Made by a program: the position numbers and the translations under genes. Shown here in pieces: positions 1-64,000 of a stretch of 64,000 nt of DNA. Below the pieces are notes generated by a model. It was not told the origin of the DNA and did not search any database. It saw nothing but the letters and a program-made list of their open reading frames with translations. Source of the stretch: Oceanobacillus oncorhynchi (GTDB lineage: Bacteria; Bacillota; Bacilli; Bacillales; Amphibacillaceae); assembly GCF_000821065.1 (NCBI RefSeq), contig NZ_CDGG01000001.1:2232001-2296000 (forward strand), in the 5' to 3' direction. How positions within the stretch are numbered: position 1 is the first letter of the stretch; each line of letters begins with the position of its first letter.

Positions 1-396
1 GAAGACATAAGAAGGGAGGTAGAAAAAGGAAATAATTATCTATTTACGATAAATGAGCAGATTATCGGTACAGCAATCATAACGAATGAAGAAGAGCCGG
101 CTTATTCCTCCATAAGATATGGGGATTGGGATACATCACAGGAGGATAACTATGCGACCATTCATAAATTCGCTATTAACCCTGACATTAACGGGAAGGG
201 CTACGGAAAAATGTTTATGAAGCTGCTGCTGTTTATGTGTGAAGAAAAGGGTATCAAGGAAATCCGGATCGATACACATCCAAAAAATCGGGCAATGCAG
301 CATGTTATTCTGTCTGCGGGGTTTAAGTTCAAGGGAATCATCCAGCTTCCTTTTGAGAATGGAGAGAGGTATGCGTACCAATTATTTTTAACGTGA
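1..396 (+). CDS. GNAT family N-acetyltransferase (5' end missing)
   Basis: The frame is open from the first base and stops with TGA at 394-396, so the N-terminus lies outside the window. The visible 131 residues show the GNAT core: a strand segment ending FAINPDINGKGYGKMFM, which contains the acetyl-CoA pyrophosphate loop (family pattern Q/RxxGxG/A, here NGKGYG), followed by a helix, the strand IKEIRIDTHPKN and the C-terminal AMQHVILSAGFKFKG motif. GNAT enzymes move an acetyl group from acetyl-CoA to an amine; the substrate cannot be told from this fragment. No terminator is evident directly downstream. Confidence 0.85.
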   Translation, partial: EDIRREVEKGNNYLFTINEQIIGTAIITNEEEPAYSSIRYGDWDTSQEDNYATIHKFAINPDINGKGYGKMFMKLLLFMCEEKGIKEIRIDTHPKNRAMQHVILSAGFKFKGIIQLPFENGERYAYQLFLT

Positions 397-430
397 TATA
401 AATCGATATTTTTATAGAGAAGAACCATCC

Positions 431-463
431 GTAAAACTCTCCCTGAGTGAAGTTTCGTTTTAT
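431..463 (-). repeat. copy of an ATAAAACGAAACTT repeat end
   Basis: Read on the minus strand this stretch starts ATAAAACGAAACTTCACTCA and runs on with GGGAGAGTTTTACGGATGG. Positions 20921-20957 on the plus strand have nearly the same text (ATAAAACGAAACTTTACTCA, then GTGGGAGTTTTTCGATG). It therefore looks like one end of a dispersed intergenic element. Only this end is seen here. Confidence 0.45.
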
Positions 464-591
464 AGAAAACACATACCAAAGGAAGGATGGATAAGAAAAT
501 CTAAAAAGAGTTGAGCAGTCTAATACACAGTTGAAGGAATATCCTGAATTTGCTATATTTATTTTAATTGAGCAAAGAAGGGGACGTAGCA

Positions 592-999
592 GTGGAAGAA
601 AAAAAGGAAGAACATCAGTCAGCATTTCAAACTGATTCTCGTTATGCAATCGTTGCAGGATGGCTTATTATTCCGGCAATTATGATTTTGTTCAGTATCA
701 TTTCGGTAGTATTACTTGTCATCGCTATCAATCCTGCTTCTTTAGGGACTTACAGTTTAGTTGTATACATAACAAGCATCATTCTGTTTTTCTTTTATCT
801 ATTTATCATTTATACATGGATCAAAAGGAAACAAATATTACCAAAGCTAATGATAACAGCTTATAGTATCAATATTTTATCGAACATACCTGCTATATTT
901 GTAGAAGGAGAAATGCCCGGGGGCGCTATCTTAATTAACCTTATTTGGATTGGCTATTTTATCAGATCTAAACGAGTCAAGGCAACGTTTACCCAATGA
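592..999 (+). CDS. DUF2569 family membrane protein
   Basis: A 135-residue protein with a charged N-terminal tail (about residues 1-20) and four hydrophobic segments. The start of the first segment (GWLIIPAI) and the end of the last, followed by YFIRSKRVKATF, match the way DUF2569 proteins begin and end. The function of the family is unknown; it is an integral membrane protein. The GTG start at 592 is preferred because AAGGGG lies about 8 bases upstream; an in-frame TTG at 568 has no ribosome site. It stands alone between two genes on the same strand, with a 100-base gap before the LysR gene. Confidence 0.7.
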   Translation: MEEKKEEHQSAFQTDSRYAIVAGWLIIPAIMILFSIISVVLLVIAINPASLGTYSLVVYITSIILFFFYLFIIYTWIKRKQILPKLMITAYSINILSNIPAIFVEGEMPGGAILINLIWIGYFIRSKRVKATFTQ

Positions 1000-1098
1000 T
1001 GTGATTCTAGCAGCAAAGTGTGCATAGAATGTCCGCGTTGCTGCTAGGATGTTGTGGTTTAGTAAACGGAAAAATTAAACCAGAGGAAGGAGAAAGAA

Positions 1099-2019
1099 AT
1101 GACCTTACAGCAATTAAAATATGTGATTGAAGTAGCCAGAAGCCGTTCGATTTCCAAAGCAGCCCAAGCTTTATTTATCAGTCAGCCGAGCTTATCCAAT
1201 GCGTTAAAGGAATTGGAAAAGGAAATCGGCGTCAAAATATTCTCGCGTACAAACAAAGGAATCCACGTGACCAAAGAAGGGTCTGAGTTTTTAGGCTATG
1301 CCAGACAGGTTTTAGAACAGGCGGAATTGCTGGAAAACCGTTATTCTAACAATGCAGCGCCGCAGCATCATTTTGCTGTATCTGCGCAGCACTATGCTTT
1401 TGCGGTTAGTGCCTTTGTACGCCTGTTAAAAGATTATGACCGGGACGAATATGATTTTACATTTCGGGAAACAAGGACGTATGAAATTATCGAGGATGTT
1501 AAAAATTTAAACAGTGAAATCGGGATTATGTATATCAACGATTTTAATGAGCAGATTATCCGTAAATTTTTAAGAGAAGGAAATTTAGCCTTTCACCGTT
1601 TATTTGAGGCAACACCCCATGTGTTTATCAGCGGGGATAATCCATTGGCGAAGAAAGCGTATGTGACGCTGGAGGATTTGGAGCCGTATCCTTATTTGCT
1701 GTATGAGCAAGGGGATTATAATTCATTTTATTTTTCAGAGGAGATTTTAAGCACGCTGACCCGACCGAAAAATATTCATGTCCGCGACCGGGCAACGATG
1801 TTTAATCTGCTGATTGGCCTGAATGGTTATACGATATCGACGGGAGTTATCAGTCAGAGGCTGAATGGAGATAATATTATTGCGGTTCCGTTGAAGGTTG
1901 ATGAAGTCATTCATGTTGGCTATATCGTTCATAAAGATATTGAGCTCAGCCCAATGGCGCAAACCTATATTGCCTATTTACAGTCCAGTATTGAAGAAGA
2001 AAGACAAAGTTTGCCGTAG
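1099..2019 (+). CDS. LysR family transcriptional regulator, probable methionine/cysteine regulator (MtaR/CmbR-like)
   Basis: A 306-residue LysR-type regulator. Residues 1-60 form the winged helix-turn-helix (SISKAAQALFISQPSLSNAL is the recognition region) and residues from about 90 onward the periplasmic-binding-protein-like effector domain. AGGAAGGAG sits before the ATG. It is co-directional with, and 110 bases upstream of, a core-MetE gene. The palindrome TATAG-N7-CTATA found 8 bases after its stop codon recurs before the second core-MetE copy. This resembles the 17-bp MET box (TATAGTTTnAAACTATA) bound by MtaR/CmbR LysR regulators in Streptococcaceae. The assignment as regulator of the two downstream genes is an inference from position and operator; the LysR family call is firm. 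Confidence 0.85.
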   Translation: MTLQQLKYVIEVARSRSISKAAQALFISQPSLSNALKELEKEIGVKIFSRTNKGIHVTKEGSEFLGYARQVLEQAELLENRYSNNAAPQHHFAVSAQHYAFAVSAFVRLLKDYDRDEYDFTFRETRTYEIIEDVKNLNSEIGIMYINDFNEQIIRKFLREGNLAFHRLFEATPHVFISGDNPLAKKAYVTLEDLEPYPYLLYEQGDYNSFYFSEEILSTLTRPKNIHVRDRATMFNLLIGLNGYTISTGVISQRLNGDNIIAVPLKVDEVIHVGYIVHKDIELSPMAQTYIAYLQSSIEEERQSLP

Positions 2020-2025
2020 CCCTTG

Positions 2026-2044
2026 ATATAGTTAAAAGCTATAT
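2026..2044 (+). promoter_or_regulatory. MET-box-like LysR operator, copy 1
   Basis: ATATAG-TTAAAAG-CTATAT is a perfect 6-bp-arm inverted repeat. The central 17 bases match the streptococcal MET box TATAGTTTsAAACTATA at 14 positions. It lies about 85 bases before the ATG of the first core-MetE gene and recurs, with a different spacer, before the second copy (3766-3782). Confidence 0.55.
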
Positions 2045-2049
2045 TGAAC

Positions 2050-2129
2050 GATAGATTTTAGGTGTTATCTGATATCGGGATCTCTGTGATAGACTAATCT
2101 CAACCAATGAAACGAAGGAGAGATTCGTA
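2050..2129 (+). promoter_or_regulatory. conserved promoter/leader of core-MetE copy 1
   Basis: GATA-N12-TATC (2050-2069) is followed by TGTGATAGACTAAT, a weak -10 region (TAGACT) without a good -35, and then a leader with AAGGAGAG before the ATG. The same text, with few changes, precedes the second copy at 3789-3868. A poor -35 next to LysR-type palindromes suggests activator-dependent transcription. The space back to the LysR gene is too short for an S-box riboswitch. Confidence 0.45.
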
Positions 2130-3266
2130 ATGACAGTAGCGAGCAAAGAGGGCGTACGTGCAGAAACACCATTCCGATTTGATAATGTGGGAAGCTTCCT
2201 GAGACCGGGAAAATTAAAGGAAGCCCGTGAAGCTTTTGCAAAGGGAAGCATCTCGGCACAGGATCTAAAAGCTGTGGAAGATGAAGCAATCAAGGATTTA
2301 ATTCAGAAGCAGAAAGAAGTCGGCTTAAAAGCAATTACAGATGGAGAATTCCGCCGTTCCTGGTGGCATCTTGATTTTATGTGGGGACTTCAAGGGGTGA
2401 AGAAGCAAGAGCTTAATCAAGGATATCAATTTAAAGGTGAAGAAACGCGTGCGGAAACAGCTCGTTTAACTGGTAAAATTAGCGGAGAAAACCATCCGTT
2501 TGTTGAGCATTTCCAATTTATACAGCAATTTGCTGATGAGGAAGTCGTGGCAAGACAAACGATTCCCGCTCCAGCGCAATTTTTATCTGAATCCCAGCGT
2601 CCGGATAATGCAGAAACGACGAAAAGTATCTATCCAGACCTGAATGAATTCGTGGAGGATATAGCTGCAGCTTATCGAAAGGTTATTGAGGATTTATATG
2701 CAGCGGGCTGCCGGAATCTGCAGCTGGATGATTGTACGTGGGGAAGGCTTGTCGGTAAAAACCACTGGACCAGCTGTGAAGATGATTCGAATATAGAAGA
2801 AATCGGTTCATTATACGTAGTCTTAAATAATAAAGTCATTGAAAATCAACCAGAAGATTTAATCATTACCACCCACGTATGCCGAGGAAATTACCATTCT
2901 AAATGGTTTTCATCCGGGGCCTATGATGCCATTGCCAAACATTTATTTGGCAGAGAAAAAGTAAAAGCATATTACTTAGAATTTGATACCGAACGTGCCG
3001 GCGGATTTGAGTCTCTCGTTAACGTTAGTGACGATAAGCTTATCGTATTGGGATTATTCTCTTCTAAGTTTCCGGAGCTGGAGGATAAAGCCCAAATCAA
3101 GAAACGCATTGAAGAAGCTTCGAAATATGTGCCGCTTGAGCGTTTATGTGTCAGTCCGCAATGCGGTTTTGCTTCAACAGAAGAAGGAAATATTCTGACG
3201 GAAGAGCAGCAATGGGACAAATTACGTTTAATAAGGGAAGTTGCTGAGGAAGTTTGGGGGAAATAA
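2130..3266 (+). CDS. stand-alone core-MetE methyltransferase (YxjG/YxjH family), copy 1
   Basis: 378 residues, the same length as Bacillus subtilis YxjG/YxjH, which correspond to the C-terminal catalytic barrel of cobalamin-independent methionine synthase without its N-terminal domain. The zinc ligands are all visible: His249 and Cys251 (THVCRGN), Glu284 (YYLEFDTE) and Cys345 (SPQCGF). Their spacing equals E. coli MetE H641/C643/E665/C726 apart from an 11-residue insertion between the first pair and the glutamate. The expected role is methyl transfer to homocysteine or a related thiol; the methyl donor is unknown because the folate-binding N-terminal half is absent. It follows the LysR gene and shares an almost identical leader with the second copy. 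Confidence 0.88.
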   Translation: MTVASKEGVRAETPFRFDNVGSFLRPGKLKEAREAFAKGSISAQDLKAVEDEAIKDLIQKQKEVGLKAITDGEFRRSWWHLDFMWGLQGVKKQELNQGYQFKGEETRAETARLTGKISGENHPFVEHFQFIQQFADEEVVARQTIPAPAQFLSESQRPDNAETTKSIYPDLNEFVEDIAAAYRKVIEDLYAAGCRNLQLDDCTWGRLVGKNHWTSCEDDSNIEEIGSLYVVLNNKVIENQPEDLIITTHVCRGNYHSKWFSSGAYDAIAKHLFGREKVKAYYLEFDTERAGGFESLVNVSDDKLIVLGLFSSKFPELEDKAQIKKRIEEASKYVPLERLCVSPQCGFASTEEGNILTEEQQWDKLRLIREVAEEVWGK

Positions 3267-3282
3267 AAGAAGAACTAGTGCA

Positions 3283-3305
3283 CAGGCTGGAGTTTCCAGT
3301 CTGTC
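3283..3305 (+). terminator. possible hairpin terminator after core-MetE copy 1
   Basis: CAGGCTGGA-GT-TTCCAGTCTG forms a short stem 17 bases after the stop codon. No good U-run follows, so intrinsic termination would be weak. The second copy has an analogous hairpin at 5011-5048. Confidence 0.35.
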
Positions 3306-3369
3306 TCTGTTCGGAGATGCAGTGTTCACGAGTTATTTGAAAAAACTTTTAAAAATCAAAAAAATAGGG

Positions 3370-3520
3370 TATAATAAGTATAGAAGTAAATATAATAGAA
3401 GTACTGTCCGTGGTGTCACACGAACGGTAAGTCAATAGCAAGGCTCCCTTTTAAGGGTCAGCATGTTAAGGGAAATAATCCACCTTGGTCGCTAAACTCA
3501 AGGGTGGATTATTTTTTGTG
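3370..3520 (+). ncRNA. putative antisense RNA antitoxin (RatA-like) of the type I toxin
   Basis: TATAAT at 3370-3375 (a second TATAAT is at 3391-3396) should start a short plus-strand RNA. It contains a 5' hairpin (CCGTG/CACACGaACGG) and ends at a strong intrinsic terminator, AATAATCCACC...GGGTGGATTATT followed by TTTTTT (3472-3517). The terminator overlaps the 3' end of the convergent small toxin gene (3509-3592, minus strand). This layout, a toxin mRNA tail-overlapped by an opposite RNA, is that of TxpA/RatA-type loci. The 5' end is approximate, since no clean -35 is seen. Confidence 0.5.
3472..3517 (+). terminator. intrinsic terminator of the antisense RNA
   Basis: AATAATCCACCTTG and CAAGGGTGGATTATT pair around an 11-base loop and are followed by TTTTTT on the plus strand. 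Confidence 0.75.
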
Positions 3521-3592
3521 ATTAAATGACAGCACCGCAATAATTAAGGAAGCAAAAGCTATTGCTAGCATTAAACTTTCAAAAACTGTCAT
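3509..3592 (-). CDS. small hydrophobic type I toxin, TxpA/putative holin-like toxin family
   Basis: A 27-residue peptide beginning MTVFESLMLAIAFASLI and ending SFNHKK: a single membrane-spanning helix followed by a polar, basic tail. It is too short for ordinary gene callers. The ribosome site is unusually strong (GAAAGGGGGTGG, 7 bases before ATG), a hallmark of this toxin family whose translation is held off by antisense RNA. TxpA-like peptides act at the cytoplasmic membrane. The gene runs opposite to both flanking core-MetE genes. A TATAAT at about 3660 on the minus strand could be its -10. The family assignment is from recognition of the N-terminal motif and architecture. Confidence 0.75.
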   Translation of the reverse strand: MTVFESLMLAIAFASLIIAVLSFNHKK

Positions 3593-3765
3593 ACAGCACC
3601 ACCCCCTTTCGATAGGGAATGAGCTGACCACCCTCGAAGAAACCGTATACTATTGTTTTATTATTATAACATAGAATTAATTTAATAGGTGTTATTTATA
3701 GAATGTAGGTTCGTATTTGCTGCTGCTATCAAACTACTGTGGAATACTTTCTATTAGCACTTTGA

Positions 3766-3782
3766 TATAGGAAAAAACTATA
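3766..3782 (+). promoter_or_regulatory. MET-box-like LysR operator, copy 2
   Basis: TATAG-GAAAAAA-CTATA has the same 5-bp arms and 7-base spacing as the site at 2027-2043, although the spacer sequence differs. Arms conserved with a diverged centre point to a protein-binding site. It lies 87 bases before the ATG of core-MetE copy 2. Confidence 0.55.
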
Positions 3783-3868
3783 ACAAACGATAGATTTTAG
3801 GTGTTATCTGATAGTAAGCTTTCTGTGATAGACTAATTTCAACCAATGAAACGAAGGAGAGATTCGTA

Positions 3869-5005
3869 ATGACAGTAGCGAGTAAACATGGCGTACGTGC
3901 AAAAACACCATTCCGATTTGATAATGTGGGGAGCTTCCTAAGACCGGAAAAACTAAAGGAAGCCCGTGAAGCTTTTGCAAAGGGAAGCATCTCGGCACAG
4001 GATCTAAAAGCTGTAGAAGATGAAGCAATCAAGGATTTAATTCAGAAGCAGAAAGAAGTCGGCTTAAAAGCAATTACAGACGGAGAATTTCGCCGTTCCT
4101 GGTGGCATCTTGACTTTATGTGGGGACTGCAGGGGGTAGAGAAGCAGGATATTAAAAAGGGCTACCAATTTCAAGGCGAAGAAACACGTGCGGAAACAGC
4201 CCGTTTAACTGGGAAAATCAGCGGAGAAAATCATCCGTTTGTTGAGCATTTCCAATTTATACAGCAATTTGCCGATGAGGAAGTCGTGGCAAGACAGACC
4301 ATTCCTGCTCCGGCACAATTTTTAGCAGAGCTGCAACGCCCGGAAAATGTAGAAATAACCAATCAGCTTTATCCGAATCAGAATGAATTGGCAGAAGATA
4401 TTGCAGCGGCATACCGTACCATTATCCAAGATTTATATGAAGCAGGGTGCAGAAACTTACAAGTAGATGACTGCACATGGGGAATGCTTGTTGATGAAAA
4501 TTATTGGGCAAGCCGTCATGATGGAGCAAATGTAGAAGATATCGGAACACTTTATGTGAATTTAAATAATAAAGCGATTGAAAACCATCCGGAGGATCTA
4601 ATCATTACAACACATGTGTGTCGCGGAAACTATCATTCTACATGGGCTTCATCAGGTGCTTATGACACCATTGCTAAAATTCTATTTGCGCAAGAAAAAG
4701 TAAAAGCATATTATTTAGAGTTTGATACCGAACGTGCCGGCGGATTTGAATCTCTCGTTAATGTTAGTGACGATAAGCTTGTCGTATTGGGATTATTCTC
4801 TTCCAAGCTTCCAGAGCTGGAGGATAAAGCACAAATCAAGGAGCGTATTGAAGAAGCTTCGAAATATGTGCCGATTGAGCGTTTATGTGTCAGTCCACAA
4901 TGCGGTTTTGCTTCAACAGAAGAAGGAAATATTCTGACGGAAGAGCAGCAATGGGCTAAATTACGTTTAGTAAGGGAAGTTGCTGAGGAAGTTTGGGGGA
5001 AATAA
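3869..5005 (+). CDS. stand-alone core-MetE methyltransferase (YxjG/YxjH family), copy 2
   Basis: 378 residues, co-linear with copy 1 and close to identical at both ends. Most differences fall in the middle (about residues 90-110 and 155-240). The zinc ligands His249, Cys251, Glu284 and Cys345 are conserved, so both copies should be active. The upstream 80 bases are also nearly identical, including the AAGGAGAG ribosome site and the GATA-N12-TATC repeat. Bacillus subtilis likewise carries neighbouring yxjG and yxjH. The expected role is methyl transfer to a thiol such as homocysteine. A toxin-antitoxin locus separates this copy from the first. Confidence 0.88.
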   Translation: MTVASKHGVRAKTPFRFDNVGSFLRPEKLKEAREAFAKGSISAQDLKAVEDEAIKDLIQKQKEVGLKAITDGEFRRSWWHLDFMWGLQGVEKQDIKKGYQFQGEETRAETARLTGKISGENHPFVEHFQFIQQFADEEVVARQTIPAPAQFLAELQRPENVEITNQLYPNQNELAEDIAAAYRTIIQDLYEAGCRNLQVDDCTWGMLVDENYWASRHDGANVEDIGTLYVNLNNKAIENHPEDLIITTHVCRGNYHSTWASSGAYDTIAKILFAQEKVKAYYLEFDTERAGGFESLVNVSDDKLVVLGLFSSKLPELEDKAQIKERIEEASKYVPIERLCVSPQCGFASTEEGNILTEEQQWAKLRLVREVAEEVWGK

Positions 5006-5119
5006 ATATGTTTGGAGGCAGGCTGAGGGAATCCAGCCTATCTCCAAACAAAGTGATGTATCCTCAACTACACATTTTTTCTGATTAACCAATTTTTAAT
5101 AAAAGCATCCATCTAACGT

Positions 5120-5167
5120 AAATGTAGAAAAGGAAGTGCTGCTCCGAGCGCTTCCTTTTCTACATTT
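5120..5167. terminator. bidirectional terminator between core-MetE copy 2 and the YtxH gene
   Basis: AAATGTAGAAAAGGAAG and CTTCCTTTTCTACATTT form a perfect 17-bp stem around a 14-base loop, with T-rich flanks on both strands. It overlaps the stop codon of the minus-strand gene ending at 5160. Confidence 0.85.
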
Positions 5168-5645
5168 TGTTAATGGGTTCGTCTAATACATGATGATCAG
5201 TATTGTTTGAGGAACTATTCGATTTACTATCTTTCTTCATCTTTTTTCCTGTTTTCACTGTAGTGTTTTTTGCTTCATCAATGTCGGATTTGGCATCTTT
5301 TATCCCTTCTTGTACATCTTTTGCGTGGTCGCCAAGCTCTTTTGTATCTTCAACAATATTTTTAGCCGTTTCTTTTATTTCCTGGCCTTCATTAGCCCAA
5401 ACGTTTTGTACTTTCTCCAGTGCTTGCTGTGCACTTGATAGTGTTTGTTTCGCATTTTCTATTAGATATTGTTTTGTACCATTTGGATCATCTTTGATTT
5501 TTTGAGTATATGACACAACAGAATCTTTCGCATTCATGGAAGTATCTTTTACTTTACTTTTTGTTTTCGGGTTCAGCAGGATGAAGGAAATACCAGCTAT
5601 TGCTCCAGCCCCTACTAGTAATCCAAACTTGTTGTTTTTTTCCAT
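5160..5645 (-). CDS. YtxH domain-containing protein
   Basis: 161 residues. The N-terminus (residues 7-25, FGLLVGAGAIAGISFILL) is a glycine-rich membrane helix with the YtxH-type pattern, followed by NPKTKSKVKD and a long, charged, probably helical tail that ends in a Ser/Asn-rich stretch. YtxH family members are small membrane-anchored proteins linked to general stress in Bacillus. The ATG is preceded by AAAGGAGAGG. It is followed on the same strand, upstream, by a DUF2188 gene. The exact function is unknown. Confidence 0.75.
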   Translation of the reverse strand: MEKNNKFGLLVGAGAIAGISFILLNPKTKSKVKDTSMNAKDSVVSYTQKIKDDPNGTKQYLIENAKQTLSSAQQALEKVQNVWANEGQEIKETAKNIVEDTKELGDHAKDVQEGIKDAKSDIDEAKNTTVKTGKKMKKDSKSNSSSNNTDHHVLDEPINKM

Positions 5646-5711
5646 TGTCTACCTCTCCTTTCTTTATCGATTTAATAAACTTGTTGCTTTACGGTCAAAA
5701 CATAAAAAATC

Positions 5712-5909
5712 CTAGAATCGTTTTTCTTCTTGGATGTTGTCGTCCTTGTCTCTGATTTCCACCTTGCTTGGTGTATTCTCTTTCGCCATTTGCTCTGCAG
5801 CAGAAAGCGCATCATCTTTTGAACCATATACTTCTTCAGGTGCGACATCTTCCAGTTTTACATACCAGCTTGTTTCATTTGCATCCGGTACGACACTAAA
5901 TGTTTTCAT
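5712..5909 (-). CDS. DUF2188 domain-containing protein
   Basis: 65 residues, soluble. The pattern TFSVVPDANETSWYVKLED, then a helix with DDALSAAEQMAKEN and a final strand VEIRDKDDNI, matches the compact DUF2188 fold (beta-beta-alpha-beta). Its function is unknown. The ATG at 5909 is chosen because AAAGGAG lies 10 bases upstream; an in-frame TTG three codons earlier abuts the ribosome site. The gene precedes the YtxH gene by 66 bases, and both could respond to stress. Confidence 0.7.
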   Translation of the reverse strand: MKTFSVVPDANETSWYVKLEDVAPEEVYGSKDDALSAAEQMAKENTPSKVEIRDKDDNIQEEKRF

Positions 5910-6123
5910 CTTGCCCAACTCCTTTATTACGATCTTATGGGAGGTTTACCCTCAGTTGGAGTAAGTAAAACATGCTATACGGAGAAATTTCATCATTTCT
6001 TCCTGTGAAGGATACTATGGTGGAATTGAAATATTGATATGGAAGCATGGATGGGCAGACGTCTGGTCGATTCTAATAGTGATTTCATTTTCTTCAGCTT
6101 GAAATGTCGTAATGTGTATAAAG

Positions 6124-6420
6124 TCAAAAGAAAAATTCCTCTGTACTTGTCAGTTTTAATACAGCAGGGAAAAGGCTAAGAACAATAATGCTTCCTAAAA
6201 TCAGCCAGCTGAAAATAAACCAAAAAGGTACATTAAAAAAGTTTAGAAGAAGGGCAGCTAAAGGAATAATCATTAAAAAGGAAAACTGTATTCTTGATTT
6301 GTTAGTGGCATATTGCTTTTCCTCACAATAAGGGCAACTATATGCGGTATCTAAGGTAGTGGTTACTTTCATGGTTTGTTTCCACGTCCATTTTCGGTGA
6401 CAGTGCTGGCACGTTGGCAT
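6124..6420 (-). CDS. zinc-ribbon membrane protein (CXXC-20-CXXC type, TIGR04104)
   Basis: 98 residues. The N-terminus has CQHC and, about 20 residues on, CPYC, two zinc-knuckle pairs in the CXXC-(about 20)-CXXC arrangement. Two hydrophobic segments follow (about residues 47-65 and 70-88). Such proteins are common in Bacillaceae and uncharacterised. The second ATG (6420) is preferred because AGAGGAG is 8 bases upstream, whereas the first ATG is only 2 bases from it. It stands alone. Confidence 0.7.
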   Translation of the reverse strand: MPTCQHCHRKWTWKQTMKVTTTLDTAYSCPYCEEKQYATNKSRIQFSFLMIIPLAALLLNFFNVPFWFIFSWLILGSIIVLSLFPAVLKLTSTEEFFF

Positions 6421-6607
6421 TAACATTACTCCTCTCAGCAGGTAATATATATAAATTGTAACATATGGAAAAATGACTTTTCATTTCTTAACAAAAAGGA
6501 TAAGAAAAAAGCTAGCATCTTTTTCGCTTTTCCTTTAATCTATAGTAAGCTGTTTATTATTTCGAGAATCAAAATACAAATTTAACTGCAAGAAGGGATA
6601 CAGATAG

Positions 6608-8029
6608 ATGAATCAAATACATCGACCGACCGTTGTGGCGCTTTTGCTGGCAGGGTCTTTTATTTCTATTTTAAATCAGACATTGATGATTACAGCGATA
6701 CCGCCAATTATCAATGAAATGGGTGTGACACCGAACAGTGCACAGTGGCTGACTACGGTATTTATGCTGGTAAATGGGATCATGATCCCCGTCAGTGCTT
6801 TTTTAATTGAACGTTTTACAACGAGGCAGCTCTTTTTGACGGCAATGAGTGTGTTTGCTGTGGGAACATTAATTGGAGGACTAGCGCCGAATTTTGAATT
6901 TTTAATTATGTCCAGAGTCATTCAATCCATTGGCGCCGGTGTGATGCTGCCATTAATGACAACTGTGTTTTTATTGATTTTCCCGATTAATAAAAGGGGA
7001 TCCGTGATGGGATTGATTGGTTTGGTGATTTCCTTTGCACCGGCAATTGGACCTGTTATTTCAGGGTGGGTGACAGAGCATTATTCCTGGCGTGTACTGT
7101 TTTATATTATTTTACCAATCGCTATTATTGATATTATTATTGCTTTCTTTGCCTTACGTAATGTAACGGAAGTGAAGAAGACCAAGTTTGATGTCTTTTC
7201 TGTAATTCTATCGTCCTTTGGATTTGGCGGAATTCTTTATGGGGTAACCAATGCCGGAAACTTTGGCTGGGCAGCACCGATTACACTGGTAACTTTAGCT
7301 ATCGGTATTCTTTCTCTGATTCTATTTATTTTGCGCCAGTTAAAACTGAAATATCCAATGCTTGAATTTAGAGTGTTTAAGTATGCTATCTTCCCATTCA
7401 GTGTCTTTATTGGTTCAATTACGTTTATGGGACTGATTGGATCAGAGACCTTGATTCCGCTGTATATGCAAAATATGCGGGACTTCACTGCATTTGAAGC
7501 TGGGCTGTCGATGCTCCCGGGTGCTTTGATTACAGGTATTATGGGACCGATTATCGGCAGGATTTTTGACCGGGTTGGCGGGAAATGGATCGTGCTGCCG
7601 GGACTTATTATTGTGACGTTAGCGACCGTTCCATTTATGTTCCTTCATGTTGAAACGACCTTTACCTTTGTAATTGTAATGTACGCTGTACGTATGTTTG
7701 GATTTGCACTGATTATGATGCCGATTCAGACAGCGGCATTAAACCAGCTGCCAAGAGAGCTTATTCCGCACGGTGCTGCATTAGACGGTACGATGCGTAT
7801 GGTGGCAGCTTCTGTGGGTACTGCGATCCTTGTAACGATTATGACATCTGCAGCTACGATGACAGAAGGCAGTGAAAACATTGTCCGTCCGGATATTTTC
7901 GGGGTGAATGTAGCCTTTGGCGTGATTGCTGTGCTGTCTTTATGTACGTTAATTGCTTATTTCTTTATCAAATTCGATCCATCTCCTGTTGAACAGGCGA
8001 AGATGGACAGAGAAAATAATGTATCATGA
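6608..8029 (+). CDS. MFS multidrug exporter, DHA2 (EmrB/QacA) family
   Basis: 473 residues, hydrophobic throughout, with the DHA2-type opening LNQTLMITAIPPIINEMG and SAQWLTTVFMLVNGIMIP, the first of which resembles motif D1. A cytoplasmic loop at about residue 318 (GRIFDRVGGK) is the repeated motif A. DHA2 proteins expel lipophilic drugs or amphiphiles by proton antiport. The gene is monocistronic: a terminator follows at 8035-8074, and no regulator gene is adjacent. A second, distinct DHA2 exporter lies at 27229-28605. The substrate cannot be inferred. Confidence 0.88.
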   Translation: MNQIHRPTVVALLLAGSFISILNQTLMITAIPPIINEMGVTPNSAQWLTTVFMLVNGIMIPVSAFLIERFTTRQLFLTAMSVFAVGTLIGGLAPNFEFLIMSRVIQSIGAGVMLPLMTTVFLLIFPINKRGSVMGLIGLVISFAPAIGPVISGWVTEHYSWRVLFYIILPIAIIDIIIAFFALRNVTEVKKTKFDVFSVILSSFGFGGILYGVTNAGNFGWAAPITLVTLAIGILSLILFILRQLKLKYPMLEFRVFKYAIFPFSVFIGSITFMGLIGSETLIPLYMQNMRDFTAFEAGLSMLPGALITGIMGPIIGRIFDRVGGKWIVLPGLIIVTLATVPFMFLHVETTFTFVIVMYAVRMFGFALIMMPIQTAALNQLPRELIPHGAALDGTMRMVAASVGTAILVTIMTSAATMTEGSENIVRPDIFGVNVAFGVIAVLSLCTLIAYFFIKFDPSPVEQAKMDRENNVS

Positions 8030-8034
8030 TTAAT

Positions 8035-8074
8035 AAAAATCCTCGTTTGCTTTTGGAAGTAGCGGGGATTTTTT
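8035..8074 (+). terminator. intrinsic terminator after the MFS gene
   Basis: AAAATCCTCG and CGGGGATTTTTT pair around a loop and run into a T tract. Confidence 0.7.
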
Positions 8075-8094
8075 AATAGAAAAGGAGAGATTCC

Positions 8095-9006
8095 ATGGTT
8101 CAACTTCCTGAAAGATTAAAGAACTGGATTGTTTCTCACTTTCCAAAGGAAACAGCTATTCAGCATATTTATTCATTGAAAGGAAGCACCACAGCTGCGA
8201 TGTATGCAATAAACCTTAAATTGCCGACTGGTGAAATGAAAGAACTGGTATTACGGCAATACGAAAAGAGCCAGTTTACAGCAAAAGAAATCAAACAAGA
8301 AGCAGACAGCCTAAAAGCAGCAGCATCTTTATCTATTGAAACACCGCAATATATTGCAGCTGATCCAGAAGGAGAAATAATCGGCAAACCGCTTCTCTTA
8401 ATGAGCAAAATGGAAGGCAAGGTAGATATATTGCCGGCGAATCAAGCTGCATGGTTGAATCAGCTTGCAGAAGCATTAGCTCAGATACACCACAATACAA
8501 TAAATCATTTTCCCTGTAAGCATAAGCGTTATCAAAAAGCAGATGAAATTGAAATTCCGATCTGGTCAAGGAAGCTTGAAGTATGGGAGGCTTTAAAAAA
8601 GGTTGTGTTGCGTCCAGAACCGAGCTATACACCGGTGTTTATTCATCGCGATTTTCACCCGGCCAATGTACTTTGGAAGGATGCTGAGGTGAACGGTGTG
8701 GTGGATTGGGCCAATGGCTGCTTAGGTCATACTGGAGTGGATGTGGGACATTGCCGCTGGAACCTCGCCATGCTTTATGGTGTAGCAGCTGCAGATACTT
8801 TTTTGGCAGTTTATCAAGAGAAGATGGGGAGTCATTTCTCCTATGATGTTTATTGGGATATTGTTTCCTTAATGGATGTGTTAGAAGGACAGCCGGAAGT
8901 TTATCCTGGCTGGGAAGTCTTTGGGAAAACGGATATTACGGAGGAAGTAATGATAGAGAGAATGGATGAATACGCAGTTTCACTGTTAGAAAAAGCGATG
9001 GAATAG
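8095..9006 (+). CDS. APH family phosphotransferase (aminoglycoside phosphotransferase fold)
   Basis: 303 residues with the kinase-like APH fold. The Brenner motif FIHRDFHPANVLW holds the catalytic base Asp186, and VVDWANG provides the metal-binding Asp204. The N-terminal lobe has VLRQY (nucleotide-binding lysine/arginine strand). Family members phosphorylate hydroxyls of antibiotics or small metabolites; the real substrate is unknown, and this need not be a resistance gene. The start is supported by AAAAGGAGAG. The next gene, a NUDIX hydrolase, starts 15 bases after the stop, so the two are likely co-transcribed. Confidence 0.82.
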   Translation: MVQLPERLKNWIVSHFPKETAIQHIYSLKGSTTAAMYAINLKLPTGEMKELVLRQYEKSQFTAKEIKQEADSLKAAASLSIETPQYIAADPEGEIIGKPLLLMSKMEGKVDILPANQAAWLNQLAEALAQIHHNTINHFPCKHKRYQKADEIEIPIWSRKLEVWEALKKVVLRPEPSYTPVFIHRDFHPANVLWKDAEVNGVVDWANGCLGHTGVDVGHCRWNLAMLYGVAAADTFLAVYQEKMGSHFSYDVYWDIVSLMDVLEGQPEVYPGWEVFGKTDITEEVMIERMDEYAVSLLEKAME

Positions 9007-9021
9007 AGGAGGATAATGAAG

Positions 9022-9447
9022 ATGGAAAGAGTAGATGTGGTCTATGCGTTGATTTTAGACGAGACAGAAGAGAAGATTTTAATGGTGCAGAATATAAAGC
9101 ATGATAATTGGTCGATGCCTGGCGGGGCAGTGGAAGCTGGAGAAACATTAACTGAAGCAGTTATCCGTGAAGCGAGAGAAGAAACAGGTTTAACGATTGA
9201 AGCGGGAGACATTCTTGCTGTAAATGAAGCATTTATGGAAAGGTTCAATCACCATACCATCTTTTTTACGTTTATGGCTAGGGTTGTTGGTGGAGAAATT
9301 CTAATACAAGATACAGAAACAATTGCGGATACCGCATGGATGAGTATAGATGAAGCAGATAAATGGATGCCTTATCATAAAACGGGGATTCGAAGCCTGT
9401 TGGAAAAGGCTGTTCCTTATACGTTTCAGGGTGTGGAGAAGTATTAA
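9022..9447 (+). CDS. NUDIX hydrolase
   Basis: 141 residues with a complete NUDIX box at residues 35-57 (Gx5Ex7REUxEExGU): G35, E41, R49-E50, E53-E54 and G56 are all present. NUDIX enzymes cleave nucleoside diphosphates linked to another moiety; the specificity here is not readable. The second ATG (9022) is preferred, with GAGGAGG 9 bases upstream; the ATG at 9016 is too close. It forms a likely two-gene unit with the preceding APH-type kinase. Confidence 0.85.
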   Translation: MERVDVVYALILDETEEKILMVQNIKHDNWSMPGGAVEAGETLTEAVIREAREETGLTIEAGDILAVNEAFMERFNHHTIFFTFMARVVGGEILIQDTETIADTAWMSIDEADKWMPYHKTGIRSLLEKAVPYTFQGVEKY

Positions 9448-9521
9448 GATGGAGTATGGCGATTCAATGTTGCTATGCTCTTTCTTTATTATTGTTTAGA
9501 TAATAATAAAACCTTATATAG

Positions 9522-9556
9522 AAACTAAAAAGCCGTAACTGCTTCCATTACGGCTT
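9522..9556 (-). terminator. terminator of the AEC transporter gene
   Basis: On the minus strand AAGCCGTAA and TTACGGCTT form a stem followed by TTTAG. The mirrored A/T flanks may also slow transcription from the plus strand. Confidence 0.7.
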
Positions 9557-9593
9557 CTCAAATTATCCAATATCAATGCTGTTTACATATAAT

Positions 9594-10511
9594 TTAAAAC
9601 AAAACATAAGACAAATAAATCACGACAGTTACCGTAATAATACTAAAAAGTGTTGAAAATAAAACAATTTGTGCGTGCAATTCCGGCTTGATTTGATACT
9701 CCATCGCAATCGTTGATGTATTCCTGGAAGTCGGAAAAGAGCTTGCGATAAATAAGGATTGTGCAACGACTCCATCAATATTCAGCAGGTATATAACAGC
9801 CAGTGCTAACGATGGCCCCATCACCAGTCTTCCAATCAAAGACCATGTAATGACCCGATGGAAAAAATGCAGCTTAATATTAGATAATTGTGCTCCCAGT
9901 AATAAAAGGGCAATAGCCACAAAACCATCGGCAAGCTGATCAAGCGGTATCATAATCGAATTAGGAATGGGAATGGAAAATCCTTGGAACAGCATCCCTA
10001 ATAGCAGTGCGTGGAATACTGGCAATCTTAGAAAGGATTGAATAATCCCTCCGATTGATTTGGTTGCTGATAATAAATTATAAATTCCATAAGAGTATGT
10101 TAAAAGATTCTGGAAAATAAGAATAAAAACCTGAATCGAAAACCCTAAAGGATTGCTGCTGAAAACTAATTGGCTTACTGGCAAACCGTAGTTGCCAGAG
10201 TTCATTAACGAAATACTATTTTTTAGAGCTGCGCTTTCTTCTCTATCTAATTTTAATAGTTTGGCAATGATGTGACTTACAATAATCAGAATCAAACTAT
10301 AAAGGATAATGTAATAGATTATTTGGAAAAATATATCCAATTCTATATTGATATGATATATATTCACAAATACAGCAGCTGGCATTAAACAATATGTAAT
10401 CAGTGTAGATATCTGTTTCAGATTAAATTGAAACTTTCTCTGTAAAAGGGCACCAACCAGGGTCAATATCAATATGGGAAATATCACGTCTAATAAAATA
10501 AAAATAAACAT
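9594..10511 (-). CDS. AEC family transporter (auxin efflux carrier fold)
   Basis: About 305 residues with ten predicted membrane segments in two halves. Typical AEC features include NSGNYGLPVS in the first half and a second-half segment ending ASSFPTSRNT, both discontinuous helix motifs of this fold. Bacterial relatives move organic acids or amino acids. The start at 10511 is chosen because GGATGAGG lies 7 bases upstream; two further in-frame ATGs upstream (to 10553) lack ribosome sites. It is monocistronic and convergent with the NUDIX gene. The substrate is unknown. Confidence 0.8.
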   Translation of the reverse strand: MFIFILLDVIFPILILTLVGALLQRKFQFNLKQISTLITYCLMPAAVFVNIYHINIELDIFFQIIYYIILYSLILIIVSHIIAKLLKLDREESAALKNSISLMNSGNYGLPVSQLVFSSNPLGFSIQVFILIFQNLLTYSYGIYNLLSATKSIGGIIQSFLRLPVFHALLLGMLFQGFSIPIPNSIMIPLDQLADGFVAIALLLLGAQLSNIKLHFFHRVITWSLIGRLVMGPSLALAVIYLLNIDGVVAQSLFIASSFPTSRNTSTIAMEYQIKPELHAQIVLFSTLFSIITVTVVIYLSYVLF

Positions 10512-10805
10512 TTCAAACCTCATCCTAAATGTTTCATAGTTGAATTTCACCATTACTAAATATGGCTTTATCTTATCATGAAAGGAAAGATAAGGAAAAT
10601 ATCAAAAAGTTATCCTTTGGAATAAGTAAAAATTATATATCGTGTGTTACGAGAAGATTTTATTGCTAATTGATGGAATAAAAATTAATTTTTGTATGTT
10701 AAAATAGGGGGATAATTTTGGAAACGTATCATTTGTACACGGTAACAGTGATATGTTGAAGCTTGGTTTGGGAAGACAATCTGGGAGAAAAGAGGCAAGC
10801 ATGCG

Positions 10806-10955
10806 ATGATGAAATTACAGGTAACGACGTTTGTTTTGGTCGGAGGAATAATTGGTTTTTTTACCGATGGTTTAATGATAGGTGTGGGAGCAGGAGCCCT
10901 TGTATTTATAGCGTTTAAACTGGAGAAATTTTTAGGGGAGCAGCGTACAGAATAG
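10806..10955 (+). CDS. small glycine-rich membrane protein
   Basis: 49 residues, starting MMKLQVTTFVLVGGIIGFF, with a second hydrophobic stretch LMIGVGAGALVFIAFKL and a charged tail. The GxxxG-like glycines suggest a small two-helix membrane hairpin. AAGAGG lies 11 bases before the ATG. It is followed 108 bases later by a larger membrane-anchored propeller protein. It is not a family I recognise. Coding status rests on ribosome site and membrane pattern only. Confidence 0.5.
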   Translation: MMKLQVTTFVLVGGIIGFFTDGLMIGVGAGALVFIAFKLEKFLGEQRTE

Positions 10956-11063
10956 TAGATAGACTATGAAACATTTAAGAATGGGTATTTCATACATGTT
11001 GAATCAAGGAAGTATCATAAAAATAATTGATTGCCAAAGTTTTAAATGAATAGGAGCAATGTC

Positions 11064-12374
11064 ATGAAACAAAAACGGATACTTTTAATCACAATGGGCA
11101 TTATTTTTGTGTTACTGGCAGGGACATTAACTTATGCCATTTTAAAGGATGATGATCCGTATCGTTATTTTACCGGGCTGGGGGAAGAAATAAGTGTAGC
11201 TCCAGACGATTCGGAAATTGCTTTTTCTTATTATGTAGACGAGGAGGAGGCTATTTACACTTCAAATCCGGATGGTACGGATGTAAATAAATTAACCGGC
11301 TCAACGGAGCAGCGGGATAGCAGTCCGGAGTATGCGCCTGATGGTGAAAAGCTTGCTTATTTGAATGGAGATTCAGAAGGAATTCAAACACTTCAAGTAA
11401 TCAATCCGGATGGAAGCGAAGAAAAGCAATTGACAGACAATGAACTTCATATTGGGGAAAGTATTTTTTCGCAGGACGGAGAGAGTATCTTTTTCGTTGC
11501 AGTAGAAGCGGAAGAATTTAAAAAGGGTGAGGAATCAAGAGAAGGGTTTGACTTGTTCTCCATCAATACAGATGGAAGTGAACTAGAAAAACTGACCGAT
11601 GCCGATTATTTTTCCATGAATCATCTTTCTCTTTCATCTGATGGAGAAGAGATTTATTTTGGTGAGTTTGACGGAGAGAAGGAACAAGTCTATTCCTACT
11701 CCTTGGAAGACAGCGCAGTAAATGAGACTCCGTCTGTTGTTCCTAAAGATACAGCGAACGCACGATCATTTAATGAACCACAGTTGTCGCCAGACGGAGA
11801 ACAGCTGGCATTTACGGAGGTATCTGAGGAATCGCAAGAAATTTCTCTTTTCAAGTATGAATTATTTTTAATGGATTTAGAAACACAGGAAGTAGAGAGA
11901 TTAACATATTTGAAAACAGCGGTAACCTCACCAGTATTTTTTCATGACGACAATAAAATCGCTTTTCTGGAGAATACAAACTGGTCAGCGGAACCAGCTG
12001 AATATCGATTGATGACAATAGATACAGCAACACATGATATCGAAGCAGTTGAACTGGATGCACCTCAATCAGAAGAAGATAATCGATTAATACAAATGCT
12101 GGATCGTGCGGTAAACAGCTTAACGGTTGCCATTCTGTATATATTACTGATGAGTCTGCTGAGTGTTTACCTTCTGCATTATGCTGGTAAAGCCTATCTG
12201 CCTTCTATCATTAGTTTTTCGCTTGGCATCCTGACATTTGCTGCGAGTTTTGTGGTAGCCGCAGCAGCTAATGCTTGGTATGGCATGGGGCTTGGGATGC
12301 TGGCCGCAGGAATCTTCGGCTGTTCTATTATTATCTTATTGTTTATATTTATTTATAAGCGTTTTGTAAAATAG
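11064..12374 (+). CDS. membrane-anchored TolB-like (PD40/WD40-type) beta-propeller protein
   Basis: 436 residues. An N-terminal membrane helix (about 7-25) leads to an extracytoplasmic region with repeated PD40 blades: PDGTDVNKLTG, PDGSEEKQLTD, TDGSELEKLTD, SPDGEQLAFTE. Three C-terminal membrane helices follow from about residue 350. The blades resemble TolB propellers, which bind protein partners; with membrane anchors at both ends the propeller should face the outside. The ATG at 11064 is chosen because AGGAG lies 7 bases upstream; the ribosome site itself sits inside the longer reading frame that starts at 11046. The partner and role are unknown. Confidence 0.7.
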   Translation: MKQKRILLITMGIIFVLLAGTLTYAILKDDDPYRYFTGLGEEISVAPDDSEIAFSYYVDEEEAIYTSNPDGTDVNKLTGSTEQRDSSPEYAPDGEKLAYLNGDSEGIQTLQVINPDGSEEKQLTDNELHIGESIFSQDGESIFFVAVEAEEFKKGEESREGFDLFSINTDGSELEKLTDADYFSMNHLSLSSDGEEIYFGEFDGEKEQVYSYSLEDSAVNETPSVVPKDTANARSFNEPQLSPDGEQLAFTEVSEESQEISLFKYELFLMDLETQEVERLTYLKTAVTSPVFFHDDNKIAFLENTNWSAEPAEYRLMTIDTATHDIEAVELDAPQSEEDNRLIQMLDRAVNSLTVAILYILLMSLLSVYLLHYAGKAYLPSIISFSLGILTFAASFVVAAAANAWYGMGLGMLAAGIFGCSIIILLFIFIYKRFVK

Positions 12375-12403
12375 ATGGGTTGCAATCTTTTGGCAGATAA
12401 AAG

Positions 12404-12446
12404 CTACGCTAGCTTATTTTTAAATTGGAATAAGCTAGCGTGGTTT
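12404..12446. terminator. bidirectional hairpin terminator (dispersed family member)
   Basis: ACGCTAGCTTATT and AATAAGCTAGCGT form a perfect 13-bp stem. Its CACGCT/AATAAG text resembles the hairpins at 18271-18317 and 24396-24442. Confidence 0.7.
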
Positions 12447-12519
12447 CGTATTTGCATGAAGGTTGAGCTGATGTATCTGGTCGAGAGAACTTAACAGGTT
12501 CCTTACTCGATCAAAAATA

Positions 12520-13461
12520 TTAGGAAACAGCTTCACTAATATACGGCTTAAGAGATTCGGTATAACACATCTCCCCATCCATTGTAACAACAATGCCTTC
12601 TATATCCTCTAACGCATCCAGCGCATCAATAATTTGGCGGGGAGACTTTCCGAATAAACGGCTTGTCCATATTTCGCCATCGACTGATTTTTTGGATACA
12701 ATGGTTAATCCGGCAATTTCTGATTCAATCGGATAGCCGGTGCGAGGGTCCAAAATATGGTGGTATGTCCGGTTATCCTTCGTGAAATTTCTTTCGTAAA
12801 TGCCAGAGGTAACCACAGATTGATTTAGAGCGTTTAACACAGCGATATACTTCCCGCGCGGCAGGAGCGGGTGTTGAATGCCGATGCGCCAGTATCCATC
12901 CGCTTGATTTGGGGAATTTCCATGAGTGATGACATTTCCACCTAAATTAATCAGGGCTTCCGATACGTCCATCGTTTCCAAATCCTGAATCAGAAGGTCG
13001 GCAATAAATCCTTTTGCCAGGGCGCCTAAATCAATAAACATCCCCGTGTGTTTTAAAAATACGGTTTGTTCTTCCTCATTAAGAATAATGTTTTCAGCGT
13101 TTGTTTTGCTGAGCAAGGATGCAATGGTTTTCGGCGAGGGAACATTCGCATCTTCAAATCCAATGCGCCAAGCTTGAACAAGGGGGCCGATGGTAATGTT
13201 TAACGCACTGTCTGCCGGAGTGCTGTGTTTCTTTCCGATTTTGATCAATTGGTACAAGCTCGGATTAACCTTTACCGGTCTTATCCCTGCATTTTGGTTC
13301 ACTTCCATCAGCTCTGAGCTTGCATCGTGCGCACTAAAACGTTTCTCGTATTCTGTTAATCGAAGAATCAATTCATCCAAAATAAAATCTGCATAGTCAT
13401 GCTGAACAGATAATTGGATAATTGTCCCCATCCTATGTATTTCACGTGTTTGCATTGTCAT
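12520..13461 (-). CDS. apbE: FAD:protein FMN transferase (ApbE), cytosolic form
   Basis: 313 residues. ApbE uses FAD to attach FMN through a phosphoester bond to a Thr/Ser of target proteins. Seen here: MGTIIQLSV near the N-terminus, DLGALAKGFIADL, LINLGGNVITHG and HHILDPRTGYPIES, the usual ApbE blocks including the Mg-binding region. No signal peptide or lipobox is present, unlike exported ApbE, so it should act in the cytoplasm. The ATG at 13461 has AGGGTG 6 bases upstream. Upstream on the same strand is an FMN reductase fusion with a DAVSGATS tail, its likely substrate; a terminator separates the two genes. Confidence 0.9.
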   Translation of the reverse strand: MTMQTREIHRMGTIIQLSVQHDYADFILDELILRLTEYEKRFSAHDASSELMEVNQNAGIRPVKVNPSLYQLIKIGKKHSTPADSALNITIGPLVQAWRIGFEDANVPSPKTIASLLSKTNAENIILNEEEQTVFLKHTGMFIDLGALAKGFIADLLIQDLETMDVSEALINLGGNVITHGNSPNQADGYWRIGIQHPLLPRGKYIAVLNALNQSVVTSGIYERNFTKDNRTYHHILDPRTGYPIESEIAGLTIVSKKSVDGEIWTSRLFGKSPRQIIDALDALEDIEGIVVTMDGEMCYTESLKPYISEAVS

Positions 13462-13593
13462 ACTTGTCACCCTTTTGCGTTAAGATACGTTGAATAGACG
13501 AAAGGATACTTGTCAGAAAATAGCTTCGGTTTTCATGAAGAATCATTCTGCAGCATCGTCTATAAATCAAATAAAGGTTTGAGACAGCACTTG

Positions 13594-13622
13594 AAAAAGA
13601 GGCCGTGTTGACCTCTTTTCCA
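13594..13622 (-). terminator. terminator of the FMN reductase operon
   Basis: On the minus strand AAAAGAGG and CCTCTTTTT pair across a 9-base loop, giving a T-tract just after the stop at 13633. Confidence 0.65.
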
Positions 13623-13632
13623 TGAACAATCT

Positions 13633-14823
13633 TTAGCTTTTAACCGTTGCTCCAGCTACGGTATCTACTTTTGAAGTCGCTCCGGATACCGCATCGACAC
13701 CGCCTCCGGTTAATTGCTGGCCAGTTTGCTCTAAATACCAATCAATGATTGGCTGTATATCTTGGACATATTCGTTGATGCCAATATAATTATCCTCATC
13801 ATCACGTACCGCCTGATAGCTGTGGACAACAAATTTATCTGGTCCATGAGTAGGAACCTGCGTCCTTACGACATCCTGTTTTCCGGTACGTAATTGCTGA
13901 ATGACCCAGGAAACGCCGCTAAATACTCTTTCCGGGTGACATTCTGCTAATGGACTTCCCACTTGTTCCGGTCTGCGTCCTGCCAGCATATCTTCTTTTT
14001 CCATGTTGTGGTTATAGTATAAGAATTGGTTATTGCTATCTGCATAAGTCAATTCGGCAGGCATGGAATTCAAGAAATGATTGAGCTGATTGACTGTTAA
14101 AAGCCCGCGATTTAATTTAACATACGTATTGCCTTCCACGGCCTGTGTTGCTTCAGCAGCCTGTTCAAGCCAGTCATCGGCGGACATATCGATGCCTTCC
14201 ACTGTCGTATCAATTGCTCCGGTAGCATATAAATCCTCTGTATCGGATACATCCTGCATTCCTTCAGGTGCATGGATAACCTTGACCACATTGATAAAAC
14301 GGATAAATTTCTTGATACACGTTTCTAAGAATTGAGCTGTCTGCGCATCTTTCAGGTTTTCGTCTTCATCAAATGCATCATAGACTTCCCCTAATAGAAA
14401 TTCATTTCCTGGCATAACGATAGCATTTACTCCAGGTGCATCTAATATTTGCCGCAAATGTAACTGAGACCGTGAAGATCCCTGGACATCATAAGAAGCT
14501 CCCACAATCATCACCGGTTTTTCATCAAGCGGATGTATTTTAAACGATAACCATTCTAAGACACTCTGTAATGCGGATGTAATAGAGTGGTTATATTCCG
14601 GTGTAGCAATAATCACGCCATCTGCCTGCATAATTTTATTATTTAAATTTTGAATCACTTCACTATTGGTTTGATCATCTGATTGGTTAAACATTGGGAC
14701 ATCCTTAATATCCAGTACTTCCACATCAACTAATTTCTTGAAATTTTTTGCGATAAAGTTTAATAATATGCGATTATAAGAAAATTCAGCATTTGATCCT
14801 ACGATTCCAACAAGTTTCATCAA
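13633..14823 (-). CDS. NADPH-dependent FMN reductase fused to a PAS-like domain and a C-terminal flavinylation tag
   Basis: 396 residues in three parts. Residues 1-185 are a flavodoxin-like NADPH-dependent FMN reductase ([13 protein letters not shown] phosphate loop; ATPEYNHSI flavin contact). Residues about 236-368 look like a PAS domain ([32 protein letters not shown]). After GGG, residues 377-383 read DAVSGAT, the core Dxx(S/T)GAT motif that ApbE flavinylates, and residues 387-393 read DTVAGAT, a near copy. No full FMN_bind domain surrounds the motif. The ATG has AGGGGGT upstream, 15 bases after the previous gene, so the two reductases form an operon. The predicted product is a cytosolic reductase with a bound FMN plus a covalent FMN arm; this is an inference. 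Confidence 0.82.
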
Positions 14824-14838
14824 TATACCCCCTAGTAA

Positions 14839-15447
14839 TTAATTGGTCTCCCACGAAAAGTTTGCTGCTTGTTTCTGGTGCGTTTCATTTGCGTTGACTA
14901 ATTGATTGGTGATATCCACAAAATGTATAAAATCATTAAAAATTTGTTCAAGTTCTTCTATTTTTTGTTGGTCTTTTAACGTGCCATTATCATCAAAAGC
15001 CTGTAACGAATAACCGATTAAAAATTCAGAACTTGGCATAATGCGTGCTTTCAATTCAGGCGCATCCAGCATTTGCCGCAAATGACTTTGTGCACGGGAA
15101 GATCCTAATCTTCCATAGGAAGCTCCAGTCAGCATAACAGGCTTATCAATTAATGCTTGATTTGTATAAGATAACCATTCTAACGTGCTTTTTAAAATGG
15201 CTGGTACGGAATGGTTATATTCCGGTGAACTGATAATCACGCCATCTGCTTCTCTGATTTTATCCGCAAGTTTTTGTACTTCCTGAGGTGCTGTCTTGTC
15301 TTCCGGCTTATTAAAAGCAGGTAAATGTTTAATTTCGAAAATTTCAATGTCAGCTTGATCTGCAAAATGTTTTTGAATAAATTGCAGTAAAATACGATTC
15401 GTAGAATAATCCGAATTTGTTCCTAGAATACTTAGAAATTTTTTCAT
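14839..15447 (-). CDS. NADPH-dependent FMN reductase family protein
   Basis: 202 residues, the flavodoxin-like fold only. LGTNSDYSTNR is the FMN phosphate loop and SSPEYNHSVPA the flavin contact motif; both align with residues 1-185 of the downstream fusion protein, so the two arose by duplication. No PAS part and no flavinylation tail are present. AAGGAGC precedes the ATG. It is the first gene of a two-gene operon read from a promoter at 15501-15529 that carries a TGTGA-N6-TCACA operator. Confidence 0.85.
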   Translation of the reverse strand: MKKFLSILGTNSDYSTNRILLQFIQKHFADQADIEIFEIKHLPAFNKPEDKTAPQEVQKLADKIREADGVIISSPEYNHSVPAILKSTLEWLSYTNQALIDKPVMLTGASYGRLGSSRAQSHLRQMLDAPELKARIMPSSEFLIGYSLQAFDDNGTLKDQQKIEELEQIFNDFIHFVDITNQLVNANETHQKQAANFSWETN

Positions 15448-15479
15448 TTTATTGCTCCTTTCTTATTTAGAAAAAAGAA

Positions 15480-15495
15480 TGTGAAGTATATCACA
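15480..15495 (-). promoter_or_regulatory. Rex/Fnr-type operator before the FMN reductase operon
   Basis: TGTGA-N6-TCACA is a perfect inverted repeat. Extended, TTGTGAT-ATAC-TTCACAT differs from the Rex consensus TTGTGAA-N4-TTCACAA at two positions, and it also equals the Bacillus Fnr core. It lies just downstream of the -10 box, over the expected start, which favours repression. Confidence 0.6.
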
Positions 15496-15500
15496 ATTTA

Positions 15501-15529
15501 ATTATAATATGTTTGAGCAAGAAATACAA
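15501..15529 (-). promoter_or_regulatory. promoter of the FMN reductase operon
   Basis: On the minus strand TTGTAT (15524-15529) and a perfect TATAAT (15501-15506) are 17 bases apart, 54 bases before the ATG. Confidence 0.6.
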
Positions 15530-15800
15530 GGGGATGTGAGGAAATGTTTTAAATTATAAGATTTATTTTAAAAGTGTAATAGATAGTGCTAAGATAATGT
15601 ATAAAATAATATTTAGAATGGTTGTAATGGCTCGTATTATAATTTATTGAGAACGCTTTCTTTAATCCGGTCACTTTTACGTTTATATGTAGATAGAAAA
15701 CATTATAGTTTTGATATACCCTTCCTTTTTATTTTGAAACACTATGGGGGGCATTTCATAAAATTAAAATCAACAGGAGCAGGATACAAGGGGAGGGAAC
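15530..15800. other. AT-rich intergenic stretch without a clear feature
   Basis: Between the divergent promoter region and the small open frame at 15801 I see no gene, repeat or strong hairpin, only AT-rich sequence. Confidence 0.4.
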
Positions 15801-15881
15801 ATGAATAAAGCTTCACTTTATAATAAAAGCATTATAATTATCAATATTTATCAACTTGTGAAAAGAGGTTCTGATTGCTAA
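15801..15881 (+). CDS. candidate 26-residue peptide
   Basis: MNKASLYNKSIIIINIYQL and then VKRGSDC, preceded by a strong AAGGGGAGGG 3-10 bases before the ATG. The strong ribosome site is the only support: there is no recognised family, and the peptide is amphipathic at best. It may be a leader peptide or chance. Confidence 0.25.
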   Translation: MNKASLYNKSIIIINIYQLVKRGSDC

Positions 15882-16012
15882 AATTAGTTCAATAGTTTGC
15901 AAGCATACTTTTTATAGAAATAAATGATATATATTTGTGTGTGTGAATGATTGTTCTTAATTTAACGATTAAATTAGTTCTACATAAAGGCGATGTAATA
16001 CAAGGAGTGAAT

Positions 16013-16536
16013 TTGTTGCAGATTAGAAAAGCAAGTAAAGAAGATATAAAGTCCATAGCTAAAGTTTACGTTGATGGCTGGAAAACTACATATAAAGGTT
16101 TCGTACCGGGTAATTATTTGGAAAGTTTAACTACAGGAAAGCAGAGCAAAAATGGATGTCATTTTTAAGTAGTGAAAATAATCCTTTTATTTATATAGCA
16201 GTTAATGAAGATGGAAAAACAATAGGCTTTGCAGCAGGAAAAGGTTTGGATAGCGACAAATTTGACGGAGAGCTATACGCGCTTTATTTATTGCAAGAGA
16301 GTAGAGGATTAGGGACAGGAAAGCAGCTGGTTTCAGCCATTGCTAAGCATTTCACAGAACAAGGCATGAATTCGATGATGGTATGGGTGATGGAACAAAA
16401 TAGATCCGGGCTTGGTTTCTACGAACGTATGGGAGGCAAGGCGTATCTTCGCAGGAAAAATGAAGTCGGAGGAATGCTGGTAGAGGATGTAGCTTATGGC
16501 TGGGAAGATGTTTCGGCATTATGCAGAGAGGGATAA
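16013..16536 (+). pseudogene. GNAT acetyltransferase, disrupted by a one-base frameshift
   Basis: The first part (16013-about 16131) reads LQIRKASKEDIKSIAKVYVD and ends YLESLT. The second part, in another frame, reads RKAEQKWMSFLSS and then a full GNAT core with LYLLQESRGLGTGKQL (acetyl-CoA loop) and GLGFYERMGG. Adding one T at about 16131 (ACTACAGG to ACTTACAGG) restores SLTYRKAEQKW and a continuous protein of about 174 residues. It is either a real deletion or a sequencing error. The probable TTG start at 16013 follows AAGGAG. Confidence 0.75.
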
Positions 16537-16613
16537 CACGATATCTTGTCAGGAAAAATTGCCTGATTCGATAGGTGTGAAATTCTTGGTGTTTAAACAA
16601 AAGGAGAATCAAA

Positions 16614-17084
16614 ATGGAAGTAGTATATATTGCAGGCGGATGCCTATGGGGAGTACAAGCTTTTATAAAAACATTACCTGGAGTTACGTTTACAGAAGCG
16701 GGAAGAGCGAATGGAACAAGTTACACACTTGAGGGGGACTATGATGGGTATGCCGAGTGTGTAAAAACAGGTTTTGATCCGGAGGTTGTAACAATTAGAG
16801 AATTAATGGGATATTTTTTTGAAATCATTGATCCATACAGTTTAAATAAACAGGGGCAGGATATTGGCGAGAAATATAGAACAGGAGTATATAGTGAAAA
16901 TCCGGAGCATTTAAAAGAGGCGAAAACGTTTCTTGAGAATAGAAATGATTATGACCGAATCGTGGTTGAAGTCTCGCCTCTTACCAACTATGTGAGAAGT
17001 GCAGCGGAGCATCAAGACAGGCTGGATAGATGTCCGAATGATTATTGCCATATTCCAGAAGAAATGTTAAGTAAATATAAATAA
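16614..17084 (+). CDS. msrA: peptide-methionine (S)-S-oxide reductase MsrA
   Basis: 156 residues. GGCLWGVQ holds the catalytic Cys, in a GCLWG variant of the usual GCFWG; DPYSLNKQGQDIGEKYRTGVY and AAEHQDRL are the standard MsrA substrate-pocket blocks. It reduces methionine-S-sulfoxide in proteins using thioredoxin. AAAAGGAG precedes the ATG. Directly downstream lies a HAD phosphatase, and 1 kb further a degraded copy of the msrA 3' end (18083-18226). Confidence 0.9.
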   Translation: MEVVYIAGGCLWGVQAFIKTLPGVTFTEAGRANGTSYTLEGDYDGYAECVKTGFDPEVVTIRELMGYFFEIIDPYSLNKQGQDIGEKYRTGVYSENPEHLKEAKTFLENRNDYDRIVVEVSPLTNYVRSAAEHQDRLDRCPNDYCHIPEEMLSKYK

Positions 17085-17193
17085 GGGAAAGGACTTAAAT
17101 ATGGTTTTCGGTCTCCGTTGGTTGGTACGCTAAATAGGGACGAGGCGTTTTTTAGAGAACTTAGAATACAAATAGGATGATAAAGGGTGTGGA

Positions 17194-17832
17194 ATGATGA
17201 AAGCAATTATTTTTGATTTTGACGGGACGCTTGCTGATACATTACCGGTTTGTTTCTATGCGTTTCAAGCTGTGTTTAAGGAATTTGACAATAAGGAGGT
17301 CACCTCCGATGAAGTAAAGGCGATGTTCGGTCCTTCTGAAACAGGAATCATCAAAGAAAATCTGCTGGACTCTAATCAGGATAAAGCAATTGAATTATAT
17401 TATGAAAAATATAATGAAAAGCATCGAGAGCTTGTTGTTGAAAATGAGGAAATAAATGATTTGCTCCGGTTTTTAAAAAAAGAAGGATATCAATTAGGGA
17501 TTGTAACAGGGAAAGCAAGAAGAAGTCTGATTATATCTTTAGATTGTCTTCAAATGAATGATTTGTTTGATGTAATCATAACAGGTGATGATGTTACGAT
17601 GCCCAAGCCTCATCCAGAGGGATTAAACAAGGCATTGGTAAAGCTGCACATAAAAAACACGGAGGCTGTATTTTTAGGGGATAGCGATGCGGATATTCAG
17701 GCCGGTAAACAAGCAGACGTAAATACAATCGGAGTACAATGGCTGCCAAATTATCAAACGTTAGAATTTCGTGTTCAACCAGACCTGCTGCTAAACAACG
17801 TGAATGAATTTCTGGAATGGTTAAAAAAATGA
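17194..17832 (+). CDS. HAD family hydrolase (phosphoglycolate-phosphatase-like)
   Basis: 212 residues. DFDGTLADT (motif I, nucleophile Asp), a helical cap, IVTGKARRS (motif II Thr), KPHPEGL (motif III Lys) and FLGDSDADIQAG (motif IV) are all present, typical of subfamily IA small phosphatases of the Gph/PgmB type. The physiological substrate is not predictable. AAGGGTGTGGA lies before the ATG-ATG start. Confidence 0.88.
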   Translation: MMKAIIFDFDGTLADTLPVCFYAFQAVFKEFDNKEVTSDEVKAMFGPSETGIIKENLLDSNQDKAIELYYEKYNEKHRELVVENEEINDLLRFLKKEGYQLGIVTGKARRSLIISLDCLQMNDLFDVIITGDDVTMPKPHPEGLNKALVKLHIKNTEAVFLGDSDADIQAGKQADVNTIGVQWLPNYQTLEFRVQPDLLLNNVNEFLEWLKK

Positions 17833-17905
17833 AGAAAGGAATGATTGTTAATTAGTTTCTATTTAACAATGTGGTTATTTATTTTTAGAAGGAGGAGTGC
17901 TGAAA

Positions 17906-18082
17906 ATGACAAACAATCGTTTTGAAGAAGTTTATTCTCAAGGGAAAATGAAGAATACGAAGATTATTCGTGATAATGAGAATGGTGTTTTGTATATGCT
18001 GCATCAAGAAGGCTATGGAGCAGGGCTGACTGTTATGGTGGATCAGGAAGGTAACCCCTTAGTGGACAAGGATTTTAATTAG
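17906..18082 (+). CDS. DUF6440 family protein
   Basis: 58 residues: RFEEVYSQGKMKNTKIIRDN, then GVLYMLHQEGYGAGLTVMVD. This pattern of an N-terminal RFE, a mid-protein GVxY and a final GLT(P/V)xxD is that of DUF6440, a small family of unknown role. AAGGAGG lies 10 bases before ATG 17906; the GTG at 17897 is too close. It ends at TAG 18080-18082. The same frame then continues without a gap into 44 codons homologous to the MsrA C-terminus, so the stop codon sits at the junction of two gene pieces. Confidence 0.7.
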   Translation: MTNNRFEEVYSQGKMKNTKIIRDNENGVLYMLHQEGYGAGLTVMVDQEGNPLVDKDFN

Positions 18083-18226
18083 AATAGAAATGATTATAAT
18101 CGTATGGTGGTTGAAGTCTTGCCGCATACAAATTACGTAAGAAGCGCTGAGGAACTTCAAGAGAGATTAAGCAGGCGCCCAAATAACTATTGTCATATTC
18201 CAAAAGAAATATGAAATAAATATAAG
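18083..18226 (+). pseudogene. msrA 3' fragment
   Basis: Translated in the frame of the preceding gene this reads NRNDYNRMVVEVLPHTNYVR, then SAEELQERLSRRPNNYCHIP. It is clearly homologous to the last 44 residues of the MsrA at 16614-17084 (NRNDYDRIVVEVSPLTNYVR, then the DYCHIP block). An internal TGA at 18212-18214 replaces the Met codon of EEMLSKYK. The N-terminal two thirds, with the catalytic Cys, are missing. It is a relic of a diverged, not recent, msrA duplicate. Confidence 0.8.
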
Positions 18227-18270
18227 GGTTAAACTCTGAATTTTTTCCTTACTATTTTCTGAGGAACAAA

Positions 18271-18317
18271 AGGCACGCTTCTCCATTCGTAATTAGAATA
18301 AGCAAGCGTGCTTTTTA
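18271..18317 (+). terminator. hairpin terminator, dispersed family member
   Basis: GCACGCTT and AAGCGTGC bracket an imperfect inner stem (CATTCGTAATTAGAATA) and run into TTTTT. The element at 24396-24442 has the same layout and shares AATTAGAATAAG. Confidence 0.75.
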
Positions 18318-18436
18318 AATAGATTTGGCAAAACTGGAAATGGTTTCTCTCTGAGCTGCCAAACAAAAAATAATCTAAGAGGTGTTTGAATACTATTCGC
18401 TTTTTGGTTATTCCATTTATCACGATTGGCAAACAA

Positions 18437-19246
18437 TCAACTTATAATCATCATGATAACTACAATAAACAGAAGAACTAAATAGATTTTGGAAAAGAGT
18501 TTATCAGATAATTTTTGAGCCCAGGATCTGCCGATAGGCACTCCAATAAATCCGCCGAGGGTAAATCCAATAAGCGCAGGTATGTATATGAATCCTATCG
18601 TTGATGAAGGCATCGCATCTATCTTCAATCCTGTAACTAAATAAGCGAAAGCTCCTACGATAGCAATCGGCAGACCTAATGGAGTAGCCAAAGCTACAGC
18701 ATGTATCATGCGCATCCCTCTATTTCTGAGATAAGGAATGGTCATTGTGCTTCCGCCAATACCTAATAGAGTGGAAAGAAATCCAATGCCTATCCAGATA
18801 AAAGATGCGGAACGCTGCTTAGGCAGACGAAATGCTTGTTCTTCGATTTCTCTTGTGAACGATTTTTTTAGCATGTTCGAAATCAAGACATAAATTAATA
18901 GGCCGATAAATGCATGCCTGAGAAAATCGCTCTCAATGTAGACTGCAAGCACGCCGCCTATTAAAGAACCTATTGCAATATATCCTGCTAATTGTTTAAA
19001 GACAGACCATGTCACATTGCCTTTTTTGGCATGGTTATATGTTGAATTAAATGAATTTATAATCATAACCGCTAATGATGTACCAATCGCAGTATGCATT
19101 AAATACTCGCTTGGAATGGAATCGGGTAAAAATGCAAATAAGATTGGTACTACGACGATTCCGCCTCCAAAACCAAACATGCTTGATAGCACACCAATTA
19201 AAATACCGATTAATGAAAACATTAAAAATGAAAATCCCACTAACAA
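18437..19246 (-). CDS. sulfite exporter TauE/SafE family protein
   Basis: 269 residues with about eight membrane segments in two repeats, each opening with the TauE-type glycine-rich motif: SSMFGFGGGIVVVPIL in the first and STLLGIGGSTMTIPYL in the second. Members export sulfite, sulfoacetate or other organic anions. The TTG start at 19246 follows GAGAGATGA; a GTG two codons later is possible. It is monocistronic. The substrate is unknown. Confidence 0.85.
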   Translation of the reverse strand: MLVGFSFLMFSLIGILIGVLSSMFGFGGGIVVVPILFAFLPDSIPSEYLMHTAIGTSLAVMIINSFNSTYNHAKKGNVTWSVFKQLAGYIAIGSLIGGVLAVYIESDFLRHAFIGLLIYVLISNMLKKSFTREIEEQAFRLPKQRSASFIWIGIGFLSTLLGIGGSTMTIPYLRNRGMRMIHAVALATPLGLPIAIVGAFAYLVTGLKIDAMPSSTIGFIYIPALIGFTLGGFIGVPIGRSWAQKLSDKLFSKIYLVLLFIVVIMMIIS

Positions 19247-19659
19247 TCATCTCTCTTTACTTATATTCATTTGGATTATTTCTTAGATTCTATTAAATCA
19301 CAAATTGAATGGTGTTACCATAAGGCATTGTGTTGTCTGACCAGTTCAAACTTCACCGGCTATTTGTGCTTTTGTATTTTTGTCCGTGTTCGATAGCGCA
19401 AGAGAAAGGATGATGAATACGTAGAAAATAACAAACTAACCACTTGTACTCTATGCAAATCAGCAATTCATGCCTGATAAAGGGGCAAGGAATCCTTCTG
19501 CACTCATCCCTCCCGATTTTTCATAATTGGAATGCCTGTGTTAATATTTAGTATTAGAGAGCAATGTTCATCCTTGCTGACACGTTATTAAACTATCAAT
19601 TAACATGCGCCAATTCACTCTTTTGTAAAGCTGTATTATCGGAGAAAGGAAGTTTTTAA
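19247..19659. other. intergenic region without a clear gene
   Basis: 413 bases between the divergent TauE and lipoprotein genes. Short frames only, no convincing repeat or RNA; it should hold both promoters. Confidence 0.4.
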
Positions 19660-20331
19660 ATGAAAAATAATACTAAATTTTTAATGGGCATGTTAGCATT
19701 TGTATTTGTTATATTGACTGCTTGTGGAAATGTAACAGAGGATTCGGATGCGGAGTCCAATCGCCTGTCATCAGATAATGATGTGATGCAAAACGAAAAT
19801 GACAATTTACCTGGACAAGAAAGTACACAAGATTCATCTCCTATCGACCCAGAAACAGAAACCGATTCTTTTTCAGATTGGAAAGGAAAAAGCCAAGATG
19901 AATCAGCGGAGGAACAGAGCCAGGAAGAGCCTTTGGAAGAATATGTTCCCAATGAAGATGATGTTGTATACAAAAATAATGAGTTGAAAAATAAAGATAT
20001 CCTTGAAGCGTTTATGGAGACTGCGGGAGAAAATGGACAGGATAATGAAAGTGAAATCAGAGTGGTGAAGGACGAAGGGACTCAAGGTGTACTTATATAT
20101 GATTTGAAATCCGGATATGAAGAAAGTGTTGATCAGGCATGGATTATGGTTTATTCAGATTTGAGCCACTACAGAGCCTCAGATGATGAAGTGCAGGATG
20201 TTTTTAATACGAATCAGCAATGCGGATATATGTCAAAAGATGAAATAGAAGGAAAGTATAAATTACATGAATGTAGAACCCATTGGGAATACAGGTTACT
20301 TCCCACTGGAGAAGATAATGAAATGGAGTGA
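19660..20331 (+). CDS. lipoprotein with a C-terminal DUF4362 domain
   Basis: 223 residues. A lipoprotein signal peptide ends in the lipobox LTAC (Cys21). Residues about 25-100 are a low-complexity Asp/Glu/Ser/Gln-rich linker. The last 120 residues (DVVYKNNELKNKDILEAFM ... SEIRVV ... CGYMSKDE ... LHECRTHWEY) match the DUF4362 pattern of a short conserved domain with two cysteine-bearing strands. It should be anchored on the outer face of the membrane. Its function is unknown. GGAGAAAGGAAG precedes the ATG, and a very strong terminator follows. Confidence 0.75.
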   Translation: MKNNTKFLMGMLAFVFVILTACGNVTEDSDAESNRLSSDNDVMQNENDNLPGQESTQDSSPIDPETETDSFSDWKGKSQDESAEEQSQEEPLEEYVPNEDDVVYKNNELKNKDILEAFMETAGENGQDNESEIRVVKDEGTQGVLIYDLKSGYEESVDQAWIMVYSDLSHYRASDDEVQDVFNTNQQCGYMSKDEIEGKYKLHECRTHWEYRLLPTGEDNEME

Positions 20332-20349
20332 CTGTTGCTTCATTATCTC

Positions 20350-20399
20350 CTCTCAACAAAAAGGCTGAAGCATGTTAGCTTCGGCCTTTTTGTTGAGAG
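20350..20399 (+). terminator. strong terminator after the lipoprotein gene
   Basis: Two 22-base arms (CTCTCAACAAAAAGGCTGAA and its complement) pair around ATGTTA, with CCTTTTTG inside the descending arm. Confidence 0.85.
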
Positions 20400-20692
20400 A
20401 ATGGATTGTATACTTGATGCGCACGCTTGAATTTTTTAGCTTATAATACTTCCTGTGTCTATTTATTTATGCTTCCCAAAACTCCTTGGTGAACAAAAAT
20501 TGTATCTCATCCAGTAAGGTTAATTTAATGGTCTTTCAATTATCGGAGGTTATTGTTGAAGAACTTAAGCCTAATTCTTTATTTGAAATACGAAGGAGAC
20601 AGGTTTTTTGAACTTTTTTTCAACTTGTTATGAGTATAATACAGGTAAATGAATTAAATAACTGATTTTTTTGATTTTTCGATACTATTATC
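20400..20692. other. intergenic region
   Basis: No gene seen. A TATAAT at about 20637 could be a promoter element without a clear target; otherwise nothing is distinctive. Confidence 0.35.
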
Positions 20693-20721
20693 TTGACAGC
20701 CCTAAAGATAGCATGTAGATT
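20693..20721 (+). promoter_or_regulatory. promoter of the 58-residue protein gene
   Basis: A perfect -35 TTGACA (20693-20698), a 17-base spacer and -10 TAGATT (20716-20721) lie 24 bases before the start codon. Confidence 0.6.
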
Positions 20722-20744
20722 TTAAGTAAAGGGAGGGATGAAAG

Positions 20745-20921
20745 ATGACCAATTATGACAAAGCAAAGAAAAAGATAGACAAAAGAAAAGAAATGCGGAC
20801 TCAAGAAATCTCCGAAATGATTGACGAAGGCGGTTTAGGAGCTGATAGATATTATGATGTTATAAAAGGCTCTTCCCCGACTGAGAAAGAAATAAAATCA
20901 ACGAAAAAATACCAAAAATGA
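20745..20921 (+). CDS. small hydrophilic protein of unknown function
   Basis: 58 residues, highly charged: a Lys-rich N-terminus (NYDKAKKKIDKRKEMRTQEI), then SEMIDEGGLGADRYYDVIKG and a basic tail. AAAGGGAGGG lies 7 bases before the ATG, and a sigma-A promoter with perfect TTGACA lies just upstream, so this is probably a real gene although short. I do not recognise a named family. It has no membrane segment or signal peptide. An inverted-repeat-bounded intergenic element starts at its stop codon. Confidence 0.65.
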   Translation: MTNYDKAKKKIDKRKEMRTQEISEMIDEGGLGADRYYDVIKGSSPTEKEIKSTKKYQK

Positions 20922-21115
20922 TAAAACGAAACTTTACTCAGTGGGAGTTTTTCGATGTACAACTCTTTACGATCGGACGAATAACCACAGTCCCACATCC
21001 CTAGAACGTCGCTAACTTAATCTGTTTCCTTCATACTCCCACTGCATTAGCCCTAAGTGATTCAGGGAGTTAGCTCACCTGAACTTCCGCCTAAATAAAG
21101 TTTCTTTTACGGACG
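20922..21115. repeat. about 190-bp element bounded by imperfect inverted repeats
   Basis: The left end starts AAAACGAAACTTTACTCAG. The right end, read on the minus strand, starts AAAAGAAACTTTATTTAGGC; about 20 of 28 terminal positions agree. A second pair, CAGTGGGAGT near the left end and ACTCCCACTG at about 21037, makes an internal stem. No coding frame is present. The left-end motif recurs at 431-463, and a similar end occurs after trpA. It could be a MITE-like or structured intergenic element. Confidence 0.5.
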
Positions 21116-21412
21116 ATTCTCTGTGATAAAGAAGATTAAAAAAGAGAAAAAAAGGTCACTTACATTATAACCCCGAATTATTCATACCTGTAGATTAGAG
21201 ATACAAACGAAAATTTGTAGTTTATGATTTCTATTTTAAGCGAAAAAAGCTAAAATATCGTAGGAAGCTGGAGGTAAATAGTATTCACAAGAAAAAACAA
21301 CCGTTTTTGGACAGATCTATCCCTTGGTCTTCCAAGGAATAAAAAGTTTCTTTTTACAATCACTCCAACTGAAGCTATAGTAAAGAGGTATTTGAATGCA
21401 AGTCAAAGCAAT

Positions 21413-21751
21413 TCAAAAACGAGACAAGCTTGGCTGAGAAGCAAGTGCATCTTTTCCCATGATTTGCGTAAATACCGGATGGTGCATCAGGACATCTGCT
21501 GCATCCTCTTCTGCATATCCAGCGATGATTTGATAGATTTTTTGACGAAGTAAATCTTTATTCGCATACATGTAGCAGCGCCGTTCATTGGTAAGCTGTA
21601 AATATTATTCTGCCAAGGCCGCAGAGAATCCGATTTTTTCATCCAATTCACGGAAAATCATTTCACCAGTATCAGAGGATAATTCGCCTCCATCAAGAGA
21701 TAGTTTTATTTTATGATTAAAATCAAGTGTGATTTGCGGTAAAGCAGCCAT
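21413..21751 (-). pseudogene. IS1380-type transposase remnant
   Basis: The minus-strand frame opens MAALPQITLDFNHKIKLS and continues GGELSSDTGEMIFRELDEK, the characteristic start of IS1380 family DDE transposases. It ends DALASQPSLSRF, where the family continues for several hundred residues. An in-frame TAA interrupts it after FSAALAE, and everything beyond about residue 112 is lost. It is a dead fragment of an insertion sequence. Confidence 0.8.
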
Positions 21752-21755
21752 TATT

Positions 21756-21812
21756 AGAACCCTTTCTATTGGTTATTTGCTGGCTCTTTTAACCTTAATA
21801 GAAACGGGTTCT
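21756..21812 (-). repeat. hairpin upstream of the IS1380 remnant
   Basis: AGAACCC(T)TTTCTATT and AATAGAAACGGGTTCT pair over a 26-base loop just before the transposase start. This is the kind of end structure insertion sequences use to block read-through transcription. Confidence 0.5.
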
Positions 21813-22015
21813 TTTTCATTTATTTGATGCAGCTTATAACTGTCACAATTACTTGGGAGGTATGAGATAACAAGCTATTTAGTTTTTTTGAATCGTTGAT
21901 TGTTTTCGAACCTTCATAAAAATCCTGTCAACGCCATGTTCTGTAAATGACGTATGGAAGAAAGCATCTTTTGCAGGAAGATTGTATCATTTCCGAATCC
22001 CGCAACGTCTTTCTA

Positions 22016-22771
22016 TCATAAAATAACATCAGGGGTTTCAGGCAAAATTTGTCCGCCATCTATAACAAGTGATTGACCGGTAATATATTTTGCTTCTTCT
22101 GATGCAAAGAAGGAAACTGTTGTTCCGATGTCTTCTGGATCTCCTAATCGTTTCATTGGAACAGCTTCCGCACCTTTTTCACTTAACACGCCCAGTTCCT
22201 TTTTCAAGGTTTCAGTAGCAATCATTCCAGGTTGAACTGCATTAACCGTAACGCCATATGGTGCATACTCCAGAGCCACATTACGCATAAATCCAAGAAT
22301 TCCAGCTTTGGTTGCCCCATAAATCGAACCGCCTGGATATCCGGTGATATCTCCCGTAATTGACGATGTCAGGATGACCCGGCCGTAGTTTTGCTTCTTC
22401 ATCGCTTCTAATACCGGTTTGGCAGTGAAGAACATTCCTTTCAAATTAATGCTTTGAATTTTATCCCAATCTTCTTCTGTCATGTCTGCAATGGATACAT
22501 CCGGGTAGATACCTGTATTCGCAGCCAGAATATCGATTCTTTCATGTTTTTTTAAAATATCCTGAACAACCCTTTCCGCATTATTTTTGTCCGTCACGTC
22601 TAATTTATGAAATTCACCACTCACTTCTGCAGCCACTTTCTTCCCTGCTTCTTCATCGATGTCACAGATCATAACGGTTGCTCCAGCTTTTGCTAACGTC
22701 TTCACAATTCCTTTACCAATCCCATTTGCTCCACCGGTGACCATAGCGATTCTACGAGTTAAATCAAACAT
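22016..22771 (-). CDS. SDR family oxidoreductase (UcpA-like)
   Basis: 251 residues, classical short-chain dehydrogenase. TGGANGIGKG (residues 11-20) binds the dinucleotide, Asp36 of ICDID suggests NAD preference, and the catalytic triad is Ser (SSITGDITG), Tyr and Lys (YGATK). The usual NNAG is AANTG. The C-terminal LVIDGGQILPETPD resembles E. coli UcpA, which ends IDGGSTLPET. The substrate is unknown. The minus-strand ATG follows a weak purine-rich site (AAGGCAGGG). It is monocistronic. Confidence 0.85.
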   Translation of the reverse strand: MFDLTRRIAMVTGGANGIGKGIVKTLAKAGATVMICDIDEEAGKKVAAEVSGEFHKLDVTDKNNAERVVQDILKKHERIDILAANTGIYPDVSIADMTEEDWDKIQSINLKGMFFTAKPVLEAMKKQNYGRVILTSSITGDITGYPGGSIYGATKAGILGFMRNVALEYAPYGVTVNAVQPGMIATETLKKELGVLSEKGAEAVPMKRLGDPEDIGTTVSFFASEEAKYITGQSLVIDGGQILPETPDVIL

Positions 22772-23133
22772 TATATCCCTGCCTTTCAGAATTCAGCATT
22801 ATTTATACTTATAGATTATCAAGAAACATCGAAAAACTCCATGTTTGTGCATACAATACTAGCCTATAACACATTTGATATGGAACATAAAAACCCTTTT
22901 ATTCCTAGGATGTCAAACTAATGAGGATTACTTAACTGCTCTCCAATTGCTTTATATTTCAAATTATTTGATTCTCTTATCCACTAGCAAATAACCCCCG
23001 CTAATCATCAGATGCTGAGCTTACATAAATTAAGTAGTTCAGTGTAAACTGAATGTTATAGAATTAATTGAAAAGGATTCTTAAACGGGGGAGTATAACA
23101 GGTTATAAAATATTAAATTTAGGGGGAATGAGC
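22772..23133. other. divergent promoter region, nothing distinctive
   Basis: About 360 bases between the SDR gene and the HAD-IIIA gene, AT-rich, with no gene, clear repeat or RNA visible. Confidence 0.4.
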
Positions 23134-23679
23134 ATGAGACAATTAGAAGCAATCTTTTTAGATCGTGATGGAACAATTGGCGGGGATGACACGGTTCATT
23201 ATCCAGGTGAATTTGAACTCTTTCTATACGTAGAGAAGGAAATCAAGAGATTAAAACAAGACAATATAAAAATTTTTTCGTTTACAAATCAACCCGGAAT
23301 TTCAAATGGTTTAGCCAAAAGACAGGATTTCGTACAGGAATTAAAAGGTTTCGGTTTCAATGATGTATATATATGCCCGCACAGACATGACGAAGGGTGT
23401 TCCTGCAGAAAGCCGAATACAGGTATGTTAATCGAAGCACAGCAAAAACATGAATTGAGGCTTGAAAACTGTGCTGTTGTAGGAGACCGATGGAGTGATA
23501 TAGTTGCCGCAGCAAAGGTGGGAAGTATTAAAATTCTTGTTAAAACTGGGGCTGGAAAGTCTTCCCTAAATGAGCATTTCGATAAATTAAATGATGTAAA
23601 CATTGATTACATAGCTAATGATTTTAAAGACACTATAAGTTGGTTGTATCGTAATTTTATTTTAAGCAATAGATTATGA
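23134..23679 (+). CDS. HAD-IIIA family phosphatase (GmhB/histidinol-phosphatase-like)
   Basis: 181 residues. DRDGTIGG is the nucleophile motif. The loop CPHRHDEGCSCRKP contains the Cys/His zinc site typical of GmhB-type and HisB-N phosphatases, and VVGDRWSDI is motif IV. Relatives act on heptose bisphosphate or histidinol phosphate; no such pathway genes are adjacent, so the substrate is open. ATG 23134 is chosen because AGGGGG is 7 bases upstream; the frame is open farther upstream. Confidence 0.82.
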   Translation: MRQLEAIFLDRDGTIGGDDTVHYPGEFELFLYVEKEIKRLKQDNIKIFSFTNQPGISNGLAKRQDFVQELKGFGFNDVYICPHRHDEGCSCRKPNTGMLIEAQQKHELRLENCAVVGDRWSDIVAAAKVGSIKILVKTGAGKSSLNEHFDKLNDVNIDYIANDFKDTISWLYRNFILSNRL

Positions 23680-23957
23680 AGTTTATTTCATAAAAGGGCA
23701 TGATTGTTTAACAATGATAAGTAGTAAATGTCTAACCTTTTCACAAAAAGGAATCTACAAAAAAGAGCTTCCTAAAAGTTAAAATTGTATCTACTGCACA
23801 TAAAGTTATCATTTCTCAACAGCGGGACTATACTTCTGTTGATATTTTTCTATAACCTTATTTATGTATTTATATATAGTATAAATCTAAGTACGATTCA
23901 TTTCTATGCAATGGATGAAATCAAATTATTAATTTTTAAGGCGCTTCACCAAAATCT

Positions 23958-24221
23958 ATGGGTGACATAGTAGCTATTAATTTCAATTTATATATTATTG
24001 GTTTAGGCGGTAAATATAATCCTGCTAGCCCAGAACCAGATAAATCCTATGGAATTTGGTTTTCAGCTATCGCCATTTTTAATGTACTTGTCATAGTATC
24101 TGCTTTTGTGCAGTTGAGGGTAAGAAAAATATGGCTTTTTTTAATAACGATAATAGGTTTAATTGTTTTTTTAATCTACTTTTTACCACAGATTGTGCTT
24201 TATTTGGAGAGTTTATTTTAA
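23958..24221 (+). CDS. small two-helix membrane protein (uncertain)
   Basis: 87 residues: a soluble start (NLYIIGLGGKYNPASPEP), then two membrane helices (about 32-52 and 56-82). No ribosome site is seen before the ATG, and an overlapping frame (23785-23970) is also hydrophobic, so the true start may be lost or the gene may be broken at its 5' end. No family is recognised. Confidence 0.4.
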   Translation: MGDIVAINFNLYIIGLGGKYNPASPEPDKSYGIWFSAIAIFNVLVIVSAFVQLRVRKIWLFLITIIGLIVFLIYFLPQIVLYLESLF

Positions 24222-24395
24222 AGTGGATAATTAATAGTACTGAATCGGATTTGATTTGTAAAACAAATGGGATACCATGTAAGAATAAAGAAGTACTATC
24301 TTGTTTTTGACTTTTAAAGTTAGAGAATAAAACTTTTAATATTTTCCCATACAAATTGCTGATAAAATTAAGCGTATGAATAAAGTAGTGCAGTA

Positions 24396-24442
24396 AAAAA
24401 CACGTTTCTCATTCTGAATTAGAATAAGTAAGCGTGTTTTGG
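24396..24442 (-). terminator. hairpin terminator, dispersed family member
   Basis: AACACGTTTCTCATTCT and AGAATAAGTAAGCGTGTT form a long stem with a GAATT loop, near in sequence to 18271-18317. It lies just downstream of the minus-strand tRNA and may end its transcript. Confidence 0.6.
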
Positions 24443-24454
24443 TATAACCAATGA

Positions 24455-24525
24455 TGGAGCCTACGGGAATCGAACCCGTATTATTTGACTGCCAGTCAAA
24501 CGTAATCCCATTATACCAAGGCCCC
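24455..24525 (-). tRNA. tRNA-Ala (anticodon GGC)
   Basis: 71 bases fold as a cloverleaf: acceptor GGGGCCT/AGGCTCC with the G3-U70 pair that marks alanine tRNAs; anticodon stem TTTGA/TCAAA with loop CTGGCAG (U33, anticodon GGC); T arm ACGGG-TTCGATT-CCCGT perfect. The D stem has only three pairs (GTA/TAC). The discriminator is A73, and the next bases are TCA, so CCA is not encoded. Confidence 0.88.
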
Positions 24526-24781
24526 GAAATATTTTAATGAAGTATGAGAGGTTAAATACGATTGAAGTATTTACATCTGAATTATACTGCCATTGTTAAA
24601 TATAAAATAGGTGGAAAATATATCAACAAATAGTATTATATACTTTTCGCAGACTTGCATCAAGTTTTTTTGTTCTATTTGCATCCTGTTTTTTAACGGG
24701 ACAAATTTGTCCATTGTTTCTGAAAAAATAACATAAAGCACACCAATCCGTATTGGAGAATTTAAAGAGGAGGTTCTATGT

Positions 24782-25207
24782 ATGGCGAATGACGTTATTT
24801 TTAATAAGATAGCTATTATGGAAAGATGCCTTATCCGCGTGAAAGAGGTTTATAATGATAATACAGAGAATTTAAAAGATTTCACAAAGCAGGACGCTAT
24901 TATTCTGAATATCCAAAGGGCATGTGAAGCAGCTCTCCAGCTGGCAATGCATATTGTTTCTGATGAGAGATTAGGATTGCCGCAATCGAGTGAGGATGCT
25001 TTTGATAGATTACTGGAAGAAGATATAATTAGTCAAAGGACTGTAATCCGGTTAAGAGAAATAATAGAATTTAAAAATAGTGCAGTTCGTCATTATCCAT
25101 CATCGTTGAATCTTGATAGGATGAAATCAGTTATAGAGAATCACTTAGATGAATTTACTGCTTATAAAAAAGAAATTCTAAACTATCTACATAAAAGTAA
25201 CTATTAA
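24782..25207 (+). CDS. HepT-like (DUF86) protein without a partner
   Basis: 141 residues, all-helical, of the HepT/DUF86 type (IQRACEAALQLAMHIV, LREIIEFKNSAVRHYP). HepT toxins carry an RX4HXY motif (for example RNxxVHxY) and pair with an MntA nucleotidyltransferase that AMPylates the tyrosine. Here the corresponding text is KNSAVRHY: the arginine is lysine and the histidine position is arginine. No MntA gene is adjacent. It is probably a solitary, non-toxic member like the YutE group in Bacillus. AAAGAGGAGG lies upstream; a terminator follows at 25236. Confidence 0.7.
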   Translation: MANDVIFNKIAIMERCLIRVKEVYNDNTENLKDFTKQDAIILNIQRACEAALQLAMHIVSDERLGLPQSSEDAFDRLLEEDIISQRTVIRLREIIEFKNSAVRHYPSSLNLDRMKSVIENHLDEFTAYKKEILNYLHKSNY

Positions 25208-25235
25208 AAATACAAGTAAATAAAGTGGTCGAGAA

Positions 25236-25273
25236 GAATAAGCTTTCTGTTATCAGAAGGCTTATTTATTTGT
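25236..25273 (+). terminator. terminator after the HepT-like gene
   Basis: AATAAGCTTTCTG and CAGAAGGCTTATT pair over a TTAT loop and are followed by TATTT. Confidence 0.7.
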
Positions 25274-25405
25274 AATCTTTACTCCTTAAAATCTTAAATG
25301 AATAGAAGAACAACCTCCTATTGATTTGTGATAAAATAGATAGACGCTGTTGAAAGCTGGCAGCAAAAAGTGATAAGCCGATTAAGAAACAGAGGAGAAT
25401 CCAAT

Positions 25406-26593
25406 TTGAATAAAAAAGATATTGCCGATATAAAAAAACAATTCAAAGTAAATAATGATTTATTAAAGATACAGGATATTTTCAATGTATATATCATGAA
25501 AGAATCGAGTGAAATCTATCATTATGAAAGTACGCCGTTTGAAATGCTGGAGGATGAACAGAAAGATTTGTTTATGGCGAATTTTAAGAAGGTGCTGACG
25601 GGGCAGCTGGATCAAAAATTGTTTGAATTGAAATTCCAGCGTGATGTGGAAGACAGCAGCCAGCTTATTCTTCACAAGGGAATGCTCTCAAATGATACTG
25701 GGGAATGGAAGGAGCAGATGCTCGAGCTGGTAGCAAAAATGCTGAAGGATAAACAGTATGAAATGGATATTGTTATTACGTTTATCCATGGAGAGTATGC
25801 AAAGCCTACGAAGCGGAGTAATGAAGAATCGGAGGAAAGCAGCAGGGACAGAGTGTATTCCAGTCCATTTATCTTATGCAGCATCAACAAAACAATGGAC
25901 CCGAAAAAAGAACTGCTTTTTGATTATGTGGAGAAGGAATTTAAATATCATTTTGTGGTGGATCCAGTGATTAATTTAAAACAGCCTATCGGCGGGTTCT
26001 TATTCCCTGCTTTTACCGGCGGGGCTGCGGATGTGAACCATGTTCTTTATTCCGCTTCGAAACCGTATGAGCTCGATTATCATTTTATTGAGGAAGTGCT
26101 GAACGCGGAGGAAGCAATGACCGCAGAGGACGATAAAATCGTGTTTGAGGAAATTGTTAAGGATGTAGCAGGAGAGCAGATCAATACGACGACATTGGCG
26201 AATGTATATGATGAGATTCAGCGTGTGGTGGAAGAAAATGAAGAGCCGGATGCGCCAATGTTAGATTATAAGGATGTAGAGAAGGTGCTGACAAGCAGCG
26301 GTGTACAGGATATTGATCCGGATAAAGTAGAGTCTGCTTTTAAAAAGGTTATTGATGATGAAAAGTATGAGCTGAAAGCAACCAGTGTAGTTCCGAAGTA
26401 TACGTCTAAATCCATTAAAATCAAAACAAAAGTGGCTGACCTTAAAGTATGTCCGCAGGATCTGCGCTATCTTCGCCAGACAACGCTTGACGGTAAGCTT
26501 TGTTTAATGATTGAAGTGGAAGAAAACACAGTGATTGAAGGGTTTGAAATGATTCCGGAAGCTATCTTTAATAGAGTGGAAGACGAGGAATAA
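25406..26593 (+). CDS. DUF4317 family protein
   Basis: 395 residues, soluble. It opens MNKKDIADIKKQFKVNNDLL, the usual start of DUF4317 proteins, a Firmicutes family of unknown function. Further landmarks are QPIGGFLFPAFTGGAADVNH in the middle and a C-terminal half rich in acidic helices. The TTG at 25406 is preferred because GAGGAG is 8 bases upstream; an in-frame ATG at 25370 lacks a site. The gene is flanked by its own terminator-like hairpin at 26601-26645. No membrane segments. Confidence 0.75.
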   Translation: MNKKDIADIKKQFKVNNDLLKIQDIFNVYIMKESSEIYHYESTPFEMLEDEQKDLFMANFKKVLTGQLDQKLFELKFQRDVEDSSQLILHKGMLSNDTGEWKEQMLELVAKMLKDKQYEMDIVITFIHGEYAKPTKRSNEESEESSRDRVYSSPFILCSINKTMDPKKELLFDYVEKEFKYHFVVDPVINLKQPIGGFLFPAFTGGAADVNHVLYSASKPYELDYHFIEEVLNAEEAMTAEDDKIVFEEIVKDVAGEQINTTTLANVYDEIQRVVEENEEPDAPMLDYKDVEKVLTSSGVQDIDPDKVESAFKKVIDDEKYELKATSVVPKYTSKSIKIKTKVADLKVCPQDLRYLRQTTLDGKLCLMIEVEENTVIEGFEMIPEAIFNRVEDEE

Positions 26594-26600
26594 TATAGTA

Positions 26601-26645
26601 AAGTCTCTTAGTCGAAATAAGGCTGGGAGGCTTTTTAAGAGACTT
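26601..26645 (+). terminator. possible hairpin after the DUF4317 gene
   Basis: AAGTCTCTTA and TAAGAGACTT pair across a 25-base loop that contains a small GGCTGGGAGGC element. There is no T-run, so it may only protect the 3' end. Confidence 0.35.
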
Positions 26646-26755
26646 AGCAAGCTTATTATATTTGTTGCATTTACAACAATAGTCAGTTATTTTACAATAG
26701 TAGCTAATCATATTTTTTAACAGGATGCAAACAGAGGCAGAGAGGGGAAACTCAG

Positions 26756-27190
26756 GTGACTTATAAAATCGTAACAGAAGAACAGGATTTACAGAAGGTT
26801 TTTGAGATTAGAAAAGAAATCTTCGTAAAGGAGCAGGAAGTGTCCGAAGAAGAGGAGTTTGATGCATTTGATTCGCTGGATGCGGACTGCAATCATATTT
26901 TAGTATATTACGATAACAAGCCTGTAGGAACAGGAAGAGTGAGAGCGGTAGAAGAAGTCGGGAAGCTGGAACGAATTTGTATTTTAAAGCCTTATCGTAA
27001 GTATGGGCTTGGCAAGGTAATTGTGCAGTCTTTAGAAGAGATTGTTTTACAAAAAGGATTAACCCGCGCAAAACTGCATGGTCAGACGCATGTGGAAGGA
27101 TTTTATCACAAATTGGGATATGAAACGGTGTCAGATGAATTTTTAGAAGATGGTATTCCGCATTATTTGATGGTGAAGCAGTTTAATTAA
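26756..27190 (+). CDS. GNAT family N-acetyltransferase (YjcF/ElaA-like)
   Basis: 144 residues. FEIRKEIFVKEQEVSEEEEF at the N-terminus and the GHILVYY-like strand with VGTGRVR, then YRKYGLGKVIVQSLE (acetyl-CoA loop) and HVEGFYHKLGYET, define the YjcF-type branch of GNAT enzymes. The acceptor is unknown. The GTG start follows GAGGGGAAA. A DHA2 exporter starts 38 bases after its stop, so the two are probably co-transcribed. Confidence 0.85.
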   Translation: MTYKIVTEEQDLQKVFEIRKEIFVKEQEVSEEEEFDAFDSLDADCNHILVYYDNKPVGTGRVRAVEEVGKLERICILKPYRKYGLGKVIVQSLEEIVLQKGLTRAKLHGQTHVEGFYHKLGYETVSDEFLEDGIPHYLMVKQFN

Positions 27191-27228
27191 AGCATTACAT
27201 ATAACGTCACAACGGATAAGGAGGAGCC

Positions 27229-28605
27229 ATGCAGCCTAAATTAGAAAACAAAGGGGTTATTATTGTTACGCTGGCAACAGGATTTTTATTAACATTCTGC
27301 CAGTTCCTATTGATTACGTCTTACCCGGCGATTATGCGGGAATTTCAGATTAATGCCACGGAAGTACAGTGGCTGACGACGATTTATTTATTAACAACCA
27401 TAGTATTTATCCCGTTGACGGGCTATTTATCTAACCGATTTTCAACCAAAGCGCTTTTAGTATTTGCATTGCTTTGCATGGCTGCCGGTCTTATTGTTGG
27501 CGCTTTTTCGCAAAGCTTTATCCAATTGATTCTTGCCAGAGCGATTCAGGCGGTTGGAACTGGCGTCATATTGCCCGTGATTCAAACGATTTTAATTACC
27601 GTATTTCCAAAAGAAAGAAGAGGGTTCGCACTTGGACTGCTGGGCGGCGTCATTAATGTCGCTCCGGCAAGTGCGCCGTCTTTGACCGGGATGATTATTG
27701 ATGTTTTCCATTGGCGCATCCTTCATTGGTTTATGCTGCCATTGGTGCTGATACTTTTGCTGTTAGCGGTTTTCTATATGAAGGATGTATTGAAAAAACA
27801 GGCAGCAAGGCTGGATATTCTCTCTGTGATTCTTTCGGCAGGGGCTTTTTCTTTGTTTATTTTTAGTATCAGTAATATTAGTGTTGCCGGCATGGACCTG
27901 TATCTCGTTATTTTGCCATTTTGTATCAGTGCTGTTTTTTTATATCTTTTTATCCGGCGGCAATTAGCAGATGACGTGCCTGTGCTGAATGTGCGTTTGT
28001 TTCAGAACCGCACATTTCTGTTGGCTGTGGTGCTTATATTTATGGATATGATGCTCTTATTATCGGCAGAGACGATTTTGCCGATGTTTGCGCAGAACGT
28101 CTTAGAAACGAGCGCCTTTCTATCTGGATTTTTATTAGTGCCAGGCACGATTTTGCTTTGTATTGTCTCTGTTATTTCGGGAAATTTATATGATCGGTAT
28201 GGCGGAAGGATTTTAGCTGTTATCGGTTTTGCTTTTACGCTTGTGTCGTTAGTACTGATGACAACGCTAAGCATCGACAGCTCTCCATTTTTGATTATGA
28301 TTTATTTCTGCTTTTTTATGACCGGATTTGGTTTGTCGCTGATGCCGCTAGTTTCTGTCAGTGTCAATGTATTGGATGAAAAGGAAATGGCTCATAATTC
28401 AGCGATTGTTAATACCGTGCGTCAATTGGGAATGGCTTTTGGCGTGGTGATTCTGACAACCGTTATTAGTGTAACGACTGCTGTCATGGATGCACCGGAG
28501 CGGACAGGAACCTATTGGGGGACGACGTATGCATTTATGATGATGGCTGTGACGGCATTGCTTGGTGTGTTGCTGTCCATGCGGATAAAGGAGAAAATAG
28601 AATAG
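27229..28605 (+). CDS. MFS multidrug exporter, DHA2 (EmrB/QacA) family
   Basis: 458 residues, membrane-embedded throughout, with the DHA2 signature EVQWLTTIYLLTTIVFIPLT near the N-terminus, VGTGVILPVIQTILI in the fourth to fifth helices, and GNLYDRYGGR as the second motif A. It should export hydrophobic compounds by proton antiport. AAGGAGGAG precedes the ATG. It is clearly distinct in sequence from the other DHA2 protein at 6608-8029. An intrinsic terminator follows. Confidence 0.88.
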   Translation: MQPKLENKGVIIVTLATGFLLTFCQFLLITSYPAIMREFQINATEVQWLTTIYLLTTIVFIPLTGYLSNRFSTKALLVFALLCMAAGLIVGAFSQSFIQLILARAIQAVGTGVILPVIQTILITVFPKERRGFALGLLGGVINVAPASAPSLTGMIIDVFHWRILHWFMLPLVLILLLLAVFYMKDVLKKQAARLDILSVILSAGAFSLFIFSISNISVAGMDLYLVILPFCISAVFLYLFIRRQLADDVPVLNVRLFQNRTFLLAVVLIFMDMMLLLSAETILPMFAQNVLETSAFLSGFLLVPGTILLCIVSVISGNLYDRYGGRILAVIGFAFTLVSLVLMTTLSIDSSPFLIMIYFCFFMTGFGLSLMPLVSVSVNVLDEKEMAHNSAIVNTVRQLGMAFGVVILTTVISVTTAVMDAPERTGTYWGTTYAFMMMAVTALLGVLLSMRIKEKIE

Positions 28606-28619
28606 CGGAGCAGCGGTAA

Positions 28620-28658
28620 AAAGCAGAAATGTTGAATGGAAGACATTTCTGCTTTTTA
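28620..28658 (+). terminator. terminator after the second MFS gene
   Basis: AAGCAGAAATGT and ACATTTCTGCTT form a perfect 12-bp stem followed by TTTAATTATTT. Confidence 0.8.
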
Positions 28659-28703
28659 ATTATTTGTAGAAGTTTTTAAACTGGAAAAAGGAACGTGTTT
28701 AAC

Positions 28704-29702
28704 ATGAAATTAAGTGTACTAGATCAATCTCCAATTTCCATGGGGGAAACGCCAGAAGCGGCATTACAGCATACGCTGGAGCTGGCAAAATGGACGGAGG
28801 AGCTTGGGTATCACCGCTATTGGGTGGCAGAGCATCATAATACGAATGGGCTGTCGATTTCTGCTCCAGAAATTGTGATGACGAGAATCGCTTCTGTTAC
28901 AAGCCGTATTCGTGTCGGCTCAGGCGGTATTTTGCTGCCGCAGTACAGTGCGTATAAAGTCGCTGAGATTGGCAAAACATTAGCGGCGTTTTTTCCTGAT
29001 CGAATTGATCTTGGCATTGGAAATTCGCCGGGAGGTTCTCCACAGACCAGGGCTGCGCTGACAGATAATCAAAATCGGAGTTTAGCTGAATTTCCGAGAC
29101 AGGCTGCTGATTTACAGGGGTTTTTGCATAATTCCCTCCCGCGGGACCATGATTTTCGTTTAGTAAAGGCCACTCCGCGTGTGAATCAGGTACCGCCGCT
29201 TTGGATACTCGGGTTATCCGCGCGAAGTGCAAACTATGCAGCAGAACTGGGAACAGGATTTATTTTTGGCCATTTTATCAATCCGGAAAAAGGTGTGAAG
29301 GCGCTCCAAACGTATCGGGAAAATTTTACACCATCTGTCAGTATGGAAAATCCGCAATCTATCGTATGTATTTTTATAGTCTGTGCAGAAACAGAAGAAG
29401 AGGCGGAGGAGCATGCGCTGACACAGGATAAATGGTTATTAAATGTCAGTAAAGGATTAGGAACGAAAGTAACGTCTAGCAAGGCTGTTCACCGTGATAT
29501 GGATAAACTGAGTGCAGAAGATAGAGAGATAATCCAAAAGAACAGGGAAAGATGTATTATCGGTACACCGGAAACAGTGAAACAACAGCTATTGGAGCTG
29601 CAGAAGAAATACCAGACGGACGAGTTTATGGTCATTAATAATACATTTGATTTTGAAGCAAAGAAAAAATCTTATCGTCTGTTGGCAGAAGCAATGCTTT
29701 AA
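28704..29702 (+). CDS. LLM class flavin-dependent oxidoreductase
   Basis: 332 residues with the luciferase-like monooxygenase barrel: LSVLDQSPISMG at the start, RYWVAEHHN, GSGGILLPQYSAYKVAEI and the flavin-phosphate loop near PPLWILGLS. It belongs to the group of single-subunit LLM proteins (YwcH/YtmO-like) that usually pair reduced FMN with an unknown substrate. The second ATG is preferred; AAAGGAAC lies upstream. It is monocistronic. Confidence 0.88.
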   Translation: MKLSVLDQSPISMGETPEAALQHTLELAKWTEELGYHRYWVAEHHNTNGLSISAPEIVMTRIASVTSRIRVGSGGILLPQYSAYKVAEIGKTLAAFFPDRIDLGIGNSPGGSPQTRAALTDNQNRSLAEFPRQAADLQGFLHNSLPRDHDFRLVKATPRVNQVPPLWILGLSARSANYAAELGTGFIFGHFINPEKGVKALQTYRENFTPSVSMENPQSIVCIFIVCAETEEEAEEHALTQDKWLLNVSKGLGTKVTSSKAVHRDMDKLSAEDREIIQKNRERCIIGTPETVKQQLLELQKKYQTDEFMVINNTFDFEAKKKSYRLLAEAML

Positions 29703-29845
29703 ACTAGTAATGAAATAATAGGAAGTGGAACAAGGATTTGTTATGTCTGTGATCTAATTGAAAATGCTGCCAGTTTACAGTTGATAGGAATTTGATTATA
29801 GTAAGAAAGAAAATAATCTTTTCAGAATGGTTAGGAGCTTTTAGT

Positions 29846-30118
29846 ATGAAGAGAAAAGAATGGACGGATAAACGTTACAAAACTGCCAACCGGGAAGCTT
29901 GGACCGGTGTAGCGCTTGTGATTTTTAATTTTATCTGGTGGTTTGGATTTGCTTATGGACTTGGAAGCAAATCTCCAGAATCCTATCAGTACATATTTGG
30001 TTTCCCGGCTTGGTTTTTCTTCAGCTGCATTCTTGGATTTGTCGTGATGATGCTGTTAACGGTATTTGTTGTTAAATTCTTTTTTAAAGATATGTCTTTA
30101 GAAGCCGAAGAGGAATAA
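29846..30118 (+). CDS. yhdT: YhdT family small membrane protein
   Basis: 90 residues with two membrane helices (WTGVALVIFNFIWWFGFAYG and FFFSCILGFVVMMLLTVFVV) and a conserved N-terminal RYKTANREAWTG. This is the YhdT (DUF997) protein that precedes panF in many genomes, including E. coli. The next gene is panF, 40 bases on. The ATG at 29846 is preferred because AGGAG is 8 bases upstream; upstream in-frame starts have no ribosome site. A role as an accessory subunit of PanF is suspected but not shown. Confidence 0.85.
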   Translation: MKRKEWTDKRYKTANREAWTGVALVIFNFIWWFGFAYGLGSKSPESYQYIFGFPAWFFFSCILGFVVMMLLTVFVVKFFFKDMSLEAEEE

Positions 30119-30157
30119 ACAAAGTATGTCTTATTTTGAGATCAAGGGAGTTTAACC

Positions 30158-31591
30158 ATGAATTGGGAAGCTGTTTTACCACTATTTATATTTATTGCGA
30201 TTATTTTTATGATAGGAATTTGGGCTGGCAAATTTGTCAGCCGCTCTGATTCGTTTTTACAGGAATATTTTCTTGGCGGCAGAAGTCTTGGCGGCTTTAT
30301 TTTGGCGATGACACTGGTAACAACCTATGGAAGCGCGAGCAGCTTCCTGAGCGGGCCGGGAACAGCCTATAATGAAGGGCTTGGCTGGGTGCTGCTATCG
30401 ATGACACAGCTGGCAACGGGTTACTTTGTCTTGATGGTGCTCGGCAAGCGTTTTGCGATTGTCACCAGAAAATATAAAGCCGTTACAATCGTTGATTTTT
30501 TGAAGGAAAGATACCAATCCAAATGGGTTGTGATTCTTTCTGCGGCCAGTATTTTGATTTTCCTGTTTTCGGCGATGTCGGCACAATGGATTGGCGGGGC
30601 ACGTCTGGTTCAATCCTTGACAGGGATTCCATATTTTACGGCGTTATGTATTTTTTCAATAGCTGTTTTAGTATATGTTGTCGTTGGCGGCTTTCGCGCA
30701 GTAGCGATTACAGATGGTATCCAAGGTATTATTATGTTTATAGGTACACTTATTTTACTTATAGCCGTAATTATAGCAGGAGGCGGTGTATCTCAGATTA
30801 TGCATGATCTGTCTGTGGAGAATCCCAATTTGATTACACCATTCGGTGCAGATGGAAGTTTAACCCCTGCTTATGTTTCCTCCTTCTGGATATTGGTCGG
30901 TGTCGGGGTTGTTGCCTTACCGCAGATTGCGGTTCGTGCGATGTCTTATAAAAATACAAAGGCGCTGCATCGAGGCATTATTATTAGTACCTTCGTAGTC
31001 GGTTTTATTATGCTGAATATGCATTTAATTGGAGTGTTTGGAAGGACTGTACTTCCCGGTATCGAAATCGGTGATACCGTGATGCCGGAATTAGCACAAG
31101 CCGTTTTACCGGGCTGGGTTGCCGGAATTGTTCTAGCAGCTCCGATGGCGGCGATTATGACGACGGTTAACTCGCTGCTGTTAATGGTAAGCTCGACGAT
31201 TGTAAAGGATGTTTATCTAAACTATATCCGTCCTGATGCGAATGATAAGACGATTCGCAAATGGAGTATGGGTGCTACCGCGTTAATAGGAATCATTGTT
31301 GTATTGATGTCACTTCAGCCGCCTGATTTGATTATCTGGCTGAATTTATTCTCCATGGGCGGGTTGGAGGCTGCTTTTATCTGGCCGATTATCCTCGGGC
31401 TTTATTGGAGAAGGGGAACCAAGCATGGAGCAATTGCTTCGATGCTCACCGGTGTACTCAGTTATATTATTTTTGAAACATTTTATCCGCAGCCGTTTGG
31501 CATGCATTCTGTGGTGACTTCTATGCTGCTGGCTTTGACTGCATTTGTTTCAGGAAGCTTATTATATGAAAAAGAAGCTATATCAAGCTGA
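30158..31591 (+). CDS. panF: sodium/pantothenate symporter PanF
   Basis: 477 residues, about 13 membrane helices, solute:sodium symporter family. Characteristic blocks are QEYFLGGRSLGGFILAMTLV, TYGSASSFLSGPGTAYNEGL and VVVGGFRAVAITDGIQGIIM; these together with the preceding YhdT gene point to pantothenate rather than proline. It imports pantothenate for coenzyme A synthesis with sodium. CAAGGGAG lies 11 bases before the ATG. It forms an operon with yhdT. Confidence 0.88.
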   Translation: MNWEAVLPLFIFIAIIFMIGIWAGKFVSRSDSFLQEYFLGGRSLGGFILAMTLVTTYGSASSFLSGPGTAYNEGLGWVLLSMTQLATGYFVLMVLGKRFAIVTRKYKAVTIVDFLKERYQSKWVVILSAASILIFLFSAMSAQWIGGARLVQSLTGIPYFTALCIFSIAVLVYVVVGGFRAVAITDGIQGIIMFIGTLILLIAVIIAGGGVSQIMHDLSVENPNLITPFGADGSLTPAYVSSFWILVGVGVVALPQIAVRAMSYKNTKALHRGIIISTFVVGFIMLNMHLIGVFGRTVLPGIEIGDTVMPELAQAVLPGWVAGIVLAAPMAAIMTTVNSLLLMVSSTIVKDVYLNYIRPDANDKTIRKWSMGATALIGIIVVLMSLQPPDLIIWLNLFSMGGLEAAFIWPIILGLYWRRGTKHGAIASMLTGVLSYIIFETFYPQPFGMHSVVTSMLLALTAFVSGSLLYEKEAISS

Positions 31592-31695
31592 AATCGTATA
31601 TCTGCAGACAGGGTTTGGTTTATACTAGAGGAGAAGACGCTTCTCCCTGTTTTTAGCTGGAGAAGTTTATCAGACAGTGTCGGAGGTGGGTTATT

Positions 31696-32160
31696 GTGAA
31701 AAAACAGCGGCATGATGCACTGAAGCCATTATCACATCACCATCATCATGCATTAGTACAAGCAATGGAATTAAAGCAGGCCGGTACAGAAAAGACCGAT
31801 AAATCCTTAGGCGAATCCATTAGAGGTCTTATTGACTATTGGGAAAAGGATGCCGTCCTTCATTTCCGGGATGAGGAAGAGGTTCTGCTGCCGCTTTATG
31901 AAGTCTATGCTGAAAAAACGGAAATCGAATTGATGAAAGAAATGCTTTATCAGCACATGCAAATCCGCAGTTTCGTTTATGCGATACGTGAAAACAGAGA
32001 GGCCCCATATGAAAAAATGAATCAGCTTGGGGAGCTGTTAGAGAAAAATGTCAGGTTTGAGGAGAGAGAAATCTTTCCAGTTATTGAAGAAGCTGTTCCA
32101 GGTAAATACCTGCATCAGGTGTATGGAAAGTTTCATCGTGATTCCTACAGCGGTTTTTAA
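31696..32160 (+). CDS. hemerythrin domain-containing protein
   Basis: 154 residues, four-helix bundle. The likely di-iron ligands are in SHHHHHALV (helix 1), HFRDEEEVLL (helix 2), QHMQIR (helix 3) and FEEREIFPVIEE (helix 4). Such proteins bind oxygen or NO, or sense iron/redox state. A GTG start follows GGAGGTGG. It is monocistronic, with its own terminator at 32172-32214. Confidence 0.82.
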   Translation: MKKQRHDALKPLSHHHHHALVQAMELKQAGTEKTDKSLGESIRGLIDYWEKDAVLHFRDEEEVLLPLYEVYAEKTEIELMKEMLYQHMQIRSFVYAIRENREAPYEKMNQLGELLEKNVRFEEREIFPVIEEAVPGKYLHQVYGKFHRDSYSGF

Positions 32161-32171
32161 ATAAGAGAAGG

Positions 32172-32214
32172 AATGCTGATGGAAGGGAGCTTATCCTGCC
32201 ATCAGCATTTTTCT
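32172..32214 (+). terminator. terminator after the hemerythrin gene
   Basis: AATGCTGATGG and CCATCAGCATT pair and are followed by TTTCTATTT. Confidence 0.75.
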
Positions 32215-32382
32215 ATTTAGAGAGTTTGATTTGTATAACATAGGGCAGGAATCACACGTTTTCATCTAAAACATAAAGTAATCGTAAAACAAATCCATAA
32301 ATAAACGGAACTGGAAGAATGTTTAATAAATCGATTAAAGGTGAATATAGTAATAAAGTCACTATTAAGGAGAGGCGATTTG

Positions 32383-32718
32383 ATGGATTATTTAAATATA
32401 GACCATTTAAAAAGAATTGCAACATGGGGGGGAATTGTTGGAGCGGCATCCATTATCATGGGGGCAATTTCGATTGTTTTAACTTTAACGGTTGATCCGA
32501 GCATGATTCTTTCTGGTATTATTTCTATTATAACTGGCTATCTCTTTTATCAAACAGGCATAGAGGCTTCTAATATTATAGCTTCAGACGATTTTACAGC
32601 AGGCAATGTGAATGAGTTATTAAATAAGTATGGAAAATTATTGCTGATTATGGGGATTTTAACGATTATCTCGTTAGTCGTGCTTATTCCATTGATTATT
32701 GTATTAATCTCTCTTTGA
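32383..32718 (+). CDS. DUF5362 family membrane protein
   Basis: 111 residues with three hydrophobic segments (about residues 13-36, 38-58 and 85-110). The pattern GGIVGAASIIMGAISI, then GYLFYQTGIEA and NELLNKYGKLLLIMGIL, matches the DUF5362 family of unknown role. ATG 32383 is chosen because AAGGAGAGG is 7 bases upstream; an earlier in-frame GTG has no site. It is convergent with the acetoacetyl-CoA synthetase gene. Confidence 0.6.
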   Translation: MDYLNIDHLKRIATWGGIVGAASIIMGAISIVLTLTVDPSMILSGIISIITGYLFYQTGIEASNIIASDDFTAGNVNELLNKYGKLLLIMGILTIISLVVLIPLIIVLISL

Positions 32719-32740
32719 TTTAAAAATAAGGTATTTGTTG

Positions 32741-32786
32741 AAAAAGCTGATGGAAGAATAACGGCTATCTTCCATCAGCTTTTTTT
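32741..32786. terminator. bidirectional terminator
   Basis: AAAAGCTGATGGAAGA and TCTTCCATCAGCTTTTTTT form a 16-bp stem serving the DUF5362 gene on the plus strand. On the minus strand it lies just past the end of the acetoacetyl-CoA synthetase gene. Confidence 0.85.
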
Positions 32787-34758
32787 AGATGTTCTTAGCT
32801 AATTCGATAAAATAGTCGAGACTATCCGGATTAATCAGAGAGCCTCGATTAATAACGGCTTCTGCATCCTGACCCATCAAGATTTTCTTAACGGGAATTT
32901 CGACTTTCTTTCCATTTAAAGTTTTTGGAAGTTCTTTTACTTCATAAATATGGGTCGGAACATGCCTTGGGGAGCAATGTGTCCGCAGCTGCTGATTAAT
33001 TTCCTGTTTAATGTTCTCGCTTAATGCTTCGCCGTCTTTCATTACAATAAATAAGGGGGTAATCGAATCGCCGTTTCCTTTTGGTAAATCAACCATTAAA
33101 CTGTCTTCAACAGCGGTAACATAATCCGTGACTCGATATATTTCACTCGTTCCAATTCGGATGCCGCCCCGATTGATTGTTGCGTCTGATCTGCCGTAAA
33201 TGATAGCTGTATTTCGATTTGTCAGTTTGATATAGTCTCCATGGCACCAGACGCCGGGGAAGGTATCGAAATAGCTGTGGTACATCCGCAGCCCGGAGTC
33301 ATCGTTCCAGAAATAAATCGGCATGCTTGGAAATGGAGCGGTCAAGACAAGCTCGCCAATCTCATTTGTAATCGAATTTCCGTCTTCATCAAAGCTTTCA
33401 ATTTTCGCTCCCAGTCCTGCACACTGAATCTCTCCGGCATAAACAGGCTGAATAGGGCAGCCGAGTAAAAATGCGGTGCAAACATCCGTCCCGCCGCTTG
33501 CCGAAGCAACCCAGATATCATTTTTGACATGTGTATAGCACCATCGAAATCCTTCTGGAGAAAGCGGCGAGCCTGTTGAACTGATATTTCTTAAAGAAGA
33601 TAGATCAAATTCGCTTTTCGGCGATACATTATCGTTCATACAAGCTGTGATAAAGCTGGCGCTTGTGCCAAATACATTCATTTTTGTCCGCTCGGCAAGC
33701 CGCCATAAAACCTGTTTATCCGGATAAACAGGGCTGCCGTCATACAAGATAATGGTAGAGCCTGTTAATAATCCGCCGACAAGGAAATTCCACATCATCC
33801 AGCCGGTTGTAGTAAACCAGAAGAAGCGGGAGCCGGGGCTTAAATCCAAGTGCAGGTGGAGAGCCTTCAAATGCTCCAATAGAATACCGCCTTGACTGTG
33901 CACAATAGGCTTCGGTTTGCCGGTTGTTCCAGAGGAATAGAGTATCCAGAGCGGATCGTTAAAGGCAACAGGTGTATACGACATTTCCAGTTTTTCTTGA
34001 TGCGCTGTTGCAATATCCCAGGAAATCGGCTGTATACAGTCACCGAAATCTGCCTGCTTGTTTAAGTAAGGAATAGTAATCGTTGTTTTTAAAGAAGGAA
34101 GCGCAGATTGCAGCTCCTTGACTACATCTAATCTATTAAATTTCTTGCCGTTATACGTATAGCCATCGACCGTAATCATCGCCTTTGGCTCGATTTGCTG
34201 GAAACGCTCCATCACGCTCTGGGTTCCAAAGTCAGGAGAAGCGCTGGACCAGATAGCTCCTAAGCTTGCCGTTGCAAGGAAAGCAACCACCGTTTCATAG
34301 ATATTTGGCGCATAGCAGGCTACCCTGTCTCCCTTTTCAATTCCTTGCTTTTCCAATGTTTTTTGAAGCGCAGCTGTGTCTTGATATAGTTTCTCCCAAG
34401 AAATTTCCTGCAGCTCCCGATTTTCCGATGTATGAATAATAGCAGGGCTTGTTAATGTTTTATTCCGGAATACATGCTCTGTGTAATTGAGGCTTGCTTC
34501 GGGAAACCATTTTGTTCCGATGATTTGATTGCCGGAACGCACCGTTTGATAAGGCTGGTGCGACTGGATATTGAAATATTCCCAAATAGATTCCCAGAAT
34601 GTATCGAGATCCTCCACAGACCATTTCCATAAATGATAGTAATCTTTAGTCTGGATATGTTTATATTCTTGTAACCAAGTACGATAAGAAGTAATATTTG
34701 CCTGTTCCACTTGTGTTTTACTTGGTTCAAAAAGCAGCGTACCTTCTTGTGTATCCAT
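32785..34758 (-). CDS. acetoacetate--CoA ligase (acetoacetyl-CoA synthetase)
   Basis: 657 residues, the usual length. The adenylate-forming core shows YSSGTTGKPKPIVHSQGG (ATP-binding P-loop), GRSDATINRGGIRIGTSEI (hinge region) and PKTLNGKKVEIP with the catalytic lysine. The N-terminal part (LWKWSVEDLDTFWESIWEYF, GTKWFPEASLNYTEH) is that of acetoacetyl-CoA synthetases. It activates acetoacetate to acetoacetyl-CoA using ATP, feeding ketone bodies or leucine breakdown products into central metabolism. The cre site at 34800-34813 suggests CcpA repression. It is monocistronic. Confidence 0.88.
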   Translation of the reverse strand: MDTQEGTLLFEPSKTQVEQANITSYRTWLQEYKHIQTKDYYHLWKWSVEDLDTFWESIWEYFNIQSHQPYQTVRSGNQIIGTKWFPEASLNYTEHVFRNKTLTSPAIIHTSENRELQEISWEKLYQDTAALQKTLEKQGIEKGDRVACYAPNIYETVVAFLATASLGAIWSSASPDFGTQSVMERFQQIEPKAMITVDGYTYNGKKFNRLDVVKELQSALPSLKTTITIPYLNKQADFGDCIQPISWDIATAHQEKLEMSYTPVAFNDPLWILYSSGTTGKPKPIVHSQGGILLEHLKALHLHLDLSPGSRFFWFTTTGWMMWNFLVGGLLTGSTIILYDGSPVYPDKQVLWRLAERTKMNVFGTSASFITACMNDNVSPKSEFDLSSLRNISSTGSPLSPEGFRWCYTHVKNDIWVASASGGTDVCTAFLLGCPIQPVYAGEIQCAGLGAKIESFDEDGNSITNEIGELVLTAPFPSMPIYFWNDDSGLRMYHSYFDTFPGVWCHGDYIKLTNRNTAIIYGRSDATINRGGIRIGTSEIYRVTDYVTAVEDSLMVDLPKGNGDSITPLFIVMKDGEALSENIKQEINQQLRTHCSPRHVPTHIYEVKELPKTLNGKKVEIPVKKILMGQDAEAVINRGSLINPDSLDYFIELAKNI

Positions 34759-34799
34759 TCGTTATTTCCCCCTTCAAGTACTCCGATACTACTATTATA

Positions 34800-34813
34800 G
34801 GAAAACGCTTTCT
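34800..34813 (-). promoter_or_regulatory. cre (CcpA) site before acetoacetyl-CoA synthetase
   Basis: GGAAAACGCTTTCT agrees with the cre consensus TGWAARCGYTWWCW at 13 of 14 positions. It lies 42-55 bases before the ATG, a position suited to catabolite repression. Confidence 0.65.
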
Positions 34814-34952
34814 ATACGTAAAGGAATTGAAATGGAAAATATATGTTTTACAGCAAAGAGAAAAATATAAAACGATCAGCAGTGAAGCGTGTAGCTTACA
34901 GGAGAAAAGAATATATATTAATGATATGTATCGTCTGTTCCATTTAGATATG

Positions 34953-34988
34953 AAAAAACTAATCCAGAGCATAGCTCTGAATTAGTTT
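34953..34988 (-). terminator. terminator after cvfC
   Basis: On the minus strand AACTAATTCAGAGC and GCTCTGGATTAGTT pair and are followed by TTTTTC. Confidence 0.8.
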
Positions 34989-35009
34989 AGATTCATCTGT
35001 GAAAGCATC

Positions 35010-36158
35010 CTATTTTGATTTTGCTGCCTGCGTCATTTGGTGCCAGACAGAGCCTTTTGCTTTTTCGCCGCCTTGAATACGCTCTAAAGCTAGTTGTATT
35101 TGCATGCGTACTTCAAACTCTGGTTCCTCAGCAGATGCTTCTTCAAGAGCAGGAATAGCAGATTCATCGCCCGCCTCATATAAATACATTGCTCCGCGCC
35201 AACGGACAATCCGGCTTTTGTCCTTTAATGTTTCAATCATGTTTGGAATCGCCTCTGTAAAGCCCAGGTCTGAAATACAGTCACCGGCTGTTCGACGGAC
35301 ATTCACGGCTTTATCAGCCAAAGCTTCATATAGCAATGGCAAAGCAGCTTTATCCTCCAGCATGCCTAAATAAGCAGTGGCCAAACGACGGATTGATGCT
35401 TTTTCATCGTGAATCGCTTTTTCTAAAAGGGCAAGATCGTCCAAGGTCGGATCCAGACGATCCAGTGCTGCATAACGTTCCCGCCAATCCGGGTTATCCA
35501 GTTTTTCAATCGGAACATGCTGATAGTAGTTTGTGGCTTTGCTTGTATTTCCATCAGTTTGTAAAGCTAATTTCACAAGGGTATCCAGTCTTTCCTGGTT
35601 ATAACTTGCCTTTAACTCTTCTATAACATCCTGACCGATTTCATCCATATTGCCGTAGCGAGGGTGCTGTTCTTCCCATTTTCGGTCCATGATGACATTT
35701 TCAGAAGCGGGAGAGGCTTCCATTACAGCTTTGGAAAAACGCTCTGGCAGTCCGTAGCGTTCCTCCTTATCTCCTTCTTCCAGCTTTACCTGCATTGGAA
35801 TCCCTAAAAATGTATGAATGAAAACATGAACTTCGCCAAATGTTTCCGAAGGTGCTTCTGCATCAGCAGATAATTCATCGGTCTGGTTAAAAGCTTCGTT
35901 TGTTCCCAATACATTCCGGACCTTTGGCAAAAGCTCCTCCCAGGGTGTCTTCGGATTTCGGGCCAAAGCAATAAAATCGACGACACGATAGATGTTTTTG
36001 ACCCCATCCAAAGCAAAAAGCTTCTGCACATACTCCGGAGCTTGAGCTAAATCGTCCTTGTTACTGTAATTATACGTTTCGTCGGGAGGAAGCGTCTCGT
36101 TCACATTGATTTTCATAGAATGCGGACTCGGTGTCGGTTCTATAGAAACAATTTTCAT
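35010..36158 (-). CDS. cvfC: conserved virulence factor C family protein (CvfC/YpgR)
   Basis: 382 residues. Residues 1-85 form a NifU/Nfu N-terminal-like domain (PSPHSMKINVNETLPP, FALDGVKNIYRVVDFIAL). The rest is rich in helical HEAT-type repeats such as DEKASIRRLATAYLGML and DKAVNVRRTAGDCISDLG. Orthologues are YpgR of Bacillus and CvfC of Staphylococcus, named for a virulence phenotype; the molecular role is unknown. Proteins with these repeats usually mediate protein contacts. The downstream neighbour in transcription is a terminator; the gene before it, a DJ-1/PfpI protein, ends 13 bases upstream, so they are co-transcribed. Confidence 0.85.
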   Translation of the reverse strand: MKIVSIEPTPSPHSMKINVNETLPPDETYNYSNKDDLAQAPEYVQKLFALDGVKNIYRVVDFIALARNPKTPWEELLPKVRNVLGTNEAFNQTDELSADAEAPSETFGEVHVFIHTFLGIPMQVKLEEGDKEERYGLPERFSKAVMEASPASENVIMDRKWEEQHPRYGNMDEIGQDVIEELKASYNQERLDTLVKLALQTDGNTSKATNYYQHVPIEKLDNPDWRERYAALDRLDPTLDDLALLEKAIHDEKASIRRLATAYLGMLEDKAALPLLYEALADKAVNVRRTAGDCISDLGFTEAIPNMIETLKDKSRIVRWRGAMYLYEAGDESAIPALEEASAEEPEFEVRMQIQLALERIQGGEKAKGSVWHQMTQAAKSK

Positions 36159-36170
36159 TTGTATACTCCC

Positions 36171-36701
36171 TTAACGCTGATATTCTTCCATCACTTTAAT
36201 CAGTTCACGGAGATAATCCGGTAAATCAGGCGGTCTTCTGCTTGAAACAAGATGACCGTCCGAAACAGCCGGTTCATCAACCCATGTCGCTCCGGCATTG
36301 GTCATATCATCCTTGATTCCAGGTGTACTGGTTACGGTTTTACCCTCTAAAATATTGGCAGAAATTAATACCCAGCCGGCATGACAAATTTGGCCAATAG
36401 GCTTTTTCTGCTCATTCATATGCTGAACGAACCTGATAACCTCCGGGAAACGACGCAATTTATCTGGAGCCCACCCGCCGGGTACCAGGATAGCATCATA
36501 GTCTTCTGGATTCACTTCAGAAAGGGCATAATCTGATTCAGCAGGAACACCGTATTTTCCAATGTATTTTTGATTGGCAGCTTGTCCGACTAAATCTACC
36601 TGAGCGCCTTCTTCACGCAGACGGTGAACGGGATACCATAGTTCCAGATCTTCAAAGTCATGATCAACAAGTGCGATAACTTTTTGGTTTTGTAAACGCA
36701 A
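36171..36701 (-). CDS. DJ-1/PfpI family protein (YfkM/general stress protein 18-like)
   Basis: 176 residues. The PfpI fold is shown by VALVDHDFEDLELWYP, AILVPGGWAPDKLRR and the nucleophile elbow GQICHAGW, where the Cys is followed by His as in PfpI-type members. Relatives act as deglycases, glyoxalases or stress chaperones; the activity is not settled. It leads a two-gene operon with cvfC. A purine-rich ribosome site (GGAGGGA) lies before the ATG. Confidence 0.85.
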   Translation of the reverse strand: MRLQNQKVIALVDHDFEDLELWYPVHRLREEGAQVDLVGQAANQKYIGKYGVPAESDYALSEVNPEDYDAILVPGGWAPDKLRRFPEVIRFVQHMNEQKKPIGQICHAGWVLISANILEGKTVTSTPGIKDDMTNAGATWVDEPAVSDGHLVSSRRPPDLPDYLRELIKVMEEYQR

Positions 36702-36788
36702 AATAATCCCTCCATTCTTTATAGAAATAGTTTAACAGACTGGCGTAAAAATAACGATTCCAACGACTTTTAACGGAGCTGAAGCCAA

Positions 36789-36827
36789 GAAAAAGCCATC
36801 ACCTCGGTTTAACAAGGTAATGGCTTT
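36789..36827 (-). terminator. terminator after ald
   Basis: On the minus strand AAAGCCATTACCT and AGGTGATGGCTTTTT pair and end in a T-run. Confidence 0.75.
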
Positions 36828-36837
36828 GGAATACGTA

Positions 36838-37953
36838 TTATTTTAAAGCGTCCTGTACAGAAACATAATCATAATTTAAATCATTGGCAACTGCTTTATT
36901 TGTTACATGCCCATTCATTACATTCACACCGCTGGCGATTGGAGCGCTATTTTGAATCGCATGCTCGACGCCTAGTTTCGCAATATTGACTGCATATGGC
37001 ACGGTTACATTTGTCAGTCCGACCGTTGCTGTGCGTGGAACAGCTCCTGGGATATTGGCAACAGCATAATGAAGGACGTCATGTTTGACATAGATTGGAT
37101 CTTGATGTGTAGTAGGATGGTCAACGGTTTCAAAGTTACCGCCCTGGTCAATTGCTACATCAACAATGACACTGCCCGGCTGCATCGCTTGAATCATTTC
37201 TTCTGATACAAGCTTTGGCGCTTTTCTGCCTGGAATCAATACCGATCCGATAACGAGATCCGAATCTGTGACAGCTTCTTCAATATTTAGCGGGTTTGAC
37301 ATTAATGTTTGGATGCTCGAACCAAAAATTTCTTCTAATTCGCGAAGACGCTGCGGGTTTAAATCAATAATCGTAACGTCCGCTCCAAGACCGATTGCTA
37401 CGCGCGCTGCGTTCGTGCCAACAACACCGCCGCCGATAACCGTTACTTTTCCTCGTTTGACCCCGGGAATACCGCCAAGTAAAATGCCTTTGCCACCTTC
37501 TGATTTCTCTAAATATTGGGCGCCAATCTGCGTAGCCATACGTCCGGCGACTTCACTCATCGGTGTCAGAAGCGGGAGAGCGTTACCTACAACAATGGTT
37601 TCATAGGCGATTGCTGTAACTTCTTTCGCGACAAGCTCTTCCGTTAATCTTGCATCAGCAGCTAAATGAAGATAGGTGAATAATACTAACCCCTTCCGGA
37701 AATAACGGTACTCTGATTCCAGCGGTTCTTTTACCTTCATTATCATATCAGATCGTTCCCATACGTCCGAGGCCTCTGCGATAATCTCTGCTCCGGCCTG
37801 CTTGTATTCTTCGTCCGTAAAGCCGCTTCCCAAACCGGCTTCTTTTTCAATTAGAATCGTTTGCCCGGATTGAACAAGGTTCACTACGCCGGCTGGTGTC
37901 ATAGCAACACGGTTTTCATTGTTTTTTATCTCTCTAGGTACCCCAATAATCAT
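36838..37953 (-). CDS. ald: alanine dehydrogenase
   Basis: 371 residues, starting [20 protein letters not shown]. The catalytic lysine ([10 protein letters not shown]) and histidine (TYLHLAAD) are present, and the NAD-binding Rossmann motif [20 protein letters not shown] follows. It deaminates L-alanine to pyruvate and ammonia with NAD+, allowing growth on alanine and serving sporulation in Bacillus. The second start (37953) is used because AAAGGGG is 7 bases upstream. The gene upstream encodes a PucR-type AdeR regulator in the same direction, and a possible cre site is at 37991-38004. Confidence 0.92.
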
Positions 37954-37990
37954 GTTATTCGCCCCTTTGTTTATCATTTTATACTTATAA

Positions 37991-38004
37991 TGGTAACGCT
38001 TTCT
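37991..38004 (-). promoter_or_regulatory. possible cre (CcpA) site before ald
   Basis: TGGTAACGCTTTCT agrees with TGWAARCGYTWWCW at 12 of 14 positions. It is 38-51 bases before the ald start and less perfect than the site at 34800. Confidence 0.45.
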
Positions 38005-38068
38005 TTGTGAGAGTTCATTATGAAAATAAATGAATTGAGTCCAAAACGTTTGTGTATTTACACAAATC

Positions 38069-39322
38069 CTATGATTTTTCCAGCTTGTCAGCTAATAACT
38101 CTAAATAAACCGCTACTTTCTGATGCGGATTTTTTAAATCAAGATTGCTAATTTCATGAATACGTTTTAAACGATAATTCATGGTATTTGGATGGATAAA
38201 CAACGCTTTTGCTGTACGATGTACGTTGGAGTCATGCTCCAAAAATTTTTCTAAGGTGTACAATAAATTACTTTGCTGGCGCTGATCATATTGCTGCAGA
38301 CGTTGAATGTATTTATTTGTATGACGCCGCTTATGACGATGTTCTTTTAATACGTCTATCCACTGAAAAACGCCTAGGTCTTCATAAAGAAAACAAGAAG
38401 ACAGTTCATCGGGAAACTGCTTTTGCAGGGAATTTGTCTGAAGCGCTTCCTCGTAAGCCCTCGTCATATCTTTTGCAGACCCGTAAATTTGGCTTCCTGC
38501 AGCGCGCATGGAGGTCAATTGCAGCTGTGTGCTTATTTTTTCCTGAAACTGCTCAATAAACTGATAAATTTTATCGGATGTATCATCCGTCTTCCATAAT
38601 CGTACCAATAAGATAAAATCTTGATCATCAAATAAACGGAAAATCGTATTCACCTGCATGACAGTTTCTGAAAGGTAGGAAGCGTGCTTTTCAATCTGCG
38701 GTGTGATTGCATCTTCAAAATGAAAAACAATGATAGCAAGGCCATCCTGCAGCTTTATATTAAATTGTTTTTCGTAGGATTGAATTGTGCTGGCGCTGAC
38801 AAAATCTGCTGTTAACAGCTGCCAGAAAAAGTCTTTATAAGCTTGTTCTGTATTTCTTCGGCCAGGCAGCTTCTGCAGGATAAACTTTTTCACCTGCCGG
38901 GTAGCTTCACTTAGAATTTCCAAATCATCCTTACTATATTCATTTTCACCTGTATGTGCCCAGATAAAACCTAAAATTTCGTTTTTCTTCCAGATGGATA
39001 TAGCAATCCGGTTTCCAAGTCCAATTTCTTTGATTTCGGGAATAATGACTGGCTGATTACTATCAATCAGCTTGGGCATTGCTCCGTTTTTCCATAAACC
39101 GTTAATAACTTTATCAGGGACTTTTCGATTCATGATGGTGCCGATTCGTGCTTCATCAATATTTTCGGTATGTTTACTATATGCAAGAACATAATGATTC
39201 GCATCCTCAATGGTAATAGGACATGACAATACCTCACTGATTGTATCGGCAAGCTCGTCTAAAGATGAAAAAGGCTGCTTTAATGTTGCTATTTTATTTT
39301 TTGTGATATGAGATGAGTTCAT
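38069..39322 (-). CDS. adeR: PucR/CdaR-type transcriptional regulator, probable AdeR
   Basis: 417 residues. The N-terminal half holds a GAF-like region ([20 protein letters not shown]). The C-terminal 60 residues hold the PucR-type helix-turn-helix [20 protein letters not shown]. In Bacillus subtilis the PucR-family AdeR activates ald and is encoded next to it; here it lies immediately upstream of ald, on the same strand, with 115 bases between. ATG 39322 is chosen because AAAGGGG lies 8 bases upstream; the frame is open for 35 more codons without a ribosome site. Confidence 0.8.
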
Positions 39323-39548
39323 AAAGTACACCCCTTTATAAAGATATGCTCTGAATAGAAAATGCATTATTTTGAATAAATTTAATAATTGGTATACTTG
39401 CTTTTTATTAGTAGGATAGACTATCATTTTCCATAAGTAATCTTTTTTTATATACTGGTTATAAGTATATACATACTTTCATTTTAGTATATACACAAAA
39501 AGATTTCATCTGATACTTATAAGATAAAAAGAACAGAGGGGGAAGCAC

Positions 39549-40649
39549 ATGAAAAAACTAATGAAAATCTTTGTGATTGCAAGCGCATTCATAGGGGTGA
39601 TCGTAGGCGCCGGGTTTGCATCCGGACAGGAAGTGCTGCAGTACTTTACAAGCTTTGGTACAGTGGGAATTCTGGCTGCATTTGTTTCTACAGTGTTTTT
39701 TGCATATGTTGGAATGATGCTGGTCTGGTTAGGGAGCAAGGCACAGACAACTTCTTATAATGATGTTATCTATAAAATCAGCCATTTTAAAATCATTGAA
39801 AAAATCACTCGTATTAACCTGATTGGGTTAATAGTAGATGCTGTATTAGTATTTACGCTATTCGGCGTAGGGGTAGTAATGATTGCTGGAGCTGGAGCGA
39901 ACCTGAATCAGCAGTTTGGGCTGCCTCATGTTGCAGGAGCGATTTTAATGACAGTATTGGTACTGCTGACAGGAATGCTGAAAGTGGATAAAGTGGTTGC
40001 TGTAATCAGCAGTATTACACCGTTTTTGATTTTATTTGTTATCGTTATCTCTATCTACAGCTTTTTTACAATGGATGGATCTTTAGCTGAATTAAATAGT
40101 ACGGCAAAGAGCCATGGACCGAATTTTCCAAATTGGTTTGTTGCAGGCTTAAACTATGCTACCTTTAACACTTCTGTTGGCGCGGCGATGTCCATTGTTA
40201 TGGGGGGAGCAGTGAAAGATAGAAAAACAGCAGCCATTGGCGGATTAGTAGGCGGACTGGGACTGGGTGTATTAATTCTTCTTAGTTATTTCGCGATTTT
40301 TGCTAAAATTGAAGAGGTTGGTAATTTTGAGATGCCAATGTTGGGGATTGTAAATAATATTTCACCAGTGTTAGGTATTATCATGGCACTTGTACTTTTT
40401 GGAATGATTTTTAACACAGCAATTAGTATGTTCTTTGCGTTTGTTACCAGGTTTGCAAAAGTAGAAACGAAAAAATTTAATATACTATTAGCTGCCACCC
40501 TGGTAGCAGGCTTTATACTTAGCTTTGTCGGTTTTACCGATTTAGTCTCTAAATTCTATTCGCTGATTGGCTATATGGGACTGGTACTGATTGTGGTACT
40601 GATTATTACACCATTTAGAATGAAGAATATTGATTTTGATGATAAATGA
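39549..40649 (+). CDS. ykvI: YkvI family membrane transporter
   Basis: 366 residues, about ten membrane helices. The start FIGVIVGAGFASGQEVLQYF carries the unwound glycine-rich helix of LeuT-fold transporters and is the YkvI hallmark. YkvI proteins are uncharacterised, with a fold related to amino acid or nucleobase carriers. AGAGGGGGAAG precedes the ATG. It is divergent from adeR; the 226-base spacer is rich in AAGTATATAC-like repeats, so it may be regulated together with alanine metabolism, which is only a suggestion. Confidence 0.78.
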   Translation: MKKLMKIFVIASAFIGVIVGAGFASGQEVLQYFTSFGTVGILAAFVSTVFFAYVGMMLVWLGSKAQTTSYNDVIYKISHFKIIEKITRINLIGLIVDAVLVFTLFGVGVVMIAGAGANLNQQFGLPHVAGAILMTVLVLLTGMLKVDKVVAVISSITPFLILFVIVISIYSFFTMDGSLAELNSTAKSHGPNFPNWFVAGLNYATFNTSVGAAMSIVMGGAVKDRKTAAIGGLVGGLGLGVLILLSYFAIFAKIEEVGNFEMPMLGIVNNISPVLGIIMALVLFGMIFNTAISMFFAFVTRFAKVETKKFNILLAATLVAGFILSFVGFTDLVSKFYSLIGYMGLVLIVVLIITPFRMKNIDFDDK

Positions 40650-40784
40650 TACATCATACAGTGTGAAATAATAGGAAATGTAAGGTGAAATGTAGTGCCA
40701 GTCATAGGAATTGGGTGTAAATCACCCCATCTCCGCTGACTGGCATTTTTTAAAGAATAGGAAAGTATATAAAAAAGCTGAAGA

Positions 40785-40988
40785 TAGCCGCTCCAACGGG
40801 TTTCATGGGGTGAGTAATCGCAACCCCAGAAATACACTCCGCTTTCCGTGGGCTTGAGCTCAGCCTCCTCGAAAAAAGAAGTTCGCTTTTTTCTGCGGGG
40901 TCTTCGCCCTGCGCATTCCCACAGGAGTCTCCGTGTATTTCTTCTGGGACTGCGATTACTCGCCCCATCAAAACCGTCGCTAGAATTA
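40785..40988. repeat. 200-bp long-inverted-repeat element R1
   Basis: Left arm GGGGTGAGTAATCGCAACCC (from 40807) and right arm (minus strand) GGGGCGAGTAATCGCAGTCC pair over about 45 bases, continuing through CAGAAATACAC. The centre carries CTCCGCTTTCCGTGGGC and GGAGTCTCCGTG, text shared with R3 and R4. It is non-coding and strongly folded. Confidence 0.7.
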
Positions 40989-41036
40989 GCGTCATTTCTT
41001 TGTAAGAAGAAAACAAATAAACATATTTCTTCTTAG

Positions 41037-41230
41037 ATGGGAGCGGATGTTGTCGACTCCTGCGGGAAAAGCAACAGGTGAAGGCCCCGCAGGAAGCGGT
41101 TTTCTTCCTACCCGCAGGGCATAAGTGCGACTATGCTTCTGTCTGCGCCTGACGGCTTGCCAATCAGCAAGTCTTCTTTAAAGGAGGCTAAGCCGTTGCC
41201 CGCGGAAAGCGACTTCCCGCAGCGGACATC
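41037..41230. repeat. GC-rich hairpin element R2
   Basis: GAGCGGATGTTGTCGACTCC ... CCGCAGG on the left is mirrored by AGCGACTTCCCGCAGCGGACATC on the right, with CCTGCGGG/CCCGCAGG blocks between. It is GC-richer than its surroundings and non-coding, and lies right after R1. Confidence 0.6.
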
Positions 41231-41368
41231 TCTTTAGCAAGAACAGCTGTGTTTTAAGGACCAAGTATTCTCCTTGGTTTTTCTTAGAAGTTAAGAAAAT
41301 ATAAACTTTCTTACTGCATAAGTGTAACTAACATTTACACAATATTAAATGGGAGAAACAACTGCAGA

Positions 41369-41836
41369 TTAGTGGAAAAAATTTTTAAGCTTCGATACGA
41401 TTCCTTTTGACGGATTGCTGTTTTTTTCTTCTTCATCTTCTTTTTCTTTGGGAGCTGGTTTTTCCTCAATATCTTTAAGGGAAATTTGGTCTATATCTAC
41501 AGCATAAGGATAGGTGAGCACTAAACCGATCTCTGTATCATTCTCCTGGTTGCTTACCGTAGTATGTGGAATAGAAAAGCGGTCAGCGAGTGCTTTTTCT
41601 TCTTTTAAAAATGAATATGAAATATTTCCGTTCAATAAGATTTTTGCCTTCGGATGCTGTTTTAATTGGCGCTCTAATTCAGCGAGCCCTTTATTAGACA
41701 TCACCTCTCCAATGGTTAAAACAAAGGCAACGCGTTCACGAAAGGTGCCAAGATACATTTTCCGTTCACTTTCATTGGGCAGACGCGTTCCATACATTCC
41801 TTCTTGAAGGTAATCATCTACATTCTTTTTGCTCAT
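41369..41836 (-). CDS. yueI: YueI family protein (DUF1694)
   Basis: 155 residues, soluble. The conserved opening DDYLQEGMYGTRLPNESERK and LGTFRERVAFVLTIGEV identify the YueI/DUF1694 family, found across Bacilli and of unknown function. The C-terminus is a charged, low-complexity tail rich in Glu and Lys (KEKEDEEEKN). The minus-strand ATG follows a modest site (AAAGGATG). It is monocistronic. Confidence 0.82.
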   Translation of the reverse strand: MSKKNVDDYLQEGMYGTRLPNESERKMYLGTFRERVAFVLTIGEVMSNKGLAELERQLKQHPKAKILLNGNISYSFLKEEKALADRFSIPHTTVSNQENDTEIGLVLTYPYAVDIDQISLKDIEEKPAPKEKEDEEEKNSNPSKGIVSKLKNFFH

Positions 41837-42095
41837 TCGATTTCATCCTTTTAATCTATTTTCAATTTGCTGTGCGGTTTGCATCAGCAATTATTACATA
41901 ATCATTATTCTCCATCTAATGTACCCTATTGTTGGATATCAAGCAAAGAAAATCATTCCTATTTCCTATTTTCTTAAGAGGGTGGATTGGAAAGTAAAAA
42001 TGAAATATCTGATAAAATCATACGGAGACGTATATTTAAATGTTAAAATAAGAGTATAGTGTGTTTCAATTATTTTGTGGAAGTGAGGGATTATT

Positions 42096-43043
42096 ATGCA
42101 GTTGCACTCTAGAAAAACGATGAAGCTTCATCATGGGATTTCACTTATCGATGGTTTTGATTTTGGTGTAAGCGGCAGAACAGGAGCTTATGTCATGGAA
42201 GCAGATGAACTTACGATTATTGAGACGGGACCGAGTCCTTCTGTACCGTATATTAAAAAAGGACTAGAAGAATTAGGATATACTTTTGCGGATGTAAAAC
42301 ATATTATTGTTACACATGTTCATTTAGATCACGCTGGCGGCGCAGGACGTTTATTATCGCTTTGTCCGAATGCGCTTTTATACGTTCATCCAAAGGGGAA
42401 GAGACATCTTGTTGATCCTAAAAAGCTGGCTGCTGGAGCACGCGCAATTTACGGCGAGCGTTTTTCCGAATTATATGATCCCATTATTCCTGCTGATGAG
42501 GAAAGGGTGGTGGAGAAAACAGAAGGAGATACGCTGCAGCTTGAGGAAGGCCGCATCTTAGAATTCTGGGATACACCAGGCCACGCCAGACATCATCTGG
42601 GAATCTATGATCCTATAAGTAATGGGATGTTTACTGGGGATACGGCCGGAATTCAATATGAACAACTATTTCCGCATGGGTTGAACTTCTTTTTACCATC
42701 TACATCTCCCAATCACTTTGATCCGGAGGCAATGAGGCATTCTTTACAAAGGTTCCGTGAGAAACAATTAGATTATATCTTTTTTGGACATTTTGGAGGA
42801 ACAGATTTAGTAGAAGAAGCTCTCGAGCAGGCAGAAGCATGGCTGGATATCTTTGTGAGAGAAGGGGAAGCTGCAGTTGCAGAAGGACAAAGCTATGATG
42901 AAATTGCCGACCGATTGTTGAAATATGTACAAACCGAGCTTCGTGAGCAGGGGATTGCTGATGACCATGAGGTTTATCAGATGATTAATGTTGATTTACA
43001 ATTAAGTGCCCTTGGGATGGTAGATTATTTTCAGAAACAATAA
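42096..43043 (+). CDS. MBL fold metallo-hydrolase
   Basis: 315 residues. The metallo-beta-lactamase motif THVHLDHAGG (HxHxDH) binds two metal ions, with further ligands at GHARHHLG, FTGDTAG and FGHFGG. The C-terminal 70 residues are helical. The substrate is unknown; the group includes thioesterase- and lactonase-like enzymes. GGAAGTGAGGG lies upstream. It stands alone, with a terminator at 43089. Confidence 0.85.
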   Translation: MQLHSRKTMKLHHGISLIDGFDFGVSGRTGAYVMEADELTIIETGPSPSVPYIKKGLEELGYTFADVKHIIVTHVHLDHAGGAGRLLSLCPNALLYVHPKGKRHLVDPKKLAAGARAIYGERFSELYDPIIPADEERVVEKTEGDTLQLEEGRILEFWDTPGHARHHLGIYDPISNGMFTGDTAGIQYEQLFPHGLNFFLPSTSPNHFDPEAMRHSLQRFREKQLDYIFFGHFGGTDLVEEALEQAEAWLDIFVREGEAAVAEGQSYDEIADRLLKYVQTELREQGIADDHEVYQMINVDLQLSALGMVDYFQKQ

Positions 43044-43088
43044 ACGGGAAGCGGATGCTTCCATATTTATATAATATTCCTTGAATGA

Positions 43089-43131
43089 TAAAAACGAAAA
43101 GGAAGCACAAGCTGGTTCCTTTTCGTTTTTC
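43089..43131 (+). terminator. terminator after the MBL gene
   Basis: AAAACGAAAAGGAA and TTCCTTTTCGTTTTT form a 14-bp stem with a GC-containing loop. Confidence 0.75.
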
Positions 43132-43153
43132 AGGAAAGAGAGGTAGGGTGAGA

Positions 43154-43270
43154 ATGCGAAAAAAACTGCGTATCATTACTGTTTTTTTGTTTGGTCTAAT
43201 CATTGGACTATTTTTAATACCAGAAATATTTCAGACGTTCGACATTTCCTTTTTCTCCTTTTTTGATTAA
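43154..43270 (+). CDS. 38-residue single-helix membrane peptide
   Basis: Starts MRKKLRIITVFLFGLIIGLF and ends FDISFFSFFD: a short basic N-terminus and one membrane helix. GAGAGGTAGGGTGAG lies before the ATG. The wider frame opens 23 codons earlier, but that part overlaps the terminator. The family is unknown; it is convergent with exoA. Confidence 0.45.
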   Translation: MRKKLRIITVFLFGLIIGLFLIPEIFQTFDISFFSFFD

Positions 43271-43283
43271 ACATGGATTGGGT

Positions 43284-44048
43284 TTATCTGCTGTTAAGAT
43301 TTATTTCCAGACTCACTGGGCAATGGTCGCTGCCAAGTGTATAACGGTGAATCTCCATGTTTTCCAGATATTTTTCTAATGGACTGGAAACAATCACATA
43401 ATCAATACGCCAGCCGATGTTTCTTTCACGAATTGTTTTCATATAAGACCACCACGTGAAAATATCATCGCGTTCAGGATAGAAGAAGCGTAAGGTATCT
43501 GTAAAACCATTGGCCAGAATCCGTGTCATTTTATCCCGTTCCTCTTGCGTAAATCCTGAATTGCCATGGTTTGTTTTATCATTTTTTAAATCGATTTCCT
43601 GATGGGCTACGTTTAAATCTCCGCAATAAATAACGGCTTTTTTCGAATCAAGCTCCTGCAAATAATCAAACATCTTATCTTCCCATTCCAAACGCTCTTC
43701 CAGCCGGGTTAAATCTCGCTTTGAGTTCGGCGTATAGACATTGACGAGGTAAAAGTCAGGGTATTCTAATGTGATTATTCTTCCTTCAGGCTCTATCTCG
43801 CCTTCTTGAAACCCGTAAGAAACATGAAGCGGCTCATGCTTGGTAAAAATTGCTGTTCCTGAATAACCTTTTCTTTCCGCGTAATTCCAATATTGATAAT
43901 ATCCTTCTAAATCCAACTCAATTTGCCCTGCCTGCAGCTTTGTTTCCTGTAAACAGAAAAAATCTGCATCTATATCATGAAAGAAATCCAAGAACCCTTT
44001 ACGAACGCAGGCCCGGATTCCATTGACGTTCCATGTAACTAACTTCAT
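43284..44048 (-). CDS. exoA: exodeoxyribonuclease III / AP endonuclease ExoA
   Basis: 254 residues, starting MKLVTWNVNGIRACVRKG. The EEP fold motifs are complete: FFCLQETKL (Mg-binding Glu), YTPNSKRDL, CGDLNVAHQEIDL (Asp/Asn) and GSDHCPVSLEI (catalytic His). It cuts DNA at abasic sites and removes 3' blocking groups in base excision repair. AGGAAGGAAG precedes this ATG; an in-frame upstream extension to 44090 is unlikely. It is monocistronic. Confidence 0.92.
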   Translation of the reverse strand: MKLVTWNVNGIRACVRKGFLDFFHDIDADFFCLQETKLQAGQIELDLEGYYQYWNYAERKGYSGTAIFTKHEPLHVSYGFQEGEIEPEGRIITLEYPDFYLVNVYTPNSKRDLTRLEERLEWEDKMFDYLQELDSKKAVIYCGDLNVAHQEIDLKNDKTNHGNSGFTQEERDKMTRILANGFTDTLRFFYPERDDIFTWWSYMKTIRERNIGWRIDYVIVSSPLEKYLENMEIHRYTLGSDHCPVSLEINLNSR

Positions 44049-44318
44049 TTTGAAAATCTTCCTTCCTGTTAACATCATTCTGATAGCCATTCTACCATAT
44101 TTGTCTGAAAAAGGGATTGCTTTTGTATGGAGAGAACCGGCTGTTTCACGATGGGTGTTGAAGCGTCGAACAAAATAACACCGAGTATACTTTTATATAT
44201 TTCCTTTGCTGATGTCAGGTAAATATGAAAAATATCTCTTTTTAAGAAAGAGTCCAGTTTGAAATAAAGAAATACAATCCACCATACATAAAAAATTTAA
44301 ATTTAACAAAGAAAAGAG

Positions 44319-44386
44319 TTGTCTTTCTTCTGTATTATGCATATAATACACTTACAAGATGTACTAGTGTATTAATACAGTATACA
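44319..44386 (+). promoter_or_regulatory. promoter and YtrA-type operator of the GntR-ABC operon
   Basis: TTGTCT (44319), a 17-base spacer and a perfect TATAAT (44342-44347) are followed by TGTACTAG-TGTATTAATACA-GTATACA. The inner 12 bases (44368-44379) are a perfect palindrome, and the outer arms are TGTA/TACA. A repressor site just after the start suits autoregulation by the GntR protein encoded next. Confidence 0.6.
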
Positions 44387-44419
44387 CGAAAGCATGACAA
44401 GAATGAGGTGAGAAATTGG

Positions 44420-44812
44420 ATGGATATCCGATTTGATAAACGTGAAGCTGTGTATATTCAAGTGATCAGGTATTTCAAAGAACAGATTGCAATTGGAGAA
44501 TTAAAGTCTGGTCAGGAAATTCCTTCACGCAGAGAATTAGCACAGCGATTAAAAATAAACCCGAATACTGTGCAGCGAGCTTATAAGGAAATGGAGGAGG
44601 AAGGCTTGATATATACGGATGGAAATAAACCAAGTATGATTACAAAGGAAACGGGCCGCATAAAAGAAATTCGTGAAAGTTTAATTGACGAAGCAATTGA
44701 TCAATTTGTAGATCGTATCACCTCTTTGCAAATTCCAAAAGAACAGGTTTTTGACCTTGTCCAGTCAAAATTAAATGAGCTTGGCAGGGAGGATGAAGAG
44801 AAGCATGATTAA
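44420..44812 (+). CDS. GntR family transcriptional regulator, YtrA subfamily
   Basis: 130 residues. A GntR winged helix (QIAIGELKSGQEIPSRRELA, then KINPNTVQRAYKEMEEEGLI) is followed only by a short helical tail, the YtrA subfamily layout. YtrA-type repressors control adjacent ABC transporter operons and often respond to cell-wall antibiotics. ATG 44420 has GAGGTG 9 bases upstream; the GTG at 44408 lies in the ribosome site. Its stop overlaps the start of the ATPase gene. Confidence 0.88.
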   Translation: MDIRFDKREAVYIQVIRYFKEQIAIGELKSGQEIPSRRELAQRLKINPNTVQRAYKEMEEEGLIYTDGNKPSMITKETGRIKEIRESLIDEAIDQFVDRITSLQIPKEQVFDLVQSKLNELGREDEEKHD

Positions 44813-45494
44813 ATTGACCAATATAGAGAAAAGGTATGGAAGAAAAAAGATACTAAATGGAGTTACTTTTGAGGCAGATAAAGGCCAGATTACCTGTTTA
44901 ATTGGAATCAACGGTGCGGGGAAAACGACTATTCTTCAATCGATTATGGGACTGACTCCTTACCAAAAAGGCGAGATTACCATTGATGGGGAGAAGCTGT
45001 CTCCAAAGATGCTGGAGAAAATAACATATATCCCAGATACAATGACGCTTTTGCCTAAAATGCGGATTAAGGATGCTTTTCAATTTATGGATGATTTCTA
45101 TCAAAATTGGAATGGGGAGCGGGCAAAAGAGATTTTAGAATTTTTTAAGCTGAAAGAGGATGAACGTATTTCCCAATTATCAAAAGGGAATACAGCGAAA
45201 GTGAATCTATTGATGGGATTGGCGATGGAGGCAGATTATATTCTAATGGATGAACCTTTCTCTGGTATCGATATCTTCAGCAGAGAACAGATTGCCGATG
45301 TGTTTTCCAGTCATCTGGTAGAAGACCGCGGTGTTATCATCACAACACATGAAATCAGTGATATCGAGCATTTAATTGATAAGGCAGTCTTACTGGCTGA
45401 TGGAGCGGTGAAAAAAGAATTTATGACGGAGCAGGTAAGAGAAGAAGAGGGTAAATCTGTTATCGATGTGATGAGGGAGGTATATCAGGGATGA
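44805..45494 (+). CDS. ABC transporter ATP-binding protein
   Basis: 229 residues. Walker A GINGAGKTT, a signature in the SQLSKGNTAK variant, Walker B YILMDEPFSGID and switch histidine ITTHE are present. The ATG overlaps the stop of the GntR gene (ATGATTAA), and its own stop overlaps the permease start (ATGA), so translation is coupled. This is the energy unit of a YtrA-controlled exporter of unknown cargo. Confidence 0.88.
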   Translation: MIKLTNIEKRYGRKKILNGVTFEADKGQITCLIGINGAGKTTILQSIMGLTPYQKGEITIDGEKLSPKMLEKITYIPDTMTLLPKMRIKDAFQFMDDFYQNWNGERAKEILEFFKLKEDERISQLSKGNTAKVNLLMGLAMEADYILMDEPFSGIDIFSREQIADVFSSHLVEDRGVIITTHEISDIEHLIDKAVLLADGAVKKEFMTEQVREEEGKSVIDVMREVYQG

Positions 45495-46321
45495 AGCTTT
45501 TTGGAAAACTGGTAAACTTTGAATTTAGACGGTTTTTACCGATTTATATTATGCTGCTTGCAGCTGTGTTTTTGCTGCAGGCTGCCGGGGTGCTGTATTA
45601 TGCATTTATGGTGAAATCGGAAATTACCGAGAGTGTCATGAAGCTTGGAATACCTAAAGAGCAATTTCTTCAAGATAATGGCTATGTATCGATAGGGAAT
45701 ATATTGTCGAGTTTTCTGTTTACACTGCCTATTGTCATCGCTGCAGTGACGATATTTATTTATGTTTTATTTATCTGGTATCGGGATTGGCTGGGCAAGA
45801 ACACGTTTATTTACCGCCTGCTGATGCTTCCGGTGAAACGTATTCAGTTGTTCTTTTCCAAATTGGCGGCGATTCTGATTTTCGTTTTTGGTCTGATTGC
45901 TTATCAAGTAGCTGTCCTCCCGGCGTTACAGGTGATATTAAAGCTGATTATTCCGGTTGATTACCGGTTGGATTTAACGATTCAAGGGATGATTAGAAGC
46001 TTTTATTATTTAAAATTCCTGCTTCCGGAGAAATTTATTGATTTTGTGATTAATTACGGTTTTGGAACAGCTTTTGTCATTATATTATTTACCATGATTT
46101 TGATTGAACGCAGCTACCGTTTTAAAGGTGTATTTATGGCGGTTTTTTATGGGATAGGGGCTCTGATTCTGGTCTTTTCTCCATATATTTTGCAGATAAT
46201 CGTAAAAGGATATTTTTATGAGACGGAGCTTTTATGGATGCAATTTGCTATAGCAATTATCCTCTCCGCAGTATCGGTTTTCTTTAGTAATCATTTGTTA
46301 AATAGAAAGATAAGGGTGTGA
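45491..46321 (+). CDS. ABC transporter permease subunit
   Basis: 276 residues with about six membrane helices and no extracytoplasmic domain, the ABC-2-like permease type found in YtrA-controlled operons. The first helix follows FEFRRFLPIYIML. It overlaps the ATPase gene by four bases and the next gene begins right at its stop. Together with the ATPase it would form a homodimeric exporter. The cargo is unknown. Confidence 0.78.
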   Translation: MKLFGKLVNFEFRRFLPIYIMLLAAVFLLQAAGVLYYAFMVKSEITESVMKLGIPKEQFLQDNGYVSIGNILSSFLFTLPIVIAAVTIFIYVLFIWYRDWLGKNTFIYRLLMLPVKRIQLFFSKLAAILIFVFGLIAYQVAVLPALQVILKLIIPVDYRLDLTIQGMIRSFYYLKFLLPEKFIDFVINYGFGTAFVIILFTMILIERSYRFKGVFMAVFYGIGALILVFSPYILQIIVKGYFYETELLWMQFAIAIILSAVSVFFSNHLLNRKIRV

Positions 46322-46326
46322 TAGAG

Positions 46327-47577
46327 ATGGATCATTTAAAACGCTATTCGATTATATATATTGCATTCCTTTTCATTTCGGTTATCCTTATCAGTTTTTA
46401 TGTAATGGATGAAGAAACGCTTGATTTTAAATGGAAAACCGTATCTGGAGATGAAGCGGTTATGAAGGATGTTACGATACTTGGAGATGGGCAAAGTAGT
46501 CCCGGCATGGCTTCGTATTACAGTGTGGTGTCAGAACCTTTTCAGTTATCTGTGGATGAATCTAAGCGGATAGATCAATCAAGGGAATCATATTATGGCT
46601 GGTATTATTCTGACTTACAAATAGAAAAATATGTGAAAGAGTATAAAAGCTTTATGCGCGGGAAAAACCAATGGAGTGAGAATTTCGCGGAAACAGATAA
46701 TCAGCTTATTTATGTAGATGGAAATGAAAACAACTGGGATATGAATGAACAGAATCATATTGGCGTAGAAATACTTGATAAAGAAACAGAAAACGTCAGC
46801 TCATTCGAACTGGCTGTCGAGGATCAGCAAATCTATGGTGTAAGCTCGATAACTGCTGATAATCATAATAAGTTATACGTCCAATTATATATGGAAGGAC
46901 AGTATGATGAAATAACAGATGTGTATACGGATGAAAATGGGATTCTTGTGATAGATTTAAATAATCAAACCATAGAGGATATAAGGTTTCCACAAAGGGA
47001 CATGGAGTCTAAAGAAGGAATAGAACCCTCTTTAACCTATCAGGACAGCGGTCTGATCAATGGAGAAATGCATTATCTCTATACGTATGATGAATATAAA
47101 GTCGATCAGAATGGTGTTTACGTAGGGGATTCTCCGCTTAAATATGAACTGCGTTTATACAATGTAGAGCAAGACAGTTTCCAATCCATTGATCTTCAGG
47201 AAGCAAACTTTTATGGGGGAGATTTTTTTAGAATTTATGATGGTACTGTTTATGCAGGGATGCTCCAAGGGGAAAATTACTCGTTAACAAAGTTCGATGA
47301 GAATTTAGAAGAACAAGAAACCGTTTTTGAAGAAAATGTGTTTGATGCGGAAATGGAAATAGGGCAAGAAGAGGTATATCCATTAACAGATGTTCATAAT
47401 GGTTATTTCTATGTTGTATTTCCTGCTTATTCTACACTGACAGTGGCGGATATTTCCATCAATGTATTTGATTTGGAAACAGGGGAAAATGTGTATCAGG
47501 GCATCATTCAAGCAGCGGAATCTATGAAACAATATCAGTATTTTGATTTGTATCAGATGGAATTTGAGGATAAGTAA
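46327..47577 (+). CDS. membrane-anchored extracytoplasmic protein, probably beta-propeller
   Basis: 416 residues. One N-terminal membrane helix (about 7-26, IIYIAFLFISVILISFYVM) is followed by a wholly soluble, acidic domain with repeated strand-turn patterns (VEDQQIYGVSSITAD, YGGDFFRIYDGTVYAG, VHNGYFYVVFPAY), which suggests a beta-propeller. I do not recognise a named family. It is the last gene of the GntR-ABC operon, coupled to the permease (AAGGGTG ribosome site lies at the permease stop). It may sense or present the transporter's cargo at the cell surface, which is inference. Confidence 0.6.
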   Translation: MDHLKRYSIIYIAFLFISVILISFYVMDEETLDFKWKTVSGDEAVMKDVTILGDGQSSPGMASYYSVVSEPFQLSVDESKRIDQSRESYYGWYYSDLQIEKYVKEYKSFMRGKNQWSENFAETDNQLIYVDGNENNWDMNEQNHIGVEILDKETENVSSFELAVEDQQIYGVSSITADNHNKLYVQLYMEGQYDEITDVYTDENGILVIDLNNQTIEDIRFPQRDMESKEGIEPSLTYQDSGLINGEMHYLYTYDEYKVDQNGVYVGDSPLKYELRLYNVEQDSFQSIDLQEANFYGGDFFRIYDGTVYAGMLQGENYSLTKFDENLEEQETVFEENVFDAEMEIGQEEVYPLTDVHNGYFYVVFPAYSTLTVADISINVFDLETGENVYQGIIQAAESMKQYQYFDLYQMEFEDK

Positions 47578-47582
47578 AGATA

Positions 47583-47622
47583 AAAATACAGAATAGAGGG
47601 TATCTTCTATTCTGTATTTTTA
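47583..47622 (+). terminator. terminator of the GntR-ABC operon
   Basis: AAATACAGAATAGA and TCTATTCTGTATTT form a 14-bp stem that continues into TTATT. Confidence 0.85.
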
Positions 47623-47724
47623 TTAAGTAGGAGAGTCATATTTTTTAGCAAAAAGACTGCAACTGCCGCCATCTTGGTTCCAGTCATTATTGAATTAGAT
47701 CAGCTTGTACTTCATTTATCTAAA

Positions 47725-47755
47725 AAAACAGGAGCTGTATGTGGCGTACAGCTCC
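47725..47755 (-). terminator. likely trp operon terminator
   Basis: On the minus strand GGAGCTGTA and TACAGCTCC pair over seven bases and are followed by TGTTTTTTT. It is the first good minus-strand terminator after trpA, about 250 bases on. Confidence 0.6.
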
Positions 47756-47875
47756 CTCAAGGCATGGGTTGTTGTGATGGTTTGAATCAATGACAACGTT
47801 GTCTAGATTCTAATATAGTTTATGCTATAAAGAAATGGTTGTCTCGACACTTATATCAATGCAAACATACATTTA

Positions 47876-48006
47876 TTGCAATGGAGCAGTCAAAAACCGC
47901 CCGATTTGATTGTTTGCTCCATCATGGAGAGAGAAAACGTCGATAAAGATCCAGATTCACTTGATCACGTAGAAGCCCCAAAACACCTGATAAATAAAGT
48001 TTCATT
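47876..48006. repeat. intergenic element after trpA
   Basis: Read on the minus strand it begins AATGAAACTTTATTTATCAG directly after the trpA stop, a start shared with the ends at 431-463 and 20922-21115. It ends with a TGGAGCA...TGCTCCA hairpin. No gene is seen. Confidence 0.35.
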
Positions 48007-48783
48007 TTATCGTACGGTTTCGCCGATCAATTCTTTGATTTCCGTTTGCTTTCCTTCCGCAAATAAGTGGACGATTTTACTACCGACAATGACACCGTCA
48101 CAATAAGCGGCTAACGATTTTGCCTGTTCTGGATTAGAAATGCCAAATCCGGCTAAGACGGGAACGCTGCTTAAAGCGGTTAGTTTCTTCAAGTAGTCCA
48201 ATGTATTTTTATCATGCTGCTGACGCTCTCCGGTTGTTCCGTTCACGGAAACAGCATATAGAAAACCTTCTGAGTCCTGTGCAATTTTCTCCAGACGCTC
48301 ATCCGGGCTGGTCATCGCAGCTAAACGGATAAAGGCAATGGATTGATTAGATAGCGCAGCTGCAATATCTTCTTCCTCTTCCATTGGAATATCTGGAATA
48401 ATAATTCCATCTACCCCCGCAGTATCACAGTGTTTGGCGAATTGCTCGTAGCCGTAGTTCCAAATAGGATTAATATAGGTCATCAAAATAATTGGAATGT
48501 TTCGTGATTCTTTTTGTTTTCTGACCTCATCAAGAACCAGCTTTAGCGTGGTTCCTTCCTGTAATGCACGCAGTCCGGCATCCTGAATTACAGGACCATC
48601 AGCTACTGGGTCAGAAAAAGGAATACCTAATTCAATTGCAGACGCACCGCATTCTTCCAGGAATTGAATGCGTTCATTGATTTGGTTGATTCCTCCGTCA
48701 CCAGCCATCATATAAGGAATGAACAGAGGCTTTCCTGTTGCTTTTAATTCATTTAATGTATTTTCTAGTTTATGCTTCCCCAT
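48007..48783 (-). CDS. trpA: tryptophan synthase alpha subunit
   Basis: 258 residues. [11 protein letters not shown] and [17 protein letters not shown] hold the catalytic Glu and Asp; the C-terminus has [12 protein letters not shown] and the phosphate site GVIVGSKIV. It cleaves indole-3-glycerol phosphate to indole, which passes to TrpB. Last gene of the trp operon; its start overlaps the trpB end by 14 bases, as usual for coupled expression. Confidence 0.95.
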
Positions 48784-49981
48784 CGGAATTCTCCTCCAGC
48801 TTTGCTTTGACTTGTTCTACATCTTTGTCTCCGCGTCCGGACAGACAGATAACTAACGATTGCTCCGAAGACATTTCTTTTGCAAGCTTACATGCATAGG
48901 CAACAGCATGTGCGCTCTCCAGAGCAGGAATAATTCCTTCTAATTTTGCAAGCAGCTGAAAGGCTTCCAATGCTTCCTCATCTGTAATGGAAGGGTAGTT
49001 TACCCGGCCAGTATCATGCAAGTGGCTGTGCTCCGGTCCAATACCTGGATAGTCTAATCCGGCAGAGATAGAGGCAGCTTCTTGAATTTGGCCTGCTTCA
49101 TCCTGCAATAAATAAGTAAACGTGCCATGCAGCATGCCTGGAGAACCGCCTGTCAGGGTAGCTGCGTGCTCATTGGTAGTAACGCCTTTTCCTGCAGCTT
49201 CGACACCATACAAAGCAACTTCCTTATCATCGACAAAAGGATAGAACATCCCCATGGCGTTGCTGCCGCCGCCAACGCAAGCTACGACTGCGTCTGGAAG
49301 CTTTCCTTGTTTCTCAAGGCTTTGCTGTTTTGTTTCTGCGCCGATCACTGATTGAAAGTCTCGTACAATACGAGGGAAAGGGTGCGGGCCTACTACAGAG
49401 CCGATAATATAATGAGTGTCGTGGACATTATTCACCCAATAGCGCAATGCTTCATTCACTGCATCCTTTAAGGTTGCACTGCCTTGAGAGACTCCGACCA
49501 CTTTTGCACCTAACAGCTCCATACGAAAAACGTTAAGCTTCTGTCGCTTGATATCTTCTGCGCCCATAAAAACGATGCACTCTAAACCAAGCAGAGAACA
49601 GACAGTTGCTGTAGCTACGCCATGCTGTCCGGCTCCGGTTTCAGCGACGACTTTCTTTTTGCCCATTCGTAAAGTCAGAAGCGCCTGGCCAATCGTGTTA
49701 TTAATTTTATGTGCTCCAGTATGGTTAAGATCTTCCCGCTTCAGATAGATTTTTGGGCCGCCTAGATGCTTGCTTAATTGTTCTGCTTCATATAGCGGAG
49801 TTGTTCTGCCAATGTATTCTGTCAGATAATTATTTAATTCCTCCTGAAAAGAAGGGTCATTTTTTGCTGCTTCATAAGCTTCTTCAAGCTCTAAGACAGC
49901 TGGCATAAGTAATTCCGGCACATATCTGCCGCCGAATTTACCGTATTTTCCTGATTTGTCTGGGAACGTATATGATTGCAT
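48770..49981 (-). CDS. trpB: tryptophan synthase beta subunit
   Basis: 403 residues. [20 protein letters not shown] contains the PLP-binding lysine, GGGSNAMG the phosphate site, and GRGDKD near the end is conserved. It joins indole with serine to give tryptophan in complex with TrpA. It follows trpF by one base and overlaps trpA. Confidence 0.96.
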
Positions 49982-49982
49982 G

Positions 49983-50603
49983 TTATCGATTCCTTTCTAC
50001 AGTTGTTCGTTTTGCTTCCTGAATAAAAGCTTTTATTTTATCTGGGTCTTTCCTTCCATCCGTTTCCACGCCGCTGGAAACATCCACGGCAATCGGTTTT
50101 ACCTGCTGAATGGCTTCCGCGACATTTTCCGGTGTCAGTCCGCCAGCTAAAATGAGCCGTTCAGAAAACGTATTTCCTTTTAATGTCGACCAGTTAAATG
50201 TAACCCCGTTTCCTCCATGTGCATGGGGCAGGGGAGGACTATCCATCAGCAGGTAAGCAGCATCATATTGCGCTGCTTGTTTAACACCTTCTTCTGTGCC
50301 AGGAAGTGATTTAATAACAGGAAAGGTAAAGCTGCTGACAGCTTCAGGAGATTCTTCTCCATGCAGCTGTATAAAATCGAGTCCCGTCTCCCGAGCAATT
50401 TTTTCTATTTCCTGCTTATCTTTGTTGACGAAAACACCGACACTTTTTACGTGTTCCGGCAATGCTGCGATAATGTTGGCTGCTTGTTCCACGGATACTT
50501 CCCGTTTGCTTTTGGCAAAAACAAAGCCTAAAAAATCTGCTCCGGCCTCGACAGCTGCTTCTGCTGTCTCCGGAGATGTGATTCCACAGATTTTGACAAG
50601 CAT
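49983..50603 (-). CDS. trpF: phosphoribosylanthranilate isomerase
   Basis: 206 residues. [10 protein letters not shown] carries the catalytic Cys, and [10 protein letters not shown] and AVDVSSGVE the phosphate and Asp sites. It isomerises phosphoribosylanthranilate to the enol form used by TrpC. A free-standing trpF, not fused to trpC. It follows trpC by one base. Confidence 0.95.
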
Positions 50604-50604
50604 A

Positions 50605-51396
50605 TCAGGAAGCTCCTTTCGTGGAAGAGAGGGGCACCTGCAAGGCCTGCATGTCTGCTTCCACTTGATTGGAGCGCATTAATGTTTCCCCGACCAAAAT
50701 CGTATTAGCCCCGGCATCTCTTGCCAGTTCGGCATCCTCTTTCGTACGCATCCCGCTTTCAGAGATAATGGTAAGCTCTCCTTTATCGATTTGCTGAACA
50801 AGCTCCGCCGTTGTTTGTAAATCGACTTCAAAGGTTTTTAAATTACGGTTGTTGATTCCGATAATTTTCGGATTCACTGTCAGGGCGTCCTTTAATTCAT
50901 CCGCATTATGCACCTCGCAGAGCACTTCCAGCCCTTGCTCTGTTGCATAGTTGTAAAGACGCTGGAATCGTTCGAGCGGCAGAGCAGCAAGAATTAATAA
51001 GATAATGGAAGCTCCTGCATTTTTCGCATCGTCAATTTGTATTTCATCAATCATAAAATCCTTACAGAGAACAGGGACGGAGACCGCTTCACTTACTGCT
51101 TTGAGATCATCTAATGAACCGTGAAAAAAACTTTCATCGGTTAAAACAGAAATAGCAGCCGCCCCAGACTGTTCATATTGCTTTGCCTGTTTCAGTATAT
51201 CGACGTCCATTTGAATCGCCCCTTTGGAAGGGGAAGCCCGTTTGATTTCAGCAATAATTGATATATGATCAGCTGCTTGAACATTTTGATGGAGAGAGTA
51301 AATTGGATTTTTTCGCGTATGCTTTCCGGCTGCTTGTAATTTACGTTCCGCAACCTCCTGCTTTTTCTTATCAATAATTTTTTCTAAAAACGTCAT
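50605..51396 (-). CDS. trpC: indole-3-glycerol-phosphate synthase
   Basis: 263 residues. IIAEIKRASPSKG, CKDFMIDEIQI, INNRNLKTFEVD and ISESGM are all present, the TrpC signature with catalytic Lys and Glu residues. It closes the indole ring. The gene is directly adjacent to trpD (no gap) and trpF. Confidence 0.96.
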   Translation of the reverse strand: MTFLEKIIDKKKQEVAERKLQAAGKHTRKNPIYSLHQNVQAADHISIIAEIKRASPSKGAIQMDVDILKQAKQYEQSGAAAISVLTDESFFHGSLDDLKAVSEAVSVPVLCKDFMIDEIQIDDAKNAGASIILLILAALPLERFQRLYNYATEQGLEVLCEVHNADELKDALTVNPKIIGINNRNLKTFEVDLQTTAELVQQIDKGELTIISESGMRTKEDAELARDAGANTILVGETLMRSNQVEADMQALQVPLSSTKGAS

Positions 51397-52422
51397 TTAT
51401 ACCACCTCTTGTTTTGCTTCCTGGCTATAGTCGACCAATGTATCTAATTTTGCTTTGGCATTTCCAGAGAATACGCTGTGTCTGGCAATTTCCATCCCAT
51501 CCTTCACGGAATCGACACGCCCGATGGCGAATAAAGCAATCGCTGTATTAAATAGAACGGTATCCAGATAAGCTCCAGGTTCTCCATTTAATACAGAGAG
51601 CAAAATTTCTGCATTCCGTTTTGCATCGTCGCCTTCAATCTCTTGGTTGGTATAGACGGAAAGACCGACCTCTTCCGGATGGATGCTGCCTGCTTTTAAT
51701 TCATTATTCTCCAGTAAAATATAGTTGTTTTCCCCCTGCAGAGAGGCTTCATCCATTCCACCCGCTCCATGAATAACTAACGCACGCTTCCGGCCGAGCG
51801 TTTGCAGAGATTTTGCTACAATCGGCAAGGCATCATTTGAATACACGCCAACCAGCTGAGAATGCAAAGCAACCGGATTGGTTAACGGGCCGACCAAATT
51901 AAAAATGGTTGGCGTCCGAAGCTTCTGACGTACACCGGCAATCTGCTTCAATGTAGGATGAACATGCTGGGCGAATAAAAAGGCGATTTGATTTTCCTGC
52001 AGCATATATTTCATTTGCGACTTGGTTAAATCAAGCGAAACACCAAGCTCTTCTAATACATCAGCACTTCCAGTCTGGCTGGAGATTCGACGGTTTCCGT
52101 GCTTTGCAACTGTAACGCCGGCGCCGGCTAAGACAAATGCTGCACAGGTGCTGATATTGAAGCTGTTTGATCTGTCTCCTCCTGTTCCGCAGTTGTCCAT
52201 TGCGGGAAGCTCCAACTCAAATTGAAAAGGAGAATTGGTATGGATTACTTCTGCTAAGCCGGCCAGTTCTTCTGCTGTCGGCTGCTTCATTTTTAAAGCT
52301 ACTAAAATAGCGGAAAGCTCTGTATCGGAAACTTCCTCCTGGAAACAAGCATTAAATAATGCCTTTGTTTCTTCAAATGATAAGTCTGTTCCTTCAAGTA
52401 ATTGATTAAAATGCGGTTTCAT
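51397..52422 (-). CDS. trpD: anthranilate phosphoribosyltransferase
   Basis: 341 residues. DNCGTGGDRSNSFNIST is the phosphoribosyl-pyrophosphate loop, and KHGNRRISSQTGSADVLEEL and NLVGPLTNP are standard blocks. It joins anthranilate to PRPP. Its ATG overlaps the trpG stop (ATGA). Confidence 0.95.
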   Translation of the reverse strand: MKPHFNQLLEGTDLSFEETKALFNACFQEEVSDTELSAILVALKMKQPTAEELAGLAEVIHTNSPFQFELELPAMDNCGTGGDRSNSFNISTCAAFVLAGAGVTVAKHGNRRISSQTGSADVLEELGVSLDLTKSQMKYMLQENQIAFLFAQHVHPTLKQIAGVRQKLRTPTIFNLVGPLTNPVALHSQLVGVYSNDALPIVAKSLQTLGRKRALVIHGAGGMDEASLQGENNYILLENNELKAGSIHPEEVGLSVYTNQEIEGDDAKRNAEILLSVLNGEPGAYLDTVLFNTAIALFAIGRVDSVKDGMEIARHSVFSGNAKAKLDTLVDYSQEAKQEVV

Positions 52423-53015
52423 TGGGGTACCTCCTCCTTTTGATTCGTCAATTTCTCAACAAAGTGAGAAATAATCTGTTTTCCATCCAGTGTTCCAATC
52501 GATTCCGGATGGAATTGCAGTCCGTAAACAGGATATGTCTGATGGGTCACGCCCATAATTTCATCATCATCTAAAGCTGTTGCAGTGATACGCAGTTCGG
52601 ATGGTACCGCGATATGCTCCGCTGCAAGAGAGTGGTATCGCATGACTTCAACCGGGTTGCTGAGCCCTTGGAACAGCCCGGAGTCATCATGGTGAATCAG
52701 CGATGTTTTTCCGTGCTTAATGGTAGATGCCTGAATAACTCTGCCGCCGAGCGCTTCCATGATTACTTGATGCCCTAAGCAGATTCCCAGTATCGGCAGT
52801 TTTTTATAAAAAGCCTGCACAATCTGGATGCAATTTCCGGCGTCCTTTGGAGAACCCGGTCCAGGCGAGATAATAATGGCTTTTGGTTCTAATTTTTCAA
52901 TGGTTTTGACAGTCACTTCATCATTGCGAATCACTTCAACATGTACACCGCATTCGGAAACATATTGGTACAGGTTATATGTGAAAGAATCATAATTATC
53001 AATTAATAGAATCAA
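52419..53015 (-). CDS. trpG: anthranilate synthase, glutamine amidotransferase component
   Basis: 198 residues, starting LILLIDNYDSFTYNLYQYV from a TTG codon. The Cys nucleophile is in LGICLGHQ and the His/Glu pair in LQFHPESIGT. It releases ammonia from glutamine for TrpE. The TTG at 53015 is chosen because GGAGGTG lies 7 bases upstream and the protein aligns from its second residue; the frame is open further but that overlaps trpE. It overlaps trpE by 17 bases. In Bacillus subtilis the amidotransferase is outside the trp operon; here it is inside. Confidence 0.93.
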   Translation of the reverse strand: MILLIDNYDSFTYNLYQYVSECGVHVEVIRNDEVTVKTIEKLEPKAIIISPGPGSPKDAGNCIQIVQAFYKKLPILGICLGHQVIMEALGGRVIQASTIKHGKTSLIHHDDSGLFQGLSNPVEVMRYHSLAAEHIAVPSELRITATALDDDEIMGVTHQTYPVYGLQFHPESIGTLDGKQIISHFVEKLTNQKEEVPQ

Positions 53016-54399
53016 GTTCAGGCACCTCCATAAATGATCTTCCTTTGTTAATGGTTTCCATATATTCATTGAATGGAACGGAATCATATACAAGACCGGC
53101 TCCAGATTGAAAATAAGCTTTGTAGTTCTTGATAACAATCGAGCGGATAGCGAGTGCAATATGCACATCATGTTCAAAGTTGATAAAACCGATTCCGCCG
53201 GCATAAGGACCGCGCTTTACGGTTTCCAGTTCATTAATGATTTGCATTGCCCTGATTTTCGGTGCGCCCGATACGGTTCCGGCTGGCAGACAGGAGATAA
53301 GTGCGTCAATTCCTGAATAATCCTGGCGCAAGGTTCCGGTTACTTCGGAAACAATATGCATTACATGCTGGTAACGCTCAATCGTCATATAAACGGGAAT
53401 CTCAATACTGCCGACTTCACAGACACGGCCTAGATCATTTCTGCTTAAGTCGACTAACATCCGGTGTTCTGCCCGTTCTTTTTCATCGGCAAGCAGTTCC
53501 TCTGCGAGTGCCTGATCCTCCAACTCGTTCTGTCCGCGTTTTCTTGTTCCGGCAATCGGATTGGTGACAACGTGGCTACCCTTGGTTTCTATCAAGCTTT
53601 CTGGAGAAGCCCCGAGCACGGTATAATCTTGAAAATCAATGTAAAACATGTAGGGGGAGGCATTATGTCTCCTTAATTGTTCGTAAAAAGAAAGACCAAA
53701 CTCTCTCTCATTTTCCACCTCTCTTGAAAAACGCTGGGATAAAACAACCTGAAAAATTTCCCCTTTTTGCAAATAATCCTTTGCAATCTGCACGTTCTCT
53801 TCAAATTTCTGCTGATCCATTTCCGGTATAAAAGCATATGTCTGCGGAACAGGAAGTTCGGTTCTTCTTGCCTGATCAACATACTGTTTCAGCCTTTGAA
53901 TACGCTGTTCGCGATTTTCTTCTGTTCCGCTGTTCCGGTCTATCGCAACAAAGTGCAGTTTGTTTTCCTCGTGGTCAAAAATAATTGTATCTTCAAAAAG
54001 CATGAAATGAATATCCGGCATATTCCGGTCATCAAATGGTGCTGGACCGATATCTTCAAAAGCCTGAATCGTATCATAGCCAATATAACCAATCGCTCCG
54101 CCATAGAAGGGAAGGGAAAGAGATAAATCAAGCGTCGGCATCGTTTCTTGTAAGAAATGCAATGCGTGCTGATGAACAACCAGCGGTTCTACATGGGAAG
54201 CACTGATTAGCGTTGTTTCTTTTCCACGCCCAATGATTTCTTGATAAGGATGAAGGCCGATAAAGGAATAGCGTCCTTTTTCTTCGTGTGGAAAGCTGCT
54301 TTCCAACAGATATTTTTTTGCTTTTGGCAAGCTTTGAAAAACCTGAATAGGGATTAATCCATCGATGGAATACGTTTGATGCGTTACCTGTGCCGTCAT
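52999..54399 (-). CDS. trpE: anthranilate synthase component I
   Basis: 466 residues. The chorismate-binding domain shows FEENVQIAKDYLQKGEIFQV, SPESLIETKG, NPIAGTRKRG, DLSRNDLGRV and PAGTVSGAPKIRAMQII. The N-terminal regulatory domain is present, so feedback by tryptophan is likely. It makes anthranilate from chorismate. First gene of trpEGDCFBA, behind two T-boxes; a repeat element (R3) lies between the leader and the start. Confidence 0.95.
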   Translation of the reverse strand: MTAQVTHQTYSIDGLIPIQVFQSLPKAKKYLLESSFPHEEKGRYSFIGLHPYQEIIGRGKETTLISASHVEPLVVHQHALHFLQETMPTLDLSLSLPFYGGAIGYIGYDTIQAFEDIGPAPFDDRNMPDIHFMLFEDTIIFDHEENKLHFVAIDRNSGTEENREQRIQRLKQYVDQARRTELPVPQTYAFIPEMDQQKFEENVQIAKDYLQKGEIFQVVLSQRFSREVENEREFGLSFYEQLRRHNASPYMFYIDFQDYTVLGASPESLIETKGSHVVTNPIAGTRKRGQNELEDQALAEELLADEKERAEHRMLVDLSRNDLGRVCEVGSIEIPVYMTIERYQHVMHIVSEVTGTLRQDYSGIDALISCLPAGTVSGAPKIRAMQIINELETVKRGPYAGGIGFINFEHDVHIALAIRSIVIKNYKAYFQSGAGLVYDSVPFNEYMETINKGRSFMEVPELDSIN

Positions 54400-54473
54400 G
54401 ATTTCTCTCTCCTTTATAGTTGAAAATTCTGTAAATCATATTTTATATAAGTTGAAATGAAGATTTTACCATC

Positions 54474-54537
54474 TAGCATTCGCTCCGGAAAACCACTGCG
54501 CTTTCCCATAGGAGTCTCCGTGTTTTTCCTCCGCTAG
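54474..54537. repeat. short inverted-repeat element R3 in the trp leader
   Basis: TAGCATTCGCTCCGGAAAAC and, on the other arm, GTTTTTCCTCCGCTAG pair around GCGCTTTCCCATAGGAGTCTC. It shares CGCTTTCC and GGAGTCTCCGTG with R1 and R4. Confidence 0.6.
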
Positions 54538-54589
54538 TGACAGAGTTTAATCGTGAAATAAATAATTTATTAATTTAACTTCTATAGAA

Positions 54590-54890
54590 ATAAAAAAGTC
54601 CTCTATAAACACAGTTATGTGCTTATAGAGGACGATAGGGCCGCGGTGCCACCTCTGTTAGAAAGATTCATCTTTCCATCTTTATCAGGTACAGGAAACC
54701 TCCGATACCCTATCCGTATAACGTCGGAAATACGTTTTTTCCTACTCCATTTGCCAGCGGACATTTTTCGGAAAAACACTCTGAAGTCCATTCAATAATT
54801 CCTGCATACTGATATTCCACCAAGTAATCAGTTCTCTGTTATGCATGAAAAATTATTTACTACTCTTCATCATCGTTTGTAATATATTGT
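54590..54890 (-). promoter_or_regulatory. T-box leader, trp-proximal
   Basis: On the minus strand the leader shows a stem I region (GATGATGAAGAGTAGTAAAT), a UGG specifier at 54788-54790 in TTGAATGGAC, the T-box core GGTGGCACCGCGG (about 54643-54655), and a terminator GTCCTCTATAA/TTATAGAGGAC with TTTTTT (54593-54632). Uncharged tRNA-Trp would stabilise the antiterminator. Confidence 0.9.
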
Positions 54891-54899
54891 CTCATGAAA

Positions 54900-55175
54900 A
54901 TCAAAAAGGTCCCTCATCCATATATAAAAGGACGAGGGACCGTGGTACCACCTTTATTAGCTGACGTGCAGCTCACTCTAAAAGAAGATTATTATCTTCT
55001 AAGTTTCCATAACGAGAAACCATTCCGCCAAAGCCTACTCCGATACTGTTTCGGTTTGGAGCTCCGAAGCCCATTCATCACAAGGATACTCGCTGATTCA
55101 CAGCAGCCATCAGCTCTCTTTAGAGTTCACCTGTAATTACTCTTCTTCATCAACGCCACTTCATTTAATTGATTG
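54900..55175 (-). promoter_or_regulatory. T-box leader, promoter-proximal
   Basis: The minus strand has stem I beginning GTTGATGAAGAAGAGTAATT, a UGG specifier at 55071-55073 in GATGAATGGGC, the T-box core AAAGGTGGTACCACGG (about 54940-54955) and a terminator GGTCCCTC/GAGGGACC followed by TTTTT (54905-54943). It is in tandem with the next T-box. Confidence 0.9.
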
Positions 55176-55181
55176 AAATCT

Positions 55182-55211
55182 ATACTAAACGAAAGGACAG
55201 GAGGTTGTCAA
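55182..55211 (-). promoter_or_regulatory. trp operon promoter
   Basis: A perfect TTGACA (55206-55211), an 18-base spacer and TAGTAT (55182-55187) on the minus strand, just upstream of the first T-box. Confidence 0.75.
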
Positions 55212-55244
55212 TAGATTTATAGAAAAAAATGAAATTATCTGATT

Positions 55245-55796
55245 TTACTCCCCTTCAAATACTTCAAATTTATCGGCCAACGGGATACGCTCTTTCTCTT
55301 CGGGCGCTTCGTCAAAGTAACCCATATGAATAAAACCGGCAATTTTTTCATTTTCCTTCACACCGAGAATTTCTTTTACTTTTTCATCATAGATATGTGG
55401 GTTTGTTTTCCAGACAATACCTAGTTTTTCTTCCCATGCCAGCAGCCAAAAATTCTGGATCATTGCGGAAACAGCACCAAAATTCTCATCCCATTGTTTG
55501 GGGATATCGGAGGTTTCCATGATGACGACTAAAATAGCATTTGGCTCGTTCAGATAATTTTCGCGATTTTCCTGTCTTTCTTCAGGATATGTAGATGCAA
55601 TTTTTTTGGCAAAGCTGGGAAGGTGATCCTTGTCAACGAACAGAAAGCGCCAAGGCTGTCTCATTCCATGGGTAGGAGCCCAGATAGATTCCTCTAATAA
55701 TTGCATAACTGTTTCTTTGGTCACTTTTTTATTATTATATCCTGTTTTGACAGCACGGCGTTCCCGAATTAATCTTGCAAGTTCTGTTCTACTCAT
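55245..55796 (-). CDS. nitroreductase family protein, Fur-controlled
   Basis: 183 residues. RERRAVKTGYNNKKV (FMN phosphate contact), WAPTHGMRQPWRFLFV, and AMIQNFWLLAWEEKLGIVWK identify the FMN-dependent nitroreductase fold. It probably reduces quinones or nitro compounds with NAD(P)H; some relatives are tied to iron metabolism. AGGAG lies 8 bases before the ATG. The promoter is overlapped by an exact Fur box, so it should be induced by iron starvation. It resembles YfhC-type proteins of Bacillus, though I am not certain of orthology. Confidence 0.85.
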   Translation of the reverse strand: MSRTELARLIRERRAVKTGYNNKKVTKETVMQLLEESIWAPTHGMRQPWRFLFVDKDHLPSFAKKIASTYPEERQENRENYLNEPNAILVVIMETSDIPKQWDENFGAVSAMIQNFWLLAWEEKLGIVWKTNPHIYDEKVKEILGVKENEKIAGFIHMGYFDEAPEEKERIPLADKFEVFEGE

Positions 55797-55812
55797 GAAA
55801 TAAACTCCTATA

Positions 55813-55845
55813 CAATTTAATTGATAATTATTATCAATTAAATTG
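55813..55845 (-). promoter_or_regulatory. 33-bp perfect palindrome containing an exact Fur box
   Basis: CAATTTAATTGATAAT, a central T, then ATTATCAATTAAATTG: a 16-1-16 perfect inverted repeat. The core 55822-55836 is TGATAAT-T-ATTATCA, identical to the 7-1-7 Fur consensus. Confidence 0.85.
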
Positions 55846-55870
55846 TACCGAATTTATAAAATTTTTGCAA
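55842..55870 (-). promoter_or_regulatory. promoter of the nitroreductase gene
   Basis: On the minus strand TTGCAA (55865-55870), 17 bases, TACAAT (55842-55847). The -10 overlaps the outer arm of the Fur palindrome. Confidence 0.65.
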
Positions 55871-56835
55871 ATAAATTTTTAACCGTGTGTTTAAAGAACC
55901 GCCAGTATTTCTAAAAATAATTACAGTTCGCCTAAAAATAATAACGACTATTTTACCATTTGTCCAATGAATTGGAATATTGTAAATTTTATAATATTAA
56001 ATAGGTGTTTAAAATTCAGCAGATATATGTTTTACTCATTTTTATTTTACCTCACACTATCTTTGCCCTCTATAAAATCGGCGCGAATTCTAATAACTCG
56101 ACTTTCATACCTAAAAATAAGCATATATATCTTGCTATTCCAGGGGGAACGTGTTCTCCATTATCATGCTTGCATTTTGGTGAAATATCCGGCCTTTTTG
56201 AAATTGGTGATGGTGCATAGCTCCGCTCCGGCCAACCACTCCGCTTTCCATGGGGACGGCTTCAGCTAACATGAAAAGAAACCCGCTTTTCAAGTGGATC
56301 TTCAGCTCGCCCTGTTCCTATAGGAGTCTGCGTGGTTGGCCTGCGCTCTGATAGGGTTCTACAGCGAATGAAAGAAATAAGATTTTAATGAGCTGAATGA
56401 AATAGCAGCTTTCGTCTGAACAATCCAATCATGACAGGATGGATATGAAATACAGGGAATCGCTTCGAAGCACAGAAAGTAATCTTGGTCGAACATTTTA
56501 CCATACAGCATGAAAAATATGTTCTATCTGATTAAACTTCTGTTTGGTGAGTTGTTTTTTCACGTATAGAATACCCTACTAGCGGAGGCGGACCGGTGCT
56601 TTACACTTCGCCTTCTATATCTTTGTCAAGGGGGTTATCGAAGGAACAGTCAACTCCTGTTTCTATAGAAATGACGTTACTTTTTAGGTGCGAAAGTTGA
56701 GTTAATAATTAGTTTTTAGAAAAACCCCAGCTTTTGTTGAAATGGTAATTTACTGAGAGCTTGCCACATAAGTATATAATAACTTTCTATTTTAATTAAT
56801 CTTTTTTGAAATGTATTTTAAAGGAGGTTTGTTTC
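55871..56835. other. about 965-bp intergenic region between the nitroreductase gene and preT
   Basis: No convincing gene: the short frames at 55967-56269 lack ribosome sites and family resemblance, and run into repeat R4. A TATAAT at about 56775 may be the -10 of the preT operon, with a weak -35. Confidence 0.5.
56216..56353. repeat. inverted-repeat element R4
   Basis: CGCTCCGGCCAACCACTCCGC on the left (56224) and GCGTGGTTGGCCTGCGCTC on the right are inverted copies. Between them are CTTTCCATGGGG and ATAGGAGTCTGCGTGG, shared with R1 and R3. Confidence 0.65.
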
Positions 56836-58209
56836 TTGAGTGATTTATTAAAGAATTTTATATCTGGTGAGGTGCTTACAGCGAATTTTGAGGAAACGAA
56901 ACCAAGCTTTAATTCCCAAGAGGCATTGGATGAAGCAAATCGCTGCTTATATTGTTATGATGCGCCTTGTATTACTGCATGTCCGACAGGGATTGATATT
57001 CCGGGATTTATTAAAAAAATTGCTTCTGGGAACTTGAAGGGCTCTGCAACAACAATTATGGATTCCAATCCGGTTGGAGCTAGCTGCGCCCGAGTCTGCC
57101 CGACAGAAGAATTATGTGAAGGAGCTTGTGTCCTGAATGACGCTACGAAGCCCATTCCTATTGGGGATTTGCAGCGATTTGCGACAGATTGGGCAATTAA
57201 AAATGAAGCGGTTCTCTTTCAAGCTGGCAAAAAGAATGGAAAAACAGTCGCTGTCGTTGGAAGCGGTCCTGCTGGCTTATCAACAGCCCGCGAATTAGCC
57301 CGGCTAGGCTATACAGTAACTATTTTTGAAGCAAAAAGGGAAGCGGGAGGGTTAGATACATTTGGAATTGTTCCCTTTCGTTTGCCTAAGGATATCTCCT
57401 TCTGGGAAGTAGAGCAAGTGAGAAATTTAGGTGTAGAAATACGAACGAATACGGAAATTGGCAAGGATATTTTTCCGGCGGATCTTATTGATCAATATGA
57501 TGCGGTGGTGCTTGCTGTTGGAATGTCCAAAGTTCCAATGCTTGGAATAGAAGGGGAAGAATTAGAGGGGAACTTCGATGCCATTGATTTAGTGGAAAAA
57601 TCAAAAAATGGGAATTATCCAGAGGATTTTATCGGAAAGCGTGTTGCGGTCATCGGGGCAGGAAATACAGCGATTGATGGAGCTACGACATCAGTCAGAC
57701 TTGGCGCGGATAACGTAAAGATACTTTACCGCAGAACGGAAGCGGAAATGACTGCTTATGATTTTGAATATGAGTTTGCCAAACAGGAGGGCGTGGAATT
57801 TAGATGGCTTACCAATCCGAAACGTCTTATCGGTGATGAAAATGGTCATGTAACACAAATGGAGTGCGTACAAATGGAATTACAAGAGACTGAGAAGGAT
57901 GGAAGGCCTCGGCCAGTGGAAATTGAAGGATCTGAATTCTTAATGGATATTGATATCGTAGTGAAGGCTATCGGACAAACGAGGCATCAGGGAATCATTG
58001 AGGCCTTTGGTCTGGAGCATAGTGGAGGCGTTGTGAAGGTTGATCCGGAAACGTTTATAACGTCTCATCCCAAAGTATATGCTGCAGGAGATGTGATTTT
58101 TGGAAAAGGAATTGGAGAAGCAATGGTGGTGACGGCTGCCCAGCAGGGAAAGGATACAGCGCTGGCGGTCCATGAGCGTTTCAAGCAATCTGTAACAGAA
58201 AGATCTTAA
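56836..58209 (+). CDS. preT: NAD-dependent dihydropyrimidine dehydrogenase subunit PreT
   Basis: 457 residues. N-terminal Fe-S cluster cysteines (CLYCYDAPCITACPTG; CARVCPTEELCEGAC) precede an FAD site (AVVGSGPAGLSTARELARLG), an NAD site (VAVIGAGNTAIDGATTSVRL) and a second FAD motif (VYAAGDV). PreT passes electrons from NAD(P)H to PreA, which reduces uracil or thymine. The TTG at 56836 is used because AAAGGAGG is 8 bases upstream. It is the first gene of a pyrimidine degradation operon. Confidence 0.93.
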   Translation: MSDLLKNFISGEVLTANFEETKPSFNSQEALDEANRCLYCYDAPCITACPTGIDIPGFIKKIASGNLKGSATTIMDSNPVGASCARVCPTEELCEGACVLNDATKPIPIGDLQRFATDWAIKNEAVLFQAGKKNGKTVAVVGSGPAGLSTARELARLGYTVTIFEAKREAGGLDTFGIVPFRLPKDISFWEVEQVRNLGVEIRTNTEIGKDIFPADLIDQYDAVVLAVGMSKVPMLGIEGEELEGNFDAIDLVEKSKNGNYPEDFIGKRVAVIGAGNTAIDGATTSVRLGADNVKILYRRTEAEMTAYDFEYEFAKQEGVEFRWLTNPKRLIGDENGHVTQMECVQMELQETEKDGRPRPVEIEGSEFLMDIDIVVKAIGQTRHQGIIEAFGLEHSGGVVKVDPETFITSHPKVYAAGDVIFGKGIGEAMVVTAAQQGKDTALAVHERFKQSVTERS

Positions 58210-58237
58210 AAGATATTTCAAGATTAGGAGGATGAAA

Positions 58238-59506
58238 ATGGCTGATATAAGTATTGATTTCGCTGGAATCAAATCACCTAATCCGTACTGGCTGGCATCT
58301 GCGCCCCCGACCAATACCGGGTATCAAGTACAGCGTGCCTTTGAAGCTGGGTGGGGAGGAGCAGTATGGAAAACATTGGGTGAGCCTATATTAAATGTCA
58401 CCTCCCGCTTTGGTGCAAGTCACTTTAACGGGCAGCGGGTTGCCGGTTTTAACAATATAGAGCTGATTTCCGATCGTCCATTGGAGGAAAACTTAAAGGA
58501 AATCTATGAAACGAAAAAGTTATATCCAGACCGGGTAATTATTGCTTCTTTAATGGTAGAACCCGAGCGGGAAAAATGGCATGAAATTGTAAAGAGAGTG
58601 CAGGATGTTGGAGTGGATGGGTTTGAATTAAATCTTGGCTGTCCTCATGGGATGTCTGAAAGAGGGATGGGTGCAGCTGTTGGTCAGCATCCGGATCTGG
58701 TAGAAAGAACTACGATGTATGCCAAAGAAGCGGCAGAGGTTCCGGTTATCACGAAGCTCACGCCAAATATTACGGACATAACAGCAACCGCAAAAGCTGC
58801 TGCTCGGGGCGGGGCAGATGCCATCAGCTTAATTAATACAATCAATAGTTTGATAGGGGTAGATTTAGATACTTGGAACACGGTTCCAAATGTGAATGGA
58901 AAAGGAGCGCATGGCGGGTATTGCGGACCGGCAGTGAAGCCGATTGCCTTAAATATGGTCGGAGAATGCGCAAGAAATCCGGAAGTTAATATTCCGATAT
59001 CCGGAATTGGCGGGATTTCTACGTGGCAGGATACCGTGGAATTTATGCTGATGGGAGCCGGCGGTGTGCAAGTATGTACCGCAGCAATGCATCATGGATT
59101 TCGGATTATTGAGGATTTAACAGAGGGGCTGGAAAATTATTTAGATGAAAAAGGGATAGATGCTTTAAGCGACATCATCGGAAAATCTGTGGAAAAGTAC
59201 ACAGACTGGAGCAATCTGGATTTAAATCATAAAGTGGTGGCCCGTATTAACAATGATGTCTGCATTAATTGTAATAAATGCCATATTGCCTGTGAAGATA
59301 CGTCTCATCAGTGTATCGACATGCTTACAGATAAAGATGGAAATGCTATTTTACGTGTAAGAGAGGAGGACTGTGTCGGGTGTAATCTATGTTCGATTGT
59401 TTGTCCGGTAGAGGGAGCAATCGACATGATTGATTTGACACCAACGGAACCGCCGATGTCCTGGAATGACCGCCAGGCAGCAATTCATATGCTTGAGAAA
59501 CGCTAA
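58238..59506 (+). CDS. preA: NAD-dependent dihydropyrimidine dehydrogenase subunit PreA
   Basis: 422 residues. The dihydroorotate-dehydrogenase-like FMN barrel shows NPYWLASAPPTNTG, ELNLGCPHGMSERGMGAAVG (active-site cysteine loop region) and SGIGGIST. Two [4Fe-4S] motifs follow at the C-terminus: CINCNKCHIACED and CVGCNLCSIVCPV. It reduces uracil and thymine to dihydro forms with PreT. ATG 58238 is chosen, 6 bases after AGGAGG. It follows preT by 28 bases. Confidence 0.95.
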   Translation: MADISIDFAGIKSPNPYWLASAPPTNTGYQVQRAFEAGWGGAVWKTLGEPILNVTSRFGASHFNGQRVAGFNNIELISDRPLEENLKEIYETKKLYPDRVIIASLMVEPEREKWHEIVKRVQDVGVDGFELNLGCPHGMSERGMGAAVGQHPDLVERTTMYAKEAAEVPVITKLTPNITDITATAKAAARGGADAISLINTINSLIGVDLDTWNTVPNVNGKGAHGGYCGPAVKPIALNMVGECARNPEVNIPISGIGGISTWQDTVEFMLMGAGGVQVCTAAMHHGFRIIEDLTEGLENYLDEKGIDALSDIIGKSVEKYTDWSNLDLNHKVVARINNDVCINCNKCHIACEDTSHQCIDMLTDKDGNAILRVREEDCVGCNLCSIVCPVEGAIDMIDLTPTEPPMSWNDRQAAIHMLEKR

Positions 59507-59542
59507 TTGCGAGACTTTAGATTTTTACTGGAGGAATCGAAA

Positions 59543-60964
59543 ATGAAAAAAATTATTAAAAATGGAACGATTGTTACAGCAGCAGACATATATCAAGCGG
59601 ATGTGTTGATTGAAGATGAAAAAGTGAAAGCGATTGGACAGGATTTAAGTGATGTGTATGCAGAAGTTATTGATGCAACAGGACTTTACGTTTTTCCTGG
59701 AGGCATTGATCCGCATACGCACATGGAAATGCCATTTGGCGGTACGGTAACAAAAGATGATTATGAAAGTGGAACCATTGCTGCTGCGCATGGCGGGACA
59801 ACAACAATCATTGACTTTTGCTTAACAGAGAAGGGAAAAACATTAAAAAATGCTCTGGAAATTTGGCATGCCAAATCAGAAGGCAGGGCAGTAATCGACT
59901 ATGGATTTCATTTACAAATCGTGGAAGCAAACGAACAGATTTTACAGGAGATTCCTGCGGTTATTGAAGAGGAGGGAGTTACTTCCTTTAAAGTATTTAT
60001 GGCTTATAAAAATGTTTTGCAAGCAGATGATGAAACACTTTTTCAAACCTTAGTAACTGCTAGAGACCACGGTGGATTAGTAATGGTGCATGCTGAGAAT
60101 GGGGACGTAATTGAACATTTAACGCAAGAAACATTAAAAGCAGGGAATACCGATCCAATCTATCATGCGTTGACCCGCCCGCCAGAACTGGAGGGGGAAG
60201 CCACGGGCCGGGCAGCAAAACTGACTGCGCTGGCTGATTCCCAATTATATGTTGTGCATGTCACCTGTAAAGAAGCAGTAGAGCAAATTGCGGAAGCTAG
60301 AAGTAAGGGATTCTCTGTTTATGGGGAAACCTGTCCGCAATATTTGGTGCTGGACCAAACCTATTTGGAAAAGCCTGATTTTGAAGGAGCAAAATATGTG
60401 TGGTCTCCGCCATTACGTGATAAATCCAATCAGGAAGTGCTGTGGAATGCTCTGAAAAGCGGGGAGCTGCAAACGATAGGCTCCGACCATTGTGCATTTG
60501 ACTTTGATGGACAAAAGGATTTAGGAAAAGGTGACTTTACCAAGATTCCAAATGGCGGACCATTCGTTGAGGACCGCTTTAGTATTCTATTTTCGGAAGG
60601 TGTGAAAAAAGGACGTATTTCCATGAATCAATTTGTAGACATGGTGTCAACGCAGGCAGCGAAACTGTTTGGTTTATTTCCGCAAAAGGGAACGATTGCT
60701 CCCGGCACAGATGCAGATATCGTGTTATTCGATCCAAATGTGGAGCGTACGATATCCGCAAGTACACATCATTCCGCCGTTGATTATAGCGCTTTAGAGG
60801 GAATGAAGGTAACTGGGCAGCCTGTTACCGTTTTATCGCGCGGGGAGTATGTCATTAAGGATAAAGAGTTGGTTGCTAAACCAGGAGCAGGCAAATTCTT
60901 AAAACGAGCTAAATTTGATTCTGCACATACGAACAAGCAGGAAACAGCATCTAATAGAAGTTAA
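59543..60964 (+). CDS. hydA: dihydropyrimidinase
   Basis: 473 residues, cyclic amidohydrolase. Metal ligands: DPHTHMEMPF, the carboxylated lysine in TSFKVFMAYK, VHAENGD and VHVTCKEA, and the catalytic Asp in GSDHCAF. It opens dihydrouracil or dihydrothymine to N-carbamoyl-beta-amino acids. ATG 59543 has GGAGG 8 bases upstream; the frame begins at 59507 without a ribosome site. Third gene of the operon. Confidence 0.94.
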   Translation: MKKIIKNGTIVTAADIYQADVLIEDEKVKAIGQDLSDVYAEVIDATGLYVFPGGIDPHTHMEMPFGGTVTKDDYESGTIAAAHGGTTTIIDFCLTEKGKTLKNALEIWHAKSEGRAVIDYGFHLQIVEANEQILQEIPAVIEEEGVTSFKVFMAYKNVLQADDETLFQTLVTARDHGGLVMVHAENGDVIEHLTQETLKAGNTDPIYHALTRPPELEGEATGRAAKLTALADSQLYVVHVTCKEAVEQIAEARSKGFSVYGETCPQYLVLDQTYLEKPDFEGAKYVWSPPLRDKSNQEVLWNALKSGELQTIGSDHCAFDFDGQKDLGKGDFTKIPNGGPFVEDRFSILFSEGVKKGRISMNQFVDMVSTQAAKLFGLFPQKGTIAPGTDADIVLFDPNVERTISASTHHSAVDYSALEGMKVTGQPVTVLSRGEYVIKDKELVAKPGAGKFLKRAKFDSAHTNKQETASNRS

Positions 60965-61045
60965 TACAAACAATCCATAGCTGCTTGCGGAATGTGAGGG
61001 ATAAGCGGCTTTTTGGATTCATCAAAGAGGAGAGAGGCGATTGCA

Positions 61046-62515
61046 TTGCAGGGAAAGGATAAAAGTAATTCCTACTTAAAGTCTCCAGATTTACTTCCGG
61101 TGAAGCATGGTGAGCGAAAGATTGGGGTAATGGGATTTTTTGCGATGTGGATAGGAATGGCCATCCTGCTGGCAACTTTTGATATTGGTGCTTCAGGCAT
61201 CCAGGGTATATCGCTGCCATGGGTGGTTTTAGCTACGTTGATTGGATGTATAGCAATTGGAGCGTTTATTACCATTATTGGTGATATCGGTGTAGAGCAT
61301 GGTATTTCCTTCCCGGTTTATATGAGGGCGCCGTTTGGAACGGTAGGGACGCATATTCCTTCTTTAACGAGAGCAGTCACGGCATCATTTTGGTTCGGGA
61401 TTAACACCTATTTCGGTGCAACAGCGATTAATGCGATACTGCATACGATGTTTGCCGGGTTTGATAATTGGCTGTTATGTTACCTTGTTTTTGCGCTTGT
61501 TCAGCTTATCAATACTGCTTCCGGCATCAAATGGGTAGAACGCTTTGCAGATGTAGCTGCACCAATCATTATTGTCATGTCTTTAATTATTTACCAAACG
61601 CTAAATGCGGATATTCAGGCACAAGGGGCAGATGTCTGGGCCTGGGTAGCAAGTCCAGTAACCGGGGGAGCTGCATTCACGGCGTTTATGGTGGTTCTTT
61701 TTGCTAATATGGGATTCTGGGCAACATTGGGCTGCGATATCCCGACCATCTCCCGCCATTTCAAAGCTCCTAAGTATGAAAGAAATTGGTTTAAACGGAA
61801 TAAAACAACCTTAATCGGCAGTCTCGTCGCTCTTCCTCTAACAGAAGCCTTTATGATTATGATTGGTGCCGCAGCATTTATTGTTGCGGGGACCTCGAAT
61901 CCAGTTACAGCACTGCAAGATACCGCATCTGGTTGGATGCTTGCAATGTTACTTTTTATGATAGTTTTGACACAGTGGTCCACGAACACAGCTGCAAATG
62001 TATTACCTGCCGCTGCTGTTTTCTCTAATGTCTTAGGTCCAAAAGTTTCCCATGCAGTTGCTGTTTTTGTTGCTGGTATTGTCGGCACGGTCATCCAGCC
62101 TTGGAGTGTCTATGAAATACTCACGCAGGTTCTTTTGATTATTGGCGCCGTCTTATCCTCAGTCAGCGGTATCCTGTTTGCAGATTACTATTTGCTCCGA
62201 AAACGAAGAGTGAATGTTCCTGACTTATATAAGAATAGGGGCCAATATCGCTTTCATGGCGGCGTAAACATTGTTGGCTTTATTTCCTGGGCCATTGGCG
62301 GCGCTGTTGCTTTAATCTTTATGAATTATTCGTTTATTGTCGGCTTTATAGTTGCTGCAGCAGTTTACTATGTGCTGACGAAATATTGGTACTTCCACAA
62401 ATTCCCGCAAGCAGAGATTACGGATCCGGATGATGACAAATATTTGGGAATTACCGTCGGCAGGGATTGGTCGTTAGATGAGGATGCAGAAAAGGATGAA
62501 ACAGCCGCCAAATAA
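61046..62515 (+). CDS. NCS1 family nucleobase permease (probable uracil/allantoin-type)
   Basis: 489 residues, twelve membrane helices, NCS1 family: MGFFAMWIGMAILLATFDIG, PVYMRAPFGTVGTHIPSLTR, FWFGINTYFGATAIN and GCDIPTISRHFKAP are standard blocks. Position in a pyrimidine degradation operon suggests it imports uracil, thymine, dihydropyrimidines or a hydantoin. A TTG at 61046 follows GAGAGG by 8 bases; the frame is open upstream to 61013. Confidence 0.88.
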   Translation: MQGKDKSNSYLKSPDLLPVKHGERKIGVMGFFAMWIGMAILLATFDIGASGIQGISLPWVVLATLIGCIAIGAFITIIGDIGVEHGISFPVYMRAPFGTVGTHIPSLTRAVTASFWFGINTYFGATAINAILHTMFAGFDNWLLCYLVFALVQLINTASGIKWVERFADVAAPIIIVMSLIIYQTLNADIQAQGADVWAWVASPVTGGAAFTAFMVVLFANMGFWATLGCDIPTISRHFKAPKYERNWFKRNKTTLIGSLVALPLTEAFMIMIGAAAFIVAGTSNPVTALQDTASGWMLAMLLFMIVLTQWSTNTAANVLPAAAVFSNVLGPKVSHAVAVFVAGIVGTVIQPWSVYEILTQVLLIIGAVLSSVSGILFADYYLLRKRRVNVPDLYKNRGQYRFHGGVNIVGFISWAIGGAVALIFMNYSFIVGFIVAAAVYYVLTKYWYFHKFPQAEITDPDDDKYLGITVGRDWSLDEDAEKDETAAK

Positions 62516-62547
62516 CAGAATGATTTAGAGGGCGAGGAGGTTATTCA

Positions 62548-62766
62548 TTGTCAAGTTATCAAGAATTTTTACAGGAAAAACAGCTTGTTGATGCGTGGAT
62601 GAAAAATAATTATAAAATTACTTCCGTGGTCGGAACATTGGACGGAGATATGGTCGAATTGGAAAAAGAGGGTGTGGCAGAGAAGCAGTCCATCCTGCTT
62701 GAGAATGCTGACAGCAGAAAATATATCACGACATTACTAATCAAACATCAGCTGCAAGAACAATAA
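62548..62766 (+). CDS. small protein of the pyrimidine degradation operon, unrecognised
   Basis: 72 residues, soluble: SSYQEFLQEKQLVDAWMKNN, YKITSVVGTLDGDMVELEKE and SILLENADSRKYITTLLIKHQ. A TTG start follows GAGGAGG by 7 bases. It lies between the NCS1 permease and the carbamoyl hydrolase genes with gaps of about 30 and 17 bases, so it is co-transcribed. An N-terminal helix followed by short strands recalls a small Sm/SH3-like fold, but this is a weak impression. Function unknown. Confidence 0.7.
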   Translation: MSSYQEFLQEKQLVDAWMKNNYKITSVVGTLDGDMVELEKEGVAEKQSILLENADSRKYITTLLIKHQLQEQ

Positions 62767-62783
62767 ATGCGGGAGGAGATATA

Positions 62784-64000
62784 GTGGAAAAACAAAAAAT
62801 AGCCATTCATGGGGAGAGGCTAAAACAAACCATTGAAGATTTTGCAGATTTCGGGAGAACTGAAAATAATGGTGTAACCCGATTGGCATTATCCGAAACG
62901 GATATAAAAGTGAGAAACCATTTTAAAATGGTTTGTGAAGAGCTGGGCCTGACTGTGAAATGGGACGATATGGGAAACATGTATGCAACGCTGGAGGGGA
63001 GAGAAAATGATAAGCCACCGGTCGTAATCGGATCTCATTTAGATTCCGTGGAAAAAGGCGGCAGGTTTGACGGTGTATTAGGTGTTTTAACTGGGCTTGA
63101 GGTAGTAAGAACCTTGGTCGAAAGTAATATCAGACCACGGATTCCAGTGGTTGTGGCGAATATTACAAATGAAGAAGGTGCAAGATTTGAACCTTCATTA
63201 ATGTCTTCAGGAGTCATGTCTGGGAAGTTTGATAAGGGTAACATGCTCCGGTCGGTCGATAAAAACGGGATAACCTTTGCAGAAGCTTTAAAAGAAAGCG
63301 GATATGAAGGAAGGAAAGAAAACCGCTTAACAGAGGCAGAAGCTTTTTTAGAGCTGCATATTGAACAAGGTCCAGTATTAGAAAATGAATCCATTGATAT
63401 CGGTGTTGTGGAGTGTGTGGTGGGGATGTGCTGCTATGAAATTGAGGTAATTGGTGATTCTGATCACGCAGGAACTACGCCCATGTCCATGAGAAAAGAC
63501 AGCTTATTTGCTTCCAATAATCTGATTAATGAAATACGGGAGAAAATGAGTAAACTGGATAATAATCTCGTTTACACGATTGGCCGAATGAATGTGAGCC
63601 CGAATATCCATACAGTTATCCCGAATAAAGTAATTTTCACGCTGGAGGCACGGCATAAAGAAGCGGCTGTAATCAGCCAAGTGGAAGAAATCATTCAAGG
63701 GTTAGCGGAAACGGAGGCCAAAGAAAAATGTGATGTCACAGTAAAGAAGCTTTGGGACCGTGATACCGTATGGTTTAATAACAAATTAGTGGACGCTTTA
63801 GAGAAGTCCTGTAAATCTCTGAACTGCTCCTATAAACGGATGGCAAGCGGTGCAGGGCATGATGCACAATTTATTGCGACCTATCTGCCGGCTGCCATGA
63901 TTTTTGTACCAAGCGTTAACGGAAAAAGCCATGCCGAAGATGAATTGACTGCATGGGAAGATTGTGAGCGAGGGGTAAACGTGGTTTTGCAGACTGTTTT
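62784..64000 (+). CDS. M20-type N-carbamoyl-amino acid hydrolase / beta-ureidopropionase (3' end missing)
   Basis: 405 codons are visible, open to the right edge. The GTG start follows GGGAGGAG. The two-metal M20/hydantoinase-carbamoylase motifs are present: GSHLDSV (His, Asp), GGRFDGVLG (Asp), NEEGARFEPS (Glu), HIEQGP (His) and KSHAEDE (His). It hydrolyses N-carbamoyl-beta-alanine or N-carbamoyl-beta-aminoisobutyrate to the amino acid, CO2 and ammonia, the last step of reductive pyrimidine degradation. L-carbamoylase or allantoate activity in other relatives means the substrate is inferred from context. Confidence 0.9.
   Translation, partial: MEKQKIAIHGERLKQTIEDFADFGRTENNGVTRLALSETDIKVRNHFKMVCEELGLTVKWDDMGNMYATLEGRENDKPPVVIGSHLDSVEKGGRFDGVLGVLTGLEVVRTLVESNIRPRIPVVVANITNEEGARFEPSLMSSGVMSGKFDKGNMLRSVDKNGITFAEALKESGYEGRKENRLTEAEAFLELHIEQGPVLENESIDIGVVECVVGMCCYEIEVIGDSDHAGTTPMSMRKDSLFASNNLINEIREKMSKLDNNLVYTIGRMNVSPNIHTVIPNKVIFTLEARHKEAAVISQVEEIIQGLAETEAKEKCDVTVKKLWDRDTVWFNNKLVDALEKSCKSLNCSYKRMASGAGHDAQFIATYLPAAMIFVPSVNGKSHAEDELTAWEDCERGVNVVLQTV

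Follow-up and report, generated by a model that had tools for sequence, protein, structure and literature searches.

FMN reductases that are linked to apbE and carry one or two flavinylation motifs at the C terminus, mainly from Firmicutes, were described by Huang et al. (mSystems, 2024; PMC11334425). In the sections of that paper available to us, two tagged FMN_red proteins of Lactococcus (WP_021723379.1 and WP_205872264.1) were flavinylated and lost the modification upon mutation to Ala, with the cognate apbE named in one section and Listeria ApbE added in vitro in another; when the L. lactis dimer was modelled with AlphaFold the tags lay near the flavin site, and the tethered flavin was suggested to be held in the FMN_red site (PMC11334425). 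Flavinylation of tagged FMN_reds has been known since 2024. A second system, described in a review (PMC12052999), is the cytosolic fumarate reductase of Klebsiella with its ApbE-attached FMN; the available text of this review also reports that seven residues suffice as an ApbE tag, that a terminal position, N or C, gives the best results, and that ApbE favours Thr over Ser.

The window analysed here, a stretch of 64,000 nt from Oceanobacillus oncorhynchi, encodes a fusion protein that belongs to this known class of apbE-linked, C-terminally tagged FMN_red proteins. Like the Lactococcus proteins, as these are presented in the available text (PMC11334425), it has an FMN_red domain, a tagged C-terminal extension and an apbE nearby; the window fusion also has a PAS domain, whereas the words "PAS domain" are absent from the text of that paper, and its available sections mention neither a paralogue nor a signal-less ApbE. 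Since the listed proteins nearest the L. lactis plasmid homologue have PAS_10, the Lactococcus proteins of Huang et al. probably carry a PAS domain as well. In the Klebsiella system, from the accessible part of its description, ApbE is likewise signal-less and cytosolic, whereas the substrate protein is a fumarate reductase and that of the window an FMN_red-PAS protein (PMC12052999). Quinone/chromate reductases of the ChrR/YieF type (3svl, 1rtt and FerB, 3u7r), unlike the fusion, have neither PAS domain nor tag, and 1rtt keeps a phosphate-loop Arg that the module reductases lack. DUF438-type PAS_10 proteins (2qkp, 3cax) have the PAS domain in common with the fusion and presumably carry a hemerythrin-like front part where the fusion has FMN_red. 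For this kind of protein, the open-licence literature yielded Huang et al. and a table on S. agalactiae. Among open-licence papers we found no published account of the gene pairing, ApbE clade, operator or domain swap described below, and the accessible portions of a Bifidobacterium paper and an Enterococcus pheromone paper held nothing on the module. Its features in the window are as follows.

14839..15447, minus strand: opening gene of the module, encoding the standalone FMN_red paralogue of 202 aa (PF03358, 6.9e-36)
13633..14820, minus strand: fusion of FMN_red, PAS_10 and tagged tail, 395 aa from ATG 14820
14383..14820, minus strand: FMN_red domain of the fusion, residues 2-147 (TTG numbering; Pfam, 1e-36)
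13753..14085, minus strand: PAS_10 domain of the fusion, residues 247-357 (Pfam, 4.4e-26)
13636..13710, minus strand: 25-residue tail of the fusion, predicted to be disordered (pLDDT below 50, residues 373-395)
13675..13695, minus strand: flavinylation tag 1, DAVSGAT, residues 377-383 (TTG numbering), fits the consensus
13645..13665, minus strand: tag 2, DTVAGAT, residues 387-393 (TTG numbering), Ala replacing the usual Ser/Thr
12520..13461, minus strand: flavin transferase ApbE without a signal peptide, 313 aa if started at ATG (PF02424, 1.3e-72)
15480..15495, no strand assigned: palindrome TGTGATATACTTCACA, predicted operator of Rex or Fnr type, with 32 nt between it and the first start codon
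15501..15529, minus strand: putative promoter TTGTAT-17-TATAAT, adjoining the palindrome on its upstream side, read by hand and absent from the promoter scan output
13595..13619, minus strand: terminator-like hairpin AAAAGAGG/CCTCTTTT plus T between fusion and apbE, read by hand

The genes run in the order standalone FMN_red, fusion and apbE, with apbE 171 nt downstream of the fusion; the standalone gene, which lies directly upstream of the fusion, goes beyond what the first-pass annotation of this interval contained. The fusion frame (13633-14823, minus strand) comprises 396 codons from TTG 14823 and 395 from ATG 14820; the ATG is the more likely start, judging from aligned homologues, which open with MKLVG, MKIVG or similar. 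For ApbE, an alternative GTG start at 13470 would give 316 aa. The hairpin, which has a loop of 9 nt, is absent from the output of the scan, for which loops of up to 8 nt were accepted. The FMN_red domain of the fusion is closest in fold to ChrR/YieF, and its PAS_10 domain resembles the C-terminal domain of S. mutans SMU_1151c, with 2qkp as closest structure; matches in the structure search mostly spanned residues 1-184, so the PAS part was barely covered. Ahead of the PAS domain, residues 195-245 (14086-14238), which start with EDL and end with TYVKL, are strongly conserved and confidently folded and match no Pfam family. The standalone gene and the fusion lie in the same frame and are separated by just one stop codon (14824-14841), as also occurs in 31 of the 80 loci introduced below; we found no evidence for read-through across this stop.

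Both tags lie in the 25 residues that follow the last conserved Leu. Their positions in this tail, behind FMN_red and PAS domains and outside any FMN_bind domain, had been proposed in the first-pass annotation and were borne out. A complete FMN_bind domain concealed at residues 236-370 was looked for and not seen: Pfam FMN_bind reached 12.2 bits (cut-off, 22) over the motif alone, in a partial match of residues 373-390 to profile positions 52-69 of 77, and no FMN_bind (PF04205) match was found in this genome at E 0.001 or better. For the comparisons that follow, a strict motif was defined as D..[ST]GA[ST] and a loose motif as D..[STA][GS]A[ST], so that DAVSGAT is strict and DTVAGAT loose; the counterpart of tag 2 in most near relatives is DTVSGAT or DTVSSAT. 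Chance as the origin of the tail motif was ruled out by shuffling and by the absence of the strict motif from protein cores outside the tail among 80 loci. In 20,000 whole-protein shuffles, the strict motif fell within the last 25 residues in one (a fraction of 5e-5), one loose motif did so at 3e-4, and two loose motifs did so in none. The 80 loci are the best 80 of 571 confirmed genome loci, and the related species among them are dependent points. Their tails carried at least one loose motif in 80/80 cases and two to four in 79 (one motif once, two in 43, three in 23 and four in 13), making 208 motifs with Ser (167) or Thr (41) as the final residue. The strict motif was present in 61 tails, and the remaining 19 carried DxxSSAS-like forms. 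Tails were 25 to 95 residues long, motifs made up 43% of tail residues (1,456 of 3,416), and motif starts were spaced 10 to 34 residues apart. When this genome was surveyed with a DNA pattern of the strict motif, 25 matches were obtained (8 with the reversed pattern); among 11 checked besides the tail, four were in frame within ORFs of at least 90 aa and belonged to CPSase, an ABC transporter, glutamate synthase and Cpn60, and the other 13 were set aside by eye on their codons (a stop inside or no Ser/Thr).

Homologue searches with the fusion and with the L. lactis plasmid protein returned 1,385 and 1,444 proteins, respectively, of which the 120 listed from each were considered; the remainder may include plain FMN_reds. 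Both Pfam domains were present in all 240 matches listed, at least one loose motif in 240, and at least two in 230. With both domains in every one of the 240 homologues listed, and with tagged FMN_reds of Lactococcus already reported as flavinylated in the available text of PMC11334425, the combination of FMN_red with PAS_10, which had initially been taken as unusual, is, on these sequences, common in Bacilli. That part of the earlier interpretation was therefore abandoned, while the real ApbE tag, the signal-less ApbE and their genomic linkage stood. The module was found in Bacillaceae, enterococci, lactobacilli and streptococci, with matches over the full length of the alignment in 10 of 151 sampled Bacilli genomes. 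The L. lactis plasmid pUC11A encodes apbE, FMN_red and a fusion with two DATSGAS tags, which aligned across query residues 1-388.

The window ApbE had been described as lacking a signal peptide, and its hydropathy agreed: the top 15-residue mean in the first 45 residues was 0.71, versus 2.65 for this genome's lipoprotein ApbE. Signal status was judged throughout by such simple hydropathy rather than by a signal-peptide program, and lipoboxes by pattern. Co-occurrence of the fusion with ApbE, a check that the first-pass annotation had proposed, was found in 62 of the 80 loci, with apbE upstream in 45 and downstream in 17, always on the same strand, and none of these 62 ApbEs had a lipobox by pattern. 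In the sample of 151 Bacilli genomes, ApbE lay within 0.8 kb of the full-length match in 10/10 genomes, and in six of these ten it was the sole ApbE; ApbE was present overall in 69 of the 151. The 18 loci without an ApbE in the DNA examined around the module all came from genomes with an ApbE match elsewhere (18/18), and a signal-less copy was present in 16 of these genomes among the loci examined; of the other two, G008 contains a further ApbE frame, 308 aa long, and G005 is the Tetragenococcus halophilus genome described below. A single clade (FastTree support, 0.995) of a tree built from 123 ApbE sequences contained all 63 adjacent ApbEs (the 62 and that of the window) together with 23 of the 32 other signal-less ApbEs and none of the 28 signal-bearing ones, nine signal-less sequences falling outside. 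By this sequence grouping, the module ApbEs form a separate clade of signal-less ApbE.

A standalone FMN_red gene preceded the fusion in all 80 loci; the two genes were 11-35 nt apart in 77 of them and 187-326 nt apart in the other three. Among these 80 proteins, none had a tag motif past residue 150, and an end of the F-S-W-E type was present in 72 by a strict pattern, most others being similar. In the window, the phosphate loop of the standalone protein reads GTNSDYSTN. The Arg of this loop, which we take to contact the FMN phosphate, was present in 7/7 FMN_reds of the PEY type outside the module. At its position, the 78 readable fusions had Ala (73), Ser (2), Glu (2) or Thr (1), and the 79 readable standalone proteins had Ser (77), Ala (1) or Thr (1); fusions L048 and L070 and standalone protein L056, whose loops were unreadable, are omitted. 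Since an FMN phosphate in a diester with Thr might need the loop Arg less, its loss fits a tethered catalytic flavin. This is a weak hint, however, since 13 of 25 FMN_reds compared, from other subfamilies (one a gap), also lack the Arg, including L128, L129, L130 and L132 of this genome; this outside comparison covered 39 loci, of which 25 were read and 14 gave no ORF by pattern. A joined model of fusion and standalone protein was poor (mean pLDDT 70.0, pTM 0.39).

The palindrome upstream of the module is the sole exact copy of TGTGA-N6-TCACA in the window; this genome has 14 such places, and the reversed control gave none. Genes within 400 nt of the other palindromes include those for pyruvate formate-lyase (PFL), nitrate reductase NarG with a divergent MFS-PAS protein, and proteins of NADH:flavin oxidoreductase type, sodium:sulfate symporter type, CbiX, luciferase-like, DoxX and SSF families, and one palindrome sits inside an ORF. 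The product of the gene divergent from narG (L228:252-1799), with the operator between the two, is an MFS transporter with a C-terminal PAS domain. Three further palindromes occur at locus L003 (G000:C1:2662000-2680000), two by a lipoprotein ApbE and one by a 196-aa lipoprotein frame, in the company of genes for a Pyr_redox_2 protein of 641 aa, NusG_II, Hpre_diP_synt_I, a polyprenyl synthetase and a DHNA prenyltransferase. We take L003 to be a flavin-based extracellular electron transfer system of the Listeria type. It has ApbE and the operator sequence in common with the window module, whereas it combines a lipoprotein ApbE with membrane and prenyl-quinone genes and the module is another gene set. 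The exported proteins and lipoprotein ApbE by which extracellular electron transfer is recognised thus belong to a separate locus, the window ApbE being without a signal. The module has a predicted operator in common with genes of fermentation, nitrate respiration and extracellular electron transfer.

Across the 80 loci, the operator match was exact in 10 and at least 9/10 in 25, compared with none and about 1% in shuffles; in 43 the best match was at most 7/10, no better than shuffles, and the L. lactis plasmid scored 7/10. These counts took the first gene to start at its longest ORF start, and for some loci the stretch searched may therefore be in the wrong place. The window palindrome has the same sequence as the Rex operator of S. 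aureus, given as TGTGAN6TCACA in the accessible text of PMC8376106. PF06971, the Rex-type N-terminal family, has one match in this genome, which also encodes a CRP/Fnr-type protein with a C-terminal CX2CX4C, so that the same palindrome could serve an Fnr-type regulator; lying downstream of the hand-read -10, however, the palindrome is better placed for a repressor. The module is probably under Rex or Fnr, and this conserved three-gene system looks as if it were switched on upon oxygen shortage. In S. agalactiae, three neighbouring genes annotated as apbE, FMN reductase and FMN reductase change together (-2.09, -2.11, -2.12), and the proteome includes the product of the third, according to the accessible text of PMC6224512; the main text of the S. 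agalactiae Rex paper mentions neither FMN nor ApbE. The S. agalactiae trio is presumably the same module.

One relative has exchanged part of the fusion. In genome G152, the FMN_red fusion continues into FMN_bind and FAD_binding_2 domains in place of PAS domain and tail (808 aa, with DALSGAS; L223:3862-6288), and its neighbours are a standalone FMN_red gene, a LysR gene and then a signal-less ApbE gene on the opposite strand. The protein is probably a cytosolic fumarate-like reductase, in which electrons would pass from NAD(P)H to covalent FMN, FAD and a fumarate-like acceptor. It looks like a bridge between the Klebsiella fumarate reductase and the FMN_red-PAS kind, and the swap is our best comparative hint of an electron relay by covalent FMN.

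We consider it probable, with moderate confidence, that the module, under Rex/Fnr control, acts in the cytosol as an NAD(P)H reductase with covalently attached FMNs, which dock and pass electrons on. It would consist of the standalone FMN_red, the FMN_red-PAS_10 fusion, tagged twice at its C terminus, and a dedicated ApbE without signal, which would move FMN from FAD onto Thr382 (ATG numbering) and perhaps also Thr392. Being flexible, the tail would allow its FMN to dock in the FMN_red site of the fusion, and possibly also in that of the standalone paralogue, where the FMN would take hydride from NAD(P)H and then hand electrons to an acceptor; the PAS domain would be a docking or sensing module, and expression would rise with NADH accumulation or absence of oxygen via the Rex- or Fnr-type operator. 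Domains, tags, gene order, conservation, ApbE grouping and operator sequence are read directly from the DNA and its translations. Tail flavinylation, demonstrated by others in relatives, is likely for the window fusion; docking, relay, partner, acceptor and regulation by Rex or Fnr we infer. Against this explanation stand the 19 tails without a strict motif and the deviating tag 2 of the window, the 18 loci without an adjacent ApbE, the terminator-like hairpin that appears to split fusion from apbE here, and the 43 loci with an operator match at shuffle level.

A possible alternative, to which we give clearly less weight, is that the tag merely anchors an ordinary catalytic FMN in the FMN_red site, with no moving arm or relay, a reading that shares the docking step with the relay. 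It was suggested by Huang et al., with the tags near the flavin site in the L. lactis AlphaFold dimer (PMC11334425, from the text available), and the loss of the loop Arg in both reductases fits it at least as well as an arm that carries electrons away. Nevertheless, two to four loose tags in 79/80 tails exceed one per chain's site, unless the extras serve the paralogue, site and tail are separated by an entire PAS domain, tails range in length from 25 to 95 residues, and the FMN_red-FMN_bind-FAD_binding_2 protein of G152 fits a relay. A further idea, which we regard as rather unlikely, is that fusion and standalone protein form a heterodimer in which neither site, its loop Arg being replaced, holds its own FMN well, that the 2-4 tail FMNs are exchangeable for both sites like lipoyl arms, that the PAS domain is a delivery or sensing station, and that a build-up of NADH induces the system.

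Some PAS domains bind flavins, and the tail directly follows the PAS domain, so that the tethered FMN might sit in the PAS pocket and make the module a redox or light sensor instead of an enzyme. By design, a LOV domain has been given a covalently bound FMN with the help of ApbE (PMC12052999, in the part available to us), but no output domain was found by Pfam in the fusion, the PAS domain is closest to 2qkp, and the open-licence literature on DUF438 and PAS gave no ligand; we therefore hold a sensor to be improbable. That the tags are relics of an ordinary FMN reductase, with ApbE serving something else, would agree with the Ala at position 4 of tag 2 and is very improbable beside the loose tags in 240/240 matches listed, the separate ApbE clade, the six sampled genomes whose sole ApbE stands beside the module, and the Lactococcus flavinylation reported in the available text of PMC11334425. 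The constant untagged paralogue, the ApbE clade, the tails of 2-4 tags and the shared operator would give what had been an orphan modification a place in an anaerobic electron-transfer system that can be put to the test.

Two minor observations concern individual genomes. Many Enterococcus faecium plasmids carry homologues of the fusion, and so does an L. lactis plasmid, on which a Crp/Fnr regulator gene lies nearby (records e.g. NZ_CP011282.1, NZ_CP016720.2). In Tetragenococcus halophilus DSM 20339 (G005, locus L048), stops interrupt the second ApbE, and the ORF of the fusion is short too; both look broken, and a joint decay is possible.
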